Positions 1-45,433 of a DNA stretch of 45,433 nucleotides are shown in pieces. The notes beneath the pieces are model-generated. The model did not search any database and had not been told where the DNA came from. It was given only the letters and a program-made list of their open reading frames with translations. A program made the translations under genes and the position numbers. Within the stretch, counting starts at the first letter, position 1, and each line of letters opens with the position of its first letter. The stretch comes from a virus, in IMG/VR virus record IMGVR_UViG_3300045885_000402, positions 1-45,433 of that record; one strand, written 5' to 3'.

Positions 1-99
1 AGCTGTTCCTCGACGCCGGCCTTCCGGAGGGCATCGTAGAGTTCCGCCACCATGGTGCTCATGTGCGCTATGCTAGCACAATGCCGAAACGCCTTCCGC
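1..99. repeat. Displaced copy of bases 358-456 at the contig end
   Basis: Bases 1-99 are identical to 358-456 (offset 357), which holds the first codons of the DUF1640-like gene and the divergent promoter. At 98-99 the copy runs into sequence that is contiguous, elsewhere in the circle, with 45307 onward. The join shares only the dinucleotide GC. The segment is therefore a rearrangement or chimera junction rather than part of the closed genome. Confidence 0.85.
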
Positions 100-192
100 C
101 TGCGCCTGAAACGCGGTGATGTGCCGCGCCGGCACGCCGGCGACCTGCAGCATCGCCAGTACTTCCTCGAGCACGAGTAACTGCCTCGCCAT
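98..192 (-). pseudogene. Truncated duplicate of the 135-aa gene at the other contig end
   Basis: Only about the first 31 codons of the gene at 45401-44994 are present here (MARQLLVLEEVL onward). They then run into the displaced 1-97 segment, where the frame continues into unrelated residues. It exists because the contig was cut inside this gene and is not an independent gene. Confidence 0.85.
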
Positions 193-224
193 GAGCGTTA
201 CCCGAGCCGCACAATCGCCGCGAA
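98..224. repeat. Terminal direct repeat, left copy (127 bp)
   Basis: This stretch is identical to 45307-45433. Overlapping the two copies closes the contig into a circle of about 45,209 bp and restores one continuous leftward gene (start codon at 190-192, equivalent to 45399-45401). A length of 127 also matches a common largest assembler k-mer, so the repeat may be an assembly overlap rather than a physical terminal repeat. Confidence 0.9.
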
Positions 225-419
225 GATTGCGGTGAGGATGGCCATCGCGCCGACGTTCCACTTAATCAATTCCACTTTCAACTCGGCGAGGTCCGCCTTC
301 GTCGCGAGGTCCGTCCGGGCGTCCGCCGCGAGGACCGCGCGCGCCGCCTCCTTCGCGAGCTGTTCCTCGACGCCGGCCTTCCGGAGGGCATCGTAGAGTT
401 CCGCCACCATGGTGCTCAT
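198..419 (-). CDS. DUF1640-like coiled-coil protein with C-terminal membrane anchor
   Basis: 73 residues. The N-terminal half is an amphipathic helical segment (VAELYDALRKAGV, then EEQLAKEAARAVLAA). A TDLATKADLAELKVEL coiled coil follows, and a hydrophobic helix near residues 56-71 ends in RLG. This order (charged helix, LATKxDL motif, single C-terminal TM) is typical of the small DUF1640 family, whose biochemical role is not settled. I infer a membrane-anchored helical oligomer. The start at 417-419 is preferred, with Met at 408-410 as an alternative. Its stop lies 5 nt from the start of the 135-aa gene across the circle junction, so the two form one leftward operon. No Shine-Dalgarno sequence is visible upstream. 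Confidence 0.7.
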   Translation of the reverse strand: MSTMVAELYDALRKAGVEEQLAKEAARAVLAADARTDLATKADLAELKVELIKWNVGAMAILTAIFAAIVRLG

Positions 420-437
420 GTGCGCTATGCTAGCACA
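420..437. promoter_or_regulatory. Divergent minimal promoters around a TGCTAGCA palindrome
   Basis: Only 18 bp separate the start codons of the leftward gene (419) and the rightward gene (438). On the + strand TATGCT (426-431) fits a TANNNT -10 box about 7 nt before the ATG. On the - strand TAGCAT (432 down to 427) does the same for the other ATG. Neither gene has a Shine-Dalgarno sequence. The arrangement suggests two leaderless transcripts that share the palindrome at 428-435. The 10-mer GCTAGCACAA recurs in the operator region at 2550. This is inference from sequence only. Confidence 0.45.
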
Positions 438-656
438 ATGCCGAAACGCCTTCCGCATCCTGCCCCGACGCCCGATCCGTTGCCGGAGGTCCCGGCCCCG
501 TCCAAAGCGTTCCGCGCCTACATGGCCGCGCTCGGCCGGAAAGGCGGCCGGATGAGTGGCGCGGCCCGGATGGAAAAGCTCACCCCCACGCAGCGGTCGA
601 CGCAGGCGCGCAAGGCCGCCCGCGCGCGCTGGGGGAAGGCGCGGAAGAAGGCCTGA
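438..656 (+). CDS. Small basic KGG-type protein
   Basis: 72 residues from ATG 438; a GTG at 420 would add six. A proline-rich N-terminus leads to AALGRKGGRMSG, then LTPTQRSTQARKAARARWGK, a very basic tail. The layout ALGRKGG followed by LTPxxRxxxARKAAxxRW is a widespread small-protein motif in bacteria, plasmids and phages. It is usually annotated only as hypothetical or histone-like. Binding to nucleic acid is suggested by the charge but not shown. It heads the rightward early operon and diverges from the DUF1640-like gene. Confidence 0.7.
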   Translation: MPKRLPHPAPTPDPLPEVPAPSKAFRAYMAALGRKGGRMSGAARMEKLTPTQRSTQARKAARARWGKARKKA

Positions 657-659
657 CCG

Positions 660-713
660 ATGACGCCTGATGCCCAACGGGCGTTCTCCGCAATCCTCGA
701 CTACCTGGCATGA
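660..713 (+). CDS. Possible 17-residue leader peptide
   Basis: ATG at 660 opens MTPDAQRAFSAILDYLA and stops at 711-713, overlapping the next ATG at 710 by ATGA. It lies 3 nt after the KGG gene stop. The same coupling is used between most genes here, so this peptide may simply carry ribosomes into the zinc-ribbon gene. It is too short for confidence. Confidence 0.3.
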   Translation: MTPDAQRAFSAILDYLA

Positions 714-931
714 CCCCCACGGTCCTGAAGCACGGGATCGGCTACGACCTCGTGGTCGTGCAGGAGCACCTGCCGCGCACACGGGACCAGCCGCACCGTG
801 AGCGACTGGTGCTGGCGATCCGGTGTCAGCGGTGTCAGGCGATTTCGTTCAACCCGAACGACGTGCGGGAACGGTACTGCGGCGCGTGTCATGTGTTCCA
901 CGAGGAAGGGCTGCTGTCTCACGAAGGCTAG
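710..931 (+). CDS. Small zinc-ribbon protein
   Basis: 73 residues with two CxxC knuckles, CQRC near 39-42 and CGAC near 57-60, separated by a conserved-looking stretch with FNPNDV and RYC. The spacing fits a treble-clef or zinc-ribbon fold. Similar tiny zinc-ribbon proteins of unknown role are common in early regions of tailed phages. The start overlaps the stop of the 17-residue ORF (ATGA). I would not assign a function beyond probable zinc binding. Confidence 0.65.
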   Translation: MTPTVLKHGIGYDLVVVQEHLPRTRDQPHRERLVLAIRCQRCQAISFNPNDVRERYCGACHVFHEEGLLSHEG

Positions 932-1019
932 GTGGCCTAGCTCAATGGAAGTGGACCGCCGCACGTGCCCGATCCGTTGACATGCTGAAGCGGCTTGAGT
1001 AATATGGGAATCTAACGCG

Positions 1020-1049
1020 CCGCGCCGCAGGTTGGCCCCTGCGACGCGG
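1020..1049. other. Long GC-rich hairpin in a 150-bp gap
   Basis: A 12-bp stem (1020-1031 with 1038-1049, one mismatch) closes a 6-nt loop TTGGCC. No T-run follows, so it is not a classic intrinsic terminator. The surrounding gap 932-1082 contains no convincing gene. The hairpin ends 33 bp before the next start and could act as a processing or attenuation structure. Confidence 0.5.
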
Positions 1050-1082
1050 CACTCACACGACCGCGCCGTGGGGGGCGCGCCC

Positions 1083-1292
1083 ATGCTACCAACCAGACTA
1101 ACGCACTATGCCCCGTGGGATGACGATGGCTTCGCCCGCTGCGGCGTCCTTACCACCGAGGCCGACCATAGCCTCACGCCCACCTGTCCCGTTTGCGCGG
1201 CCTCACTGGCCGCGTGGGAAGACGTCGAGCTGATGACGGAGGATGACGTCATGGTGCCGCTCCTTTGCGTGCGGAAGGCGAGGGTGGCATGA
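1083..1292 (+). CDS. Small early phage protein with Cys motif
   Basis: 69 residues from ATG 1083, preceded by a G-rich stretch (1070-1076) that can serve as ribosome binding site. A single CPVC knuckle follows a HSLTPTC segment, with an earlier RCG, so a one-zinc site of type C..H..CxxC is possible. The N-terminus (THYAPWDDDG) and acidic C-terminal half are otherwise unrecognised. It ends inside the start of the next gene (ATGA at 1289-1292). Small protein of unknown function in the early operon. Confidence 0.6.
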   Translation: MLPTRLTHYAPWDDDGFARCGVLTTEADHSLTPTCPVCAASLAAWEDVELMTEDDVMVPLLCVRKARVA

Positions 1293-1768
1293 CCGTCATG
1301 GCTCGCCTTGGGAGCGGCCGCGCGTCCACCCCGGCCCCCGTCGGCCTGCATCGCGCCGTCTGCGTCGATGTGCAGGACCTGGGCGTGCAGGACTCGGCGT
1401 GGGGCGCCAAGCACAAGGTCCGGCTCGTCTGGCAGATCGAGCTCCTCGACCCCGCCGGCCGCCGCTTCGAGCTCGCGCGCAAATACACGCTCTCGCTGCA
1501 TGAACGCGCGGCGCTCCGGCAATCCCTGGAAAGCTGGCGCGGGAAAAAGTTCACCGACAGCGAGCTCCGTGCGGGCTTTGATCTCGAGAAGCTGATCGGC
1601 GTGAACTGTCAGCTGCAGGCCACGCACGATACGGGCGAGGATGGCGTCACCTACGCGAACGTCCAGACGGTGCTGCCGCCGGTGAAGGGGATGACACGGC
1701 TCGTGCCGGACGCCTTCGTGCGGCTCAAGGACCGGACGCCGATGGGGACCGGGGCCAGGCGCGCGTGA
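1289..1768 (+). CDS. Putative ssDNA-binding or recombination-associated phage protein
   Basis: 159 residues. The central block HRAVCVDVQDLGVQ, KHKVRLVWQIELL, KYTLSLHERAALRQ and LESWRGKKF, then FDLEKLIGVNCQLQ and YANVQTV, is a recognisable conserved phage protein. The alternating beta pattern looks like an OB-type fold, and relatives are often placed beside YqaJ/RecE-type exonucleases as a suspected single-strand binding partner. In the circular genome a YqaJ exonuclease lies only about 3 kb upstream, which fits. The start at 1289 is chosen for the ATGA overlap; an in-frame GTG at 1265 is less likely. The ssDNA role is inference. Confidence 0.6.
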   Translation: MTVMARLGSGRASTPAPVGLHRAVCVDVQDLGVQDSAWGAKHKVRLVWQIELLDPAGRRFELARKYTLSLHERAALRQSLESWRGKKFTDSELRAGFDLEKLIGVNCQLQATHDTGEDGVTYANVQTVLPPVKGMTRLVPDAFVRLKDRTPMGTGARRA

Positions 1769-2004
1769 ACACGGACCACCTGATCCTCGAGATGTGGGTC
1801 GTCTACGACCACCCGCGCGACCTGCCTGACCACATCGTGGTCCGCCGGCAGGCCGTGCGCGGCGACGGGACGATCGTGCATGACCCGCGGGCCTACGGCT
1901 TCACCGACTTGAACCGGGCGCGCGCGTGGCTGCGGGAGATGGCGCTGACGCCCGTGCAACGCAGCCCTGACGACGACCCAACCATTATCGAGTGCTGGTT
2001 GTGA
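1765..2004 (+). CDS. Conserved small phage protein (MWVVYDHPRD type)
   Basis: 79 residues, GTG start overlapping the previous stop (GTGA). It carries the pattern MWVVYDHPRDLPDHIVVRR, then RAWLREMALTPVQRSPDDD and a terminal IIECWL, known from many tailed phages and prophages as a hypothetical protein. No catalytic or metal-binding residues stand out. Position in a coupled early operon suggests a housekeeping or host-takeover role, but nothing in the sequence specifies it. Confidence 0.7.
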   Translation: MNTDHLILEMWVVYDHPRDLPDHIVVRRQAVRGDGTIVHDPRAYGFTDLNRARAWLREMALTPVQRSPDDDPTIIECWL

Positions 2005-2249
2005 CCGACAAGATCGCGGACGTCGCGGTGGTCGCCCTCGAGCGGGGCTTCGCGGACGACGTCGTGGGCTTCTGCTCGCGATGCACGCGGACGGTCTACT
2101 ACCGGCCGCACACAGCGCGGCTGCTCCTTCCCGTGGTCTGTGTGGAGTGCTGGCTCAGGACCAGGGGACCCGACGAGCAGCACGTGGTGACCGACGAGAC
2201 GGTCCGCGAGGTGCTGCTCTATTTCGCGGCGAAAGGACGCCCCCAATGA
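2001..2249 (+). CDS. Zinc-ribbon-like small protein
   Basis: 82 residues from GTG 2001 (overlap with stop 2002-2004); GTG 1992 is a less likely alternative. Two knuckles, CSRC near 25-28 and CVEC near 47-50, bracket a basic TVYYRPHTARL stretch, indicating one structural zinc. The C-terminal third is helical and acidic. Last gene of the rightward operon, converging with the RHH gene whose stop is 10 bp away. Confidence 0.6.
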   Translation: MTDKIADVAVVALERGFADDVVGFCSRCTRTVYYRPHTARLLLPVVCVECWLRTRGPDEQHVVTDETVREVLLYFAAKGRPQ

Positions 2250-2259
2250 TGCGCCGGCC

Positions 2260-2493
2260 TCAACGTCGCCCGCTGCCCTTCGTGACGGGGGCGCGGAGCG
2301 CGAGGACCTGATCGAGGAGGTGTCGGGTCGCTGGCGGGAGCGTGTCGAAGTAGCGGAGGAGCGCGTCACTCACAATCTGCGACTGCGGTTGCCCGAGGAC
2401 GTCGCCGGCGGCGGTGAGCCGCTGCCAGACCGGCACGGGAATGCGGAAGTTAACCTGCCTCGTCATCCGAACGGACGGCTTGCGGCGCGCCAT
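2260..2493 (-). CDS. Ribbon-helix-helix regulator (CopG/Arc type)
   Basis: 77 residues. A basic N-terminus (MARRKPSVRMTRQ) is followed by VNFRIPVPVWQRL, a beta strand and helix A. The second helix is GQPQSQIVSDALLRYF, matching the RHH fold in which the strand residues contact DNA. RHH proteins act as dimers on short repeated palindromes. Upstream of its start lies a cluster of GCTAG repeats and an 18-bp palindrome (2521-2570), so autoregulation is likely. An AGGA (2503-2506 on the complement) gives a ribosome site 9 nt from the ATG. It borders the integrase module and may be the lysogeny repressor, since no CI-like protein is seen. An antitoxin role is possible, but no toxin partner is adjacent. 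Confidence 0.75.
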   Translation of the reverse strand: MARRKPSVRMTRQVNFRIPVPVWQRLTAAGDVLGQPQSQIVSDALLRYFDTLPPATRHLLDQVLALRAPVTKGSGRR

Positions 2494-2520
2494 GTGCTGG
2501 CATCCTAGGCAACCTGGTCT

Positions 2521-2570
2521 GTGCTAGACAACGAAGCCGCGCTAGCAAGGCTAGCACAACTGGTTGTGCT
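2521..2570. promoter_or_regulatory. RHH operator array
   Basis: GCTAG motifs start at 2523, 2541 and 2550 (spacing 18 and 9 bp), followed by a palindrome with perfect 8-bp arms AGCACAAC (2553-2560) and GTTGTGCT (2563-2570). The array sits 28-77 bp upstream of the RHH start on its template. Phased short repeats are the usual target of RHH dimers. The 10-mer GCTAGCACAA also occurs at 429-438. Confidence 0.6.
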
Positions 2571-2773
2571 TGGTGCGTGAGGGGCCACCGTTGGTCTTCG
2601 TATCCTGGTATTGGACCTTAGTCGCAGGCCGCACGAGACAGAATAGGTCGCACCGGCACGGTGTGGACAGCACGGGTCCACTCTGGACGGACGTTCGCGG
2701 TGTTACTTCTTTCTTTCTGCTTGATTTACACGGCGCACGTATCTTACAAACGCTCCACAAAGGGCAATAGAAC
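2571..2773. other. Intergenic regulatory stretch before the lysogeny genes
   Basis: This region is lower in GC than its surroundings and has a pyrimidine tract (2703-2720). No ORF here has credible coding character. It presumably holds the rightward promoter for the excisionase-like genes and integrase, but I could not pick a convincing -35/-10 pair. Confidence 0.4.
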
Positions 2774-3016
2774 ATGATGGTGCGCACGCGACACGTGACT
2801 GACCTCTCGCAACTCCCCCTCGTGCTCACGATCAACGAGATCGCGAACCTCTACCGTCGTGCACCGAGCACGATTCGTCGGGACCTGCAACGGCGACGCT
2901 TCCAACCGGCACCCTTTGATGGGCCCCCCTACCGGTGGCTGCGCGCGGATGTCGAACGGGACCTCCGTCGACGACGCGCGTCCACGCCGCGGCGCGCGCG
3001 CCCCTCATCACAATGA
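2774..3016 (+). CDS. Helix-turn-helix DNA-binding protein, excisionase-like
   Basis: 80 residues. The core LTINEIANLYRRAPSTIRRDLQ is a winged HTH of the excisionase/MerR type, with helix 2 around EIANLY and the recognition helix around STIRRDL. The wing is formed by PPYRWLRADVERDL. The C-terminal tail (RRRRASTPRRAR) is strongly basic. ATG 2774 is preceded by AGGG at 2761-2764; Met 2777 is an alternative. With the neighbouring HTH gene and integrase it makes a directionality and regulation cassette: one may serve as Xis, the other as regulator. Confidence 0.7.
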   Translation: MMVRTRHVTDLSQLPLVLTINEIANLYRRAPSTIRRDLQRRRFQPAPFDGPPYRWLRADVERDLRRRRASTPRRARPSSQ

Positions 3017-3071
3017 CACGGGCATGTGCGCCCTACCGCAACCCACCTGTTGTTTAGAAAGGGAGGACCGT

Positions 3072-3314
3072 ATGCCTGTGTCGGCGCTTCGTCCACCTCG
3101 TGTCATGGTCAGCAAGGAAGGACTGCTGACGCAGCATGAGGCCGCGGCCTATTTACAGATTGCGCCGGGCACCCTCAAGCATTGGGCGCTCGCCAAGAAG
3201 ATCGAGTATGTGAAGGTCGGGAAGTTCATGCGCTTCACCCGCGAGGCGCTCGAGCGGTTCATTGCAAGTCAAACGATCGCCATCATGTCGTTCTCGTTCC
3301 TCATCAGCCTATGA
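3072..3314 (+). CDS. Excisionase-like HTH protein (MerR/HTH_17 family)
   Basis: 80 residues. LLTQHEAAAYLQIAPGTLKHW is the canonical HTH_17 opening and KIEYVKVGKFMRFTREALERFI is the wing plus C-terminal helix of Xis-type proteins. A strong ribosome site GGGAGGA (3061-3067) lies 4 nt upstream of ATG 3072, which fixes the start. The stop overlaps the integrase ATG (ATGA, 3311-3314), so the two are translationally coupled, as expected if this protein controls recombination direction. The hydrophobic C-terminus (IMSFSFLISL) is unusual for the family and may come from the overlap with integrase. Confidence 0.8.
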   Translation: MPVSALRPPRVMVSKEGLLTQHEAAAYLQIAPGTLKHWALAKKIEYVKVGKFMRFTREALERFIASQTIAIMSFSFLISL

Positions 3315-4450
3315 GTCTCTATCATCGCTGCGCGTGTCCGGAGAAGAAGACGCGCGACTGCGCGCATTTCTGGTGGATGAAGTTCGAGTACGACGGCCTG
3401 CGCGTGCGCGAGAGCACGGAGCAGACCAGTCAGCACAAGGCCCGCCTCGTCGAAATCAAACGCCGGGGCGCGCTCGCCGACCAGGGCACCGGCATTGCCA
3501 AGCGCCCGGTGGTCCGGCTGAAGGCGTTCATCGAGGACTATCTCACGTGGGCGCGCACGGACCACCCGGCGACGGCGGACGAGAAGGACGCGCGGATCCT
3601 CCCGACGTTCCTCGAGGTGGTGGGGGACAAGCGGCTCGACCACCTCGGGCCGTTTGACATCGAACGGTGGCGCACGGCGCGGGCGAAGACGGTGATTCGC
3701 GCGCGGCGCACCCTGAGTCGCAGTTCGGTCAACCGGGAGCTCACGATCGTGCGCGGGCTGTTCGCGAAAGCCGTCGAATGGAATCGCCTGGCGACCTCCC
3801 CCGTGGTCGCGATCGAGGACTGGGCGACGGACGAGCCCGCGATCCGGGTCCTGACCGCCGAGGAGCGCGTGATCGTCCTGACGCAGCTCCCGCGGCGCTA
3901 CGCCATGTACTGCCGGGTCACGCTGGAGGCCCTGCTGCGGATTCAGGAAGTGCTCCACCTCCGGCGCACGGACCTCGGCGAGGCGTCGATTCAGCGCCGG
4001 CTGAAGGGCGGGAAGGTGGGCCGCGTGCCCGTGAGCCGGGCGCTCATTGCGGACCTGCGGGCGTTCCTCGAGACGGACGACCAGGAGTATGTCTTCGGCG
4101 ACCCGCCCCCGAAGCCGCGCTCGACGGCGAGCCTGATGACGCGGGCCTTCCGGGCGGCCGGGCTGCACGGCATCTCGCACCACGTCATGCGCCATACCGG
4201 CGTCACCGACATGCTCGAGGACGGGGTCAGCCCGAAGGCCATCCAGCAGTACGCCGGGTGGACCTCGCTCCGCATGCTGGAACGCTACGGCCATCTGCGG
4301 GACGCTGAGCTCCAGCGCGCGACGACGGGGACGGCCGCGCGCAACACCGCGGCGCTCGCGGAGGCAGAGCGCCAGAACGCCGCGCAACAGGACGCACCGG
4401 CACAGACGGGACCTGCCCAGAGGGTGGGCACAAAACCGGCCACACGGTAA
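3311..4450 (+). CDS. int: Tyrosine-recombinase integrase
   Basis: 379 residues, the usual size. The N-terminus (CACPEKKTRDCAHFWWMKFEYDG) is the arm-binding part, with Cys/His residues that could hold a zinc. Residues 70-170 form the SAM-like core-binding domain. The catalytic set is present: R210 in ALLRIQEVL, K235 in KGGKVGR, H291-x-x-R294 in HVMRHTG, W317 at the His/Trp-III position (AGWTSL) and the nucleophile Y326 in ERYGHL. The ATG overlaps the Xis-like stop. attP with a partial tRNA-Glu lies 60 bp downstream, so int reads toward its own attachment site. The C-terminal 50 residues are an Ala/Gln-rich tail that ends within one copy of a 26-bp direct repeat. Confidence 0.95.
   Translation: MSLYHRCACPEKKTRDCAHFWWMKFEYDGLRVRESTEQTSQHKARLVEIKRRGALADQGTGIAKRPVVRLKAFIEDYLTWARTDHPATADEKDARILPTFLEVVGDKRLDHLGPFDIERWRTARAKTVIRARRTLSRSSVNRELTIVRGLFAKAVEWNRLATSPVVAIEDWATDEPAIRVLTAEERVIVLTQLPRRYAMYCRVTLEALLRIQEVLHLRRTDLGEASIQRRLKGGKVGRVPVSRALIADLRAFLETDDQEYVFGDPPPKPRSTASLMTRAFRAAGLHGISHHVMRHTGVTDMLEDGVSPKAIQQYAGWTSLRMLERYGHLRDAELQRATTGTAARNTAALAEAERQNAAQQDAPAQTGPAQRVGTKPATR
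4421..4446. repeat. 26-bp direct repeat, copy 1 (int-proximal side of attP)
   Basis: Matches 4700-4725 at 25 of 26 positions (core GGGTGGGCACAAAA). This copy encodes the integrase C-terminus VGTKPATR. The pair brackets the tRNA-derived core, 279 bp apart, as expected for integrase arm sites or for a remnant of a second integrase tail. Confidence 0.7.
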
Positions 4451-4512
4451 GACACAGGGGCACGACGTGAAACATGTAACGACTGTGGACACAACGACTT
4501 ATCCAGTGACAG

Positions 4513-4576
4513 CCCGGGTCATGTTCTCAGCCCTTTCAAGGCTGAAACCCGGGTTCGAATCCCGGTGGGGACGCCA
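4513..4576 (+). other. attP: attP core: 3' half of a tRNA-Glu(TTC) gene
   Basis: The sequence reproduces a tRNA 3' half. The anticodon arm is CAGCC (4528-4532), loop CTTTCAA with anticodon TTC (4535-4537), and GGCTG (4540-4544). A 4-nt variable region follows, then the T arm CCGGG-TTCGAAT-CCCGG (4549-4565), the acceptor strand TGGGGAC, discriminator G and CCA (4574-4576). No matching 5' half exists upstream, so it is not a functional tRNA but the segment that restores a host tRNA-Glu gene after integration. CCCGGGT (4513-4519) also pairs with ACCCGGG (4547-4553), giving a nested cruciform. Confidence 0.85.
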
Positions 4577-4582
4577 TCCGGT

Positions 4583-4612
4583 CCGTCCCGTTCCGTCCCG
4601 TTCCGTCCCTGT
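4583..4612. repeat. Three tandem 10-bp repeats beside attP
   Basis: CCGTCCCGTT occurs at 4583-4592 and 4593-4602, then as CCGTCCCTGT at 4603-4612. The array begins 7 bp after the CCA end of the tRNA segment. Helically phased short direct repeats next to the core are typical of integrase arm-type or Xis binding sites. Confidence 0.55.
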
Positions 4613-4699
4613 AACTCCAGCGTGCCCTATGACTTCTGGGCGTTCTCTATGGGGACGCTCCGTGACGCGCTGGCGCGCGGCGTTTCGCTCCGGCACGCC

Positions 4700-4725
4700 A
4701 GGGTGGGCACAAAAACGGCCACACG
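4700..4725. repeat. 26-bp direct repeat, copy 2 (distal side of attP)
   Basis: Second copy of the repeat at 4421-4446 with one substitution. Read in the frame of the integrase tail it would encode VGTKTATR, so it could be either an arm site or a fragment of another integrase 3' end acquired with the attachment region. The rest of 4613-4784 shows no gene. Confidence 0.65.
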
Positions 4726-4784
4726 CCTGCTACGTACCTAGCATCGAGACGGTCGCGACGTGGCTCGGTCACCGCTGGTGCGGC

Positions 4785-4886
4785 ATGACCACCGGCCATC
4801 ACTACCTGCAAGACCGCACGCCCGGGCAGATCACGCTCACGTGTCTGCATTGCGGGCGCACGTCCCCAGGCTGGCGGGTGGGATGA
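4785..4886 (+). CDS. 33-residue CxxC mini-protein
   Basis: The protein runs MTTGHHYLQDRTPGQ, then ITLTCLHCGRTSPGWRVG, with one CxxC knuckle and a HH pair near the N-terminus that could complete a zinc site. It ends in an ATGA overlap with the methyltransferase start, which supports its being translated. The frame stays open upstream to 4467 but passes through attP and is not credible there. Confidence 0.45.
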   Translation: MTTGHHYLQDRTPGQITLTCLHCGRTSPGWRVG

Positions 4887-5521
4887 GCGCGCCCAGCCGA
4901 CGCCCCGAGACGTTGTGGTGCCCGAACAACAGACACCGTCGGTCGAACGGCTGGTCCTATCCGCCGGCCGTCGAGAAGCTGCTCCGGCAGATCACCGATG
5001 GCCGCACGGTGCTCCAACTCTTCGGGGGTCTGTCGCGCTGGGGCACACGCTTGGACATTGACTCGAGCACGAGGCCGCACGTTCAAGGCGATGCCTGGCT
5101 GCCGCCCTTCGGCCGCGATAGCTTCGACGTGGTGATCCTCGATCCGCCGTACGCGGGCATCAATCAACAGATGAAGCAGGCGTTGATACGCGGTGCCGCC
5201 TTTGTCGCGCGGGACCATGTGCTGTGGTTCCACACGCAGTGGGTCGCACCTGACGCTGGGATGCGCCGTGAGCGATCGTGGTTGATCCGTGTGGGTGATT
5301 CCTGCGCGTGTCGCTGCCTCATTGAGTGGCGTGTCGTCGCCCAGCACAAGCGGCTGCCAACGCTCGCGTTTACTCGAGGTCCTGCGCTGAAGTATCGGCG
5401 CTGGCTGGCCGGCGAAGTGCGCTTGCCATTCCCCGCGTCCGACGACCTGATGGGAGGAGGCACGCCAGGCGTGCCCGCTGCGCCCAGTGAACTCGCCCGC
5501 CTGGGGTCGGAGGTCGCATGA
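4883..5521 (+). CDS. Orphan SAM-dependent DNA methyltransferase
   Basis: 212 residues. DVVILDPPYAG carries the catalytic motif IV DPPY (87-90) of N6-adenine/N4-cytosine methyltransferases. TVLQLFGGLSRWGTRLDID (43-60) fits the SAM-binding motif I strand and its acidic end. No target-recognition domain or restriction partner is adjacent, so it is a solitary phage enzyme, perhaps masking sites from host restriction. The start at 4883 is set by the ATGA overlap and by the good N-terminus MSAPSRRPETLW; an in-frame ORF opens at 4760 but reads as noise. The C-terminal Gly/Pro-rich tail is probably disordered. Base specificity cannot be read from this sequence. Confidence 0.75.
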   Translation: MSAPSRRPETLWCPNNRHRRSNGWSYPPAVEKLLRQITDGRTVLQLFGGLSRWGTRLDIDSSTRPHVQGDAWLPPFGRDSFDVVILDPPYAGINQQMKQALIRGAAFVARDHVLWFHTQWVAPDAGMRRERSWLIRVGDSCACRCLIEWRVVAQHKRLPTLAFTRGPALKYRRWLAGEVRLPFPASDDLMGGGTPGVPAAPSELARLGSEVA

Positions 5522-5778
5522 GCGCGCCGCCGCTCGACTTCGTGCGGTTCACGGCCGCGGCCCTCGAGGACCTGCACGGCAGCGCCTACCCGAGCGGCAG
5601 CCGCGAACACGAGCTCCAGGCGCTGGCCGTGACGTGCGGGTTGCTCGAGGCGGTGCAGGCGGAGGGGCCGTGTGTCGATGATCCCGCCCGCTGCATCTGC
5701 ATGGACAGTTGGAGCGCGTTTCCGCAGCCGTGCTTCCGGACGAGCCCCACGATGGCCGCCTTGCGGGCGCAGCTATGA
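5518..5778 (+). CDS. Unrecognised early protein
   Basis: 86 residues, coupled to the methyltransferase (ATGA) and to the next gene (ATGA at 5775). The first 50 residues are helical (FVRFTAAALEDLHG, then ELQALAVTCGLLEAVQAEG). The second half has a Cys-rich stretch C..DPARCICMDSW..C. I do not recognise the family. The cysteines could bind a metal, but the spacing is not a standard ribbon. Confidence 0.5.
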   Translation: MSAPPLDFVRFTAAALEDLHGSAYPSGSREHELQALAVTCGLLEAVQAEGPCVDDPARCICMDSWSAFPQPCFRTSPTMAALRAQL

Positions 5779-6302
5779 GCGCGGCCCTCATCCAGCGCAT
5801 CGCGTTCCGGGTGCTGCCGGCGCACCTGAAGCAGGTCCTGCTCGCGATGGCGAACTACGCCCAGGCGGATGGGAGCGGGTGCCGGCCGGCGCTCGCGACG
5901 CTCGCTGCGTGGACCGGGCGCAGTCCGGCGCGCACCAAGGTGGTGGTCCGCGAGCTCCGCCTCCGCGGGCTCATCGTCGTCACGAAGCGGCACGCGCCGC
6001 ATCGGCCGGCGGAGTATCGACTCCGGCTCCGTGCGATCGAGGCGTTGCCCTCGGCGAGGCACGAACCGCAACAGCTCACGCTCGAGGGATTTCTCGTCGA
6101 AACAGGCCAGAAGACACACGATGCACAGGGTGACCCCGCGAATGGCGTGGGGTTGCGCGCGTTTTCCACAATTTCCACAGGCATTCACAGATCGCCGGCG
6201 ATCAGAAAAGGGATCGCCCACGCCCCCCGATCCGTTAAGGGATCCGTGTACAGAGATACCAGTACCTCGCGCGCGCGCGAGAGAACGACCGCAGGCCGAT
6301 GA
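5775..6302 (+). CDS. HTH_36-type replication-associated DNA-binding protein
   Basis: 175 residues. Residues 10-75 (LPAHLKQVLLAMANYAQADGSG, then PALATLAAWTGRSPARTKVVVRELRLRGLIVV) match the winged HTH_36 domain found at the N-terminus of phage and plasmid replication initiators. The C-terminal 80 residues are basic, poorly structured and lack the usual helicase-loader part, so the protein may be shortened relative to its relatives. The gene contains a lower-GC stretch (6160-6280) that could be an origin, but I see no clear iteron set. The start is fixed by the ATGA overlap. Confidence 0.65.
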   Translation: MSAALIQRIAFRVLPAHLKQVLLAMANYAQADGSGCRPALATLAAWTGRSPARTKVVVRELRLRGLIVVTKRHAPHRPAEYRLRLRAIEALPSARHEPQQLTLEGFLVETGQKTHDAQGDPANGVGLRAFSTISTGIHRSPAIRKGIAHAPRSVKGSVYRDTSTSRARERTTAGR

Positions 6303-6760
6303 CCAAACGCTACGCCGAAGCCACCGAGGTGCCGGTCACGCGCAGCAAGCAGCAGGTCGAAGCCTTGCTCGTGCAGCACAAAGCCGAGGGGTTCCACACG
6401 GGGTGGGATGCCCAGCGCGACATCATCGAGTTTCTCTGGAAGGGCAAGCAGATCCGGTTCGTCTTGCCGCGTCCCGATCGCAAGGACTTCAAGTTCACAC
6501 GCAGCGGCGCCTGGCGCAACGACCGGCAGATCACGCAAGCGATCGAACAGGCGGAGCGGCAACGCTGGCGGGCGCTCTACCTCGTGATCCGCGCGAAGCT
6601 CGAATCGGTCGAAGCGGGCATCGCGGTGTTCGAGGAAGAGTTCATGGCCTTCATCGTCGTGCCGGGCCGGAACCAGACCGTCGGCGAGCTCCTCTTGCCG
6701 CGCATTGCGGCCGGCAGCTTCGACATCAGCCACGCCTTACCGGCGGCGGCGGGCGAGTGA
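6299..6760 (+). CDS. Conserved phage protein of unknown function
   Basis: 153 residues. MTKRYAEATEVPVTRSKQQVE, GRQIRFVLP-type KQIRFVLPRPDRKDF and RQRWRALYLVIRAKLESVEAG followed by FEEEFMAFIVVP form a pattern seen in many tailed phages, including those of actinobacteria and proteobacteria. It is always annotated hypothetical. The long central helix and absence of catalytic motifs do not indicate an enzyme. It is coupled to the HTH_36 gene (ATGA) and to the next gene (GTGA), so it probably belongs to the same DNA-metabolism transcript. Confidence 0.7.
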   Translation: MTKRYAEATEVPVTRSKQQVEALLVQHKAEGFHTGWDAQRDIIEFLWKGKQIRFVLPRPDRKDFKFTRSGAWRNDRQITQAIEQAERQRWRALYLVIRAKLESVEAGIAVFEEEFMAFIVVPGRNQTVGELLLPRIAAGSFDISHALPAAAGE

Positions 6761-7116
6761 GCACGATGACGGACGTCGCGCCTTTGGTCCCGGTGATTCC
6801 ACAGGTCGAGTGGGTGCGCCACACCGCCGCACTGCACTGCGGCTTCTGCGTGCCGCGCCGCATCATCCCGCCTGGCGAGCTGCACATCGTCTTCGGCCGC
6901 GCCCGCGTCTTTCGTCGGTGCGCCGAGTGCGCGCAGGCCTGGGGATTCCAGCCGCCGGCACCCATCGCGCCGCCGCCGGTGCCGGAGGTGCCACCGGAAG
7001 CCCCGCTCGAGGACTGGCGCGCGGCGCTCGCTCGCCTCGCGGCGCGCCTCGGGTTCAGTCCCCCAGCGGATCACAAAGCCCGGGCCGCCGGCACGCGGGA
7101 CGAGGAGTGGTACTGA
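6757..7116 (+). CDS. Zinc-ribbon protein with proline-rich linker
   Basis: 119 residues from GTG 6757 (GTGA overlap); ATG 6766 would remove three. Two knuckles, CGFC and CAEC, frame the segment PRRIIPPGELHIVFGRARVFRRC, a four-Cys ribbon. A proline-rich linker (PPAPIAPPPVPEVPPE) connects to a short helix and a disordered acidic end. No family recognised beyond zinc ribbon. Confidence 0.55.
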   Translation: MSTMTDVAPLVPVIPQVEWVRHTAALHCGFCVPRRIIPPGELHIVFGRARVFRRCAECAQAWGFQPPAPIAPPPVPEVPPEAPLEDWRAALARLAARLGFSPPADHKARAAGTRDEEWY

Positions 7117-7117
7117 C

Positions 7118-7300
7118 ATGACCGTGGCCGAAGCGATCGCGTATCTGCTCGACGAGTTTCGACTCGAGGAATACATCGATGTGGTCCGCGATGACGCCCG
7201 GGAGGAGGAAGGGTTCGAGGGGCTCTCGTGGGATCACCCGAAGGTGCAGCGATTTCAAGAGGCGTGCGCGACGCTGCGCGCGGCAGCGGAGGAGCCATGA
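7118..7300 (+). CDS. Small acidic helical protein
   Basis: 60 residues, start 1 nt after the previous stop. It is strongly acidic (EFRLEEYIDVVRDDAREEEGFEG) with predicted helices and no Cys. Coupled to the next gene by ATGA. No family recognised. Small acidic early phage proteins can mimic DNA or bind host enzymes, but that is only a possibility here. Confidence 0.5.
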   Translation: MTVAEAIAYLLDEFRLEEYIDVVRDDAREEEGFEGLSWDHPKVQRFQEACATLRAAAEEP

Positions 7301-7506
7301 GCGACCCGTCTGACATCAAGGTGCTCGCTCAGGAGATCGCCGACGACCTGTTCATGAACGGGCAGGGGCAGGAGGCGACACGGTTGGTGCTCACCGTCGA
7401 TCGGCCGCTGAAACTCGACCTGGGCGGCCTCTCCAAGCCGGTCGTCGTGGACCGTATTGCCCGCGCCTTGAAGCGTGCGCGGCAGGCGGCGGCTGATGTG
7501 CCGTGA
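7297..7506 (+). CDS. Small unrecognised early protein
   Basis: 69 residues from ATG 7297 (ATGA overlap). It contains an alternating helix-strand pattern (DIKVLAQEIADDLF, then RLVLTVDRPLKLD, then VVVDRIARALKRARQ). No motif recognised. It lies mid-operon, between the acidic protein and a Cys-containing protein. Confidence 0.5.
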   Translation: MSDPSDIKVLAQEIADDLFMNGQGQEATRLVLTVDRPLKLDLGGLSKPVVVDRIARALKRARQAAADVP

Positions 7507-7727
7507 TGCCTGACGCCAGCTTCTACGCGCGCACGGCCTCCGGGGACCTGGCGTGTCGCCTCTGTCACGCGCTGCACGGGCGGCACGAGCCGGACTGTCC
7601 GCTGATCGTGCTGCACGTCCGCGTGCAGGAGCTCGGGGGGCAGCTGGGGCTCTATGTGGCGACGATGCGTGAGGTGATCGAGAGCGTCGAGGCCATGCTC
7701 CGTGGCGAGCCGTCCGGTGATTCATGA
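7503..7727 (+). CDS. Small CxxC...HxxxC protein
   Basis: 74 residues from GTG 7503 (GTGA overlap) or ATG 7506. CRLCHALHGRHEPDC in the first third looks like a compact zinc knuckle (CxxC-H-HxxxC). The remainder is one amphipathic helix ending in an acidic tail. Unknown function; another member of the set of mini zinc proteins in this early region. Confidence 0.5.
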   Translation: MMPDASFYARTASGDLACRLCHALHGRHEPDCPLIVLHVRVQELGGQLGLYVATMREVIESVEAMLRGEPSGDS

Positions 7728-7821
7728 CTCCCTGGGGCGCGCAGTGCTGCTGCTACTGGTGACTTGTTATCTCTGGTACCTGATGTCGTGTGTGGTGCGG
7801 TATTCGGCCGCGTGGCCGTGA
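7717..7821 (+). CDS. 34-residue single-TM peptide
   Basis: GTG 7717 opens MIHDSLGRAVLLLLVTCYLW, continuing as a hydrophobic helix to YSAAWP and stopping at 7819-7821. One transmembrane helix with a short exposed N-terminus is predicted. It overlaps the preceding gene by 11 nt, in keeping with the coupling pattern, but the start codon is weak. Confidence 0.35.
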   Translation: MIHDSLGRAVLLLLVTCYLWYLMSCVVRYSAAWP

Positions 7822-7839
7822 CGGTCGACGCGGTGACGC

Positions 7840-8115
7840 GTGACAGGACCAGCCGGTTGGTATCGCTGCGCGCATTGTCAGCGGGTCATGCCGCGCGCGA
7901 GCACGAAGCAGTGGGTGAAGAGCTATTGCGACACGGCCGATCGCATCGTGCATCTGATGCGGCACACGGAGGACGACATGCCCTTGAAACGCGGGAGCTC
8001 GCAGAAAGTGATCCGGCAGAACATCCGCACGGAGATCGCGCATGGCAAACCAGCGAAGCAGGCGGTGGCGATCGCGCTCCGCACCGCCGGCGTGGCGAAG
8101 AAACGCGGCAAGTAA
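7840..8115 (+). CDS. Zinc-knuckle protein fused to a DUF6496-like domain
   Basis: 91 residues from GTG 7840. Residues 1-45 (WYRCAHCQRVMPRASTKQW, then VKSYCDTADRIVHLMR) are a known small phage zinc-binding type. Residues 47-91 (MPLKRGSSQKVIRQNI, then GKPAKQAVAIALRTAG) match DUF6496-like basic mini-proteins that normally occur alone. No stop separates the two. GGAGG at 7966-7970 lies 7 nt before Met 47 (ATG 7978), so an internal start giving the DUF6496 part alone is likely. Functions of both parts are unknown; the second half is strongly basic and may bind nucleic acid. Confidence 0.6.
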   Translation: MTGPAGWYRCAHCQRVMPRASTKQWVKSYCDTADRIVHLMRHTEDDMPLKRGSSQKVIRQNIRTEIAHGKPAKQAVAIALRTAGVAKKRGK

Positions 8116-8138
8116 GTGAGGACCGACAGGAGACACAG

Positions 8139-8360
8139 ATGATCGACAAGCCGTATGCCTATCACGAGCCATCAGCCGAGGGGCTGGCGCGCATCACCCG
8201 CCTCCGCGAGCACTACGCGGCGGGAGAGCGGCTCATTCGCGAGGTGTGTCCGAGCTCGCGCGAGCAGTCTATTGCCATCACCAACAACGAGCAGACCGCG
8301 ATGTGGGCGGTCAAAGCGGTGGTGTTCAACGACCCCGCCTCTGTTGTGAAACGTGACTAA
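8139..8360 (+). CDS. acb2-like: Acb2-like cyclic-oligonucleotide sponge (anti-CBASS)
   Basis: 73 residues. The C-terminal half SSREQSIAITNNEQ, then TAMWAVKAVVFNDP, reproduces the hallmark of the Acb2/DUF7681 family: a SREQS-x-A-x-T helix start, an E two-turn spacing and a MWA-x-x-A helix. The N-terminal part (YHEPSAEGLARITRLREHYA) gives the YH-P-x-x-x-x-x-R pattern and first helix. Known members are small helical oligomers that bind cyclic di- and trinucleotide signals and so block CBASS-type immunity. A clean AGGAG (8128-8132) precedes ATG 8139 by 6 nt, unlike the coupled neighbours, suggesting strong independent expression. Identification is by motif memory, without a search. Confidence 0.75.
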   Translation: MIDKPYAYHEPSAEGLARITRLREHYAAGERLIREVCPSSREQSIAITNNEQTAMWAVKAVVFNDPASVVKRD

Positions 8361-8369
8361 CGCCCCCGC

Positions 8370-8465
8370 GTGAGGGACCCGTTCGTCCGGATCCTCGTGC
8401 AATCCCTGGTGCTCGTGGCGCTCGCGCTCGCGACGATGTACGCCGTCGAGTGCGCGCTCCGTTGA
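8370..8465 (+). CDS. 31-residue single-TM peptide
   Basis: GTG 8370 to TGA 8465: a short charged start (MRDPFVRI) and one hydrophobic helix (LVQSLVLVALALATMYAV) ending in ECALR. The frame directly follows the Acb2-like gene (9 bp gap). No classic Shine-Dalgarno sequence is seen. Typical of small phage membrane peptides of unknown role. Confidence 0.4.
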   Translation: MRDPFVRILVQSLVLVALALATMYAVECALR

Positions 8466-8513
8466 GTGAGCGCCCCGTCAACGTGTCGTGTCAGAGAGAA
8501 GGAGAGTTCTGCG

Positions 8514-9356
8514 ATGCCATCCAAAGTGGTTCAGATCAACGGGGTCATGACCTGGCAGGAGGAGCAGCCGAGCGTGCCGCCTCCCGTGTTCCCGACGCCT
8601 CCCATTGTGATCCCGCCTGACGCGATCGCGCCCGGCGTGCCCACGCACCCGATTGTGCTGCCACCGCCGGTGCCGACGCACCCCATCGTGATTCCGCCGA
8701 GTGCGATCGCCCCCGGCGTGCCCGCCCATCCCATCGTGCTGCCGCCGGTCTACCCGGCGCACCCGATCGTGATTCCACCGGACGCGGCCGCGCCCGGCGT
8801 GCCGTCGCATCCGATCTACCTGCCACCGTCGATCTGGCCGAGCCCCGGTCACCCGGCGCATCCGATCGTGCTGCCGCCCGACTCGATCTCGGACGGCGTG
8901 CCGACGCACCCGATTTACATCCCGGTCTTCCCCGCACATCCGATCGTGATCCCGCCGGGGTCCATCGCCCCCGGTGTGCCGACGCATCCGATCGTGCTGC
9001 CGCCGCCCGTGCCGGCGCATCCGATCGTGATTCCCCCGGATGCCATCAGCCCCGGTGTCCCCGAGCATCCGATCGTCCTGCCCCCGAGCATCTGGGGACC
9101 GACCGATCCGCGGCCCACGCCTCCGATCGTGCTGCCGCCTGACAAGCCCCAGCCGCCGCCAGGACAAGTCACGCCGCCCGCGGCCGGCGTGCCGATCCAC
9201 GGGTCGATGGTGTGGCTTGAGGGCCGCGGCTGGGTCTTTATCCCTGACGCGGTCGTGCCCATGCCGCCGGGAGGTGGGTCGGGCGAATGGACGCCGCCGG
9301 CGCAGCCACCGACCCCGACGCATCCGATTCAGCCCACGGTCCCGGAGCCGAAGTAA
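8514..9356 (+). CDS. HPIVxPP-repeat proline-rich protein
   Basis: 280 residues. A short head (MPSKVVQINGVMTWQEE) is followed by about 13 imperfect units of the kind [PAST]HPIV[LI]PP spaced by 5-20 residues (for example DAIAPGVPTHPIVLPP). The tail (GSMVWLEGRGWVFIPDAVVP) resembles the head in having a W-rich strand. Proline-rich HPI repeat proteins of this style occur in many short-tailed phages and have no assigned function. The repeats probably form an extended polyproline rod linking two small folded ends. Strong ribosome site AAGGAGAG (8499-8506). The DNA repeats also create long Gly-rich open frames on the other strand, which are not genes. Confidence 0.75.
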   Translation: MPSKVVQINGVMTWQEEQPSVPPPVFPTPPIVIPPDAIAPGVPTHPIVLPPPVPTHPIVIPPSAIAPGVPAHPIVLPPVYPAHPIVIPPDAAAPGVPSHPIYLPPSIWPSPGHPAHPIVLPPDSISDGVPTHPIYIPVFPAHPIVIPPGSIAPGVPTHPIVLPPPVPAHPIVIPPDAISPGVPEHPIVLPPSIWGPTDPRPTPPIVLPPDKPQPPPGQVTPPAAGVPIHGSMVWLEGRGWVFIPDAVVPMPPGGGSGEWTPPAQPPTPTHPIQPTVPEPK

Positions 9357-9413
9357 CCAGCGCGCGACGAAGGGTGGGCCCCGAGCCCGCCCTTCGCCCC
9401 GAGGAAGCGACCC

Positions 9414-10079
9414 ATGACGCTACGTCCTGAATTGTCCGACCTGCCCGCACGGATACGGCGGCTCCCGCTCGACGCGCGCGGCTATCCCGTGCCGTGGTTC
9501 GTGGCGTGGGAGAACGGCGTGCCCGAGTTCCGCGCGATGGACGCACGCAAGTTTGCCGACGCGATCAAGTACCGCCAGTGCTGGGTCTGCGGCGAGCCGA
9601 TGGGCGTGCACCTGTCCTTCGTCATCGGGCCGATGTGCGCGATCAACCGCACGACCTCGGAACCGCCCTGTCACCACGAGTGCGCGGTCTGGTCCGCGCG
9701 CAACTGTCCGTTCCTCACGCGGCCGCACATGGTCCGCCGGGAGGCCGGGCTGCCCGAGGACGTCCAGCACGCTGCCGGCCTGCCGATCCTGCGGAACCCG
9801 GGCGCTGTCTGCGTCTGGACCACGAGGCGCTTCGACGTGCACCGCGCCGTCGCCGGGAACGCGGGGCCGTTGCTGGCGCTCGGGTCGCCCGAGCGCGTCG
9901 AGTGGTTCGCCGAAGGCCGCCCGGCGACCCGGGCCGAGGTCGAGGCGTCCATCGACAGCGGGCTCCCGGCCTTGCACGAAGCGGCCGACCTCGAGCGGAC
10001 GGCCGTGCGGCGGGTGCAGGCGCACGCCGAGATTGAGCGCGAACGCGAGGCGGTCGCGCGGTTGTTCCCGGCGGCATGA
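9414..10079 (+). CDS. Conserved phage protein with Cys/His cluster
   Basis: 221 residues. GYPVPWFVAWENGVPEF near the start, then CWVCGEPMG, FVIGPMCAINRTTSEPPCH and CAVWSARNCPFL form a Cys/His-rich domain (residues 55-105) that should bind one or two zincs. The C-terminal half is helical. The arrangement is known from many proteobacterial phages and prophages as a hypothetical protein. Start ATG 9414; it follows the proline-rich gene by 57 bp and its stop overlaps a possible ATG at 10076. Confidence 0.7.
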   Translation: MTLRPELSDLPARIRRLPLDARGYPVPWFVAWENGVPEFRAMDARKFADAIKYRQCWVCGEPMGVHLSFVIGPMCAINRTTSEPPCHHECAVWSARNCPFLTRPHMVRREAGLPEDVQHAAGLPILRNPGAVCVWTTRRFDVHRAVAGNAGPLLALGSPERVEWFAEGRPATRAEVEASIDSGLPALHEAADLERTAVRRVQAHAEIEREREAVARLFPAA

Positions 10080-10132
10080 ATGGAAGATCGTGCGTGCCGA
10101 TCTACTCGGCCGCGTGGCCCGAGCGAGGCGTG

Positions 10133-10339
10133 ATGGCGAAGCGACGACAGGGGTTCGCGGTGCTCGATCCCGCGCGGCAGTGGGAGATCGCGAGTCAGGG
10201 TGGGAAAGCGGCGCACGCGCAGAAGGTCGCGCACCGGTGGACGTCCGCGGAGGCGGCGGCGGCCGGGCGCAAGGGCGGCCAGGCCGCGCAGCGCCGGCGG
10301 CTCGAGCGGGAGCGCACCGCGCGCACGAAGGGCGCGTGA
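10133..10339 (+). CDS. KGG-motif (GsiB-like) protein
   Basis: 68 residues from ATG 10133. GFAVLDPARQWEIASQGGKAAH and HRWTSAEAAAAGRKGGQAA are two KGG units as in bacterial stress proteins of the KGG/GsiB type. They are hydrophilic and probably disordered, followed by a basic tail. An upstream in-frame ATG 10076 overlaps the previous stop and would add 19 unlike residues. Last gene of the rightward early block before the leftward operon. Confidence 0.65.
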   Translation: MAKRRQGFAVLDPARQWEIASQGGKAAHAQKVAHRWTSAEAAAAGRKGGQAAQRRRLERERTARTKGA

Positions 10340-10398
10340 TGGTCGGCCCGCGTCAACCGTTCTCGACGAGAACAGTTGACGCCATCGCCGCCGCGCGC

Positions 10399-11145
10399 TT
10401 ATTTCGAGGCGGCGCCACGTAGACGTGCGAACCGCTTTTCCGCGGCTTGTTTGGAGATGCCCCACTGCTTGGCGCAGGCGCTCGGGGACCAGTCAAGTTT
10501 GGTGGCCTCCTGTCGCCATTGGTGAGCCTCCGGCAGCAACTTGGGTGCCTTCTGCGCGAGCTTCTTGAGCTCCTCAATGGCGGCGAGGAGCTCCTCGCGC
10601 GTGAAGCCCTCCGCCGCCGCCACGACGCGCGCGACCCGATCGCGCCACCCGTTACTGAGGTGCCGTAGCCGGGTCAGGCGGGCCTTGCGGGCGTGTTCCT
10701 CGAAACTCACGCCGGTGCGTGCGAGATACGCCGCACGATGGCCTATAGGGGCCTTCCCCTGGTTCCATCCATAGCGGGTCCAGTAGTCGGTCAGGCTCTG
10801 TGCGGCATGCGGGTGGGCCGTCGCGACGGCGTCGAGGGGCCGCCGGTAGCGCGCCTCATCCGCCCGCGTGCGATCCATCGCCGCGGCCAACGCGACCCGT
10901 TCCTCGGGTGTCACATAAAAGCGCGCGACGTCCCGCGCGTCGACCGTCTGCAGCGCGAGGAAATAATCAAATTCCCCAGGGAGGAAATGATAGGCGCCGG
11001 TGGCATCGGTGTAATCGCGCCAGTCGTTCGACTGCAACATCTCCATCGTGGCGCGCGTCAGGTCGCCGAGCCGGCCCATGTTCGGAACGGCGCGCGCAAA
11101 CCGGTCGACGTGATCGCCGTGTGTTTTGAGGGCCTTGGTACTCAT
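10399..11145 (-). CDS. HTH-tailed partner protein of the HNH-helicase
   Basis: 248 residues, coupled to the helicase gene by an ATGA overlap (11142-11145), so the pair is expressed together. The C-terminus LDWSPSACAKQWGISKQAAEKRF is a helix-turn-helix (positions 217-240). The middle is helix-rich (ARVVAAAEGFTREELLAAIEELKKL). The N-terminal 110 residues carry a WRDYTDATGAYHFLPGEFDYFLAL segment with several aromatics. I do not recognise the family. As the second gene of a two-gene leftward unit it may target the nuclease-helicase to DNA or regulate it. Confidence 0.6.
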   Translation of the reverse strand: MSTKALKTHGDHVDRFARAVPNMGRLGDLTRATMEMLQSNDWRDYTDATGAYHFLPGEFDYFLALQTVDARDVARFYVTPEERVALAAAMDRTRADEARYRRPLDAVATAHPHAAQSLTDYWTRYGWNQGKAPIGHRAAYLARTGVSFEEHARKARLTRLRHLSNGWRDRVARVVAAAEGFTREELLAAIEELKKLAQKAPKLLPEAHQWRQEATKLDWSPSACAKQWGISKQAAEKRFARLRGAASK

Positions 11146-13268
11146 GCGACGTCGTCAGGGCTCTCGGTGCGCACCCACTTGGGCAGCAGGGTGCCGGTGT
11201 CCGCGCAGTAGGTTTGGATCCGCGCCATCATCGCCAGCCACATCCGCTTCATCTGCTCGGGGCTGGCATGATCCAAGTCTCGGATGCCGGCCTGGGCCTT
11301 CATCTCGGTCATGAAATGCGACACCGGTTGCCCACCGGCGGTCGCGACTCTCCCAGCCCACCAGTTCGACGCGTGCTTGACTTTCTTGCGATACACGTCC
11401 TGATGCTCGCGTGAGGTCAACGGTCGAATGCTGTGATCTGGACGCTCGGCGACCGCCGTCGCCACGCTCCCGAAGATGGGGCGTTCGAAGGGCCGCGCCT
11501 GGTTGACCGACGTGAGCGCCTGGGCCACCCGCGGCGCCCACGATTCAGGGAGGTCCACCTTGCGCAGTTCGGGCGCGAGGGCCTCCACTAATGCCGGGTC
11601 GACATCGGCCGTGCCACTCGTGCTCACGGGGGAGACGACATCGACGGCGGGATCGCGCACGCCGATCAGGTCCTTGTCACTCCACGGCGGGGCGGACGAC
11701 GTCCGGGGCCGGTCCACGGGCGCGGCGGGTGGTGGCGCCGTGGGCACGTCGATGGTATGAACCATGGGCGCCAGGATGCCCTTGAACAGCTCCACGAGCT
11801 CCGGCACGTCGGGCAGGATGATCGCCGTGGAGAGCGGACGGGGCAGCTGGTCCTTTTCCCAGGCGGTGACCCGTTGTCCGCGGGCGACCACTTGGCGGAT
11901 GTATTGCGCGGTAACGATGTTGGTGGCGTAGGTGACCACCGCAATGTCGGGGCAGTCGTAGCCCTCGCCCGCCATGCCGACCGTGCAGAGCACGCCGACC
12001 CGCGTCTGTTTGCGAAACTGCTCCAGGCGTCGATGGCCGTCGGTGCCGTCATCCGAGACGACGCACTCGGCCAAGGGTTGGAGGTGGCGCCGCACCATTT
12101 GGCGATCCACCTCGTTGGCAAAGGCGCGCGCCATGTCCTGCCGGTGCGTCACGATGAGGGCTTTGACCGGCTTGCCTTTACTGTCGCGATGCCGCCGTTC
12201 CAACTGCGTGAGCGTGACCTCGACCATGCTCGCGATCCACGCCTCGTGCTCGGGCAGGCGGCGCAACGCGACACGCCGCGCGGCATCGTCGGTCAGGTCG
12301 GCAATCGGACTGACGATCATTTCCGCCTTCGTGAGATCGACCAGTTCCACGGTGGCCCCGACGCGGAAGAGGTCGGGGGGCCGCAGCCGCCCTTCTCGCA
12401 CGAGGCGCTCGGGATGAATCTCGTAGTCGGTGATGGCTTCAATGCGCGGCTCGCCGCCGTCGCCGAGCACATCGCGATACTTGACGGTGGAAATGCGTTC
12501 CGCCGGCGACGTGCGAAACAACGTGCCGGAGAGATTCAACACCCCGGCGACGTGCAACTCGGTGCGGAGATCCCCGACCACCTCGGCCACCGCCTTGGCC
12601 CACGCCGCCGCGTCGATTTCGCTGCGGACCGATTGTCCGAGGTGATGCACTTCATCGAGGATGACGAGCGTCGGGGTCCGGCGGACGCCGGTGCGGTGCC
12701 GGTCGCGCGCGGCGAGCAGCGCCTGGTAGGTCATGCCGATCCCGTCCATCTCCTCGAGTTCGACCCCGCTGGTCCGCGCCCCCTCGTGCGTATCGAGCGC
12801 GATGTGATAGCCCTCGAGCAGGGCGCCCTTCCATTGCTCGACGAGCGCCAGGCGTGGCACCAGGACGAGCACGCGATTCCAGAGGCCGGCGTGTTGTCCC
12901 GCGGCGAAGACGACTCCCGCGAAGAGGGTCTTGCCGGCGCCTGGGGCCGCCATCACCGTCGCGACCCGCTGCATCGATAACGCTTCCAGCACGATCGGCA
13001 GCGCGTCGCGTTGCCAGGCGAGCGGAGCCACCCGGGTGTCGCGCACGTCCAGCGCCCCATTGGTCAGGTTGCACGGCGGGCACCAGGCTTCGCCATTCTC
13101 CAAAATGGGGGGCCCCCCGTGGCTCGCGGCCCGGAGATGCGCGCAATGGAAGCTGTCGAACGTGATGGGCGTGCCGCACCGTTGGCACGTCCCGTTACTC
13201 CGTGCGAAGAGGAGGCGGCGGTCCCCGGGTTTCCAGTTGTGCAAGCGGCGAGACGTGCGAGACGACAC
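11142..13268 (-). CDS. HNH endonuclease-SF2 helicase fusion
   Basis: 708 residues. Residues 26-72 form an HNH domain: C28-x2-C31, H41/H44, HGG at 50-52, then C63-x2-C66-N67. Residues 85-500 are a superfamily 2 helicase: Walker A AAPGAGKT (107-114), DEVHH (205-209), SGT (247-249), THRQDMA (374-380), GMAGEGYDCPDIAVV (431-445) and Q455/R463/R466 of motif VI. Residues 500-708 are unassigned and may recognise the partner or substrate. GTG start with AAAGGAG about 9 nt upstream and its own promoter. It is leftward against a rightward genome, at the early/late border, as is common for accessory defence genes. Alternatives are replication restart or a mobile-nuclease derivative. Confidence 0.85.
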   Translation of the reverse strand: MSSRTSRRLHNWKPGDRRLLFARSNGTCQRCGTPITFDSFHCAHLRAASHGGPPILENGEAWCPPCNLTNGALDVRDTRVAPLAWQRDALPIVLEALSMQRVATVMAAPGAGKTLFAGVVFAAGQHAGLWNRVLVLVPRLALVEQWKGALLEGYHIALDTHEGARTSGVELEEMDGIGMTYQALLAARDRHRTGVRRTPTLVILDEVHHLGQSVRSEIDAAAWAKAVAEVVGDLRTELHVAGVLNLSGTLFRTSPAERISTVKYRDVLGDGGEPRIEAITDYEIHPERLVREGRLRPPDLFRVGATVELVDLTKAEMIVSPIADLTDDAARRVALRRLPEHEAWIASMVEVTLTQLERRHRDSKGKPVKALIVTHRQDMARAFANEVDRQMVRRHLQPLAECVVSDDGTDGHRRLEQFRKQTRVGVLCTVGMAGEGYDCPDIAVVTYATNIVTAQYIRQVVARGQRVTAWEKDQLPRPLSTAIILPDVPELVELFKGILAPMVHTIDVPTAPPPAAPVDRPRTSSAPPWSDKDLIGVRDPAVDVVSPVSTSGTADVDPALVEALAPELRKVDLPESWAPRVAQALTSVNQARPFERPIFGSVATAVAERPDHSIRPLTSREHQDVYRKKVKHASNWWAGRVATAGGQPVSHFMTEMKAQAGIRDLDHASPEQMKRMWLAMMARIQTYCADTGTLLPKWVRTESPDDVA

Positions 13269-13330
13269 AGGTTGGACTCCTTTGACGAGCAGAACAAGGG
13301 GCCGACCCAGGAATCGACGTGCCTGCGGTA

Positions 13331-13362
13331 AATTGATAGGAGCTATCGATTCGGCCTGTCAC
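13331..13362 (-). promoter_or_regulatory. Promoter and palindromic operator of the HNH-helicase operon
   Basis: On the - strand GTGACA (complement of 13357-13362) and TATCAA (complement of 13333-13338) are separated by 18 bp. A near-palindrome with 9-bp arms AATTGATAG (13331-13339) and CTATCGATT (13343-13351, one mismatch) covers the -10 and part of the spacer. Repression by a dimeric regulator is therefore likely. The start codon lies about 60 bp further on. Confidence 0.5.
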
Positions 13363-13383
13363 CGCAGTGCCGATTGAGGGCGA

Positions 13384-13417
13384 GAAGCGGGCTGTCTGCC
13401 AAAGGATGGCCCGCTTC
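13384..13417. other. Hairpin in the divergent intergenic region
   Basis: Perfect 9-bp arms GAAGCGGGC (13384-13392) and GCCCGCTTC (13409-13417) enclose a 16-nt loop. No T-run follows on either side. The gap between the helicase start and 13532 otherwise shows no gene. Confidence 0.45.
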
Positions 13418-13531
13418 GATTAGATCACCATGTCTCTCGATTTCCGTCAAGATGGGCGCGACGCAGCTGCTCGCACGCGCCCAGTGCCCATCGTCGGCGA
13501 GCGCGGGCCGTCCCGCGAGCATGAGTAAGGT

Positions 13532-13753
13532 ATGGCATCGCCTCGCGGCTACGCGAGTCTGGAGCACGACACGATCATGGCCGACCTGCTTAGCGTCGTC
13601 GGCGTGCTCTACCAAGCGACGAAGGGCAAGCCGGGGCAGGGCGAGGCGCCGTGCCCGATCTGTCGCGGCGGCGTGCTCCGCTTCTCGGTCCTGGGCCGGC
13701 AATCGGTGATCGTGGCCTGCACGACCGACAGCTGCGTTCGCATCACCAGCTAA
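13532..13753 (+). CDS. Small zinc-ribbon protein
   Basis: 73 residues from ATG 13532, or 58 from ATG 13577. CPIC and a distant C..DSC pair (ACTTDSCVRI) with beta-rich sequence between (GGVLRFSVLGRQSVIVAC) match a four-Cys zinc ribbon. It is divergent from the HNH-helicase operon and ends in a TAATG overlap with the next gene. Function unknown. Confidence 0.55.
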   Translation: MASPRGYASLEHDTIMADLLSVVGVLYQATKGKPGQGEAPCPICRGGVLRFSVLGRQSVIVACTTDSCVRITS

Positions 13754-13884
13754 TGCCCGACGACCCGCGCGCCGCCATCGACACGCGCCTCGGCGTGCTC
13801 ACCGGCCTCGTCGCCGTCTGCGTGGCCCTCCAGTTCCTGATGCTCGGGATGCTCTGGATGCTCTTCTGCGCGGACAGCGGGTGA
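13753..13884 (+). CDS. 43-residue single-TM protein
   Basis: A soluble start with MPDDPRAAIDTRLG is followed by a hydrophobic helix (VLTGLVAVCVALQFLMLG, continuing MLWMLFC) and a short end. One TM helix with a charged N-terminus. The ATG overlaps the stop of the zinc-ribbon gene. It sits immediately before the hairpin that closes the early region. Unknown role; a holin-like part is possible but unsupported. Confidence 0.5.
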   Translation: MPDDPRAAIDTRLGVLTGLVAVCVALQFLMLGMLWMLFCADSG

Positions 13885-13916
13885 ATACTCCGTCGATCTC
13901 GAGTTCGACGGAGTAT
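13885..13916 (+). terminator. Early-region terminator hairpin
   Basis: A perfect 12-bp stem (ATACTCCGTCGA at 13885-13896 with TCGACGGAGTAT at 13905-13916) and an 8-nt loop start directly at the preceding stop codon. Only a weak T-stretch (CCTTT) follows, so termination may need Rho or a high-GC-type mechanism. Confidence 0.65.
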
Positions 13917-13990
13917 CGCCGTCCTTTCGCTGCCAGCCCACTCAATTCCCATTTCCTGAACTGACGACAAATCGACAGTCTGAAGATTTA

Positions 13991-14019
13991 TCGACACTTC
14001 GTTGTGGCGATTGTGATAC
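13991..14019 (+). promoter_or_regulatory. Likely late promoter
   Basis: TCGACA (13991-13996) and TGATAC (14014-14019) are separated by 17 bp in the AT-richest stretch of the window, just ahead of the packaging and structural operon. ATCGACA is repeated at 13971-13977 and 13990-13996 (19 bp apart), a possible activator or operator site. Confidence 0.45.
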
Positions 14020-14059
14020 ACCTTTGGGCGTTTATCTAAAGTAGAGCGAAGTAGACCGC

Positions 14060-14353
14060 GTGGCCCAAGGGCGAAAGACCGGAGGCCGGACGGCGGGCAC
14101 CCTCAACAGGTCGACCGCGAAGCTCAAGACGCTGCTCGACGAGGTGTTCGACGAGGCGTTCGCGTCGCCCACGTTCAAGCGGACTCTGGTCCGGCAGATC
14201 ACGACGCTCAAGATCGACCGGACGCTGCTCACGACGCTGCTGCACTACTACGCGGGCCGTCCAGCGCAGGCCGTCGACCACACCCATCGGGGCACGCTCA
14301 CGCTCGCGGAGCTGATTACGGGCGCGGTGCCCGACGCCGAGCCGGAGGAATGA
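14060..14353 (+). CDS. terS: Terminase small subunit (putative)
   Basis: 97 residues, GTG start about 40 bp after the promoter. The opening GRKTGGRTAGTLNRSTAKLK is the basic GRKxGGRxxGTxN motif common at the N-terminus of small terminase-like phage proteins. A helical region TLLDEVFDEAF to LLHYYAGRPAQ follows. TerS forms a ring that recognises phage DNA for packaging. Placement as first late gene, close to TerL, supports the call. The overall fold is short for a full TerS. Confidence 0.65.
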   Translation: MAQGRKTGGRTAGTLNRSTAKLKTLLDEVFDEAFASPTFKRTLVRQITTLKIDRTLLTTLLHYYAGRPAQAVDHTHRGTLTLAELITGAVPDAEPEE

Positions 14354-14356
14354 GCC

Positions 14357-15163
14357 ATGCCGCTCAGGAGCAAGGACAACGGGCCGGAGCTCAAGCCGGG
14401 CGACTACGTGAAGATGGAGTGGGTCATCTCGCGGGTCTATGACGTCGACGTCGTCCAGGTGACGCGCAGCGGGGCGGCGGGCCGGTCGGCCGCGTCCCCA
14501 CAGGTCGTCACGGTGCGGATGGGCACGGGTAAGTCGGCCCTGAAGCTGCTCCCCACGAACGCGCCCTTGGCCCCCGGCACGCGCTGCCTGCTGCTCTGGC
14601 GGGTTGCGCAGGTGTATCCCTCAACCGGCACCGTCCTGGTGCAGCGGAGTGGCGCCAGTGCGAGTGGGACGCCGGCCGTCCCGGCGACGGCGCTCGTGAC
14701 CGCCGGCGCGCTCGCGTCCGAGCTCGAGTATGTCCCGCCGGAAGATGTGAAGCCCCCGCTCCCCCTGGCCGCCGGCAGCGCGGCGCCGCGGGTGGGCGAG
14801 AGCTTCGAACCGGCGCTCGTGGACGCGTTGCCCTATGGGTTCGAAGTGGGCGCCTACAACTGGGGCGACCAGGCGGACGGGCTTCCGTCGCTGACCGCGC
14901 TCGAGCCGACGAGCGCGACGATTGGGGACCCGGGGTTCACGCTACGCGTGCTGGGCGACAAGTTCACGGTCGCGACGACCGTGCGTTGGAACGGCGTCCC
15001 GCAGCCCACCACCTTCGTGTCGCCGACCGAGCTCACGGTGCCCGTCGCGATGACGGCGGCGCTCGAGCCGATGGAGGTCACCGTCGACGTCCAGCAGGGC
15101 GGCGGGCCCATCAGTAACCCGCTGACGTTCACGCTCTTGTCGATGGCGCCCGTGGCGGGGTGA
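14357..15163 (+). CDS. IPT/TIG-domain protein between the terminase genes
   Basis: 268 residues. Residues 1-95 are a beta-rich domain (GDYVKMEWVISRVYDVDVVQV, then RCLLLWRVAQVYPSTGTVLV) and 95-180 a Pro/Ala linker. Residues 180-262 form an IPT/TIG immunoglobulin-like fold (LTALEPTSATIGDPGFTLRV, then TTVRWNGVPQPTTFVS and LTVPV). Ig-like domains decorate capsids or tails and often bind carbohydrates weakly. Position between TerS and TerL is unusual. The stop overlaps the TerL start (GTGA). No signal peptide. Confidence 0.6.
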   Translation: MPLRSKDNGPELKPGDYVKMEWVISRVYDVDVVQVTRSGAAGRSAASPQVVTVRMGTGKSALKLLPTNAPLAPGTRCLLLWRVAQVYPSTGTVLVQRSGASASGTPAVPATALVTAGALASELEYVPPEDVKPPLPLAAGSAAPRVGESFEPALVDALPYGFEVGAYNWGDQADGLPSLTALEPTSATIGDPGFTLRVLGDKFTVATTVRWNGVPQPTTFVSPTELTVPVAMTAALEPMEVTVDVQQGGGPISNPLTFTLLSMAPVAG

Positions 15164-16716
15164 TGTGGGCGCTGCTGCTCCTGGCGCTCGTGGCCTTTGA
15201 GACCGAACGCGTCGCGGCCGCCAAGCTGGCGGCGTGGCGCGAGCCGCCCTATGGGGCGTGCCGGTTCGTGCAGGAGCAATTCGGGGCGACGCCGGACCCG
15301 TGGCAGGAGCAGCTGCTCATCGCCTTTGCGAATCCCACCATTCAACGCATCTCGCTCCAGGCCTGTGCCGGCCCCGGCAAGACCTGTGGCGAGGCCTGGT
15401 GCGGCTGGTATTTCCTCGCGACCCAGGCGAGCCGCGAAGGCACCGGCTACGAGCACCCGAAGGGCCTCGTCACCTCCATCACGGCGGTCAACCTGCGCGA
15501 CAACCTGTGGGCGGAGCTCGCGAAGTGGCAGGCGCGCTCGGAGTTCCTGCGGACCGCGTTCACCTGGAACAAGGAGCGGATCGTCCAGAACGAGGCGGAG
15601 GCCACGTGGTTCCTCGCGGCGCGCACGTGGCCGAAGAACGGGACGTCCGACGAGCAAGGCCGCACGTTCTCCGGGCTGCACGGCAAGAACGTCCTGGTGC
15701 TCATCGACGAGTCGGGCGCGATCCCGCCGACCGTGCTGCGCGCCGGCGAGCAGGCGCTCGCGAACACGCACTTCGGGAAGATCCTGCAGGGAGGGAACCC
15801 GCTCTCGCTCGAGGGATGCCTCTATGAGGCCGCGGTGCGGCTGCGTCACCTGTGGCACATCATCCGGATTACCGGAGACCCGGCCGACCCGGAGGCCTGG
15901 GTCAATACCCCACGCGTGCAGGTGGTCGCACCCGGCCAGCAGTCGCCGCGCGCGTGGGCCGAGGAGCAGATTGCGACCTACGGCCGTGAGAATCCGTGGG
16001 TCAAGGCCTACATCCTCGGCGAGTTTCCGCCGACGTCCATCAACACGCTGCTCACGCTCGAGGAGGTCGAAGCGGCAATGCGGCGCGAGCTCATCCCCGA
16101 CGACTACCAGTGGGCGCAGAAACGGCTCGGGGTCGATGTGGCGCGGTTCGGCGACGACCGCACGGTCATCTTTGCGCGGCAGGGGGCGAATGCGCGCGTG
16201 CCCAATTCCCCGGTCATCATGCGCGGCGTCCCCTCGACCGACATCGCGGCGCGCGTCTTCAGGGCGAAGGCGAAATGGCACTCCGAGGTCGAGTTCATCG
16301 ACGACACGGGCCACTGGGGGCACGGGGTGATCGACAACCTGCGCGCGCAGCGGATCGCGAGCGCGACCCCGGTCGTCTTCCACGCGCGCGCCATCAATCC
16401 CCGCTACCGGAACCGGCGCGCCGAGATGTGGCTCGAGATGGCGGACGCCATCAAGCACGACGTCGCGCTGCCCGCGCACCTGCCGGAGCTGGTCGCCGAG
16501 CTCACGACGCCGACCTACACGTTCGGGAACGGCGTGTTCCAGCTCGAGGAGAAGGACCAGATCAAGCACCGGATCGGCCGCAGTCCGGACCTCGCTGATG
16601 CGCTCGCGTTGACGTGGGCGCAGCCGGACCTGCCAGGCGAGGTGCTGCAGCGGCTGGCGCACACGACGCAGGGCATGGTCGACATCGACTACGACCCGTA
16701 TCGGCCAGGGGTGTGA
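15160..16716 (+). CDS. terL: Terminase large subunit
   Basis: 518 residues. The ATPase has a deviant Walker A ACAGPGKT (68-75) and Walker B VLVLIDESG (D183, E184). The RNase H-like nuclease has D326 in GVDVARFGDDRT, D381/D382 in EFIDDTGHWG and D477/D480 in SPDLADALALTW. It pumps DNA into the procapsid through the portal and cuts concatemers. GTG 15160 overlaps the preceding stop. The first 20 residues are hydrophobic (MMWALLLLALVAF), which is unusual for TerL; a later start such as near residue 24 cannot be excluded. Confidence 0.92.
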   Translation: MMWALLLLALVAFETERVAAAKLAAWREPPYGACRFVQEQFGATPDPWQEQLLIAFANPTIQRISLQACAGPGKTCGEAWCGWYFLATQASREGTGYEHPKGLVTSITAVNLRDNLWAELAKWQARSEFLRTAFTWNKERIVQNEAEATWFLAARTWPKNGTSDEQGRTFSGLHGKNVLVLIDESGAIPPTVLRAGEQALANTHFGKILQGGNPLSLEGCLYEAAVRLRHLWHIIRITGDPADPEAWVNTPRVQVVAPGQQSPRAWAEEQIATYGRENPWVKAYILGEFPPTSINTLLTLEEVEAAMRRELIPDDYQWAQKRLGVDVARFGDDRTVIFARQGANARVPNSPVIMRGVPSTDIAARVFRAKAKWHSEVEFIDDTGHWGHGVIDNLRAQRIASATPVVFHARAINPRYRNRRAEMWLEMADAIKHDVALPAHLPELVAELTTPTYTFGNGVFQLEEKDQIKHRIGRSPDLADALALTWAQPDLPGEVLQRLAHTTQGMVDIDYDPYRPGV

Positions 16717-16937
16717 TGGCGCGCGAGCTCCTGCACGACGGCTGGCCGGTCGACGAGCCGAAGCTCAGACGCCTCGTGGGTGACGCGCAGGTCGAGGCGT
16801 GGCTCGCCGAGGGCGTGTTGCGCTACGGGGAGCCGGAGCCAGTGCGGGTGCTCGACGCGCCCGCGGAGGCGGGCCAGGGCTCGTCATCGTTGCCGCCCGG
16901 CCCTGGCGGCGCGAATGCGAACGGGGGCGGCCGATGA
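16716..16937 (+). CDS. Small protein downstream of TerL
   Basis: 73 residues, TGATG overlap with terL and ATGA overlap with the next gene. The N-terminal half is helical (ELLHDGWPVDEPKLRRLVGD, then AQVEAWLAEG) and the second half is a Gly/Ser/Pro-rich tail. No recognised family. Conserved spacing in the packaging cluster suggests a virion or packaging accessory. Confidence 0.5.
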   Translation: MARELLHDGWPVDEPKLRRLVGDAQVEAWLAEGVLRYGEPEPVRVLDAPAEAGQGSSSLPPGPGGANANGGGR

Positions 16938-17275
16938 CGCGGCGGAACGAGGAGCAACTCGGGCAGGCGCTCTTCTCGCGGCGCGACGAGGGGCCGCTCG
17001 AACCGGGGAACATCGACCTGGTGAAGCAGCCGCGCGTGAAGAACACGGACGGGTCGACGAGCACGGTGCGCTCGATGAGCATCAACGAGGACGGCGTCGA
17101 GATTCTGATCCCGACCGTGGCCCACGACGGCCGCGGCCTCCTCAGCGACAAGGACGCCATCGCGCAATGGCACCGCTCGGGCAAGCACCTGGGGAAGTTC
17201 CGCACGGCGGCGGAAGCCACCCGGTACGCGAAGCAGTTACACGACGCCTACGCGCGCGGGGACTATGAGCCCTGA
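16934..17275 (+). CDS. Conserved virion-associated protein (NIDLxxxPRVKN type)
   Basis: 113 residues. GNIDLVKQPRVKNTDGST, STVRSMSINEDGVEILIPTV, HRSGKHLGKFRT and AAEATRYAKQLHD match a domain found alone or fused to larger structural and internal virion proteins in many short-tailed phages. Start from the ATGA overlap; the long upstream frame is noise. Function unknown, often placed near packaging or tail genes. Confidence 0.65.
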   Translation: MTRRNEEQLGQALFSRRDEGPLEPGNIDLVKQPRVKNTDGSTSTVRSMSINEDGVEILIPTVAHDGRGLLSDKDAIAQWHRSGKHLGKFRTAAEATRYAKQLHDAYARGDYEP

Positions 17276-17304
17276 GCGGGATCGGTTTTCTGAAGGAGGA
17301 CGTG

Positions 17305-17583
17305 ATGCCGGCATTCGTGACGCTGAAGCGGCGCAATGAGTCAGACGTCGACCAAGGGCCCATCCACATCAACCCCGACACCGTGGTGGCGGTCATGGGC
17401 GACGACGAGGACACGGTGGTGCAGGTGGCCGTCTCGACGGGCGTCGTCTACCGGGTTCTGCAGGTCGACCCGGAGGAACCGGACGCGCCGCCCGTCGTGC
17501 AGCGCCTGGGCGGGAGCGCGAGCCCCCCACCGAGCGCCAGCACGGGCGCCTCGTCGGCCCATCGCCTCCGGGGCGAGCGGTAG
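17305..17583 (+). CDS. Small unrecognised virion-region protein
   Basis: 92 residues. AAGGAGGA (17293-17300) selects ATG 17305 over GTG 17302. A compact beta-rich domain (FVTLKRRNESDVDQGPIHIN, then VVAVMGDDEDTVVQVAVST and VVYRVLQVD) looks like a small barrel, resembling short regulator-type folds, followed by a disordered Ser/Pro tail. No family assignment. Confidence 0.6.
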   Translation: MPAFVTLKRRNESDVDQGPIHINPDTVVAVMGDDEDTVVQVAVSTGVVYRVLQVDPEEPDAPPVVQRLGGSASPPPSASTGASSAHRLRGER

Positions 17584-17609
17584 GTCCGCAAGGTGAGGCA
17601 CGACCGCGC

Positions 17610-17629
17610 GACCAGGCGGGCCCCTGGTC
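17610..17629. other. Short hairpin in a 158-bp gap
   Basis: Perfect arms GACCAGG (17610-17616) and CCTGGTC (17623-17629) with a 6-nt loop, in an extremely GC-rich gap (17584-17741) without a gene. No T-run. It could partly terminate or pause transcription inside the late operon. Confidence 0.35.
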
Positions 17630-17741
17630 AGGGGGCTGTGGGAGGACCGCGCCGGGCCCCGCGTGCGCCAGGGGGGAAGGCGCGCACGCCGAGGGCGGCG
17701 CGGGCCCCGCGGCCCCCGCGGCGTGCCTCGTAGGGCCTGAC

Positions 17742-17831
17742 ATGGACTGGGCGAGTTATGGGCTGGGCGTCCTGACGGGCCTGGCGGTGCTCTGTGCGCT
17801 GCTGGTGTGGTGGGGACGGCAATGGCGATAG
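17742..17831 (+). CDS. 29-residue single-TM peptide
   Basis: ATG 17742 opens MDWASYGLGVLTGLAVLCAL, continuing LVWWGRQWR and stopping at 17829-17831. One TM helix with aromatic and basic flanks (positive-inside C-terminus). It overlaps the next gene start by 10 nt. Too short for family recognition, but the hydrophobic helix and junction pattern support it. Confidence 0.45.
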   Translation: MDWASYGLGVLTGLAVLCALLVWWGRQWR

Positions 17832-18067
17832 GGAGCACGGGGATGGCGATGACGATCGGGCGCCGGGAGACGGACCTGGCGCAGACGCTGTTCGGGCCGG
17901 CCACGCCGGCGCGCACGTTGCCGTCGCGGCCGCAGACGTTTCTGACGCCGCCGCGGCCGCCGGTGGGCGCGCTCGCCCCGCCGGCGAAGAAGAAGAAACC
18001 CAGCACGACGGGCGTCACCGGCGTCACGACGCGTCCGGTGCGGGTCGGCCTGTTCGGCGGGTACTGA
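17822..18067 (+). CDS. Small pre-portal protein
   Basis: 81 residues from ATG 17822. TIGRRETDLAQTLFGPA is a helical start and the rest is Pro/Thr-rich with a KKKK patch, ending VRVGLFGGY. Small proteins of this make-up occur immediately upstream of portal genes in BPP-1-like phages. Its ATG overlaps the TM peptide stop. Function unknown. Confidence 0.5.
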   Translation: MAIGSTGMAMTIGRRETDLAQTLFGPATPARTLPSRPQTFLTPPRPPVGALAPPAKKKKPSTTGVTGVTTRPVRVGLFGGY

Positions 18068-18071
18068 CGCG

Positions 18072-19895
18072 ATGCCGGCGACCGCGCTCGTCCGCACTGG
18101 GGCTCGATCGCACCCGTCCGGGCTGACGCGGCGCGCGCGCTTCGAGCAACTCAAGCAGGCGCTGCTGACCGAGCGGTCGTCGTTCGATGCCCACTGGCGC
18201 GAGCTCGGCGAGTATTTCTTGCCGCGCCGCACGCGGTTCTTCGTGCAGGACCGGAACAAGGGCGATCGCCGGTCGCAGAAGATCATCGACAGCGGCCCCC
18301 GCTTCGCGGCGCGCACGCTGGCCTCGGGGCTGCACGCGGGGCTGACCTCGCCGGCGCGGCCGTGGATGAAGCTCGAGACGCCGGACCAGGACCTCAACAC
18401 CTACACGCCCGTCAAGGAGTGGCTGCACGTCGTCACGCAGCGCATGCTCGCGCTCTTCGAAAAGAGCAACCTCTACAACGTGCTGCCGGTCAGCTACGGC
18501 GACATGGGCGTGTTCGGGACCGCGGCCATGTCGGAGCTCGAGGACTTCGACAGCCTGGCGCGCTTCTACAGCTACCCGATCGGGTCGTACGTCGTGGGGC
18601 TCGACCACCGCGGCATGCCGTCGACGTTCATTCGGGAGTATCAGCTCACGGTCGAGCAGTGCGTCGAGGCGTTCGGCGTCGTGGGGAGTGACCCGCGGGA
18701 CGTCGACTGGGCGACGCTCTCGACGCAGATCCGTGACGCGTGGCACCGGGGCGACTACCAGGCGCCGGTCGACATCACCTGGATTGTGACGAAGAACACC
18801 GACGCGTATGCGCCGGGGCGGCTCGAGGCGCGCTATCGCTACCCCTTCCGGTCGTGTCACTACGAGAGCGGCCGCGGCGACGCGGATTTCCGCGACGGGT
18901 ATGGCCTGCTGCGCGAGAGCGGGTTCCGGCAGTTCCCGATCCTGGTGCCGCGCTGGGACGTGACGGGGGAGGACACCTACGGCGTCGACTCGCCGGGCAT
19001 CACGACGCTCGGCGACACGAAGCAGCTGCAGGAGCAGCAGCGCGTCAAGGCGAAGGCGATTGCGAAGGCCGTCGACCCGCCGCTCAAGGGCCCGCACGAG
19101 CTCCGCACGCAGAAGGTGTCCCTCACGCCGGGGACCATCACCTACCTCGAGGACCCGCGCGTCGGCGGGCCCGAGCGCGGGCTGTCCCCGATTCACGAAG
19201 TGCGGCTCGAGGGCCTCGCGTTCCTGATTCAGGACATGAATGAAACGCGGCAGCGGGTGTCGCGCGGGTTCTACGAGGACCTGTTCCTCATGCTCGCGAT
19301 GTCGCCCTACGGGCAGCGGGGCGGCGCGCCGATTACCGCACGCGAGGTGCAGGAGCGGCACGAGGAGAAGCTGCTGGCGCTGGGCCCGGTGCTCGAGCGG
19401 CTGAACGACGAGCTCCTCGACCCGCTGATCGAGCGCACGTTCGGCATCATGCTCGCGGTCGGTGGGGTGCCGCCGCCGCCGCCGGAGCTCGAGGGCATGG
19501 ACCTGCGCGTCGAGTACGTGTCGATCCTGGCGCAGGCGCAGAAGCTCGTGGGCGTGAGTGGGCACGACCGCTTCATCCAGACCGCCATGGCGATGGCGCA
19601 GGTGTGGCCCGACGTGCGGCACAAGGTGCATGCCTTCCGCACGGTCGACGACTACGCGCAGATGCTCGGCGTCGACCCGCACGTCGTGCGCGAGGACGAC
19701 GAGGCCGAGGCCCTCGCGGCCGCCGAGCAGCAGGCGGCGCAGCAGGCGCAGCAAGCCGAGACCTTCGCGAAGATGGCGCAGGGGTCCGCGGCGCTCGGGC
19801 AGACGCCGGTCAACGGCGGGACGTCGACGGCGCTCGACCAACTGACCTCGATGACGACGCCGGGCGCGTTGCCGGGTGGGGGCGGGGCCGTATGA
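18072..19895 (+). CDS. Portal (head-tail connector) protein
   Basis: 607 residues, the length of T7 gp8-type connectors. FEQLKQALLTERSSFDAHWRELGEYFLPRR is the typical start, followed by RSQKIIDSGPRFAARTLASGLHAGLTSP, FGTAAMSELED and the fibre-free barrel C-terminus. It forms the dodecameric portal through which TerL packages DNA and on which the tail is built. The C-terminal 60 residues are Gln/Ala-rich (EQQAAQQAQQAETF), probably the crown or disordered. It is coupled to the next gene by ATGA. Confidence 0.9.
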   Translation: MPATALVRTGARSHPSGLTRRARFEQLKQALLTERSSFDAHWRELGEYFLPRRTRFFVQDRNKGDRRSQKIIDSGPRFAARTLASGLHAGLTSPARPWMKLETPDQDLNTYTPVKEWLHVVTQRMLALFEKSNLYNVLPVSYGDMGVFGTAAMSELEDFDSLARFYSYPIGSYVVGLDHRGMPSTFIREYQLTVEQCVEAFGVVGSDPRDVDWATLSTQIRDAWHRGDYQAPVDITWIVTKNTDAYAPGRLEARYRYPFRSCHYESGRGDADFRDGYGLLRESGFRQFPILVPRWDVTGEDTYGVDSPGITTLGDTKQLQEQQRVKAKAIAKAVDPPLKGPHELRTQKVSLTPGTITYLEDPRVGGPERGLSPIHEVRLEGLAFLIQDMNETRQRVSRGFYEDLFLMLAMSPYGQRGGAPITAREVQERHEEKLLALGPVLERLNDELLDPLIERTFGIMLAVGGVPPPPPELEGMDLRVEYVSILAQAQKLVGVSGHDRFIQTAMAMAQVWPDVRHKVHAFRTVDDYAQMLGVDPHVVREDDEAEALAAAEQQAAQQAQQAETFAKMAQGSAALGQTPVNGGTSTALDQLTSMTTPGALPGGGGAV

Positions 19896-20128
19896 GCATC
19901 CGCCACCGGCCGCCGGCGGGCCGGTCGCTCCGCATGGTGTCCCCGCTGACGCGGCTTGGGTTCCCCACGGACATCTTCGTCGCGCTGCGCGATGCCGGGT
20001 CGCTCTCGCCGGAAGACGTCGCGGGCCTGGGCTACTGGGCGCCGGTCACCGACGGCCTGGTGCCGCCGGAGCTCCTCTACGACAGCAACGGCGAGATTGT
20101 CATGGGCTTCGTGACACCGCCCTTCTAG
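19892..20128 (+). CDS. Small protein after portal
   Basis: 78 residues from the ATGA overlap with portal. MVSPLTRLGFPTDIFVALRD, AGSLSPEDVAGLGYWAPVT and LYDSNGEIVMGFVTPPF suggest a small folded virion accessory. Not recognised. It precedes the appendage-type genes. Confidence 0.5.
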   Translation: MSIRHRPPAGRSLRMVSPLTRLGFPTDIFVALRDAGSLSPEDVAGLGYWAPVTDGLVPPELLYDSNGEIVMGFVTPPF

Positions 20129-20132
20129 CGCC

Positions 20133-21086
20133 ATGCCGACCGTTCCGGACATTCATCGGCGGGGCACGCGTGCGGCGCAGGGGGCGGCGACGGCGCTCAC
20201 GATCGGCACGCTGTGGTTCGTGACCGACGAGGGCGTCACGGAACGGTGGGCCGGCAGCAGCTGGGAAAGCTGGAGCGGCCTGGCCGCGCATGCGGCTGAC
20301 CACGCGGCAGGCGGCAGCGACCCGCTGAAGCTCGATGACCTCGCCGCGCCCGATGACACCACGGACCTCAATGCGAGTGCGGCCGGGCACGGGCTGTTGC
20401 CGAAGCTCTCGGGCGTGGCGACGGAATTTCTCAGTGGCACGGGCGTGTTCGCGGCGCTCCCGGCGAGTGCGCCCGCCGCGCATGCGGCGTCGCACGCGGC
20501 CGCCGGGGCCGACCCGGTCGCGGTCACCGGCCTCGGCGGGTTCCCCGGTGGCACGGCCACGTTCCTGCGCGGCGACGCCACGTTCGCGACCCCGGCGGCC
20601 GCAGCGCCCGCCGCGCATGCGGCGTCGCATCACACGGGCGGCAGCGACCCGCTGACGACGCTCGATGCGGCGGTGCTCACGACGGGCACCGTGCCCGCGG
20701 CGCGCCTGCCCCCGCGTGTCGGCAGTGTCGGCCTGGTGATTGACGGTGGCGCGAGCGCGATCACGACGGGCGTCAAGGGGTTCCTCGAAGTGCCGTTCGC
20801 CGCGGTCATCACCGCGGTGACGCTGCTCTCGGCCGATGCCGCGGTGACGGCAGGCTCCATCGTGATCGACATCTGGAAGGCGCCGTATGCGAGCTATCCG
20901 CCCACGGTGGCGAACACGATCACCGCGAGCGCGAAACCGACCCTGAGCAGCGCGACGAAGAGCCGCGACACGACGCTCACGGGGTGGACGACCGCCGTGG
21001 CGGCCGGGGACATTCTGGGGTTCAAGGTCGACAGCGTCGCCACCCTCACGCGCGTCACGCTCGCGCTCACCCTGCAGGCGAGTTGA
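20133..21086 (+). CDS. Tail fibre or decoration protein with AAHAxSH repeats
   Basis: 317 residues. Three copies of a repeat AAHA(A/S)(D/S)H-x-x-GGSDPL (around residues 50-65, 110-125 and 160-175) are typical of phage fibre or head-appendage stalks, which trimerise. FLRGDATFATP is another common fibre motif. The C-terminal ~110 residues form a beta-rich head (VGSVGLVIDGGASAITTG, then IVIDIWKAPYAS), a likely receptor- or capsid-binding part. Location between portal and capsid suggests head decoration, but host attachment cannot be excluded. Confidence 0.65.
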   Translation: MPTVPDIHRRGTRAAQGAATALTIGTLWFVTDEGVTERWAGSSWESWSGLAAHAADHAAGGSDPLKLDDLAAPDDTTDLNASAAGHGLLPKLSGVATEFLSGTGVFAALPASAPAAHAASHAAAGADPVAVTGLGGFPGGTATFLRGDATFATPAAAAPAAHAASHHTGGSDPLTTLDAAVLTTGTVPAARLPPRVGSVGLVIDGGASAITTGVKGFLEVPFAAVITAVTLLSADAAVTAGSIVIDIWKAPYASYPPTVANTITASAKPTLSSATKSRDTTLTGWTTAVAAGDILGFKVDSVATLTRVTLALTLQAS

Positions 21087-21089
21087 CCC

Positions 21090-22178
21090 ATGGCCCTGCT
21101 CTTCATGGACAGCTTCGATCACTACGCGACCGCCGACCTGCTGGAGAAGTGGACCCAGTCGTTCGCGACGACGAGCGTCTTCGTGACCATCCACGCGACC
21201 GCGGGGCGGCGGGGATCCGGCGCGTTGCGGACCCAGTGCAGCAGTGGGTCCGGCCAGCAGATGTGCCTGTCGAAGACCCTCAGCCCGGTCGATGCCACCA
21301 CCTGCATCGCGGGCGTCGCCCTCTCGGTGCCGCCCGCGCTCGTTGGCACGGCGGGCTACCAGGTCCTCTCGGTGCGGCAGAACGCGACGTGCATGGTGTA
21401 CGTGCGGCTCAACCAGGACTACACGCTCTCGGTGCTGCGGGGCGCGCACGGGAGCGGCGTGGTCCTCGGCACGACGACGGCCGTGCTCGCCGCGGGGACG
21501 TTTGTCTACGTCGAACTGAAGGTCGTGCTGCACGACACCGCGGGCACCGTCGACCTGCGCCTCAATAACGTCTCGGTCTTGAGCCTCACCAGCCAGGACA
21601 CCGTGCCGACGAGCGCCACCGCGGCGTGGAACATCGTCGCGCTCGGGATGCAGGAGAACATCACCAGTTCGATCACCAGCAGTGGCGGGGCGTTGACGCA
21701 CTTCGACGACGTCTACGTCTGTGACGGCAGCGGCGCGGCCCCCTGGAACAGTTTCCTCGGGGACGTGCGCGTCGATCCGCGCTATCCCACCGGGGCGGGC
21801 GCGACCACCGGCTGGACGCCGTCGGCGGGCGCGAACTGGGCCGCCCTCGACGAGACGGCCCCGAACGACGACAGCGACTACGCGAGCGCGGCCGCGGCGG
21901 CGCTGACCGACACCTTCGTCGTGCAGGACGCGCCCGTCGTGGGCGCGACGATCCTCGGCGTGCAGCACTGCCTCGCCCTGCGGAAGACCGACGCGGGGAT
22001 CTGCACGGTCTCGCCCGTGGTCCGGCACAGCAGCGTCGACTATGCCGGGGCCGCGCTGTCGCCCGGCACCACCTACAGCTACGGCCTGCAGGTCGCGCAG
22101 GTCAATCCCGGCACGAGCGCGGCGTGGACCGAGGCGGGCTTCAACGCCGCCGAGTTTGGCTACACGCGGGTGACCTAA
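21090..22178 (+). CDS. Beta-rich virion structural protein
   Basis: 362 residues. FMDSFDHYATADLLEKWTQSF is a recurrent opening of phage structural proteins with a concanavalin-like jelly-roll (strands through YQVLSVRQNATCMVYVRLN and VYVELKVVLHDTAGTVDLRL). The C-terminal 140 residues form a second beta domain (WNSFLGDVRVDPRYPTGAG). Such domains bind sugars or decorate the shell. No enzymatic residues stand out. Confidence 0.65.
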   Translation: MALLFMDSFDHYATADLLEKWTQSFATTSVFVTIHATAGRRGSGALRTQCSSGSGQQMCLSKTLSPVDATTCIAGVALSVPPALVGTAGYQVLSVRQNATCMVYVRLNQDYTLSVLRGAHGSGVVLGTTTAVLAAGTFVYVELKVVLHDTAGTVDLRLNNVSVLSLTSQDTVPTSATAAWNIVALGMQENITSSITSSGGALTHFDDVYVCDGSGAAPWNSFLGDVRVDPRYPTGAGATTGWTPSAGANWAALDETAPNDDSDYASAAAAALTDTFVVQDAPVVGATILGVQHCLALRKTDAGICTVSPVVRHSSVDYAGAALSPGTTYSYGLQVAQVNPGTSAAWTEAGFNAAEFGYTRVT

Positions 22179-22181
22179 CCG

Positions 22182-22976
22182 ATGGCCGACGCACGCGTCA
22201 CCCAGGTCGCCGTCGAAACGCTCACACTACCCCTGCCGGACGCGCGCGTCACGCAGACCGCGTTTGAACTGCTCACCCAGATCCCCGCGCCGTCGGCGCC
22301 GACGATCACGCTCGTCGCCGAGGTCCACACGGGCCGCGCGACGACCTCGACGAACGGCGGCACCAGTGCGGCGATTGATACGACCGGCGCCACGCTCATC
22401 GTGATCAGCGTGTCGTGGGCGTCGAATCCGATCACGCTCAGTGACTCGAAGGGCAACACCTGGACGGCGCTCACGCAGCGCACGTTCAGTTTTGACCGGC
22501 ACCAACTGTTCTACCGCCTGACGCCGACCGTCGGCGCGGGGCACACCTTCTCGGTGACGGGGACGTCGATTGTGGCGGGCTGGCACGTCTACGCCTTTGC
22601 GGGGGTGGCGAGCTATCAGACCGAGAGCGGCGCCAGCGCGGGCTCCGGCAATAGCCTCGCCTGCGGCGCCGTGACCCCGACGCTGAACGGCGCGCTGCTC
22701 GTGACGGGCCTCTGCTCCGCGCCGACGGCGGCGGAAACGGATGCCGCGGGCCCTGAGGGGACCTGGGTCCGCACGCAGATCAGTTACGTCGCGAGCAATC
22801 AGATTCAAGCCAGTGCCGCCTACAGCTTCCAAGGGGTCGCCGCGGCGATCAATCCGACGTGGACGATGTCGGGCACGCCCGCGAACGTCTGTGTCGGCGC
22901 GGCCGTCTTCCTCCCGTCGGCCGTCACGCCCGCGGCGGCCGAACAGGTCCAGACGTTTGTCGTGCTGCCGGTGTAG
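22182..22976 (+). CDS. Virion surface protein with ARVTQ repeats
   Basis: 264 residues. Two ARVTQ(V/T)A units at the N-terminus (DARVTQVAVETLTL and DARVTQTAFELLTQ) are found in many phage structural proteins as short strands that anchor to a neighbouring subunit. The rest is a beta-sandwich with Thr/Ser-rich loops (TLIVISVSWASNPITLSDSK). Likely a decoration or appendage protein. Gene starts 3 bp after its neighbour. Confidence 0.6.
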   Translation: MADARVTQVAVETLTLPLPDARVTQTAFELLTQIPAPSAPTITLVAEVHTGRATTSTNGGTSAAIDTTGATLIVISVSWASNPITLSDSKGNTWTALTQRTFSFDRHQLFYRLTPTVGAGHTFSVTGTSIVAGWHVYAFAGVASYQTESGASAGSGNSLACGAVTPTLNGALLVTGLCSAPTAAETDAAGPEGTWVRTQISYVASNQIQASAAYSFQGVAAAINPTWTMSGTPANVCVGAAVFLPSAVTPAAAEQVQTFVVLPV

Positions 22977-22978
22977 CG

Positions 22979-23386
22979 ATGATTGCGCGCGACTTCCGCC
23001 TTGCTCTCGACCTCGACGACGACCGCCAGGCGCGGTGGCTCGCCGAGAAGACCGCGGCGCGTGACCGGCGCGCGCGCGAGCTCTGGCACGCGGTGCTCAA
23101 GACCGCGGTCGGCCGCGAGTTCATCAGCGACGTGCTGTTGACCGCGCTCCGCTACCAGCAGCGCCTGGGCGACGGCACGCGCGAGGAGCTCTACTGCGAG
23201 GTGGCGCTCCATAACCTCGCGAGCGCGTGGATGCGGGACTACATCAAGGAGCACCGCGAGTACTACACACAGATGGAGCAGGAAGTGCGCGGGCGCGAGG
23301 CGCAGGACCGGCGGGAGCTCGAGGCGGCGCGCCGCCTGTGGACGCGGGCCGATGACACTGGGAGTACCAACGATGACGACGAATGA
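22979..23386 (+). CDS. Bbp19-like small head-region protein
   Basis: 135 residues. AVLKTAVGREFISDVLLTAL, then REELYCEVALHNLASAWMRDY and the final acidic tail, resemble the Bbp19 family encoded next to scaffold and capsid in Bordetella phage BPP-1 relatives. All helical. Its exact part in head assembly is not known. It overlaps the scaffold gene by 14 bp. Confidence 0.65.
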   Translation: MIARDFRLALDLDDDRQARWLAEKTAARDRRARELWHAVLKTAVGREFISDVLLTALRYQQRLGDGTREELYCEVALHNLASAWMRDYIKEHREYYTQMEQEVRGREAQDRRELEAARRLWTRADDTGSTNDDDE

Positions 23387-24068
23387 CGCAGCGAGCCAGG
23401 ACGGCGGGACCGGGACTGGCCAGGCGGCGACCGACGCGCAGCAGGGCGCGTCAGCGACGACGAGCGACACGACCCCCGCAGCCCCCGCCGACGCGTCGAC
23501 GACGACGCCCGCGGACGGCACGGCGGCCGGGACCGCTCCGGCGCAGGGGACGCAGACAACGAGCGACGGCCAGACAGCCGGCGCCGACAGCACCGCCCCC
23601 GAGACGTTCGAGTTAGTGCTGCCGGAGCAAACGACGCTCGACCAGACCGACGTCGACGCCCTCGTGACGAAGGCGAAGGCGAAGGGTTGGACGACGGCGC
23701 AGGCGCAAGTGGCGCTCGACGAGTGGCATGCCGAGCTCGCCGAGCAACGCCGCACCCTCCGCACTGAACTTGAAGCCGACCCCGTGTATGGCGGGGCGAA
23801 CCTCGAGGCGTCGCAAGTCTACGCCCGGCGCGCGCTCGACTTTGCGCTGCCGGCGACGACGCCGCTGGGGCAACGCTTCCGCGCGATGCTCAACAAGAGT
23901 GGGGAGGGTGACAGCTTGCTGTTCGTCGCCGCCTTCGCCCCGCTCGGGAAGGCGATGAGCGAAGACACCGGCCACGCGCACGGCAACCAGAGCCGCGTCA
24001 GCCAGGCGACCAGGCGGTCGCCGGCGGACGTCCTGTTTGGCGATGCGCAGGGGGTGGTGAAGCCGTAA
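23373..24068 (+). CDS. Scaffold-like capsid assembly protein
   Basis: 231 residues from ATG 23373 (GGGAG nearby); ATG 23352 is an alternative. Residues 1-75 are a disordered Ala/Thr/Asp-rich region, followed by FELVLPEQTTLDQTD and a helical middle (AQVALDEWHAELAEQRRTL). Position just before the major capsid, acidic disordered start and helical core are typical of scaffolds in T7-like and BPP-1-like phages. It would be lost from the mature head. Confidence 0.65.
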   Translation: MTTNDAASQDGGTGTGQAATDAQQGASATTSDTTPAAPADASTTTPADGTAAGTAPAQGTQTTSDGQTAGADSTAPETFELVLPEQTTLDQTDVDALVTKAKAKGWTTAQAQVALDEWHAELAEQRRTLRTELEADPVYGGANLEASQVYARRALDFALPATTPLGQRFRAMLNKSGEGDSLLFVAAFAPLGKAMSEDTGHAHGNQSRVSQATRRSPADVLFGDAQGVVKP

Positions 24069-24101
24069 CCGGCCGCGCTCCTCGCCAGAGAGGGATGACC
24101 A

Positions 24102-25103
24102 ATGGCGTTACTCGCTGCCCAGAACCCGACCCTGCTCGACTTGCAAATGGCGCTCGATCCGGACGACAAGATCGCCGCCATCATCGAGATTCTCAACCAG
24201 CAGAACGAGATTCTCGACGACTGGGTCATGCTCGAGGGGAACCTCCTCACCGGGCATCAGACGACCGTCCGCACCGGGATTCCGAACCCGACGTGGCGGA
24301 AGATTTACGGCGGCGTCCAGCCGACCAAGAGCACCAACGTGAAGATCGTCGACACCTGCGGCATGCTCGAGAACTATGCCGAGGTGGACAAGGCGCTCGC
24401 CGATCTGAACGGCAACACCGCCGCGTTCCGGCTCTCGGAGAACCGGCCGATTCTCGAGGGCTTCAACCAGGAAATTGCCAGCACGCTCTTCTACGGCAAT
24501 GAGGATACGGAGCCGGAAGCCTTCACGGGCCTGGCGCCGCGCTTCAACACCACCGTCGCCGTCGAGAACGGCCAGAACATCATCAAGGCCGGCGGCACGG
24601 GCGGCGACAACACGTCGATCTGGCTCGTCGTCTGGGGCGACTCCACCGTCCACGGCATCTATCCCAAGGGGAGCAAGGCCGGCTTCCAGATGAACGACAA
24701 GGGGCAGGTCACGATCGAGAACGTCGACGGCGCCGGCGGGCGCATGGAAGCCTATCGGACGCACTACCGCTGGGACGTCGGGCTCACGGTGCGCGATTGG
24801 CGCTACGTCGTCCGCATCGCGAACATCGACCTGAGCGACCTGGTCAAAACGGGCGCGACGGGCGCCGACATCATCGATCTGATGACGCAGGCGCTCGAGC
24901 TCGTGCAGTCGCTGACCGTCGGGCGCCCGGCCTTCTACTGCAACCGCAGCATCAAGAGCATGCTCCGGCGGCAGATCGTCAACAAGGTCGGCAATGCGAC
25001 GCTGACCATGGACACCGTCGCGGGCAAGCATGTGATGACGTTTGACGGCGTCCCGGTGCGGCGCTGCGATGCGCTGCTCAACAACGAGGCGCTCGTCCCG
25101 TAA
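24102..25103 (+). CDS. Major capsid protein
   Basis: 333 residues, consistent with BPP-1-like capsid proteins. MALLAAQNPTLLDLQMAL, ILEGNLLTGHQTT-type MLEGNLLTGHQTTVRTGIP, FNQEIASTLFYGNE and WRYVVRIANIDLSDL match an HK97-fold coat of the Bbp17-like type. GAGAGGGAT supplies a ribosome site. The following gene encodes the matching cement protein. It makes the icosahedral shell. Confidence 0.88.
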   Translation: MALLAAQNPTLLDLQMALDPDDKIAAIIEILNQQNEILDDWVMLEGNLLTGHQTTVRTGIPNPTWRKIYGGVQPTKSTNVKIVDTCGMLENYAEVDKALADLNGNTAAFRLSENRPILEGFNQEIASTLFYGNEDTEPEAFTGLAPRFNTTVAVENGQNIIKAGGTGGDNTSIWLVVWGDSTVHGIYPKGSKAGFQMNDKGQVTIENVDGAGGRMEAYRTHYRWDVGLTVRDWRYVVRIANIDLSDLVKTGATGADIIDLMTQALELVQSLTVGRPAFYCNRSIKSMLRRQIVNKVGNATLTMDTVAGKHVMTFDGVPVRRCDALLNNEALVP

Positions 25104-25144
25104 GGGCGTCGAGTCTCAGGCCCCACACAGAAAGGATTGGCACC

Positions 25145-25588
25145 ATGATTCTCGACGAACGCACGGAATTTGCCGACGCCACGGCCCTGGCCCTCTCGAC
25201 GGGCCGCGGCAACGTGGGCGACGTGATCCCGCTCTCGCAGGCACGCAACGTCGGCTCGCCACCGCGGCCGCTCTACCTCGTGGTCCAGGTGACCACCGCG
25301 ATCACGGGGCCGACGAGCGTGGCCTTCGAGCTCGTGAGCGATGCGGTGAACCCGCCGGCCACCGATGGTTCGGCGACGGTGCATCTCGCCACCAAGTCGA
25401 TCCCGGTGGCGAGCCTCACGGCGAACGCGGTCCTGGCGGTGCTGCCCTTGCCGGGCGAGCCGCCGGCCTACGAGCCCTATCTCGGGCTCCAGCAGAACGT
25501 CACCGGCAGCGCCGTCGGCGCCGGCGCGGTGAACGCGTTCCTCGTGCATGACCCGAAGCAGTGGAAGGCGTACGCGGACGCCATCTGA
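25145..25588 (+). CDS. Bbp16-like capsid cement protein
   Basis: 147 residues. MILDERTEFADATAL, then GNVGDVIPLSQAR and PLYLVVQVTTAI and VAFELVSDA, follow the Bbp16 cement pattern of BPP-1 relatives, a jelly-roll that caps the capsid two-fold sites. Good ribosome site AGAAAGGA. It lies directly after the capsid gene as in relatives. Confidence 0.8.
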   Translation: MILDERTEFADATALALSTGRGNVGDVIPLSQARNVGSPPRPLYLVVQVTTAITGPTSVAFELVSDAVNPPATDGSATVHLATKSIPVASLTANAVLAVLPLPGEPPAYEPYLGLQQNVTGSAVGAGAVNAFLVHDPKQWKAYADAI

Positions 25589-25655
25589 CCGTCAACGCAC
25601 CACCCAGCGGAGGCGCGGGCCCGGGTCCGCGCCTCCCGATGAAAGGACGCCCCCG

Positions 25656-25934
25656 ATGGCGACGCCCCCTGATGAGACCCCCGTCCGCGTGCGTGCGAAG
25701 TTCATGGGCTTCTATGGCGGCTCGCGCGTGCGGCCCGGCCAGACGTTCACCGTGAAGCGGTCCGAGCTCGCCAAGTGGATGGAGCCCGTCACCCCGGACG
25801 CGCCGGACGAGCTCGCGGCGGCGCGCGAGGCGTCCCCGACGCAGCGGGGCCCGGGGGGCACGCTGCCGAAGGCGCGCCAGCACCGTCCGCCGCCCGGCGG
25901 GCGCCAGGGGCTCGAGCCCGACAGCGGGATTTAG
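25656..25934 (+). CDS. Small virion protein between capsid and tail genes
   Basis: 92 residues from ATG 25656 (AAAGGA upstream). PVRVRAKFMGFYGGSRVRPGQTFTVK is a compact SH3-like strand set, and WMEPVTPDAPDEL leads into a disordered Pro/Arg-rich tail. Similar small SH3-like proteins sit here in many short-tailed phages. Function unproven, possibly head-tail joining. Confidence 0.6.
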   Translation: MATPPDETPVRVRAKFMGFYGGSRVRPGQTFTVKRSELAKWMEPVTPDAPDELAAAREASPTQRGPGGTLPKARQHRPPPGGRQGLEPDSGI

Positions 25935-25973
25935 GGGTTCCCTCGTTCACGCACGCGATCAAGGCGCAGGCCG

Positions 25974-28900
25974 ATGGCAAAAACGCAGGTCCTCGAGTTC
26001 ACGATCCATCTGCGGGATGCGGTCCTCGTGACCCAGCTGCAGGCGATGCTCGTCGAGCCATTCGTGCCGCCGCCGGGGCTCTATCCCATCATGCGGATGC
26101 CCTACGGCGGGGGCCTCGCGGTCCTGCGCGCGCCCGTGTTCGCGGCCACCGAGTTTGCGACCAAGGCCGGCAGCGCCACCCCGCTCCCGCTCGTCGAGGC
26201 GGGCGCGCCGATCCCGACCGGGGGCGCCGGCTACATCACCTGCCCCTGGTTCATCCCGACCTACAGCGGCTACCCGCGCGACCAGGTGCAGTTCACGCAG
26301 AAGGACGGGTGGTGGATTTTTGGGTCGACCACGAAGTTTCTGTGGGCCGGACGCATCGCGCTCGCGCCGGGCGCACCGGTCGGGCCCGGCCTGGGCACAC
26401 CGAGCGACGAGATTCCCGTCGCCAGTGGCGGGGGCTTCTCCGAACGCTTCTGGGTCCACGGCATGGAGCAGTGGTTCGCCGGGGAAGCGGGCGGCGTCGG
26501 CGGCTCCGGGTCGCCCGTCCTCAACCGGCGGTGTTTCGCGGCGTCGCGCACGGGCGATGGCACCGGGTCGCGCTACATCCAGAACAACGTGGCGACCAAG
26601 TACGACGCCTACGACCTCCTCGGGTCGCAGCCCGGCCTGAAGGACCTCTGGCAGCGGTTCTATGTCCGGCCGCTCCGCTACCCGTCGTCGACGGCACCGT
26701 TCTGGCTCGCGGACGCGCGGGGCGGGGGCGACCCGGCGTTCCTGTTGGGCTGCACGACGACGGGGCAGTTCGCCCTCTTCAGCAAGACCCAGGGCAGCGC
26801 CACGCCCGTCTTCCTGTCGGCCTTCGGCCAGATGACGCTCGACCGCTGGACGCGGGTCGATTGTTTCCTGCACGTCACGGGGGTCCGCACGCTCAGCGTC
26901 GAGGTGCGCCTGAACGGGGTGCTCGGCGGGTCGGGCAGTGTCGTCGCGGGCATTGCGACGACCGTGTCGGGGATGCACGAGCAGTTGCTCGGCTGCGGGG
27001 TCACCAACGTCGATACCGACCTGGAGATGGACTTCGACGACTGGATTGGGGCGCGCTGCCCGGTCACCCAGTCGGCCAACCTGCCGTTCTGGGACCCGGC
27101 GACGACGTATGCGGTGGGCGCGGTCGTGCGCTACAACAGTCTGACCTACATCGCGCTCGCGGCCTCGACGAACGTGCCGCCCGGCGGCGCCGCGAACGCG
27201 TCGTGGGCGCTCGTGGGCGACCCCGCGGACCTGACGCACGGGTCGCACGTCGTGCGCGTCGTGCCGGACGGGTTCGGCCCGAACCACAACCCGGCCTGGG
27301 TGGGCGATTTTCGCCTCCTGGCCCAGCGCACCCTGCTCTACGCGGGGCACACGGGCGAGGTCCTCACCACGTCGACGCCGAATGCGGTGCTGGAGGCGAC
27401 GCTGCCGCTGGCGAACGTGGTCGACATCATCCCGACCAGTCTCGGTATCGCCGCCTGGCGCGTGATGGTGTTCAGTCGCCGGGGGGACCCGGTCACGACC
27501 CTGAGCAAGCTGGGGTATCAGATTGGCAGCGCGGCCCCGGTGCTCGTCGACATCGCCGACCTGGCCTCGAACGGCCTCATGCAATACGCGGCTGTCACCG
27601 GCAGCGTCGGCAGCGGCGCGCTCCTCCCACGGGGGGAAACGCTGCGCCTGCGCTACGAGAAGGCGAACGAAACGACCGTCTGCGCGGTGTCGGCCCTCGT
27701 CGCGAGTGTCGAATGCATCGGCACCTTCGGGCCGGAGGATGCGCCGCCCGCGGTCGCGGCGTCGCTCACCTTCCCGCACCCCGCCCCGGTCCACCTGACG
27801 CAGCACCCGTGGGTGCCGTGGGCGCGGGACCTGCTGCCGCTCGGCCCGGTGCTCATCATCGGCGGGACCTACACCGGCACGGGCGCGGGGCAGGACCTGC
27901 TGTTCCCGTTGCCGCTCGCCTGGCTCACCGTGCGCGCGGTGGCGACCAGTCATAGCGTCTACCGGTGGTGGCCGTCGTCGCTCTTCGCGCATGTCGGCCT
28001 CAACCAAAAGTCGGACGACGGGTTCACGCTGCACATCGACCAGGACCCGGCGTTTGTCCCGACGGGGCCGCTCGCCGATCAGCAACTGCAGTTCCGCGTC
28101 CGCATCGGCGCCACGCGGATGAACACCGCGGGCGTCGTGTATCAGTACTGCGCGCTGCTCGACCCGGCGGGGCGCTTCGCGCGCGGGTTCGCGACGTCCG
28201 GCCGCCCGCTGGGCGCGCTGCCCTTGCCTGGCGTGCCGCGCACCTGGCCGCTCGACGACCCGACGTTCCTGCCCGAGGTGAGCTATCACTGGAGCGAGGG
28301 CGTGTTCCCCATCGGCGGCGACCCGACGCCGCGGTGCGGCTGGAAGACGCCGGGCCATGCCGCGGGCGATGTGACCGACCTCGACGGCGCCTTGATTGCC
28401 GGGGGGCTGACGTTTGGCACCGGGTCGCTGACGCTCGGCGCGGGCTGCACCCCCGACACCGCCGACGACCTGCCGTTCATGCTGTTCCGGCGGGCCGACG
28501 GCAATGTGGGCACGGCGGGGAAGGTGGTGTTCGCGGGGAGCTATGTCGGCGACGGCGCCGCCTCGCGCACGATCACCTTCGGCACCACCGGCAACCGGCC
28601 GCTCTATGCCCACGTCGGGGCGTTCACCAACGACACGCAGTTCCACCGCGACCCCAGTCATACCGGCGCCAACAGCACCCGGTTCGCGGGCGACACGACG
28701 ACGTTTACCGACGCCATCACGGGCGGCGCGCCGGACACGATTCTCGTCGGGTCGCGCCTCAACGCCAACGGGGTCACCTACGGGTTCTTCGGCCTCTATG
28801 GCGGGCCGATCGGCAACAGCAGTGGCTGGTCCCTCAACGGCACCTACGTGCCCGTGCCGGCGGATTCGAACAACCCGCCCGGCTGGGTGGAGCCGGACGT

Positions 28901-29648
28901 CATCCTGCCGCCAGACGACGGCGGCGGCGGCGGGGGCGAGGAACCCGGTGAGGACCTCGACCCCGGGGCGCCGACGACCGACCTGGGTGTGGCGTGCGAG
29001 GCTGCGTCGCGCCGGATCGTCAACATGGCGCTCACCGAGATCGGCATCACGAAGGCGATCGAGAACCTCGCGACCGAAGTCTCGCAGGAGGCGGTGACGG
29101 CGCGCCTGATCTACCGCACGCTTGTCGATACGGTCCTGCGCGACTTCCCGTGGAATTTCGCGACCGAGTACGCCACGCTCGCGCGGGTCGCCGGCTCGAT
29201 CGAGAGTCCCGTGAACGCGGACTGGACCTACAGCTACCGCTTGCCGCTCGACTGTCTGCGCGTGCGGCGTGTGTGTGACCCGAGCCAGGCGCGGCGCTAT
29301 ACGCCCAGCCCGATCCCCTTTGACCAGCGCAGTGTCGACCTCGGGCAGACCGACCTGCTGCTCTGCAGCGAGCCGGGCCTGACGCTGCCGCGCGACGCCG
29401 CGGTCATCATCGAATACACCCGGCGCATTGCGTGTCCGGCGCGGGTGACCGACGCGCAGTTCCGGCAGTGCCTCATCTTCCGTCTAGCGGCCGGCCTAGC
29501 GAAGGGCCTCGGGCGCGACGCGGCGGATGCTGACCGGTGCCTCCGCAATTACCAGGTCGCGCTGCCGAAGGCCAAGACGCAGCACGCCAATGACCAGGAG
29601 CCGCAGCTGCCGGTCGACGGCCTGCCCTCCTGGCTGACGGGACGCTGA
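25974..29648 (+). CDS. Adhesin-like protein fused to tail tubular protein A
   Basis: 1224 residues. Residues ~1004-1224 (IVNMALTEIGITKAIENL, EEAVTARLIYRTLVDTVLRDFPWNFATEYATL-type block) are a tail tubular protein A/gp11 domain, which forms the adaptor ring between portal and nozzle. Residues 1-980 are unlike any TTPA: beta-rich, with a CBM5/12-like segment near 372-418 (DPATTYAVGAVVRYNSLTYI, then W) and jelly-roll-like strands. A Gly/acidic hinge at ~981-1002 joins them. TTPA is normally about 200 residues, so this is a fusion of a large surface or carbohydrate-binding part to the adaptor. The N-terminal part may project as a receptor-binding collar. An internal ATG at 29026 could not make a complete TTPA. 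Confidence 0.8.
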   Translation: MAKTQVLEFTIHLRDAVLVTQLQAMLVEPFVPPPGLYPIMRMPYGGGLAVLRAPVFAATEFATKAGSATPLPLVEAGAPIPTGGAGYITCPWFIPTYSGYPRDQVQFTQKDGWWIFGSTTKFLWAGRIALAPGAPVGPGLGTPSDEIPVASGGGFSERFWVHGMEQWFAGEAGGVGGSGSPVLNRRCFAASRTGDGTGSRYIQNNVATKYDAYDLLGSQPGLKDLWQRFYVRPLRYPSSTAPFWLADARGGGDPAFLLGCTTTGQFALFSKTQGSATPVFLSAFGQMTLDRWTRVDCFLHVTGVRTLSVEVRLNGVLGGSGSVVAGIATTVSGMHEQLLGCGVTNVDTDLEMDFDDWIGARCPVTQSANLPFWDPATTYAVGAVVRYNSLTYIALAASTNVPPGGAANASWALVGDPADLTHGSHVVRVVPDGFGPNHNPAWVGDFRLLAQRTLLYAGHTGEVLTTSTPNAVLEATLPLANVVDIIPTSLGIAAWRVMVFSRRGDPVTTLSKLGYQIGSAAPVLVDIADLASNGLMQYAAVTGSVGSGALLPRGETLRLRYEKANETTVCAVSALVASVECIGTFGPEDAPPAVAASLTFPHPAPVHLTQHPWVPWARDLLPLGPVLIIGGTYTGTGAGQDLLFPLPLAWLTVRAVATSHSVYRWWPSSLFAHVGLNQKSDDGFTLHIDQDPAFVPTGPLADQQLQFRVRIGATRMNTAGVVYQYCALLDPAGRFARGFATSGRPLGALPLPGVPRTWPLDDPTFLPEVSYHWSEGVFPIGGDPTPRCGWKTPGHAAGDVTDLDGALIAGGLTFGTGSLTLGAGCTPDTADDLPFMLFRRADGNVGTAGKVVFAGSYVGDGAASRTITFGTTGNRPLYAHVGAFTNDTQFHRDPSHTGANSTRFAGDTTTFTDAITGGAPDTILVGSRLNANGVTYGFFGLYGGPIGNSSGWSLNGTYVPVPADSNNPPGWVEPDVILPPDDGGGGGGEEPGEDLDPGAPTTDLGVACEAASRRIVNMALTEIGITKAIENLATEVSQEAVTARLIYRTLVDTVLRDFPWNFATEYATLARVAGSIESPVNADWTYSYRLPLDCLRVRRVCDPSQARRYTPSPIPFDQRSVDLGQTDLLLCSEPGLTLPRDAAVIIEYTRRIACPARVTDAQFRQCLIFRLAAGLAKGLGRDAADADRCLRNYQVALPKAKTQHANDQEPQLPVDGLPSWLTGR

Positions 29649-31852
29649 TGGGCCAGCCCGTCATTCTGCGGTCGTTCGCCGGCGGCGAGCTCTCGCCGAG
29701 CCTCTGGGCCCGGGCGGACCTTGCGTGGTACCAGCAGGCGCTCCGCAGCTGTCGCAACTTTGTCGTCCGGCGCGGGGGCGGCGCCAGTAACCGCACGGGG
29801 TTCCAGTACGTCGCGACGGCGAAGGGGACTGAGGTGTATCTGTTCCCGTTCGTGTATGCGGCGGCCGACCAGAGTTTTGTCGTCGAGGCCGGCGCGAACT
29901 ACTTCCGGTTCTATCGTCGCGGCGCGCCGGTCACCGTCGATGGCGTGCCGTTCGATGGGCTCGCCGACTACGTGCCCGGCGACGCGGTCGTGTCGGTCGG
30001 GGTGACCTACTACTGCATCGCGCCCGTGAGCCATGTGCCGCCGCCGGACGTCCGCTACTGGCATGCGCTCACGGGCACCCCGCCCATCCTCGAGCTCCCG
30101 ACGCCCTACGGGGTCAGCGTCTTCCGGCCGCCCTCGCCGCTCTACTGGCACCAGGCCGAGCGGATCGTGACGCTGACACACCTGACCCATCCGCCGCGCG
30201 AGCTCGTCTACGAGAGCGCGACGCGCTGGAGTCTCCGCACGCTCCCGGTCGTGCCCACGATTCCCCCGCCGACGGGGCTCACGTTCATTCACGGGGTGAC
30301 GAAGCCCGGGAAGACGCTCCGGTGGGTCGTCACCGCCGTCGAGGCCGAAACGTATCAGGAGTCGGAAGCCTCGGCGATTCTCGTGGGCACGGGCGTCGAC
30401 ATGGCGAAGAACGAGCCGGGCTATCGGCACCAGCTGCTGTGGACCGCGGTGCCGGGCGCCATCGAATACAACGTCTACCGCGACGATGCCGAGAACACGA
30501 CGTTCGGCTACATCGGCACGGCCACGGGGCAGACCACGTTCTTTGACATCGGGCAGTTTGCCGACCTCGCGCTCACCCCGCCCGTGTCGCGGCCGCTCTT
30601 CGACGCGAGCCTCGACTTTCCCGCGGTCAACGCCGTGCATGACCAGCGGCGCATCTTCGCCGGCACGGCGCGCCAGCGTGACATCGTGTATGCCTCGCGG
30701 ATCGGGCAGCAGTCCAATTTCCTCTACCGCTCCCCGGGGCAGGACGATGACGCGCTCACCTGGCGCACCGTCTCGAAGGACCTGCAGGCCGTCGTGCATC
30801 TGGTCAGCCTGACGCGGCTCGTCATGCTCACCGACCGCGGCGAGTGGGTGATTCACGGCGACAGCGACGGCGTGCTGCTGCCGACGGCCATCAATCCGAA
30901 GCAGCACGGGTATGTCGGGGCCGGCTGGACGCCGCCGGTCGTCTACGGGGAACGCGTGCTCTTCGTGCAGGCGCGCGACACCATCCTCCGCGAGATGCGG
31001 TTCTCGACCGAGGCCGAGGGGCTGACGGGGCGCGACCTGACCGTCTATGCGGACCATCTGTTCCGCGGCCAGGCGCTCACCAGCATGGCCTTCGCGCACA
31101 TCCCCGACGCGGTCGTCTGGGTCGTCCGGGCCGACGGCCTGCTGCTTGGCCTGACCTACATCCCCGACGAGGACGTGCTGGCGTGGCACCGGCACGACAC
31201 GCGGCATGGGGTCTTCAAGCAGGTGTGCGTCATTCCCGAGGACCTGGAAGACGCGGTGTATGTCGTCGTCGAGCGGACACTGCCGGCGGGCGTCGTCCGC
31301 TACATCGAGCGCCTCGCGACCCGCGAGCCGCCCCCAGCGAGCGGCGCGCCGTGCTACCTCGATGCGAGCAAGACCTACACGGGCGCCCCGCGCGTGGCGC
31401 TCGACGGGCTCCAGCACCTGGCGGGCGTGGCCGTGCGCGTGTTCGCGGACGGCGTCGCGCTGCCGGACCCGTTCGTGGTCTCGAGCACCGGCACGGTCCT
31501 GCTCCCCGTGGGCGCCTCCGACATTCATGCGGGCCTGCCCATCACCGCCGAGATCGAGTCGCTCGACCTCGATGTCCCGCGCTCGGGCGTGCGCGACCGG
31601 CGCAAGAAGGTCACCGCGCTCGCGCTGCTGCTCGAGGCGAGCTACCGCGGCTTTTATTGCGGGCCGGACCCCCAGCACTTGCACCGGGTCACGGCGGCTG
31701 AGTGGGAAGTGAACGACGAGCCGTTCACCGGGCGCGTCGAGCTCGCGCCGACGACCTACTTCAATGACTACGGCCGCGTGTTCCTGCGGCACACGGAGCC
31801 GACCCCGCTCACACTCATCGGCTGGATGCCCCACGTCGACATCGGAGGGTAA
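29648..31852 (+). CDS. Tail nozzle-like protein with CBM and FN3 inserts
   Basis: 734 residues, TGATG overlap with the TTPA fusion. SFAGGELSPSLWARADLAWYQQALRSCRNFVVRRGGGASNRTG is the characteristic N-terminus of BPP-1-type tail tube proteins, equivalent in place to T7 gp12. A CBM5/12-like insert lies near residues 105-145 (YVPGDAVVSVGVTYYCIAP, then YWHAL). A fibronectin-III-like domain lies near 205-310 (LTFIHGVTKPGKTLRWVVTA, IEYNVYRDD). The C-terminal half returns to the tube fold. It likely forms the hexameric nozzle. Confidence 0.85.
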   Translation: MGQPVILRSFAGGELSPSLWARADLAWYQQALRSCRNFVVRRGGGASNRTGFQYVATAKGTEVYLFPFVYAAADQSFVVEAGANYFRFYRRGAPVTVDGVPFDGLADYVPGDAVVSVGVTYYCIAPVSHVPPPDVRYWHALTGTPPILELPTPYGVSVFRPPSPLYWHQAERIVTLTHLTHPPRELVYESATRWSLRTLPVVPTIPPPTGLTFIHGVTKPGKTLRWVVTAVEAETYQESEASAILVGTGVDMAKNEPGYRHQLLWTAVPGAIEYNVYRDDAENTTFGYIGTATGQTTFFDIGQFADLALTPPVSRPLFDASLDFPAVNAVHDQRRIFAGTARQRDIVYASRIGQQSNFLYRSPGQDDDALTWRTVSKDLQAVVHLVSLTRLVMLTDRGEWVIHGDSDGVLLPTAINPKQHGYVGAGWTPPVVYGERVLFVQARDTILREMRFSTEAEGLTGRDLTVYADHLFRGQALTSMAFAHIPDAVVWVVRADGLLLGLTYIPDEDVLAWHRHDTRHGVFKQVCVIPEDLEDAVYVVVERTLPAGVVRYIERLATREPPPASGAPCYLDASKTYTGAPRVALDGLQHLAGVAVRVFADGVALPDPFVVSSTGTVLLPVGASDIHAGLPITAEIESLDLDVPRSGVRDRRKKVTALALLLEASYRGFYCGPDPQHLHRVTAAEWEVNDEPFTGRVELAPTTYFNDYGRVFLRHTEPTPLTLIGWMPHVDIGG

Positions 31853-31857
31853 CGACC

Positions 31858-32352
31858 ATGTTCTTCTTGCTGCCGTTGGCGATTGGCTTGATGGCGGGCG
31901 GCACCGCCCTCTCCGTGCGCGGGCAGCTGAAGGCCGGCGCGGAGCAATCACGGCTCGGCCTGGTGAACGCGTCGCTCGCCGACCTGCAGGCGCAGGACGC
32001 GACCCTGCACGGGGAACAGGAGGCGAGTGCCCTCCGGCGCCAGGCGCTGTCCCTGATCGGGTCGCAGCGCGCCGGCTACGCCGGCCAAGGCGTCGACGTC
32101 TCGCTCGGGACACCCCAGCAGGTGCGCGAGGACGTGCGGAAGCTCTCGCAGAGTGACATCGCGCGCATTCGCCAGAACGCCGAGCGCGAGGCGCTGGGCT
32201 ACCGCACCGAGGGCGCGAACTACCGCCGTGGCGCGTCCTATGCCCGCTCCGCGGCGCGCTGGGGCGCGGCCAGCACGATCCTCGGCGGCGCGGCCGAGAG
32301 CACGCTCCTGCTCACCCGCTACGGGTGGGATACGAAACAGAAACCGAGCTGA
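31858..32352 (+). CDS. Internal virion protein, gp14-like
   Basis: 164 residues. A hydrophobic N-terminal helix (FFLLPLAIGLMAGGTALS) and a helical EQEASALRRQALSLIGSQRAGYAGQGVDV block with IRQNAEREALGYRTEG match T7 gp14-type ejection proteins. These leave the capsid and insert into the host envelope to open a path for DNA. GGAGGG at 31845-31850 supports the start. Confidence 0.8.
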   Translation: MFFLLPLAIGLMAGGTALSVRGQLKAGAEQSRLGLVNASLADLQAQDATLHGEQEASALRRQALSLIGSQRAGYAGQGVDVSLGTPQQVREDVRKLSQSDIARIRQNAEREALGYRTEGANYRRGASYARSAARWGAASTILGGAAESTLLLTRYGWDTKQKPS

Positions 32353-32357
32353 AACCG

Positions 32358-34238
32358 ATGCGCGTTGACCGCTACACGCCCGACCAGGTCCGCACGCGGC
32401 CGCTCGCCGACACCAAGCTCGGCCCGATGCCGACGGCCGAGACGTTCGGCGCCGGGCTCGGGCAGACCCTCGGCCAGGCGGGCGGGGCCGTCGCGCAGGA
32501 GGCGCTGCGGCAGCGCGCCGAGCAGCAGGCGCGCATGGACGACCTGGCGGTCACGACCGCCGAGCGGCAGTTCAACCAGCTCGAGTCCGTCTATCTCCAC
32601 TCGCCCGACAAGGGCATCCTCCACATGGTCGGGAAGACGCCCTACGAGCGGCGCGACACCGCGTTCGAGGAGTGGGACCAGCAGGCTGGCGAGATCGTCA
32701 AGGCCGCCACGACCGAACGCCAGCAGGCGGCGCTCACGCGCATGCAGTACCAGCGGCGCGCGTCCTTCGTCGACCGCGTCAACAACCACGCCTCGCAGCA
32801 GTTCCAGACCTACGAGGCGAAGGAATACGACGCCGCGCGCCTGTCGACCGTCAACACCGCGGTGGCCGCCGCCGACGGCACGCCGGACGGGTTCCGCGCC
32901 ATCAGCGAACAGTTGCAGCGCCAGGGCGAGATCGTGCTCCAGATGAGTGCGCGCCTCGGGTACGGGCCCGAGCAGCAGGCGAAGCTCCTGCAGGACACCC
33001 GCGCGCTGACGCATGTCGGGGTGATCGAGCAGCTCATCTCGAAAGAACAGGACGTCCAGGCCGAGGCCTACTTCCAGAACGTCGTCGCGCGCAAAGAACT
33101 GACCGAGGGGCAGGAAGCCAGTCTCCGCACGAAGCTCGAGGTGAGTAGCCGGGAGTCGAAAGCCTTTGCCACCGCGAACGCGCTCTATGAGCAGCATGCC
33201 CCGGCCCCCGGCGACGACGTCACCCCGTTTCCGTTAGACGTCGCCGAACGTGAGGCGCGGGCCCTTGCCGGGAACGATCCCAAGTTGTACCAGCTGACGG
33301 TGAACTACCTCCGCGATCGGAACGCCGGCGTCGAAGCAGCGCGGGCGGACCGGAAGAGTGCCAGGGCCACGACCGTCTGGGCCGCGATTGACCGCGGGGC
33401 GTCGGAGGCGGCGGTGCGCCAGCTGCCGGAATACCGGACGAATCCTGGCGAAATGCATTGGGTGTCGGAACACTTCCAGCAGCAGCGCGACCGCGCATTG
33501 AATCGGGCCCTCGCGGCCGATTCCCGCGCCAGGGCGGCCGCGGACCGGGCGGAGCGGGAGGCGGAGAAGAAGAGCTGGAGTGCCTACTACACGTTGTTGG
33601 TCGATCCGACGACGTTTGCGAAGCTGCCCGAGGGCGACGTGGCGAAACTGCTCCCGACCCTCGGACCCGAGGTCACCGCGAAACTCGTCAGCCAGCACCG
33701 GCAACTGCAGAACGCCACCGCCCTGAGCACTGCCACGATCGATGCCGACCAGTTCAAAACGATCGCGTTCAACAACGGCGTGCCCTGGATCTATGACAAA
33801 GACCTCTCCACGGAGCAAAAGGCCAACGTCGGCCGGTTGCAGCACATGGTCCAGGAGGAGATCGCCCGGCAGGAGAGCGGCGGCAAGAAGCTGAGCTATG
33901 AGCAAAAGGGGGCCGCGATGAAGCAGGTCCTCGACCAGAAGGTGACCCTCACCCCCGGCGGGTGGACGGGCTTCTGGTATGGCCCGACGGAGGTGAGCGT
34001 TGCGCTCGTCGCGAACCCCGAGGACCAGCAACGCGCCCGCGTCCCGCTCAAGCACATCCCCACCGACTACCTCCCGAGCGTGCTCAACACCTTACGCGCC
34101 GTGCGCCCGTGGCTCGCGAAGCAAGACGATGACTACCTGACCACGCACTTTCGAGATGTGCTCGAATCGGCGGCGGCCGCCTGGCTGCTGGGGCTGGGGG
34201 ATGAGGAGGTTCTGAAGCGGCTCAAGGGGACGCCGTAG
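32358..34238 (+). CDS. Internal virion protein, gp15-like
   Basis: 626 residues, almost entirely helical and coiled-coil, rich in Gln/Arg/Glu/Ala (EALRQRAEQQARMDDLAVT, TTERQQAALTRMQYQRR). The position between the gp14-like and the giant protein, as in T7 and BPP-1 (14-15-16), gives the assignment. It would form a helical tube crossing the periplasm during ejection. ATG 32358 preferred over the longer frame. Confidence 0.75.
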   Translation: MRVDRYTPDQVRTRPLADTKLGPMPTAETFGAGLGQTLGQAGGAVAQEALRQRAEQQARMDDLAVTTAERQFNQLESVYLHSPDKGILHMVGKTPYERRDTAFEEWDQQAGEIVKAATTERQQAALTRMQYQRRASFVDRVNNHASQQFQTYEAKEYDAARLSTVNTAVAAADGTPDGFRAISEQLQRQGEIVLQMSARLGYGPEQQAKLLQDTRALTHVGVIEQLISKEQDVQAEAYFQNVVARKELTEGQEASLRTKLEVSSRESKAFATANALYEQHAPAPGDDVTPFPLDVAEREARALAGNDPKLYQLTVNYLRDRNAGVEAARADRKSARATTVWAAIDRGASEAAVRQLPEYRTNPGEMHWVSEHFQQQRDRALNRALAADSRARAAADRAEREAEKKSWSAYYTLLVDPTTFAKLPEGDVAKLLPTLGPEVTAKLVSQHRQLQNATALSTATIDADQFKTIAFNNGVPWIYDKDLSTEQKANVGRLQHMVQEEIARQESGGKKLSYEQKGAAMKQVLDQKVTLTPGGWTGFWYGPTEVSVALVANPEDQQRARVPLKHIPTDYLPSVLNTLRAVRPWLAKQDDDYLTTHFRDVLESAAAAWLLGLGDEEVLKRLKGTP

Positions 34239-34240
34239 CG

Positions 34241-37200
34241 GTGGCCCAGCAGTCGTCCATCTTTGCGCCCCTGGTCGACCCGGTCGCGCCCGAGCCGGTC
34301 ACGCCCTCGCCCCTCGAGCCCGGCGGGCCGAGGCTGAAGCCCCCGCCCTCCTCGATTTTTTCCAGGCCGAGCGACGACACCGAGCTCGCGCGCACCGTGG
34401 GCGCGGCGCAGACCGCGAGCCCCGACACGGCCGCCCGGATCCTCGCCGTGCAACGCAAGACCGGCTTCCCGGGTCCGGTCATCGAGCGGAACCTGGACGC
34501 GCTCGAACGGCAGGTCGCCGCGAAGGACTTCGATGCGGCACGGGTCCGCCGGGAGAGCCCGCACCTGGCGGCCTGGCTGCAGGAGGACGCGCAGCAGGCG
34601 GCCATCGCCAATGACGACCTCGCGAACATGGGCCTGCTCGAGTGGCTGGTCACGGCGCCGCAGCGGGCGCTGAAGCGGGGCGTCGCGCAGGTGGAGTTCG
34701 GGCAGCTGCGGGCGCAGAGTCTGTTCCGCCCGCTCACGGACGCGGAGCACCGGCGGCTCGCGGGCCTGAAGGCCGAGATGGGGGCGGGGGGTGGGCTCGG
34801 GGCGCAGGACTCGTGGTTCCGGGGCGCGGTGGCTGGCGCGGCGGAGCAACTGCCGATCCTCTGGGGGGCGCTGGCGCTCGGCGCCGAGCGTGCCGCGGTG
34901 GCCGGCCCCGCCGCGGGCGCGGTGACCGCGCTGGTCGCGTCGCCGGCGTCGCCCATCACGGTCCCGCTCATGACGGCCGCCGGCCTCACCGCCGGCTTTC
35001 TCGAGGGCGGCGCGGAGTTTGGCTTCCAGCTGGAGGCCGGCCTGGCCTACGACGAGTATCTGGACGTCAAGGACGAGCTCGGGCGCACGATTGACCCGGA
35101 TGTCGCCAAGGCGGCCGCGCTGGCGACGGGCCTCGTCAACGCGGGCCTCGAGGTCGTCGGCCTCGAGCGCCTCGCCGCGCAGTTCCCGGGCGTGCGGCAA
35201 CTGAAAGGCGCCCTGTCCCGCACGGCGGTGAAGGAGGCCCTGCGGTCGCCGACCGTGCGGGCGGCCCTCGGGCAGGCCGTGAAGGCCTACGGGGGCACGC
35301 TGGCGGCCGAGACGAGCGTCGAAATGGCCCAGCGCGCGGTGACGATTCTCAGTGGCGAGATTGCCAAGGGCGTCAGCGGGGTGGAGCGACGCCCCGCCGG
35401 GGACATCGGGGCGGACGTCCTGCGGGAAGGCGTGCAGGCGGCGCAGGCGTTCTCGCTCCTGTCGGTGCCGGGCCCGGCCCTGAGCCTGCGCGCGGACGTG
35501 CGGGCGGCGCGCCAGGCCGAGCTCTCCCAGACGTTCTTCACCGCGCTCGGGGACGGCGTCACCCAATCGAAAACGGCGACGCGCCTGCCGGCGGCGCTGC
35601 AGGACTTCCTCGGGAAGGCCACCAAGGACGGCCCCCTCACGGACGTCTACGCCCCGATCGACACCTGGACGACCTACTGGCAATCGAAAAACCTCGACCC
35701 GGCGGAGATGGCCACGGAGCTCACCGGCGATCCGGAGGCCTACGTGCGCGCGCAGCAGCAGGGCACAGACCTCGTGATTCCGACCGCCGCGTATGCCACG
35801 AAACTCGCCGGGACGCCGCACAACGCCTTCTTCGCGCAGGAGCTCCGCCTCGCCCCGCACCTCCCCAACGGCCGGGAGAAAAAGGCGATCGAGGCGCGGC
35901 TCCAGGCGGCCGCCGCCGACGCCGCGCCGACGCCAGGCGAGGCCTCGCCGGCCCGTCAGGCGCTGTTGTCGGAGCTCGAGGCGCGGGGGCTCGCGCCGGA
36001 CGAAGCGGCGCGCGTGGCGGACCTCCACGCGGCGGTGATCGGCACCCTCGGCGAGCGCGCCGGCCAGACCGAGGCGGCCCTCGTCGCGGACTACCCGATC
36101 GCCGTCACACGGCCCGGCTACGAGGGGCTCGAGACCGGTCAGCCGGTCCCCGGCATTCCCGCCAGCACCGCCCCGGCGACCGAGACCCCGGAGCAACGGG
36201 GCGCGCGGCGCGCCGGCCACTATGCCGCACTGACCAGGTTTCTCGTCCGCGACGCGGTTCGGCAGGACCCGGCGGTCGATGTGGCGGCCCTCGAGGACCA
36301 GATCGCGTTCCGGCTCGCCATGCACGAGGCCGGTGTCGAGGCGATGACCGAGAGCGGCGAGGACCCCGGGAACCTGTTGCGCGCCATTGCGGAGGCCGGC
36401 GGCATCTCGACCAGCGCAGTCGAGGGGGAGTTCCGCGAGTGGGCGGAGGAGGGGTTTGACGCACGCCGGCGCGGCACGGTGCTGACGCGGGGCGGTGCAC
36501 GCACCCAGACGTTCGGCCCGCGCACGTGGCAGGGGGTGCCGGGTGTCTTCACCACCGAGGGCGTGACGCCGGAGCTCATGGCGGAGCGGCTCCGTGAGGA
36601 CCCCCGGTTCGCACACATCCTCCAGCCCAACGACCTCGCCGACGTGATCAGGGAGGCCCTCGCCCCTGACGCCGTCCAGGCGGACGTGCGCCGGCTCCCG
36701 GGCACGGCGGACCTGCCGGCGCTCGGGATCCGTCCGGGCGAACGCTGGTGGGACCAGGCCGGCCCCTCGCGCGAGGAGGCGGGTGCTGGCGAGGGGGAGC
36801 TCGGGGATGCGGTCGACACCGGCGAGGGCGACACGTCGTTCGAGTACGAACAGGGCCCCGTCGCCGAGGCCGCGACCACGGCGGCAGCGGTGCAGGACCG
36901 ACTCACCGAGGAGTTCCCCGGCGTCGAGGTGCAGCTCGTTGACCGGAGCAACAGCTACTCCGGCACGGTCTGGTATCTCGACACCATCCGCCTGCCCCCG
37001 GCGCAGCAGCGACGCGGGACCGGGACGCAGGTGATGCAGCGGCTCACGGAGATGGCGGACGCGCAGGGCGCCACGCTCGCCCTGACGCCCGACAGCAGCT
37101 TTGGGGCGAGTGTGCCGCGGCTGAAGCGGTTCTACGCCCGCTTCGGCTTCATCCCGAACCGCGGCCGTCGCGCCGACAACGCGATTACCGGCGCGATGCT

Positions 37201-40200
37201 TCGGCGGCCGGTCGCGCCGGAGACGACCAGGGCCCGTGCACGGGAGATTGTCGAGACGGTCCGCACCGCGCCACGCACCAGGTCACTCGCGGAGTTGCGC
37301 GACGCAGGGTTCGATACGTCCCGCCCGCTCTATCACCAGACCGCGCAGAGCAATGTGGCGGCGATTCTCGAGGAAGGCTTTGACCTGGGGAAAGGCCGGG
37401 CCCGCCTCACCGATGAGGGCGTACCCGACGGCGTCTTCCTGAAGCCGACGGCCGCGGACATTGGGGTCGGGGCGATGGGGGGCGAGGCCGCGCAGATCCC
37501 GGTGTATCTCCGCGCGGGAGAGACTCGCACTTTTCCGGATCGTGCCGCCCTCACGGCCTTTCTCGAGCGCGATGCCACCTATCGGGACCTGGCGGCCGAG
37601 GTGCGTCTCTACGATCGCGAGCAGGCGCGTCGGTTCGATGAGGTCGAGCGCGCCAACCGGCCATTGCCTGAGGAGCGCCGGGCCGCCGAGGCGATCCTCG
37701 ATCAGCAGGAGGCCTTCCTCAACGCATGGAAAGCGGGGCTCGTCGAACGTGCGACGGCCGCGCGCCAGCGGGCGACCGAGGTCTTGCGATCGCAGGGCAT
37801 CGACACCGTGGTCATCGAGCGCGACGCCGGCAGCTTCGGTCGGGCCACCGAAACGGTCATCGCGATGGCCGGCGATCAAATCGCCTCGGCTGATGACCCG
37901 GTGGGGCGCACGCTCTTCCAGACGGGGAACGCGGCGGCGGCGGCCGCCGCCGTCGAGAACGTCGCGGCCCTCGACGCGATGGGGCCGAAGGTCGCGGCGG
38001 CGGGCCAGTTCCCACGCCGGCGTGACCTCAAGCTCCGGATGCAGGAGGTCGTGCAGCAGGCCGCGGTGGCGGCGGGCGCCAGCCTGGACGCCGCCACGCC
38101 GGAGGGCCACGCCTACCTGGTCAACATTGCGCTGCGCGATGTGCTCACGGCACTTGAGGCCAACAGCAACGCCGTAGGCTGGTATGACGAGAAGACCCAG
38201 CAGGCCCTCGCCGTGGCGGCGCTCATCTACCCCGAGCTGAACACCGACGAAAACGCCCGGTTCGCGTTCACCTACGCCCTGGCGGTGCATTCGAACGGGT
38301 TGACAGTCGACCAGAACTTCACGATCGCGGATGCCGCGTATCGCCGGTATCGCAAGACCGGCAAGATGCCGACGCACCTCGGCATCGGCGTCGCCAGAAA
38401 GCAAATGAAGAAGGCGACGCAGCTCTTCAACGCGAAGGTCGCCGAGTATGGGCTCTCGGAGTTCCGCCGCTTCATGATGACGGAGTTCACGGTCAGCGAG
38501 CTCCGGTTGCTCGGCTTTGATGTCGCGGGCGAGGCGGCGGAGACGGTCGTCCGCGGCGCGGCGGTCATCGGCCCGAAGATCGGCAACGGGTTCTTCAGCA
38601 ACCTGAACGGCTTCTTCGATGCGCTCACCATGGACCGCTGGCTGGTCCGGACCTGGGGGCGCTGGACCGGGAAGCTGTTCTACGACACCACGGTGTTGGT
38701 GCCCGCGGGGCGCGCGCGGCTCCAGGCCGGCGTGCAGCGCCTGCTCACGGAGGACCCGCACCAGGCGGCGGCGTTCAGCACGCTCGTGGGGATCGACCTG
38801 GCGACGGTCGAGACGCCGGACGAGGTCGACGCCCTCGGGAAGACCATCCGCAAGAAGAGTGAGACGCCGGCGCGGCGGGAGGAGATGTCGGCCACGCCCC
38901 TCGCGGACGAGGTCCGCCTCGCCGGCAATAACCTGGGCGCCCATCTCGATGGGCAGAAGGAAGTCCCTGACAATCCGGAGGAGCGCAACCAGATCCGCGC
39001 CGTGTTTGACCATGTGCTGGAGCAGCTTCAGCATATCGGCTATACTGGGATGACGATCGCGGATTTGCAGGCGCTGCTCTGGTATGCGGAGCGGCGGCTG
39101 TATGACACCGGCACCTCGGAAGACGAGGTGTCGGCTGGCTACGAAGACCTCGAGGCACCGGACTATGCGAACGCGGCGAGTGCCCTCGCGCGTTCCAAGG
39201 GGATTCCGCAACATGAAATCGACGCAGCCGTTACCGGAGCTACTCGAGCAGACCGTGAATCCGTTGAGCGCGCAGGAGCTCCACGACGAGGCGTTCCTGA
39301 AGATGCCGCTGCGGCGGACGCCGGCGCAGGTCCGGAGGGACAAGCAGCTGCTCGAGGGCTTGCTCCAGCGGAACGACAAGCCTTCCTTGCGCGATTCGGC
39401 ACAGCCCCCCACCGGCGAACCGTCCACCTAACGCCGACGCTGGAACGCGAGGCGCGCAGCGATCCCGCGCACCGTCTCTACTTCCAGCCCGTTCTCGAAT
39501 ACGCCCAGCCGCGCAAAGGCCGTGGCCAGCGCGGCTTCATCAAGTTCGCCGCCGGCCGCGGCCCGCGTCGGTTCGAGATCGGGCTATTCAAAGCGGCCGA
39601 CCCGTCCACCCCGCTCCATGAGCTCGGGCACGCCTACCTCGAGATTCTCGGGGACCTCGCCGGCACCCTCGCCGCGCAGGACCAGGCGACGCTGAGTGCG
39701 ACGCAGCAGAAACTGGTCACCGACTACCAGGCGTTCCTGTCGTTCCTCGGGGTGTCGAGCCGCGACGCGATCACGACGGAGCATCACGAGAAATTTGCGC
39801 GCGCGTTCGAAACGTATCTCTTCGAAGGGAAGGCCCCGTCGGTCGAGCTCCGCTCGGCGTTCGCGTCGTTCGCCGCCTGGTTGAAGCGCGTCTACCGCTC
39901 GATCCGGGCGCTCGACGTCGAGCTCTCCCCGGAGGTGCGCGGCCTGTTCGACCGCCTCGTCGCAACCGACGAGGCGATCGCCGCGGCGCAGAGTGAGACA
40001 GCGGTGGCGCCGCTCTTCACCGACGCGCAGTCGGCCAGCATGACCGACGAGGCGTTCGCAAAGTATCAGGACGAGGTGCGCGAGGCGCACGCCCGCGAGG
40101 AGGAGACACTCCGGACGCGCGTGCTGCGGGACCTACGCCGCGCGGATCAGGCGTGGTGGCAGGCGGCCAAAGACGCTATGACGGCGAGCGTCACGGCGGA

Positions 40201-43200
40201 GCTCGAGCAGGACCCCGTCTACCGCGCCATGAGTGTGATGCGGACCGGCGCCTATCCGGACGGGACCCCGTTCGTCGAAGGCCAGGACCCGGCGGTGCCC
40301 ATCAAGCTCTCCCGTGATGCGCTCGTCGCGCAGTACGGGAAGGCGATCCTCGCGCAGCTGCCGCGGCCCTACCTCTACGCGAAAGACTCCGGCATCACCG
40401 CGGATGCCGCCGCCGAAGTGTTCGGGTTCTCGAGCGGCGACGAGCTCTTGACAGCCATCCTCGAGGCGGTGCCGTTGGACCAGGCCGTCGCGCGCGAAGT
40501 CGATCGGCGGATGCTGGCGGAGTACGGCGATGTCTTCGCGGAGGGCCGGCTCGAGGAGGAGGCGCGGCAGATTGTCCAGGGCGGGGAGCATCGGCAGCAG
40601 ATTGTCGCGGCGGAGCTCGAGGCCCTGACGCGCGGGCTCGAGCGCACGGTCGCGGGGCGCACGACGTTGACGCGCGGCTTGGCGCGCGGGGTCATCCCGC
40701 CGGCCGCGGCCATCAACGAGATGGCCAGGAAACAGATTGCCGCCACGAAGATACGCGACCTGCGGCCGGGGCTGTTCCTGCAGGCGGCGCGGCGCGCGTC
40801 CCAGGCGGCGTATGACGCCCTCGCGATTCGACACGATCGCGCCGGCGCGGTGCAGGCGAAGCTGCAGGAGCTCATTAACCTGGCGCTCTACCGCGAGGCG
40901 CGCGAGACGCAGGACCGGGTCGAGTCGATGCGCCGGACGTTGCGCGGGTATCAGTCCACCGCGGCGCGGCAACGGTTCGGGAAAGCCGGCGCGGACTACC
41001 TCACGCAGATCGATGCCCTGCTCGATCGCTACGAGCTCGCCCGCGTCACGCAGAAAGCGCTCGCCGGGCGCGTCACGCTGGACGCCTTCGTCAAGGCGCA
41101 GCAGGCGGAGAACATCCCGATCGAGATTCCCCAGACGCTGCTCGATGAGGCCCGGCGCATCAACTATCTCGACGTGCCCGTCGGTGAGTTCACCGACGTG
41201 TATGACGCCGTCGAACACCTCGCCCGGCTCGCGCGGCTGAAGAACGAGCTCCTGAAGTCCGCGAAGAAGCGCACGTTTGAGGAGGCACGCGACACCTTCG
41301 TTGGCTCCATCCGGCTCCACAACGACGTGCAACCGACACGGGTCGAGTTCCGGCCGTCCGAGGAGAAGTGGGAGACGATCGGCGACTGGTTCGCCGCGCA
41401 CACGAAGCTGTCGATCCACGCGCGCGTGCTCGATGGGTCCCAGGACGGCGGCGAGGCGTGGGAGCAGCTCGTCCGGCCGATCAACGAGGCGGGGGACGCC
41501 GAGGCCGTCATGCGCGAGGCGGCCATCCACGCGATGCTGGCGCTGTTCACCAAGGCGTATCCCGGCCGCGAGCTGATGCGGCTGAACCAGAAGCTCTTCA
41601 TCAAGGAGATCGGGACGAGCCTCTCGAAAGAGGGGCGGCTGCTGGTGGCGCTGAACTGGGGCAACGAGGACAACCGGCAGCGGCTGCTCAACGATCCCAA
41701 ACGCCAGTGGAACGCCGCGCAGATCCACGCCATCCTCGAGACACTCGACCGCCGCGATTGGGAATTCGTGCAAGGCGTCTGGGATTACCTCGACACCTTC
41801 TGGCCGGCGATTGCGGCGAAGCAGCAACGGGTCACCGGGTTGACGCCGGAGAAGGTCGTCGCCTCACCAGTCGACACGAAATACGGCCAGTTCCGCGGGG
41901 GGTATTTCCCGATCAAATACGACCCTCGCCTCACCGCGCGCGCCGGCGTGCTGCAGGAGACGGGCGAGGCCACGCTGAAAACCTTCGCGGCCTATGTCTC
42001 GGCGACGACGCGCCGCGGGCATGTGGAGGCGCGCCAGCAGAACGTCAAGATGGCGCTGCGGCTCGATTTCTCCGTGCTGTTCAATCACGTCGATCAGGTC
42101 ATTCACGACCTCACGCACCACGAAATGCTGATCGATGTGAATCGCCTGCTCGAGGACCGCGAGGTGCAGGCGGCGATCGTCGACACGCGCGGGCACCAGG
42201 TCTACCGGCAACTCGTCAGGGCGGTCGAAGACGTGGCGATCGGCGCCGCGCCGGCGAAAAACATCCTCGAGAAAGCCGCCAATTTTGCGCGGGGTGGCAC
42301 GCAGGTCGCCCTGCTCGGCCTGAACTTCTGGACCGCGCTGCAGCAACCGCTCGGGCTATTCAACGGCATGTCGCGCGTCGGGCCCGTCTGGGTGCTGCGC
42401 GGGTTGAAACGCTGGCTGCGCGATGCGGCGACGATGGAGTCCACGCTGACCTGGATCCATCAGCAGTCGCCCTACATGAAAGACCGGGCCACCGGCGGCG
42501 GCACGCAGGACCTGCAGGACCTGCGGGCGACGCTCTCACGACCGGGCGGCTGGTTCGATGGCCTGGTGCGGACCGTCACGCAGGACCACGTCACGCAGCA
42601 GAACATTCTCAATTCCTTCCTGTGGCACATCGGCCAGGCGCAGAAGGTGGCGGACGTGCCCACGTGGCTGGGCGCCTATGAGAAACACATGGCGCAGGGG
42701 CAGCCGGAAGCGCGGGCGATCGCGCTCGCCGACCAGGCGGTCCGCGAGTCGCAGGGGAGTGGCCGCATTGCCGACCTGGCGGAGGTCCAGCGGGGCACGC
42801 CGATCGCGAAGCTGTTCATGACGTTCTACAGCTACGGCAGCACCCTCTTCAATGCGACGGTCGAGGTCTACCACCGGACGGAACCCTCGCTGAGGCGGCC
42901 GGGGAACGTGGCCGCCTTCATCGGACACCTCTCGCTGCTCTATGCGTTCCCCGCCCTCGGGACGGTGCTGTTGTCACGGGCGTTCGGCCGGACCGGCGGG
43001 GACGACGACGAGTCGTTCGTCCTTGAGTTCGGGAAAGAGATGTTGTCGGCCGCGCTCAATACGATGGTGTTCGTGCGCGAGCTCGGCGGCCTGCTGAACG
43101 AGGGCGTGCGCGGCTACGCCGGCCCGGCGGGCACGCGGCTCGCGCAAGCGTTCTACACCCTGGGCCAACAGATCAAACAGGGGGAGATCGACGAGGCCCT

Positions 43201-43345
43201 CGTCGCCGCGTCCCTGACGGTCGCGGGCATCCTCTGGCGGTTCCCGGCGGCGCAGGTGCAACGGACGGTCGATGGGTTCGTGGCGCTCCAAGAAGGCCGC
43301 ACCCGCAATCCTGCGGCGCTGCTCGTCGGGCCGCCCCGCGACTAA
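34241..43345 (+). CDS. Giant polyvalent internal virion protein (gp16 position)
   Basis: 3034 residues from GTG 34241. Residues ~197-260 are a hydrophobic, Ala/Gly-rich segment that may cross a membrane. Residues ~885-990 are GNAT-like (GTVWYLDTIRLP, RRGTGTQVMQRL at ~922). ~1030-1220 is ADP-ribosyltransferase-like (PLYHQTAQSNVAAILEEGF, then VVIERD). ~1227-1474 matches a DUF7178-like polyvalent segment. A zincin motif HELGH (H1793, E1794, H1797) is followed by EKFARAFETYLF, a likely third ligand. The C-terminal ~700 residues are the conserved helical ejection module. Such proteins travel with the DNA and their domains act in the new host. The frame between 39212 and 39430 has atypical codon bias and contains a second gene. 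Confidence 0.88.
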   Translation: MAQQSSIFAPLVDPVAPEPVTPSPLEPGGPRLKPPPSSIFSRPSDDTELARTVGAAQTASPDTAARILAVQRKTGFPGPVIERNLDALERQVAAKDFDAARVRRESPHLAAWLQEDAQQAAIANDDLANMGLLEWLVTAPQRALKRGVAQVEFGQLRAQSLFRPLTDAEHRRLAGLKAEMGAGGGLGAQDSWFRGAVAGAAEQLPILWGALALGAERAAVAGPAAGAVTALVASPASPITVPLMTAAGLTAGFLEGGAEFGFQLEAGLAYDEYLDVKDELGRTIDPDVAKAAALATGLVNAGLEVVGLERLAAQFPGVRQLKGALSRTAVKEALRSPTVRAALGQAVKAYGGTLAAETSVEMAQRAVTILSGEIAKGVSGVERRPAGDIGADVLREGVQAAQAFSLLSVPGPALSLRADVRAARQAELSQTFFTALGDGVTQSKTATRLPAALQDFLGKATKDGPLTDVYAPIDTWTTYWQSKNLDPAEMATELTGDPEAYVRAQQQGTDLVIPTAAYATKLAGTPHNAFFAQELRLAPHLPNGREKKAIEARLQAAAADAAPTPGEASPARQALLSELEARGLAPDEAARVADLHAAVIGTLGERAGQTEAALVADYPIAVTRPGYEGLETGQPVPGIPASTAPATETPEQRGARRAGHYAALTRFLVRDAVRQDPAVDVAALEDQIAFRLAMHEAGVEAMTESGEDPGNLLRAIAEAGGISTSAVEGEFREWAEEGFDARRRGTVLTRGGARTQTFGPRTWQGVPGVFTTEGVTPELMAERLREDPRFAHILQPNDLADVIREALAPDAVQADVRRLPGTADLPALGIRPGERWWDQAGPSREEAGAGEGELGDAVDTGEGDTSFEYEQGPVAEAATTAAAVQDRLTEEFPGVEVQLVDRSNSYSGTVWYLDTIRLPPAQQRRGTGTQVMQRLTEMADAQGATLALTPDSSFGASVPRLKRFYARFGFIPNRGRRADNAITGAMLRRPVAPETTRARAREIVETVRTAPRTRSLAELRDAGFDTSRPLYHQTAQSNVAAILEEGFDLGKGRARLTDEGVPDGVFLKPTAADIGVGAMGGEAAQIPVYLRAGETRTFPDRAALTAFLERDATYRDLAAEVRLYDREQARRFDEVERANRPLPEERRAAEAILDQQEAFLNAWKAGLVERATAARQRATEVLRSQGIDTVVIERDAGSFGRATETVIAMAGDQIASADDPVGRTLFQTGNAAAAAAAVENVAALDAMGPKVAAAGQFPRRRDLKLRMQEVVQQAAVAAGASLDAATPEGHAYLVNIALRDVLTALEANSNAVGWYDEKTQQALAVAALIYPELNTDENARFAFTYALAVHSNGLTVDQNFTIADAAYRRYRKTGKMPTHLGIGVARKQMKKATQLFNAKVAEYGLSEFRRFMMTEFTVSELRLLGFDVAGEAAETVVRGAAVIGPKIGNGFFSNLNGFFDALTMDRWLVRTWGRWTGKLFYDTTVLVPAGRARLQAGVQRLLTEDPHQAAAFSTLVGIDLATVETPDEVDALGKTIRKKSETPARREEMSATPLADEVRLAGNNLGAHLDGQKEVPDNPEERNQIRAVFDHVLEQLQHIGYTGMTIADLQALLWYAERRLYDTGTSEDEVSAGYEDLEAPDYANAASALARSKGIPQHEIDAAVTGATRADRESVERAGAPRRGVPEDAAAADAGAGPEGQAAARGLAPAERQAFLARFGTAPHRRTVHLTPTLEREARSDPAHRLYFQPVLEYAQPRKGRGQRGFIKFAAGRGPRRFEIGLFKAADPSTPLHELGHAYLEILGDLAGTLAAQDQATLSATQQKLVTDYQAFLSFLGVSSRDAITTEHHEKFARAFETYLFEGKAPSVELRSAFASFAAWLKRVYRSIRALDVELSPEVRGLFDRLVATDEAIAAAQSETAVAPLFTDAQSASMTDEAFAKYQDEVREAHAREEETLRTRVLRDLRRADQAWWQAAKDAMTASVTAELEQDPVYRAMSVMRTGAYPDGTPFVEGQDPAVPIKLSRDALVAQYGKAILAQLPRPYLYAKDSGITADAAAEVFGFSSGDELLTAILEAVPLDQAVAREVDRRMLAEYGDVFAEGRLEEEARQIVQGGEHRQQIVAAELEALTRGLERTVAGRTTLTRGLARGVIPPAAAINEMARKQIAATKIRDLRPGLFLQAARRASQAAYDALAIRHDRAGAVQAKLQELINLALYREARETQDRVESMRRTLRGYQSTAARQRFGKAGADYLTQIDALLDRYELARVTQKALAGRVTLDAFVKAQQAENIPIEIPQTLLDEARRINYLDVPVGEFTDVYDAVEHLARLARLKNELLKSAKKRTFEEARDTFVGSIRLHNDVQPTRVEFRPSEEKWETIGDWFAAHTKLSIHARVLDGSQDGGEAWEQLVRPINEAGDAEAVMREAAIHAMLALFTKAYPGRELMRLNQKLFIKEIGTSLSKEGRLLVALNWGNEDNRQRLLNDPKRQWNAAQIHAILETLDRRDWEFVQGVWDYLDTFWPAIAAKQQRVTGLTPEKVVASPVDTKYGQFRGGYFPIKYDPRLTARAGVLQETGEATLKTFAAYVSATTRRGHVEARQQNVKMALRLDFSVLFNHVDQVIHDLTHHEMLIDVNRLLEDREVQAAIVDTRGHQVYRQLVRAVEDVAIGAAPAKNILEKAANFARGGTQVALLGLNFWTALQQPLGLFNGMSRVGPVWVLRGLKRWLRDAATMESTLTWIHQQSPYMKDRATGGGTQDLQDLRATLSRPGGWFDGLVRTVTQDHVTQQNILNSFLWHIGQAQKVADVPTWLGAYEKHMAQGQPEARAIALADQAVRESQGSGRIADLAEVQRGTPIAKLFMTFYSYGSTLFNATVEVYHRTEPSLRRPGNVAAFIGHLSLLYAFPALGTVLLSRAFGRTGGDDDESFVLEFGKEMLSAALNTMVFVRELGGLLNEGVRGYAGPAGTRLAQAFYTLGQQIKQGEIDEALVAASLTVAGILWRFPAAQVQRTVDGFVALQEGRTRNPAALLVGPPRD
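39213..39431 (+). CDS. Nested gene overprinted inside the giant protein gene
   Basis: 72 residues in the +1 frame of the giant ORF. ATG 39213 has AAGGGGA (39197-39203) 9 nt upstream. The protein is a normal-looking helical one (LLEQTVNPLSAQELHDEAF, then RRTPAQVRRDKQLLEGLLQ). My count gives G or C at third position in 64 of 72 codons (89%), against 31 of 72 (43%) for the giant frame over the same bases. So the nested frame carries the codon bias here, and the bias flips exactly at its start and stop. The giant frame in this stretch reads as an R/A/G-rich linker. Either an overprinted gene or a compensating frameshift pair. Family unknown. Confidence 0.55.
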   Translation: MKSTQPLPELLEQTVNPLSAQELHDEAFLKMPLRRTPAQVRRDKQLLEGLLQRNDKPSLRDSAQPPTGEPST

Positions 43346-43362
43346 CAAAGAAGGAGAGACTC

Positions 43363-43491
43363 ATGCTCGACCAGATCCTGCTCGTGCTCGCCTTCGTGCT
43401 CTTTCTCCTGTCGGCGATCAACGTGCCCTCGCCGCGCGTGTCGCTGCTGTCGGCGGGCCTGGCCTGCTGGGTGTTGACGCTGCTTATCTGA
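43363..43491 (+). CDS. 42-residue two-TM protein (possible holin-type)
   Basis: A strong ribosome site AAGGAGAG (43350-43357) precedes MLDQILLVLAFVLFLLSAIN, then VPSPRVSLLSAGLACWVLTL and LI. Two hydrophobic helices with a Pro-Ser-Pro-Arg turn, a known small protein at the end of late operons in environmental podoviruses. A holin or pinholin role is possible because no other lysis protein is seen, but there is no direct evidence. Confidence 0.6.
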   Translation: MLDQILLVLAFVLFLLSAINVPSPRVSLLSAGLACWVLTLLI

Positions 43492-43522
43492 TCCGGGGAC
43501 CGGCAGCGGAGGGTCCACAGGA

Positions 43523-43559
43523 TTGACACGAATCATAGGGATTCTTCAATCCTATGATT
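43523..43559 (+). promoter_or_regulatory. Promoter with palindromic operator ahead of the second RHH gene
   Basis: TTGACA (43523-43528) and TTCAAT (43545-43550) are separated by 16 bp. A palindrome with perfect arms AATCATAGG (43531-43539) and CCTATGATT (43551-43559), with an inner ATT/AAT pair, covers the spacer and -10. Autorepression by the RHH protein just downstream is the natural reading. Confidence 0.55.
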
Positions 43560-43571
43560 TATGCTGCGCGC

Positions 43572-43754
43572 ATGACCCCACGAGGCTATTCGCGCGCGTT
43601 CCCCGTCCGCCCCGGCACGGGCCGGCGGTATCTCCTGGATAACATTCCCCCGCGCTTGTGGCGGGACGTCCGCCAGCAGGCGCGGCGCGAGGGCGTCTCC
43701 CTGCGGGCGCTGCTCTTGACGCTGCTCGAGACGTGGCTGAGGGGGCACGCATGA
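43572..43754 (+). CDS. Second ribbon-helix-helix protein
   Basis: 60 residues from ATG 43572; ATG 43554 lies inside the operator palindrome and is less likely. RRYLLDNIPPRLWRDVRQQA gives the RHH strand and helix A, and REGVSLRALLLTLLETWLRG the second helix. Basic N-terminal arm. Coupled by ATGA to the exonuclease, so it probably controls that operon through the adjacent palindrome. Confidence 0.65.
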   Translation: MTPRGYSRAFPVRPGTGRRYLLDNIPPRLWRDVRQQARREGVSLRALLLTLLETWLRGHA

Positions 43755-44533
43755 GAGTCCTCAACGTTGCCCAACGGTCGCCGGCGTGGCGCCACGCGCG
43801 CGCGGGGAAACTCACCGCGTCGCGCGCCCATGACATGCTCACGCGCGGCGGCGGCATCACCCGGCGCACCTATCGCGATCAGCTCGTGATCGAGCAGTTG
43901 CTACAGCGTCCCTATGACACCGGGTCTGGGTTCGTGTCCGCGGCCATGGTCCGCGGCCGCGAGGTCGAGCCGGCGGCGCGCACGGCCTACACGGCACGGA
44001 CCGGCTTGGCCGTCGAGACCTCCGGGTTCCTCGTACATGACGAGCTCGAGGCGGGCTGTTCCCTCGATGGGCACGTCGGCGCGTTCGAGGGCATCCTGGA
44101 GATCAAAGCCCCCAACACGCTCACGCATCTCCGGTACCTCACCACGCGCACGGTGCCCCCCGAGTATCGTGACCAGATCCGACACCACCTGTGGATCGTG
44201 GGCGAGCGCGCGCAGTGGGCGGATTTCGTCAGCTACGACGATCGGGTGCGGCCGGCGGCGCTGCAACTCTCGATCGTGCGCCTCCACCGGGATGAGCTCG
44301 ACATTCCGGGCTACGACGTGCGGGCGCGGCAGTTCCTCGCGGAGGTGCGGCGCGAAGTCGCGCGGCTCGAGGCGCTTCCCCCGCTGGAGTTTTTCGCGGC
44401 GGCCCCCCTCGATGTCGCGCGGCAGCTGCTCGCGCAGTGCGTGGCGGTGGTCGACGGGCGCCGGGACGAGCGGAGTGTGCCGGTGACCGCCGAAACCTGG
44501 CGCCAGGCGGCCCTGCTGGAGCAGGCGTCATGA
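43751..44533 (+). CDS. YqaJ/lambda-type recombination exonuclease
   Basis: 261 residues (start fixed by ATGA at 43751). AQRSPAWRHARAGKLTASRA is the family start. GREVEPAARTAYTARTG holds the first acidic residue. SLDGHVGAFEGILEIKAPN is the catalytic D...E-x-K core. YRDQIRHHLWIVG is the conserved Q helix. Such enzymes digest one strand from dsDNA ends for single-strand annealing. No RecT/Bet gene is adjacent, but the putative ssDNA-binding protein at 1289 follows soon after in the circle. Confidence 0.88.
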   Translation: MRVLNVAQRSPAWRHARAGKLTASRAHDMLTRGGGITRRTYRDQLVIEQLLQRPYDTGSGFVSAAMVRGREVEPAARTAYTARTGLAVETSGFLVHDELEAGCSLDGHVGAFEGILEIKAPNTLTHLRYLTTRTVPPEYRDQIRHHLWIVGERAQWADFVSYDDRVRPAALQLSIVRLHRDELDIPGYDVRARQFLAEVRREVARLEALPPLEFFAAAPLDVARQLLAQCVAVVDGRRDERSVPVTAETWRQAALLEQAS

Positions 44534-44703
44534 GGGGCTGGATGTTCTGGGCCCTTGTGTGCGCCGGCGTGTGTCTGAGTCTCGTCGTGGTGAATGCCGT
44601 CTGGCCGTTCGTCCCCATGGCGAAGTTACTGCTCGTGATCGCCAGCGCGTGGCTGATGCTGGTCCTCACGGTGCGTGATCGCCGCGCACGGCGACGGCGG
44701 TAA
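44530..44703 (+). CDS. 57-residue two-TM protein
   Basis: ATGA-coupled to the exonuclease. MRGWMFWALVCAGVCLSLVV and LLLVIASAWLMLVLTV are two TM helices, followed by RDRRARRRR, a strongly positive cytoplasmic tail. The topology fits a small class II holin-like or regulatory membrane protein. No family assigned. It converges with the leftward genes; a weak hairpin (GCCGC 44711-44715 with GCGGC 44724-44728) lies between. Confidence 0.55.
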   Translation: MRGWMFWALVCAGVCLSLVVVNAVWPFVPMAKLLLVIASAWLMLVLTVRDRRARRRR

Positions 44704-44736
44704 GGGCCGTGCCGCGTTTCTGAGCGGCGCGCGGGG

Positions 44737-44997
44737 TCAGCTCTCGATCGGCAGTGGCGCGATGCCCCCGCATTGCATACAGAGGCGGGGGACGTCGGGA
44801 TAGGGGCCGCGGGGGTTCCACGCGATGGGGGCCGCGCAGCCGGTGCAGGCCGAGACGGTCGCGCCGGTGGGGACGCGGCCGCCGGGGAAGTCTGCCACGC
44901 GCCGACAGAGGACGTGATCCGGCCGTGCCGCGGTGGTTTCTTCAAAGCGCCCGGCCTGGGTGACGCCGTAATAGTGCCCGGGCTTGGTCTTCGTCAT
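44737..44997 (-). CDS. Zinc-ribbon protein
   Basis: 86 residues. Knuckles CTGC and CMQC with a Pro/Gly-rich middle (AAPIAWNPRGPYPDVPRLC) form a ribbon in the C-terminal half. The N-terminal half (KTKPGHYYGVTQAGRFEET) is probably a small beta unit. ATG 44997 overlaps the stop of the upstream gene (ATGA), so the two are coupled. Unknown function. Confidence 0.6.
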   Translation of the reverse strand: MTKTKPGHYYGVTQAGRFEETTAARPDHVLCRRVADFPGGRVPTGATVSACTGCAAPIAWNPRGPYPDVPRLCMQCGGIAPLPIES

Positions 44998-45401
44998 GAC
45001 GGATAGGACGTGCCGCGCGTGCCCTGGCGGAGCTCGCGCAGATCCAGCAGGACCTGGCCTGTCATCTGCGGATCGTTCGGGACGCCGAGCTTCACGAGGA
45101 GCTGCACAAACACCTCGTCGGACGTGGCCGCCTCGGCGGCCTCGAGCAGCATCAACCCGACCTCACGCGCCTTCGTCGCGTCCATCTGCGTCAGCGTTTC
45201 GTCAATGGTCAGCTCGACAAACCCGCGCTTCGACTTCGTCCCGTAGCCCGACGCGACGGTCACGTTGTCGAGTTCCTTGCGCGGCCGCTTCCTGAGCACC
45301 GCGTCGGCCTGCGCCTGAAACGCGGTGATGTGCCGCGCCGGCACGCCGGCGACCTGCAGCATCGCCAGTACTTCCTCGAGCACGAGTAACTGCCTCGCCA
45401 T
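44994..45401 (-). CDS. Unrecognised helical protein, first copy complete
   Basis: 135 residues. The start at 45399-45401 lies inside the terminal repeat. LLVLEEVLAMLQVAGVPARHI and ATKAREVGLMLLEAAEAATS are helices, and FVELTIDETLTQMD a strand region. In the closed circle its start is 5 nt from the DUF1640-like stop, so DUF1640-like, this gene and the zinc-ribbon gene form one leftward operon. No family recognised. Confidence 0.6.
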   Translation of the reverse strand: MARQLLVLEEVLAMLQVAGVPARHITAFQAQADAVLRKRPRKELDNVTVASGYGTKSKRGFVELTIDETLTQMDATKAREVGLMLLEAAEAATSDEVFVQLLVKLGVPNDPQMTGQVLLDLRELRQGTRGTSYPS

Positions 45402-45433
45402 GAGCGTTACCCGAGCCGCACAATCGCCGCGAA
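45307..45433. repeat. Terminal direct repeat, right copy (127 bp)
   Basis: Identical to 98-224; see the left copy. Merging the two copies and dropping 1-97 gives a single circular molecule. Confidence 0.9.

Follow-up and report, generated by a model that had tools for sequence, protein, structure and literature searches.

An HNH–SF2 helicase and its adjoining partner protein: a two-gene cargo cassette of temperate phages with a possible role against other phages

Translocases of the RadD (E. coli YejH)/XPB type have an SF2 core in common with HEL, the phage helicase considered here. RadD belongs to the host, where it is linked to RecA and SSB; HEL differs from it in its N-terminal HNH domain, its other C-terminus and its obligate partner, PAR. 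Both HEL and the restriction translocases of types I, III and ISP (HsdR, LlaBIII, ResIII) combine a ResIII-family motor with a further nuclease domain. However, no methyltransferase or specificity subunit accompanies the pair studied here, the nuclease domain is of the HNH type, and the partner is unrelated by profile.

The pair formed by a helicase and a DUF2290 protein is a defence system carried by prophages and satellites (PMC9122126), and HEL-PAR resembles it as two-gene, prophage-carried accessory cargo. PAR, however, has no DUF2290 match above the Pfam cut-off, the HNH domain is fused in HEL, and the defensive role of HEL-PAR is one that we infer. Prophages carry defence genes close to their integration and immunity functions, as is the case for the likewise two-gene units lambda RexAB, CarolAnn gp43/44 and Sbash gp30/31 (PMC6426606, PMC6426596). 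These are proposed to act via a membrane protein, whereas HEL and PAR are predicted to form a DNA motor pair.

The same gene order, coupling and helicase family are encountered in PIS_093/094 of Saccharomonospora phage PIS 136 and in many IMG/VR phages, designated here class a. This class differs in the partner C-terminus, in its site (mostly a replication module), in an Asp-His HNH motif and in the occasional loss of the HNH domain. The class a combination of an HNH-SF2 helicase and a P0001-like partner is without a name in databases, and no description of the HEL-PAR pair was found in the open-access literature.

The pair lies in a viral DNA stretch of 45,433 nucleotides (the window; positions 1 to 45,433 of IMG/VR record IMGVR_UViG_3300045885_000402). 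We interpret HEL-PAR as a cargo cassette of prophages that descends from a replication helicase–partner pair and most likely acts against other phages, a reading to which we assign a probability of roughly 0.45.

HEL (11142..13268, minus strand) is an intact open reading frame of 708 aa with a GTG start and AAGGAG approximately 10 nt upstream of it. The HNH domain (residues 28–71) is followed by the SF2 helicase (residues ~80–500, RadD/XPB/HsdR-like) and a C-terminal region of ~180 residues. Matches above the Pfam cut-offs were obtained for HNH (PF01844, residues 28–71, E 1.9e-6), ResIII (PF04851, residues 82–225, E 4.6e-12) and DEAD (PF00270). Walker A (GKT), DExH, SAT/SGT, motif V and motif VI (Q..R..R) are all present, as expected of an SF2 helicase (ResIII/DEAH, RadD/XPB-like). 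The corresponding residues (K113, D205/E206/H208, S247/G248/T249, Q459/R463/R466) occupy the SF2 motif places and are conserved in class b, the class to which the window pair belongs. The HNH residues C28, C31, H44, C63, C66 and N67 are also present and conserved in relatives. The HNH domain and complete SF2 helicase proposed in a preliminary description of this DNA are thus confirmed, as is its unassigned C-terminus, no family being matched by residues ~530–700. For the AlphaFold2 model of HEL (pLDDT 86, pTM 0.83), the nearest solved structure is E. coli RadD (Foldseek E 7e-13), which is the top PDB match by sequence and by fold; HsdR and the type ISP enzyme LlaBIII are matched as well.

In HNH enzymes, the Asp just before the catalytic His binds metal. 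This position (43) is occupied by Ala or Ser in 17 of the 17 class b proteins with data and by Asp in 47 of 66 class a proteins. Class b retains the four Cys, H44 and N67, as well as N58 in 16 of 17 proteins. Since the usual Asp is lacking, nuclease activity of the class b domain is uncertain from its residues; conservation of His44 argues against simple decay. In 11 of 66 class a helicases the HNH domain is missing, and the profile match begins only at the helicase. The constant unit is therefore the helicase with its partner and, given also the absence of Asp in class b, a nuclease effector is not assured. HNH-less class a helicases accompanied by the partner occur, for example, in L191, L194, L199 and L201.

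PAR (10399..11145, minus strand; 248 aa) comprises an N-terminal domain with a WRxY...EFDYFL motif and an HTH-like C-terminal tail. It yielded nothing above cut-off in Pfam, PHROGs, PADLOC and NCBIfam and no match among PDB sequences, and its AlphaFold2 model (pLDDT 81) had no significant PDB fold match in Foldseek, in agreement with the earlier statement that it belongs to no known family. The HTH character proposed for the tail is tentative: the Myb_DNA-bind_8 match is below the Pfam cut-off, a sigma-4-like Foldseek match has probability 0.6 but E ~2, and the tail is missing from several relatives. An annexin match of the class a partner profile (E 0.02) was judged to be due to chance.

The HEL stop and PAR start overlap in ATGA (11142..11145, minus strand), and the translational coupling suggested earlier may be inferred from this arrangement. 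An NTGA overlap recurs in 11 of 17 other class b pairs and 26 of 66 class a pairs; the remaining pairs mostly overlap or stand a few nucleotides apart. The first search with HEL gave ten viral loci whose helicase was complete or nearly so, with PAR adjoining in 10 of 10, mostly with a start-stop overlap and amid differing surrounding genes. Class a was found by wider HEL searches and with HMMs built in this analysis. The non-redundant pairs tabulated number 66 in class a and, besides the window, 18 in class b; most records compared are metagenomic fragments, and the wider genome search for HEL relatives drew from among the matches listed. Every class b pair has PAR immediately 3′ of its helicase. 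When the class a partner served as the only query of a reciprocal search, HEL stood directly upstream in 54 of the 66 loci obtained, and several of the others are contig ends. HEL and PAR thus constitute a near-obligate two-gene unit. The single-gene reading of HEL was ruled out, since the partner is nearly always adjacent. The linkage, together with the sites of class b, contradicts the pattern which the preliminary description had named as opposing its reading, namely a helicase always single, always in replication modules and with no partner.

Class b and the window form a single clade (support 0.995) in a helicase tree of 85 tips. The class a partner, typified by PIS_094 (P0001), and the class b partner have profiles with a remote N-terminal resemblance (hhalign E 3e-4, probability 40%). 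The helicase–partner pair is also present on at least three Streptomyces plasmids. In two further ones, which are linear (L258:5995-9320 and L259:5995-9321), an HNH-SF2 helicase is followed by a partner of 424–426 aa that has the N-terminal domain of the class a partner (E ~2e-10) and represents a third partner form. Two kinds of candidate were set aside. A one-ORF HEL-PAR "fusion" in a Kutzneria genome (L018:7773-10613) resembled a Rosetta-stone case, but it has degenerate HNH residues and a junction that reads out of frame, so it is likely a decayed copy and is not counted as evidence for HEL-PAR contact. SF2 helicases of Microbacterium and other actinobacteria among the matches listed align only from about residue 84, lack HNH and were left out.

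The cargo character of the pair is derived from presence/absence comparisons. In the window, it is contained in an accessory block of ~5.7 kb (8139..13884, no strand assigned) between the gene at 7888–8115 and TerS at 14060. These two genes are ~5.9 kb apart and enclose the pair with several small genes, whereas in the nearest relatives by terminase (L214, L215 and L216; TerL 78% identical) their homologues are ~0.4 kb apart. HEL was not detected anywhere in these three records, one of which is 49.9 kb long. In another phage (L262), the pair is reversed within a co-directional early module, and three records with homologous flanks (L263–L265) are without it. Presence and absence are thereby seen in two independent lineages; no empty-site relatives of the L005 phage were found. 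The conclusion that HEL-PAR is removable cargo of temperate phages is well supported.

A 4.3-kb contig (L011/L213; ~99–100% protein identity to the window), which extends from the HEL start into TerL, represents another, nearly identical phage that shares this junction. The accessory block further encodes a 280-aa protein (8514–9356) with Pro-rich HPIVxPP-type repeats and DNA periods of 51–81 bp. A small KGG-motif protein (PF10685) is encoded at 10076–10339, adjoining the pair, and is resembled by a small basic ORF at 480–656. The late region contains one ORF of 3034 aa (34241–43345), whose product is probably a virion or injected protein of very large size.

The window pair is on the minus strand and the flanking genes are on the plus strand, so the reversed orientation noted earlier is borne out; the position at the early/late border applies to the window phage and is not a family trait. 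Other class b pairs are also usually opposite in strand to flanking lytic genes, as judged from rough gene calls on GC-rich contigs. Among 50 proteins neighbouring class b pairs, 7 match the integrase family, and others are repressors, endolysins and terminases. Of the 9 class b records that have an integrase or resolvase, 7 have it at most about 3 kb from HEL; among the class a records with PF00589 the count is 0 of 7 (one-sided Fisher ~0.003, calculated by hand from small numbers and approximate coordinates). No clear defence island surrounds class b pairs: the PADLOC scan of neighbours revealed scattered methylases and regulators.

A conserved leader, which could comprise the promoter and operator of the cassette, was recognized upstream of HEL by alignment with L094, L096 and L097 (13290..13425, minus strand). 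About 100 bases are conserved in these four records with a mean column identity of 72%. In the whole viral collection, the core pattern was found in only four records, 4 of 4 carrying HEL. The leader contains an inverted repeat, GAAGCGGGC-N16-GCCCGCTTC (13384..13417, minus strand; arms 13384–13392 and 13409–13417), whose arms covary in relatives (GAAGCGGGC/GCCCGCTTC to GAAACGG/CCGTTTC) and whose RNA fold has a z of -3.0 in the window. In L095 the leader is not evident, and HEL is close behind the integrase. The private promoter and palindromic operator of the preliminary description are retained in part. A different inverted repeat stands in the conserved leader; the GATAG-GAG-CTATC palindrome was rejected as operator, being not conserved among relatives, and a scan for promoters of the sigma-70-like type found none upstream of HEL. 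At the other end of the cassette, a near-perfect 33-bp palindrome, GCGTCAACCGTTCTCG-A-CGAGAACAGTTGACGC (10350–10382), separates the KGG gene from PAR, which converge here. It could be either a bidirectional terminator or a putative binding site. Palindromes of similar form and different sequence are found 3′ of PAR in L094 and L097.

Taken with the known placement of prophage defence genes near integration and immunity functions, this cargo anatomy makes defence the best single reading of the pair. HEL would act as a dsDNA translocase or helicase of the RadD/HsdR kind, its HNH domain binding or nicking DNA. PAR could hold HEL via the conserved N-terminal domain, while its variable C-terminal domain could supply DNA recognition or regulation. 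Expressed from the prophage in this model, the two proteins would form a complex that attacks or blocks superinfecting phage DNA, probably at replication or recombination intermediates. The cassette was most likely recruited from a class a helicase–partner pair, because the sister lineages sit in replication modules. The earlier reading is supported in part, as regards the two-gene unit with its leader, the partner of no known family and the removable cargo. PADLOC lends defence nothing beyond the helicase core: in PADLOC-DB (BREX, DISARM, Dpd, type I RM and others), HEL produced partial helicase-core matches only (best 30 bits). Membership of a known defence family was rejected, the PADLOC, NCBIfam and Pfam matches being at domain level only.

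The sites of class a make a replication or recombination accessory a serious rival to defence. PAR could recognize a DNA site or structure and load or regulate the helicase, which would open an origin or remodel forks and recombination intermediates in phage replication or prophage maintenance; HNH would nick DNA or only bind it. Class a pairs are mostly situated within phage replication/recombination modules, their neighbours being replication initiators, primosomal proteins, exonucleases, RecT, DnaB and primase/helicases. In G013, G022 and G025 they directly adjoin, and are co-oriented with, DnaB or AAA_25 genes. Some have a different setting; in L111 and L134, for instance, they follow lysis genes. 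The ancestry of the family therefore points to DNA replication or recombination. With these modules, the similarity to RadD, which accelerates RecA strand exchange (PMC8887467), and the HNH domain dispensable in class a, such a role stays close. It is also favoured by the pairs on Streptomyces plasmids, the linear ones being reported with a rep1/rep2 helicase replicon (PMC13152386). However, the window pair and most class b pairs are outside a replication module, within which many class a pairs lie, and class b is mostly on the opposite strand and is dispensable in two lineages. The window phage has a separate O-like replication initiator elsewhere, so HEL-PAR is not its sole replication initiator. 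No iteron array was detected in or near the pair in the five loci tested (window, L013, L095, L144 and L145), and a linear-plasmid Rep1/Rep2-type replicon with iterons was rejected on this ground. A replication or recombination function is possible, though less likely than defence, and is the main rival reading.

Alternatively, the pair could serve lysogenic conversion or regulation other than defence (excision control, stability of the prophage or counter-defence to restriction by the host) through a DNA-bound helicase complex. The adjacent integrases and repressors are consistent with this, particularly in L095 and L102, where the pair is co-directional and almost contiguous with the integrase, and so is the conserved leader with its inverted repeat. 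On the other hand, close linkage to integrase is missing in class a, ~6 kb separate the window pair from its own integrase, which is on the other strand, and an ATP-driven helicase with HNH would be an unusual regulator; we regard this explanation as improbable. A selfish HNH homing cassette, its spread aided by helicase and partner, would account for the HNH domain and the patchy presence in otherwise syntenic phages, but is very improbable, as helicase and partner persist in the 11 class a cases without HNH, no conserved gene was seen to be interrupted by the cassette, and insertion sites vary between phages.

The anti-phage reading of HEL-PAR can be extended, tentatively and at less than even odds, to the family. 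Phage replication machinery would have been recruited for an anti-phage system expressed from prophages. The SF2 motor and the partner would be its constant parts, HNH would be optional or modified, and the variable C-terminal domain of the partner would set the DNA target; the window pair would be the first described member of the family. The helicase–partner unit recurs in many phages and in some actinobacterial plasmids, and the partner family is without a profile in the libraries searched. Its two classes offer a testable case, either of phage replication proteins that became a weapon of the prophage or of an undescribed replication/recombination accessory. Whichever holds, dozens of phage gene pairs that now lack annotation would gain a function.
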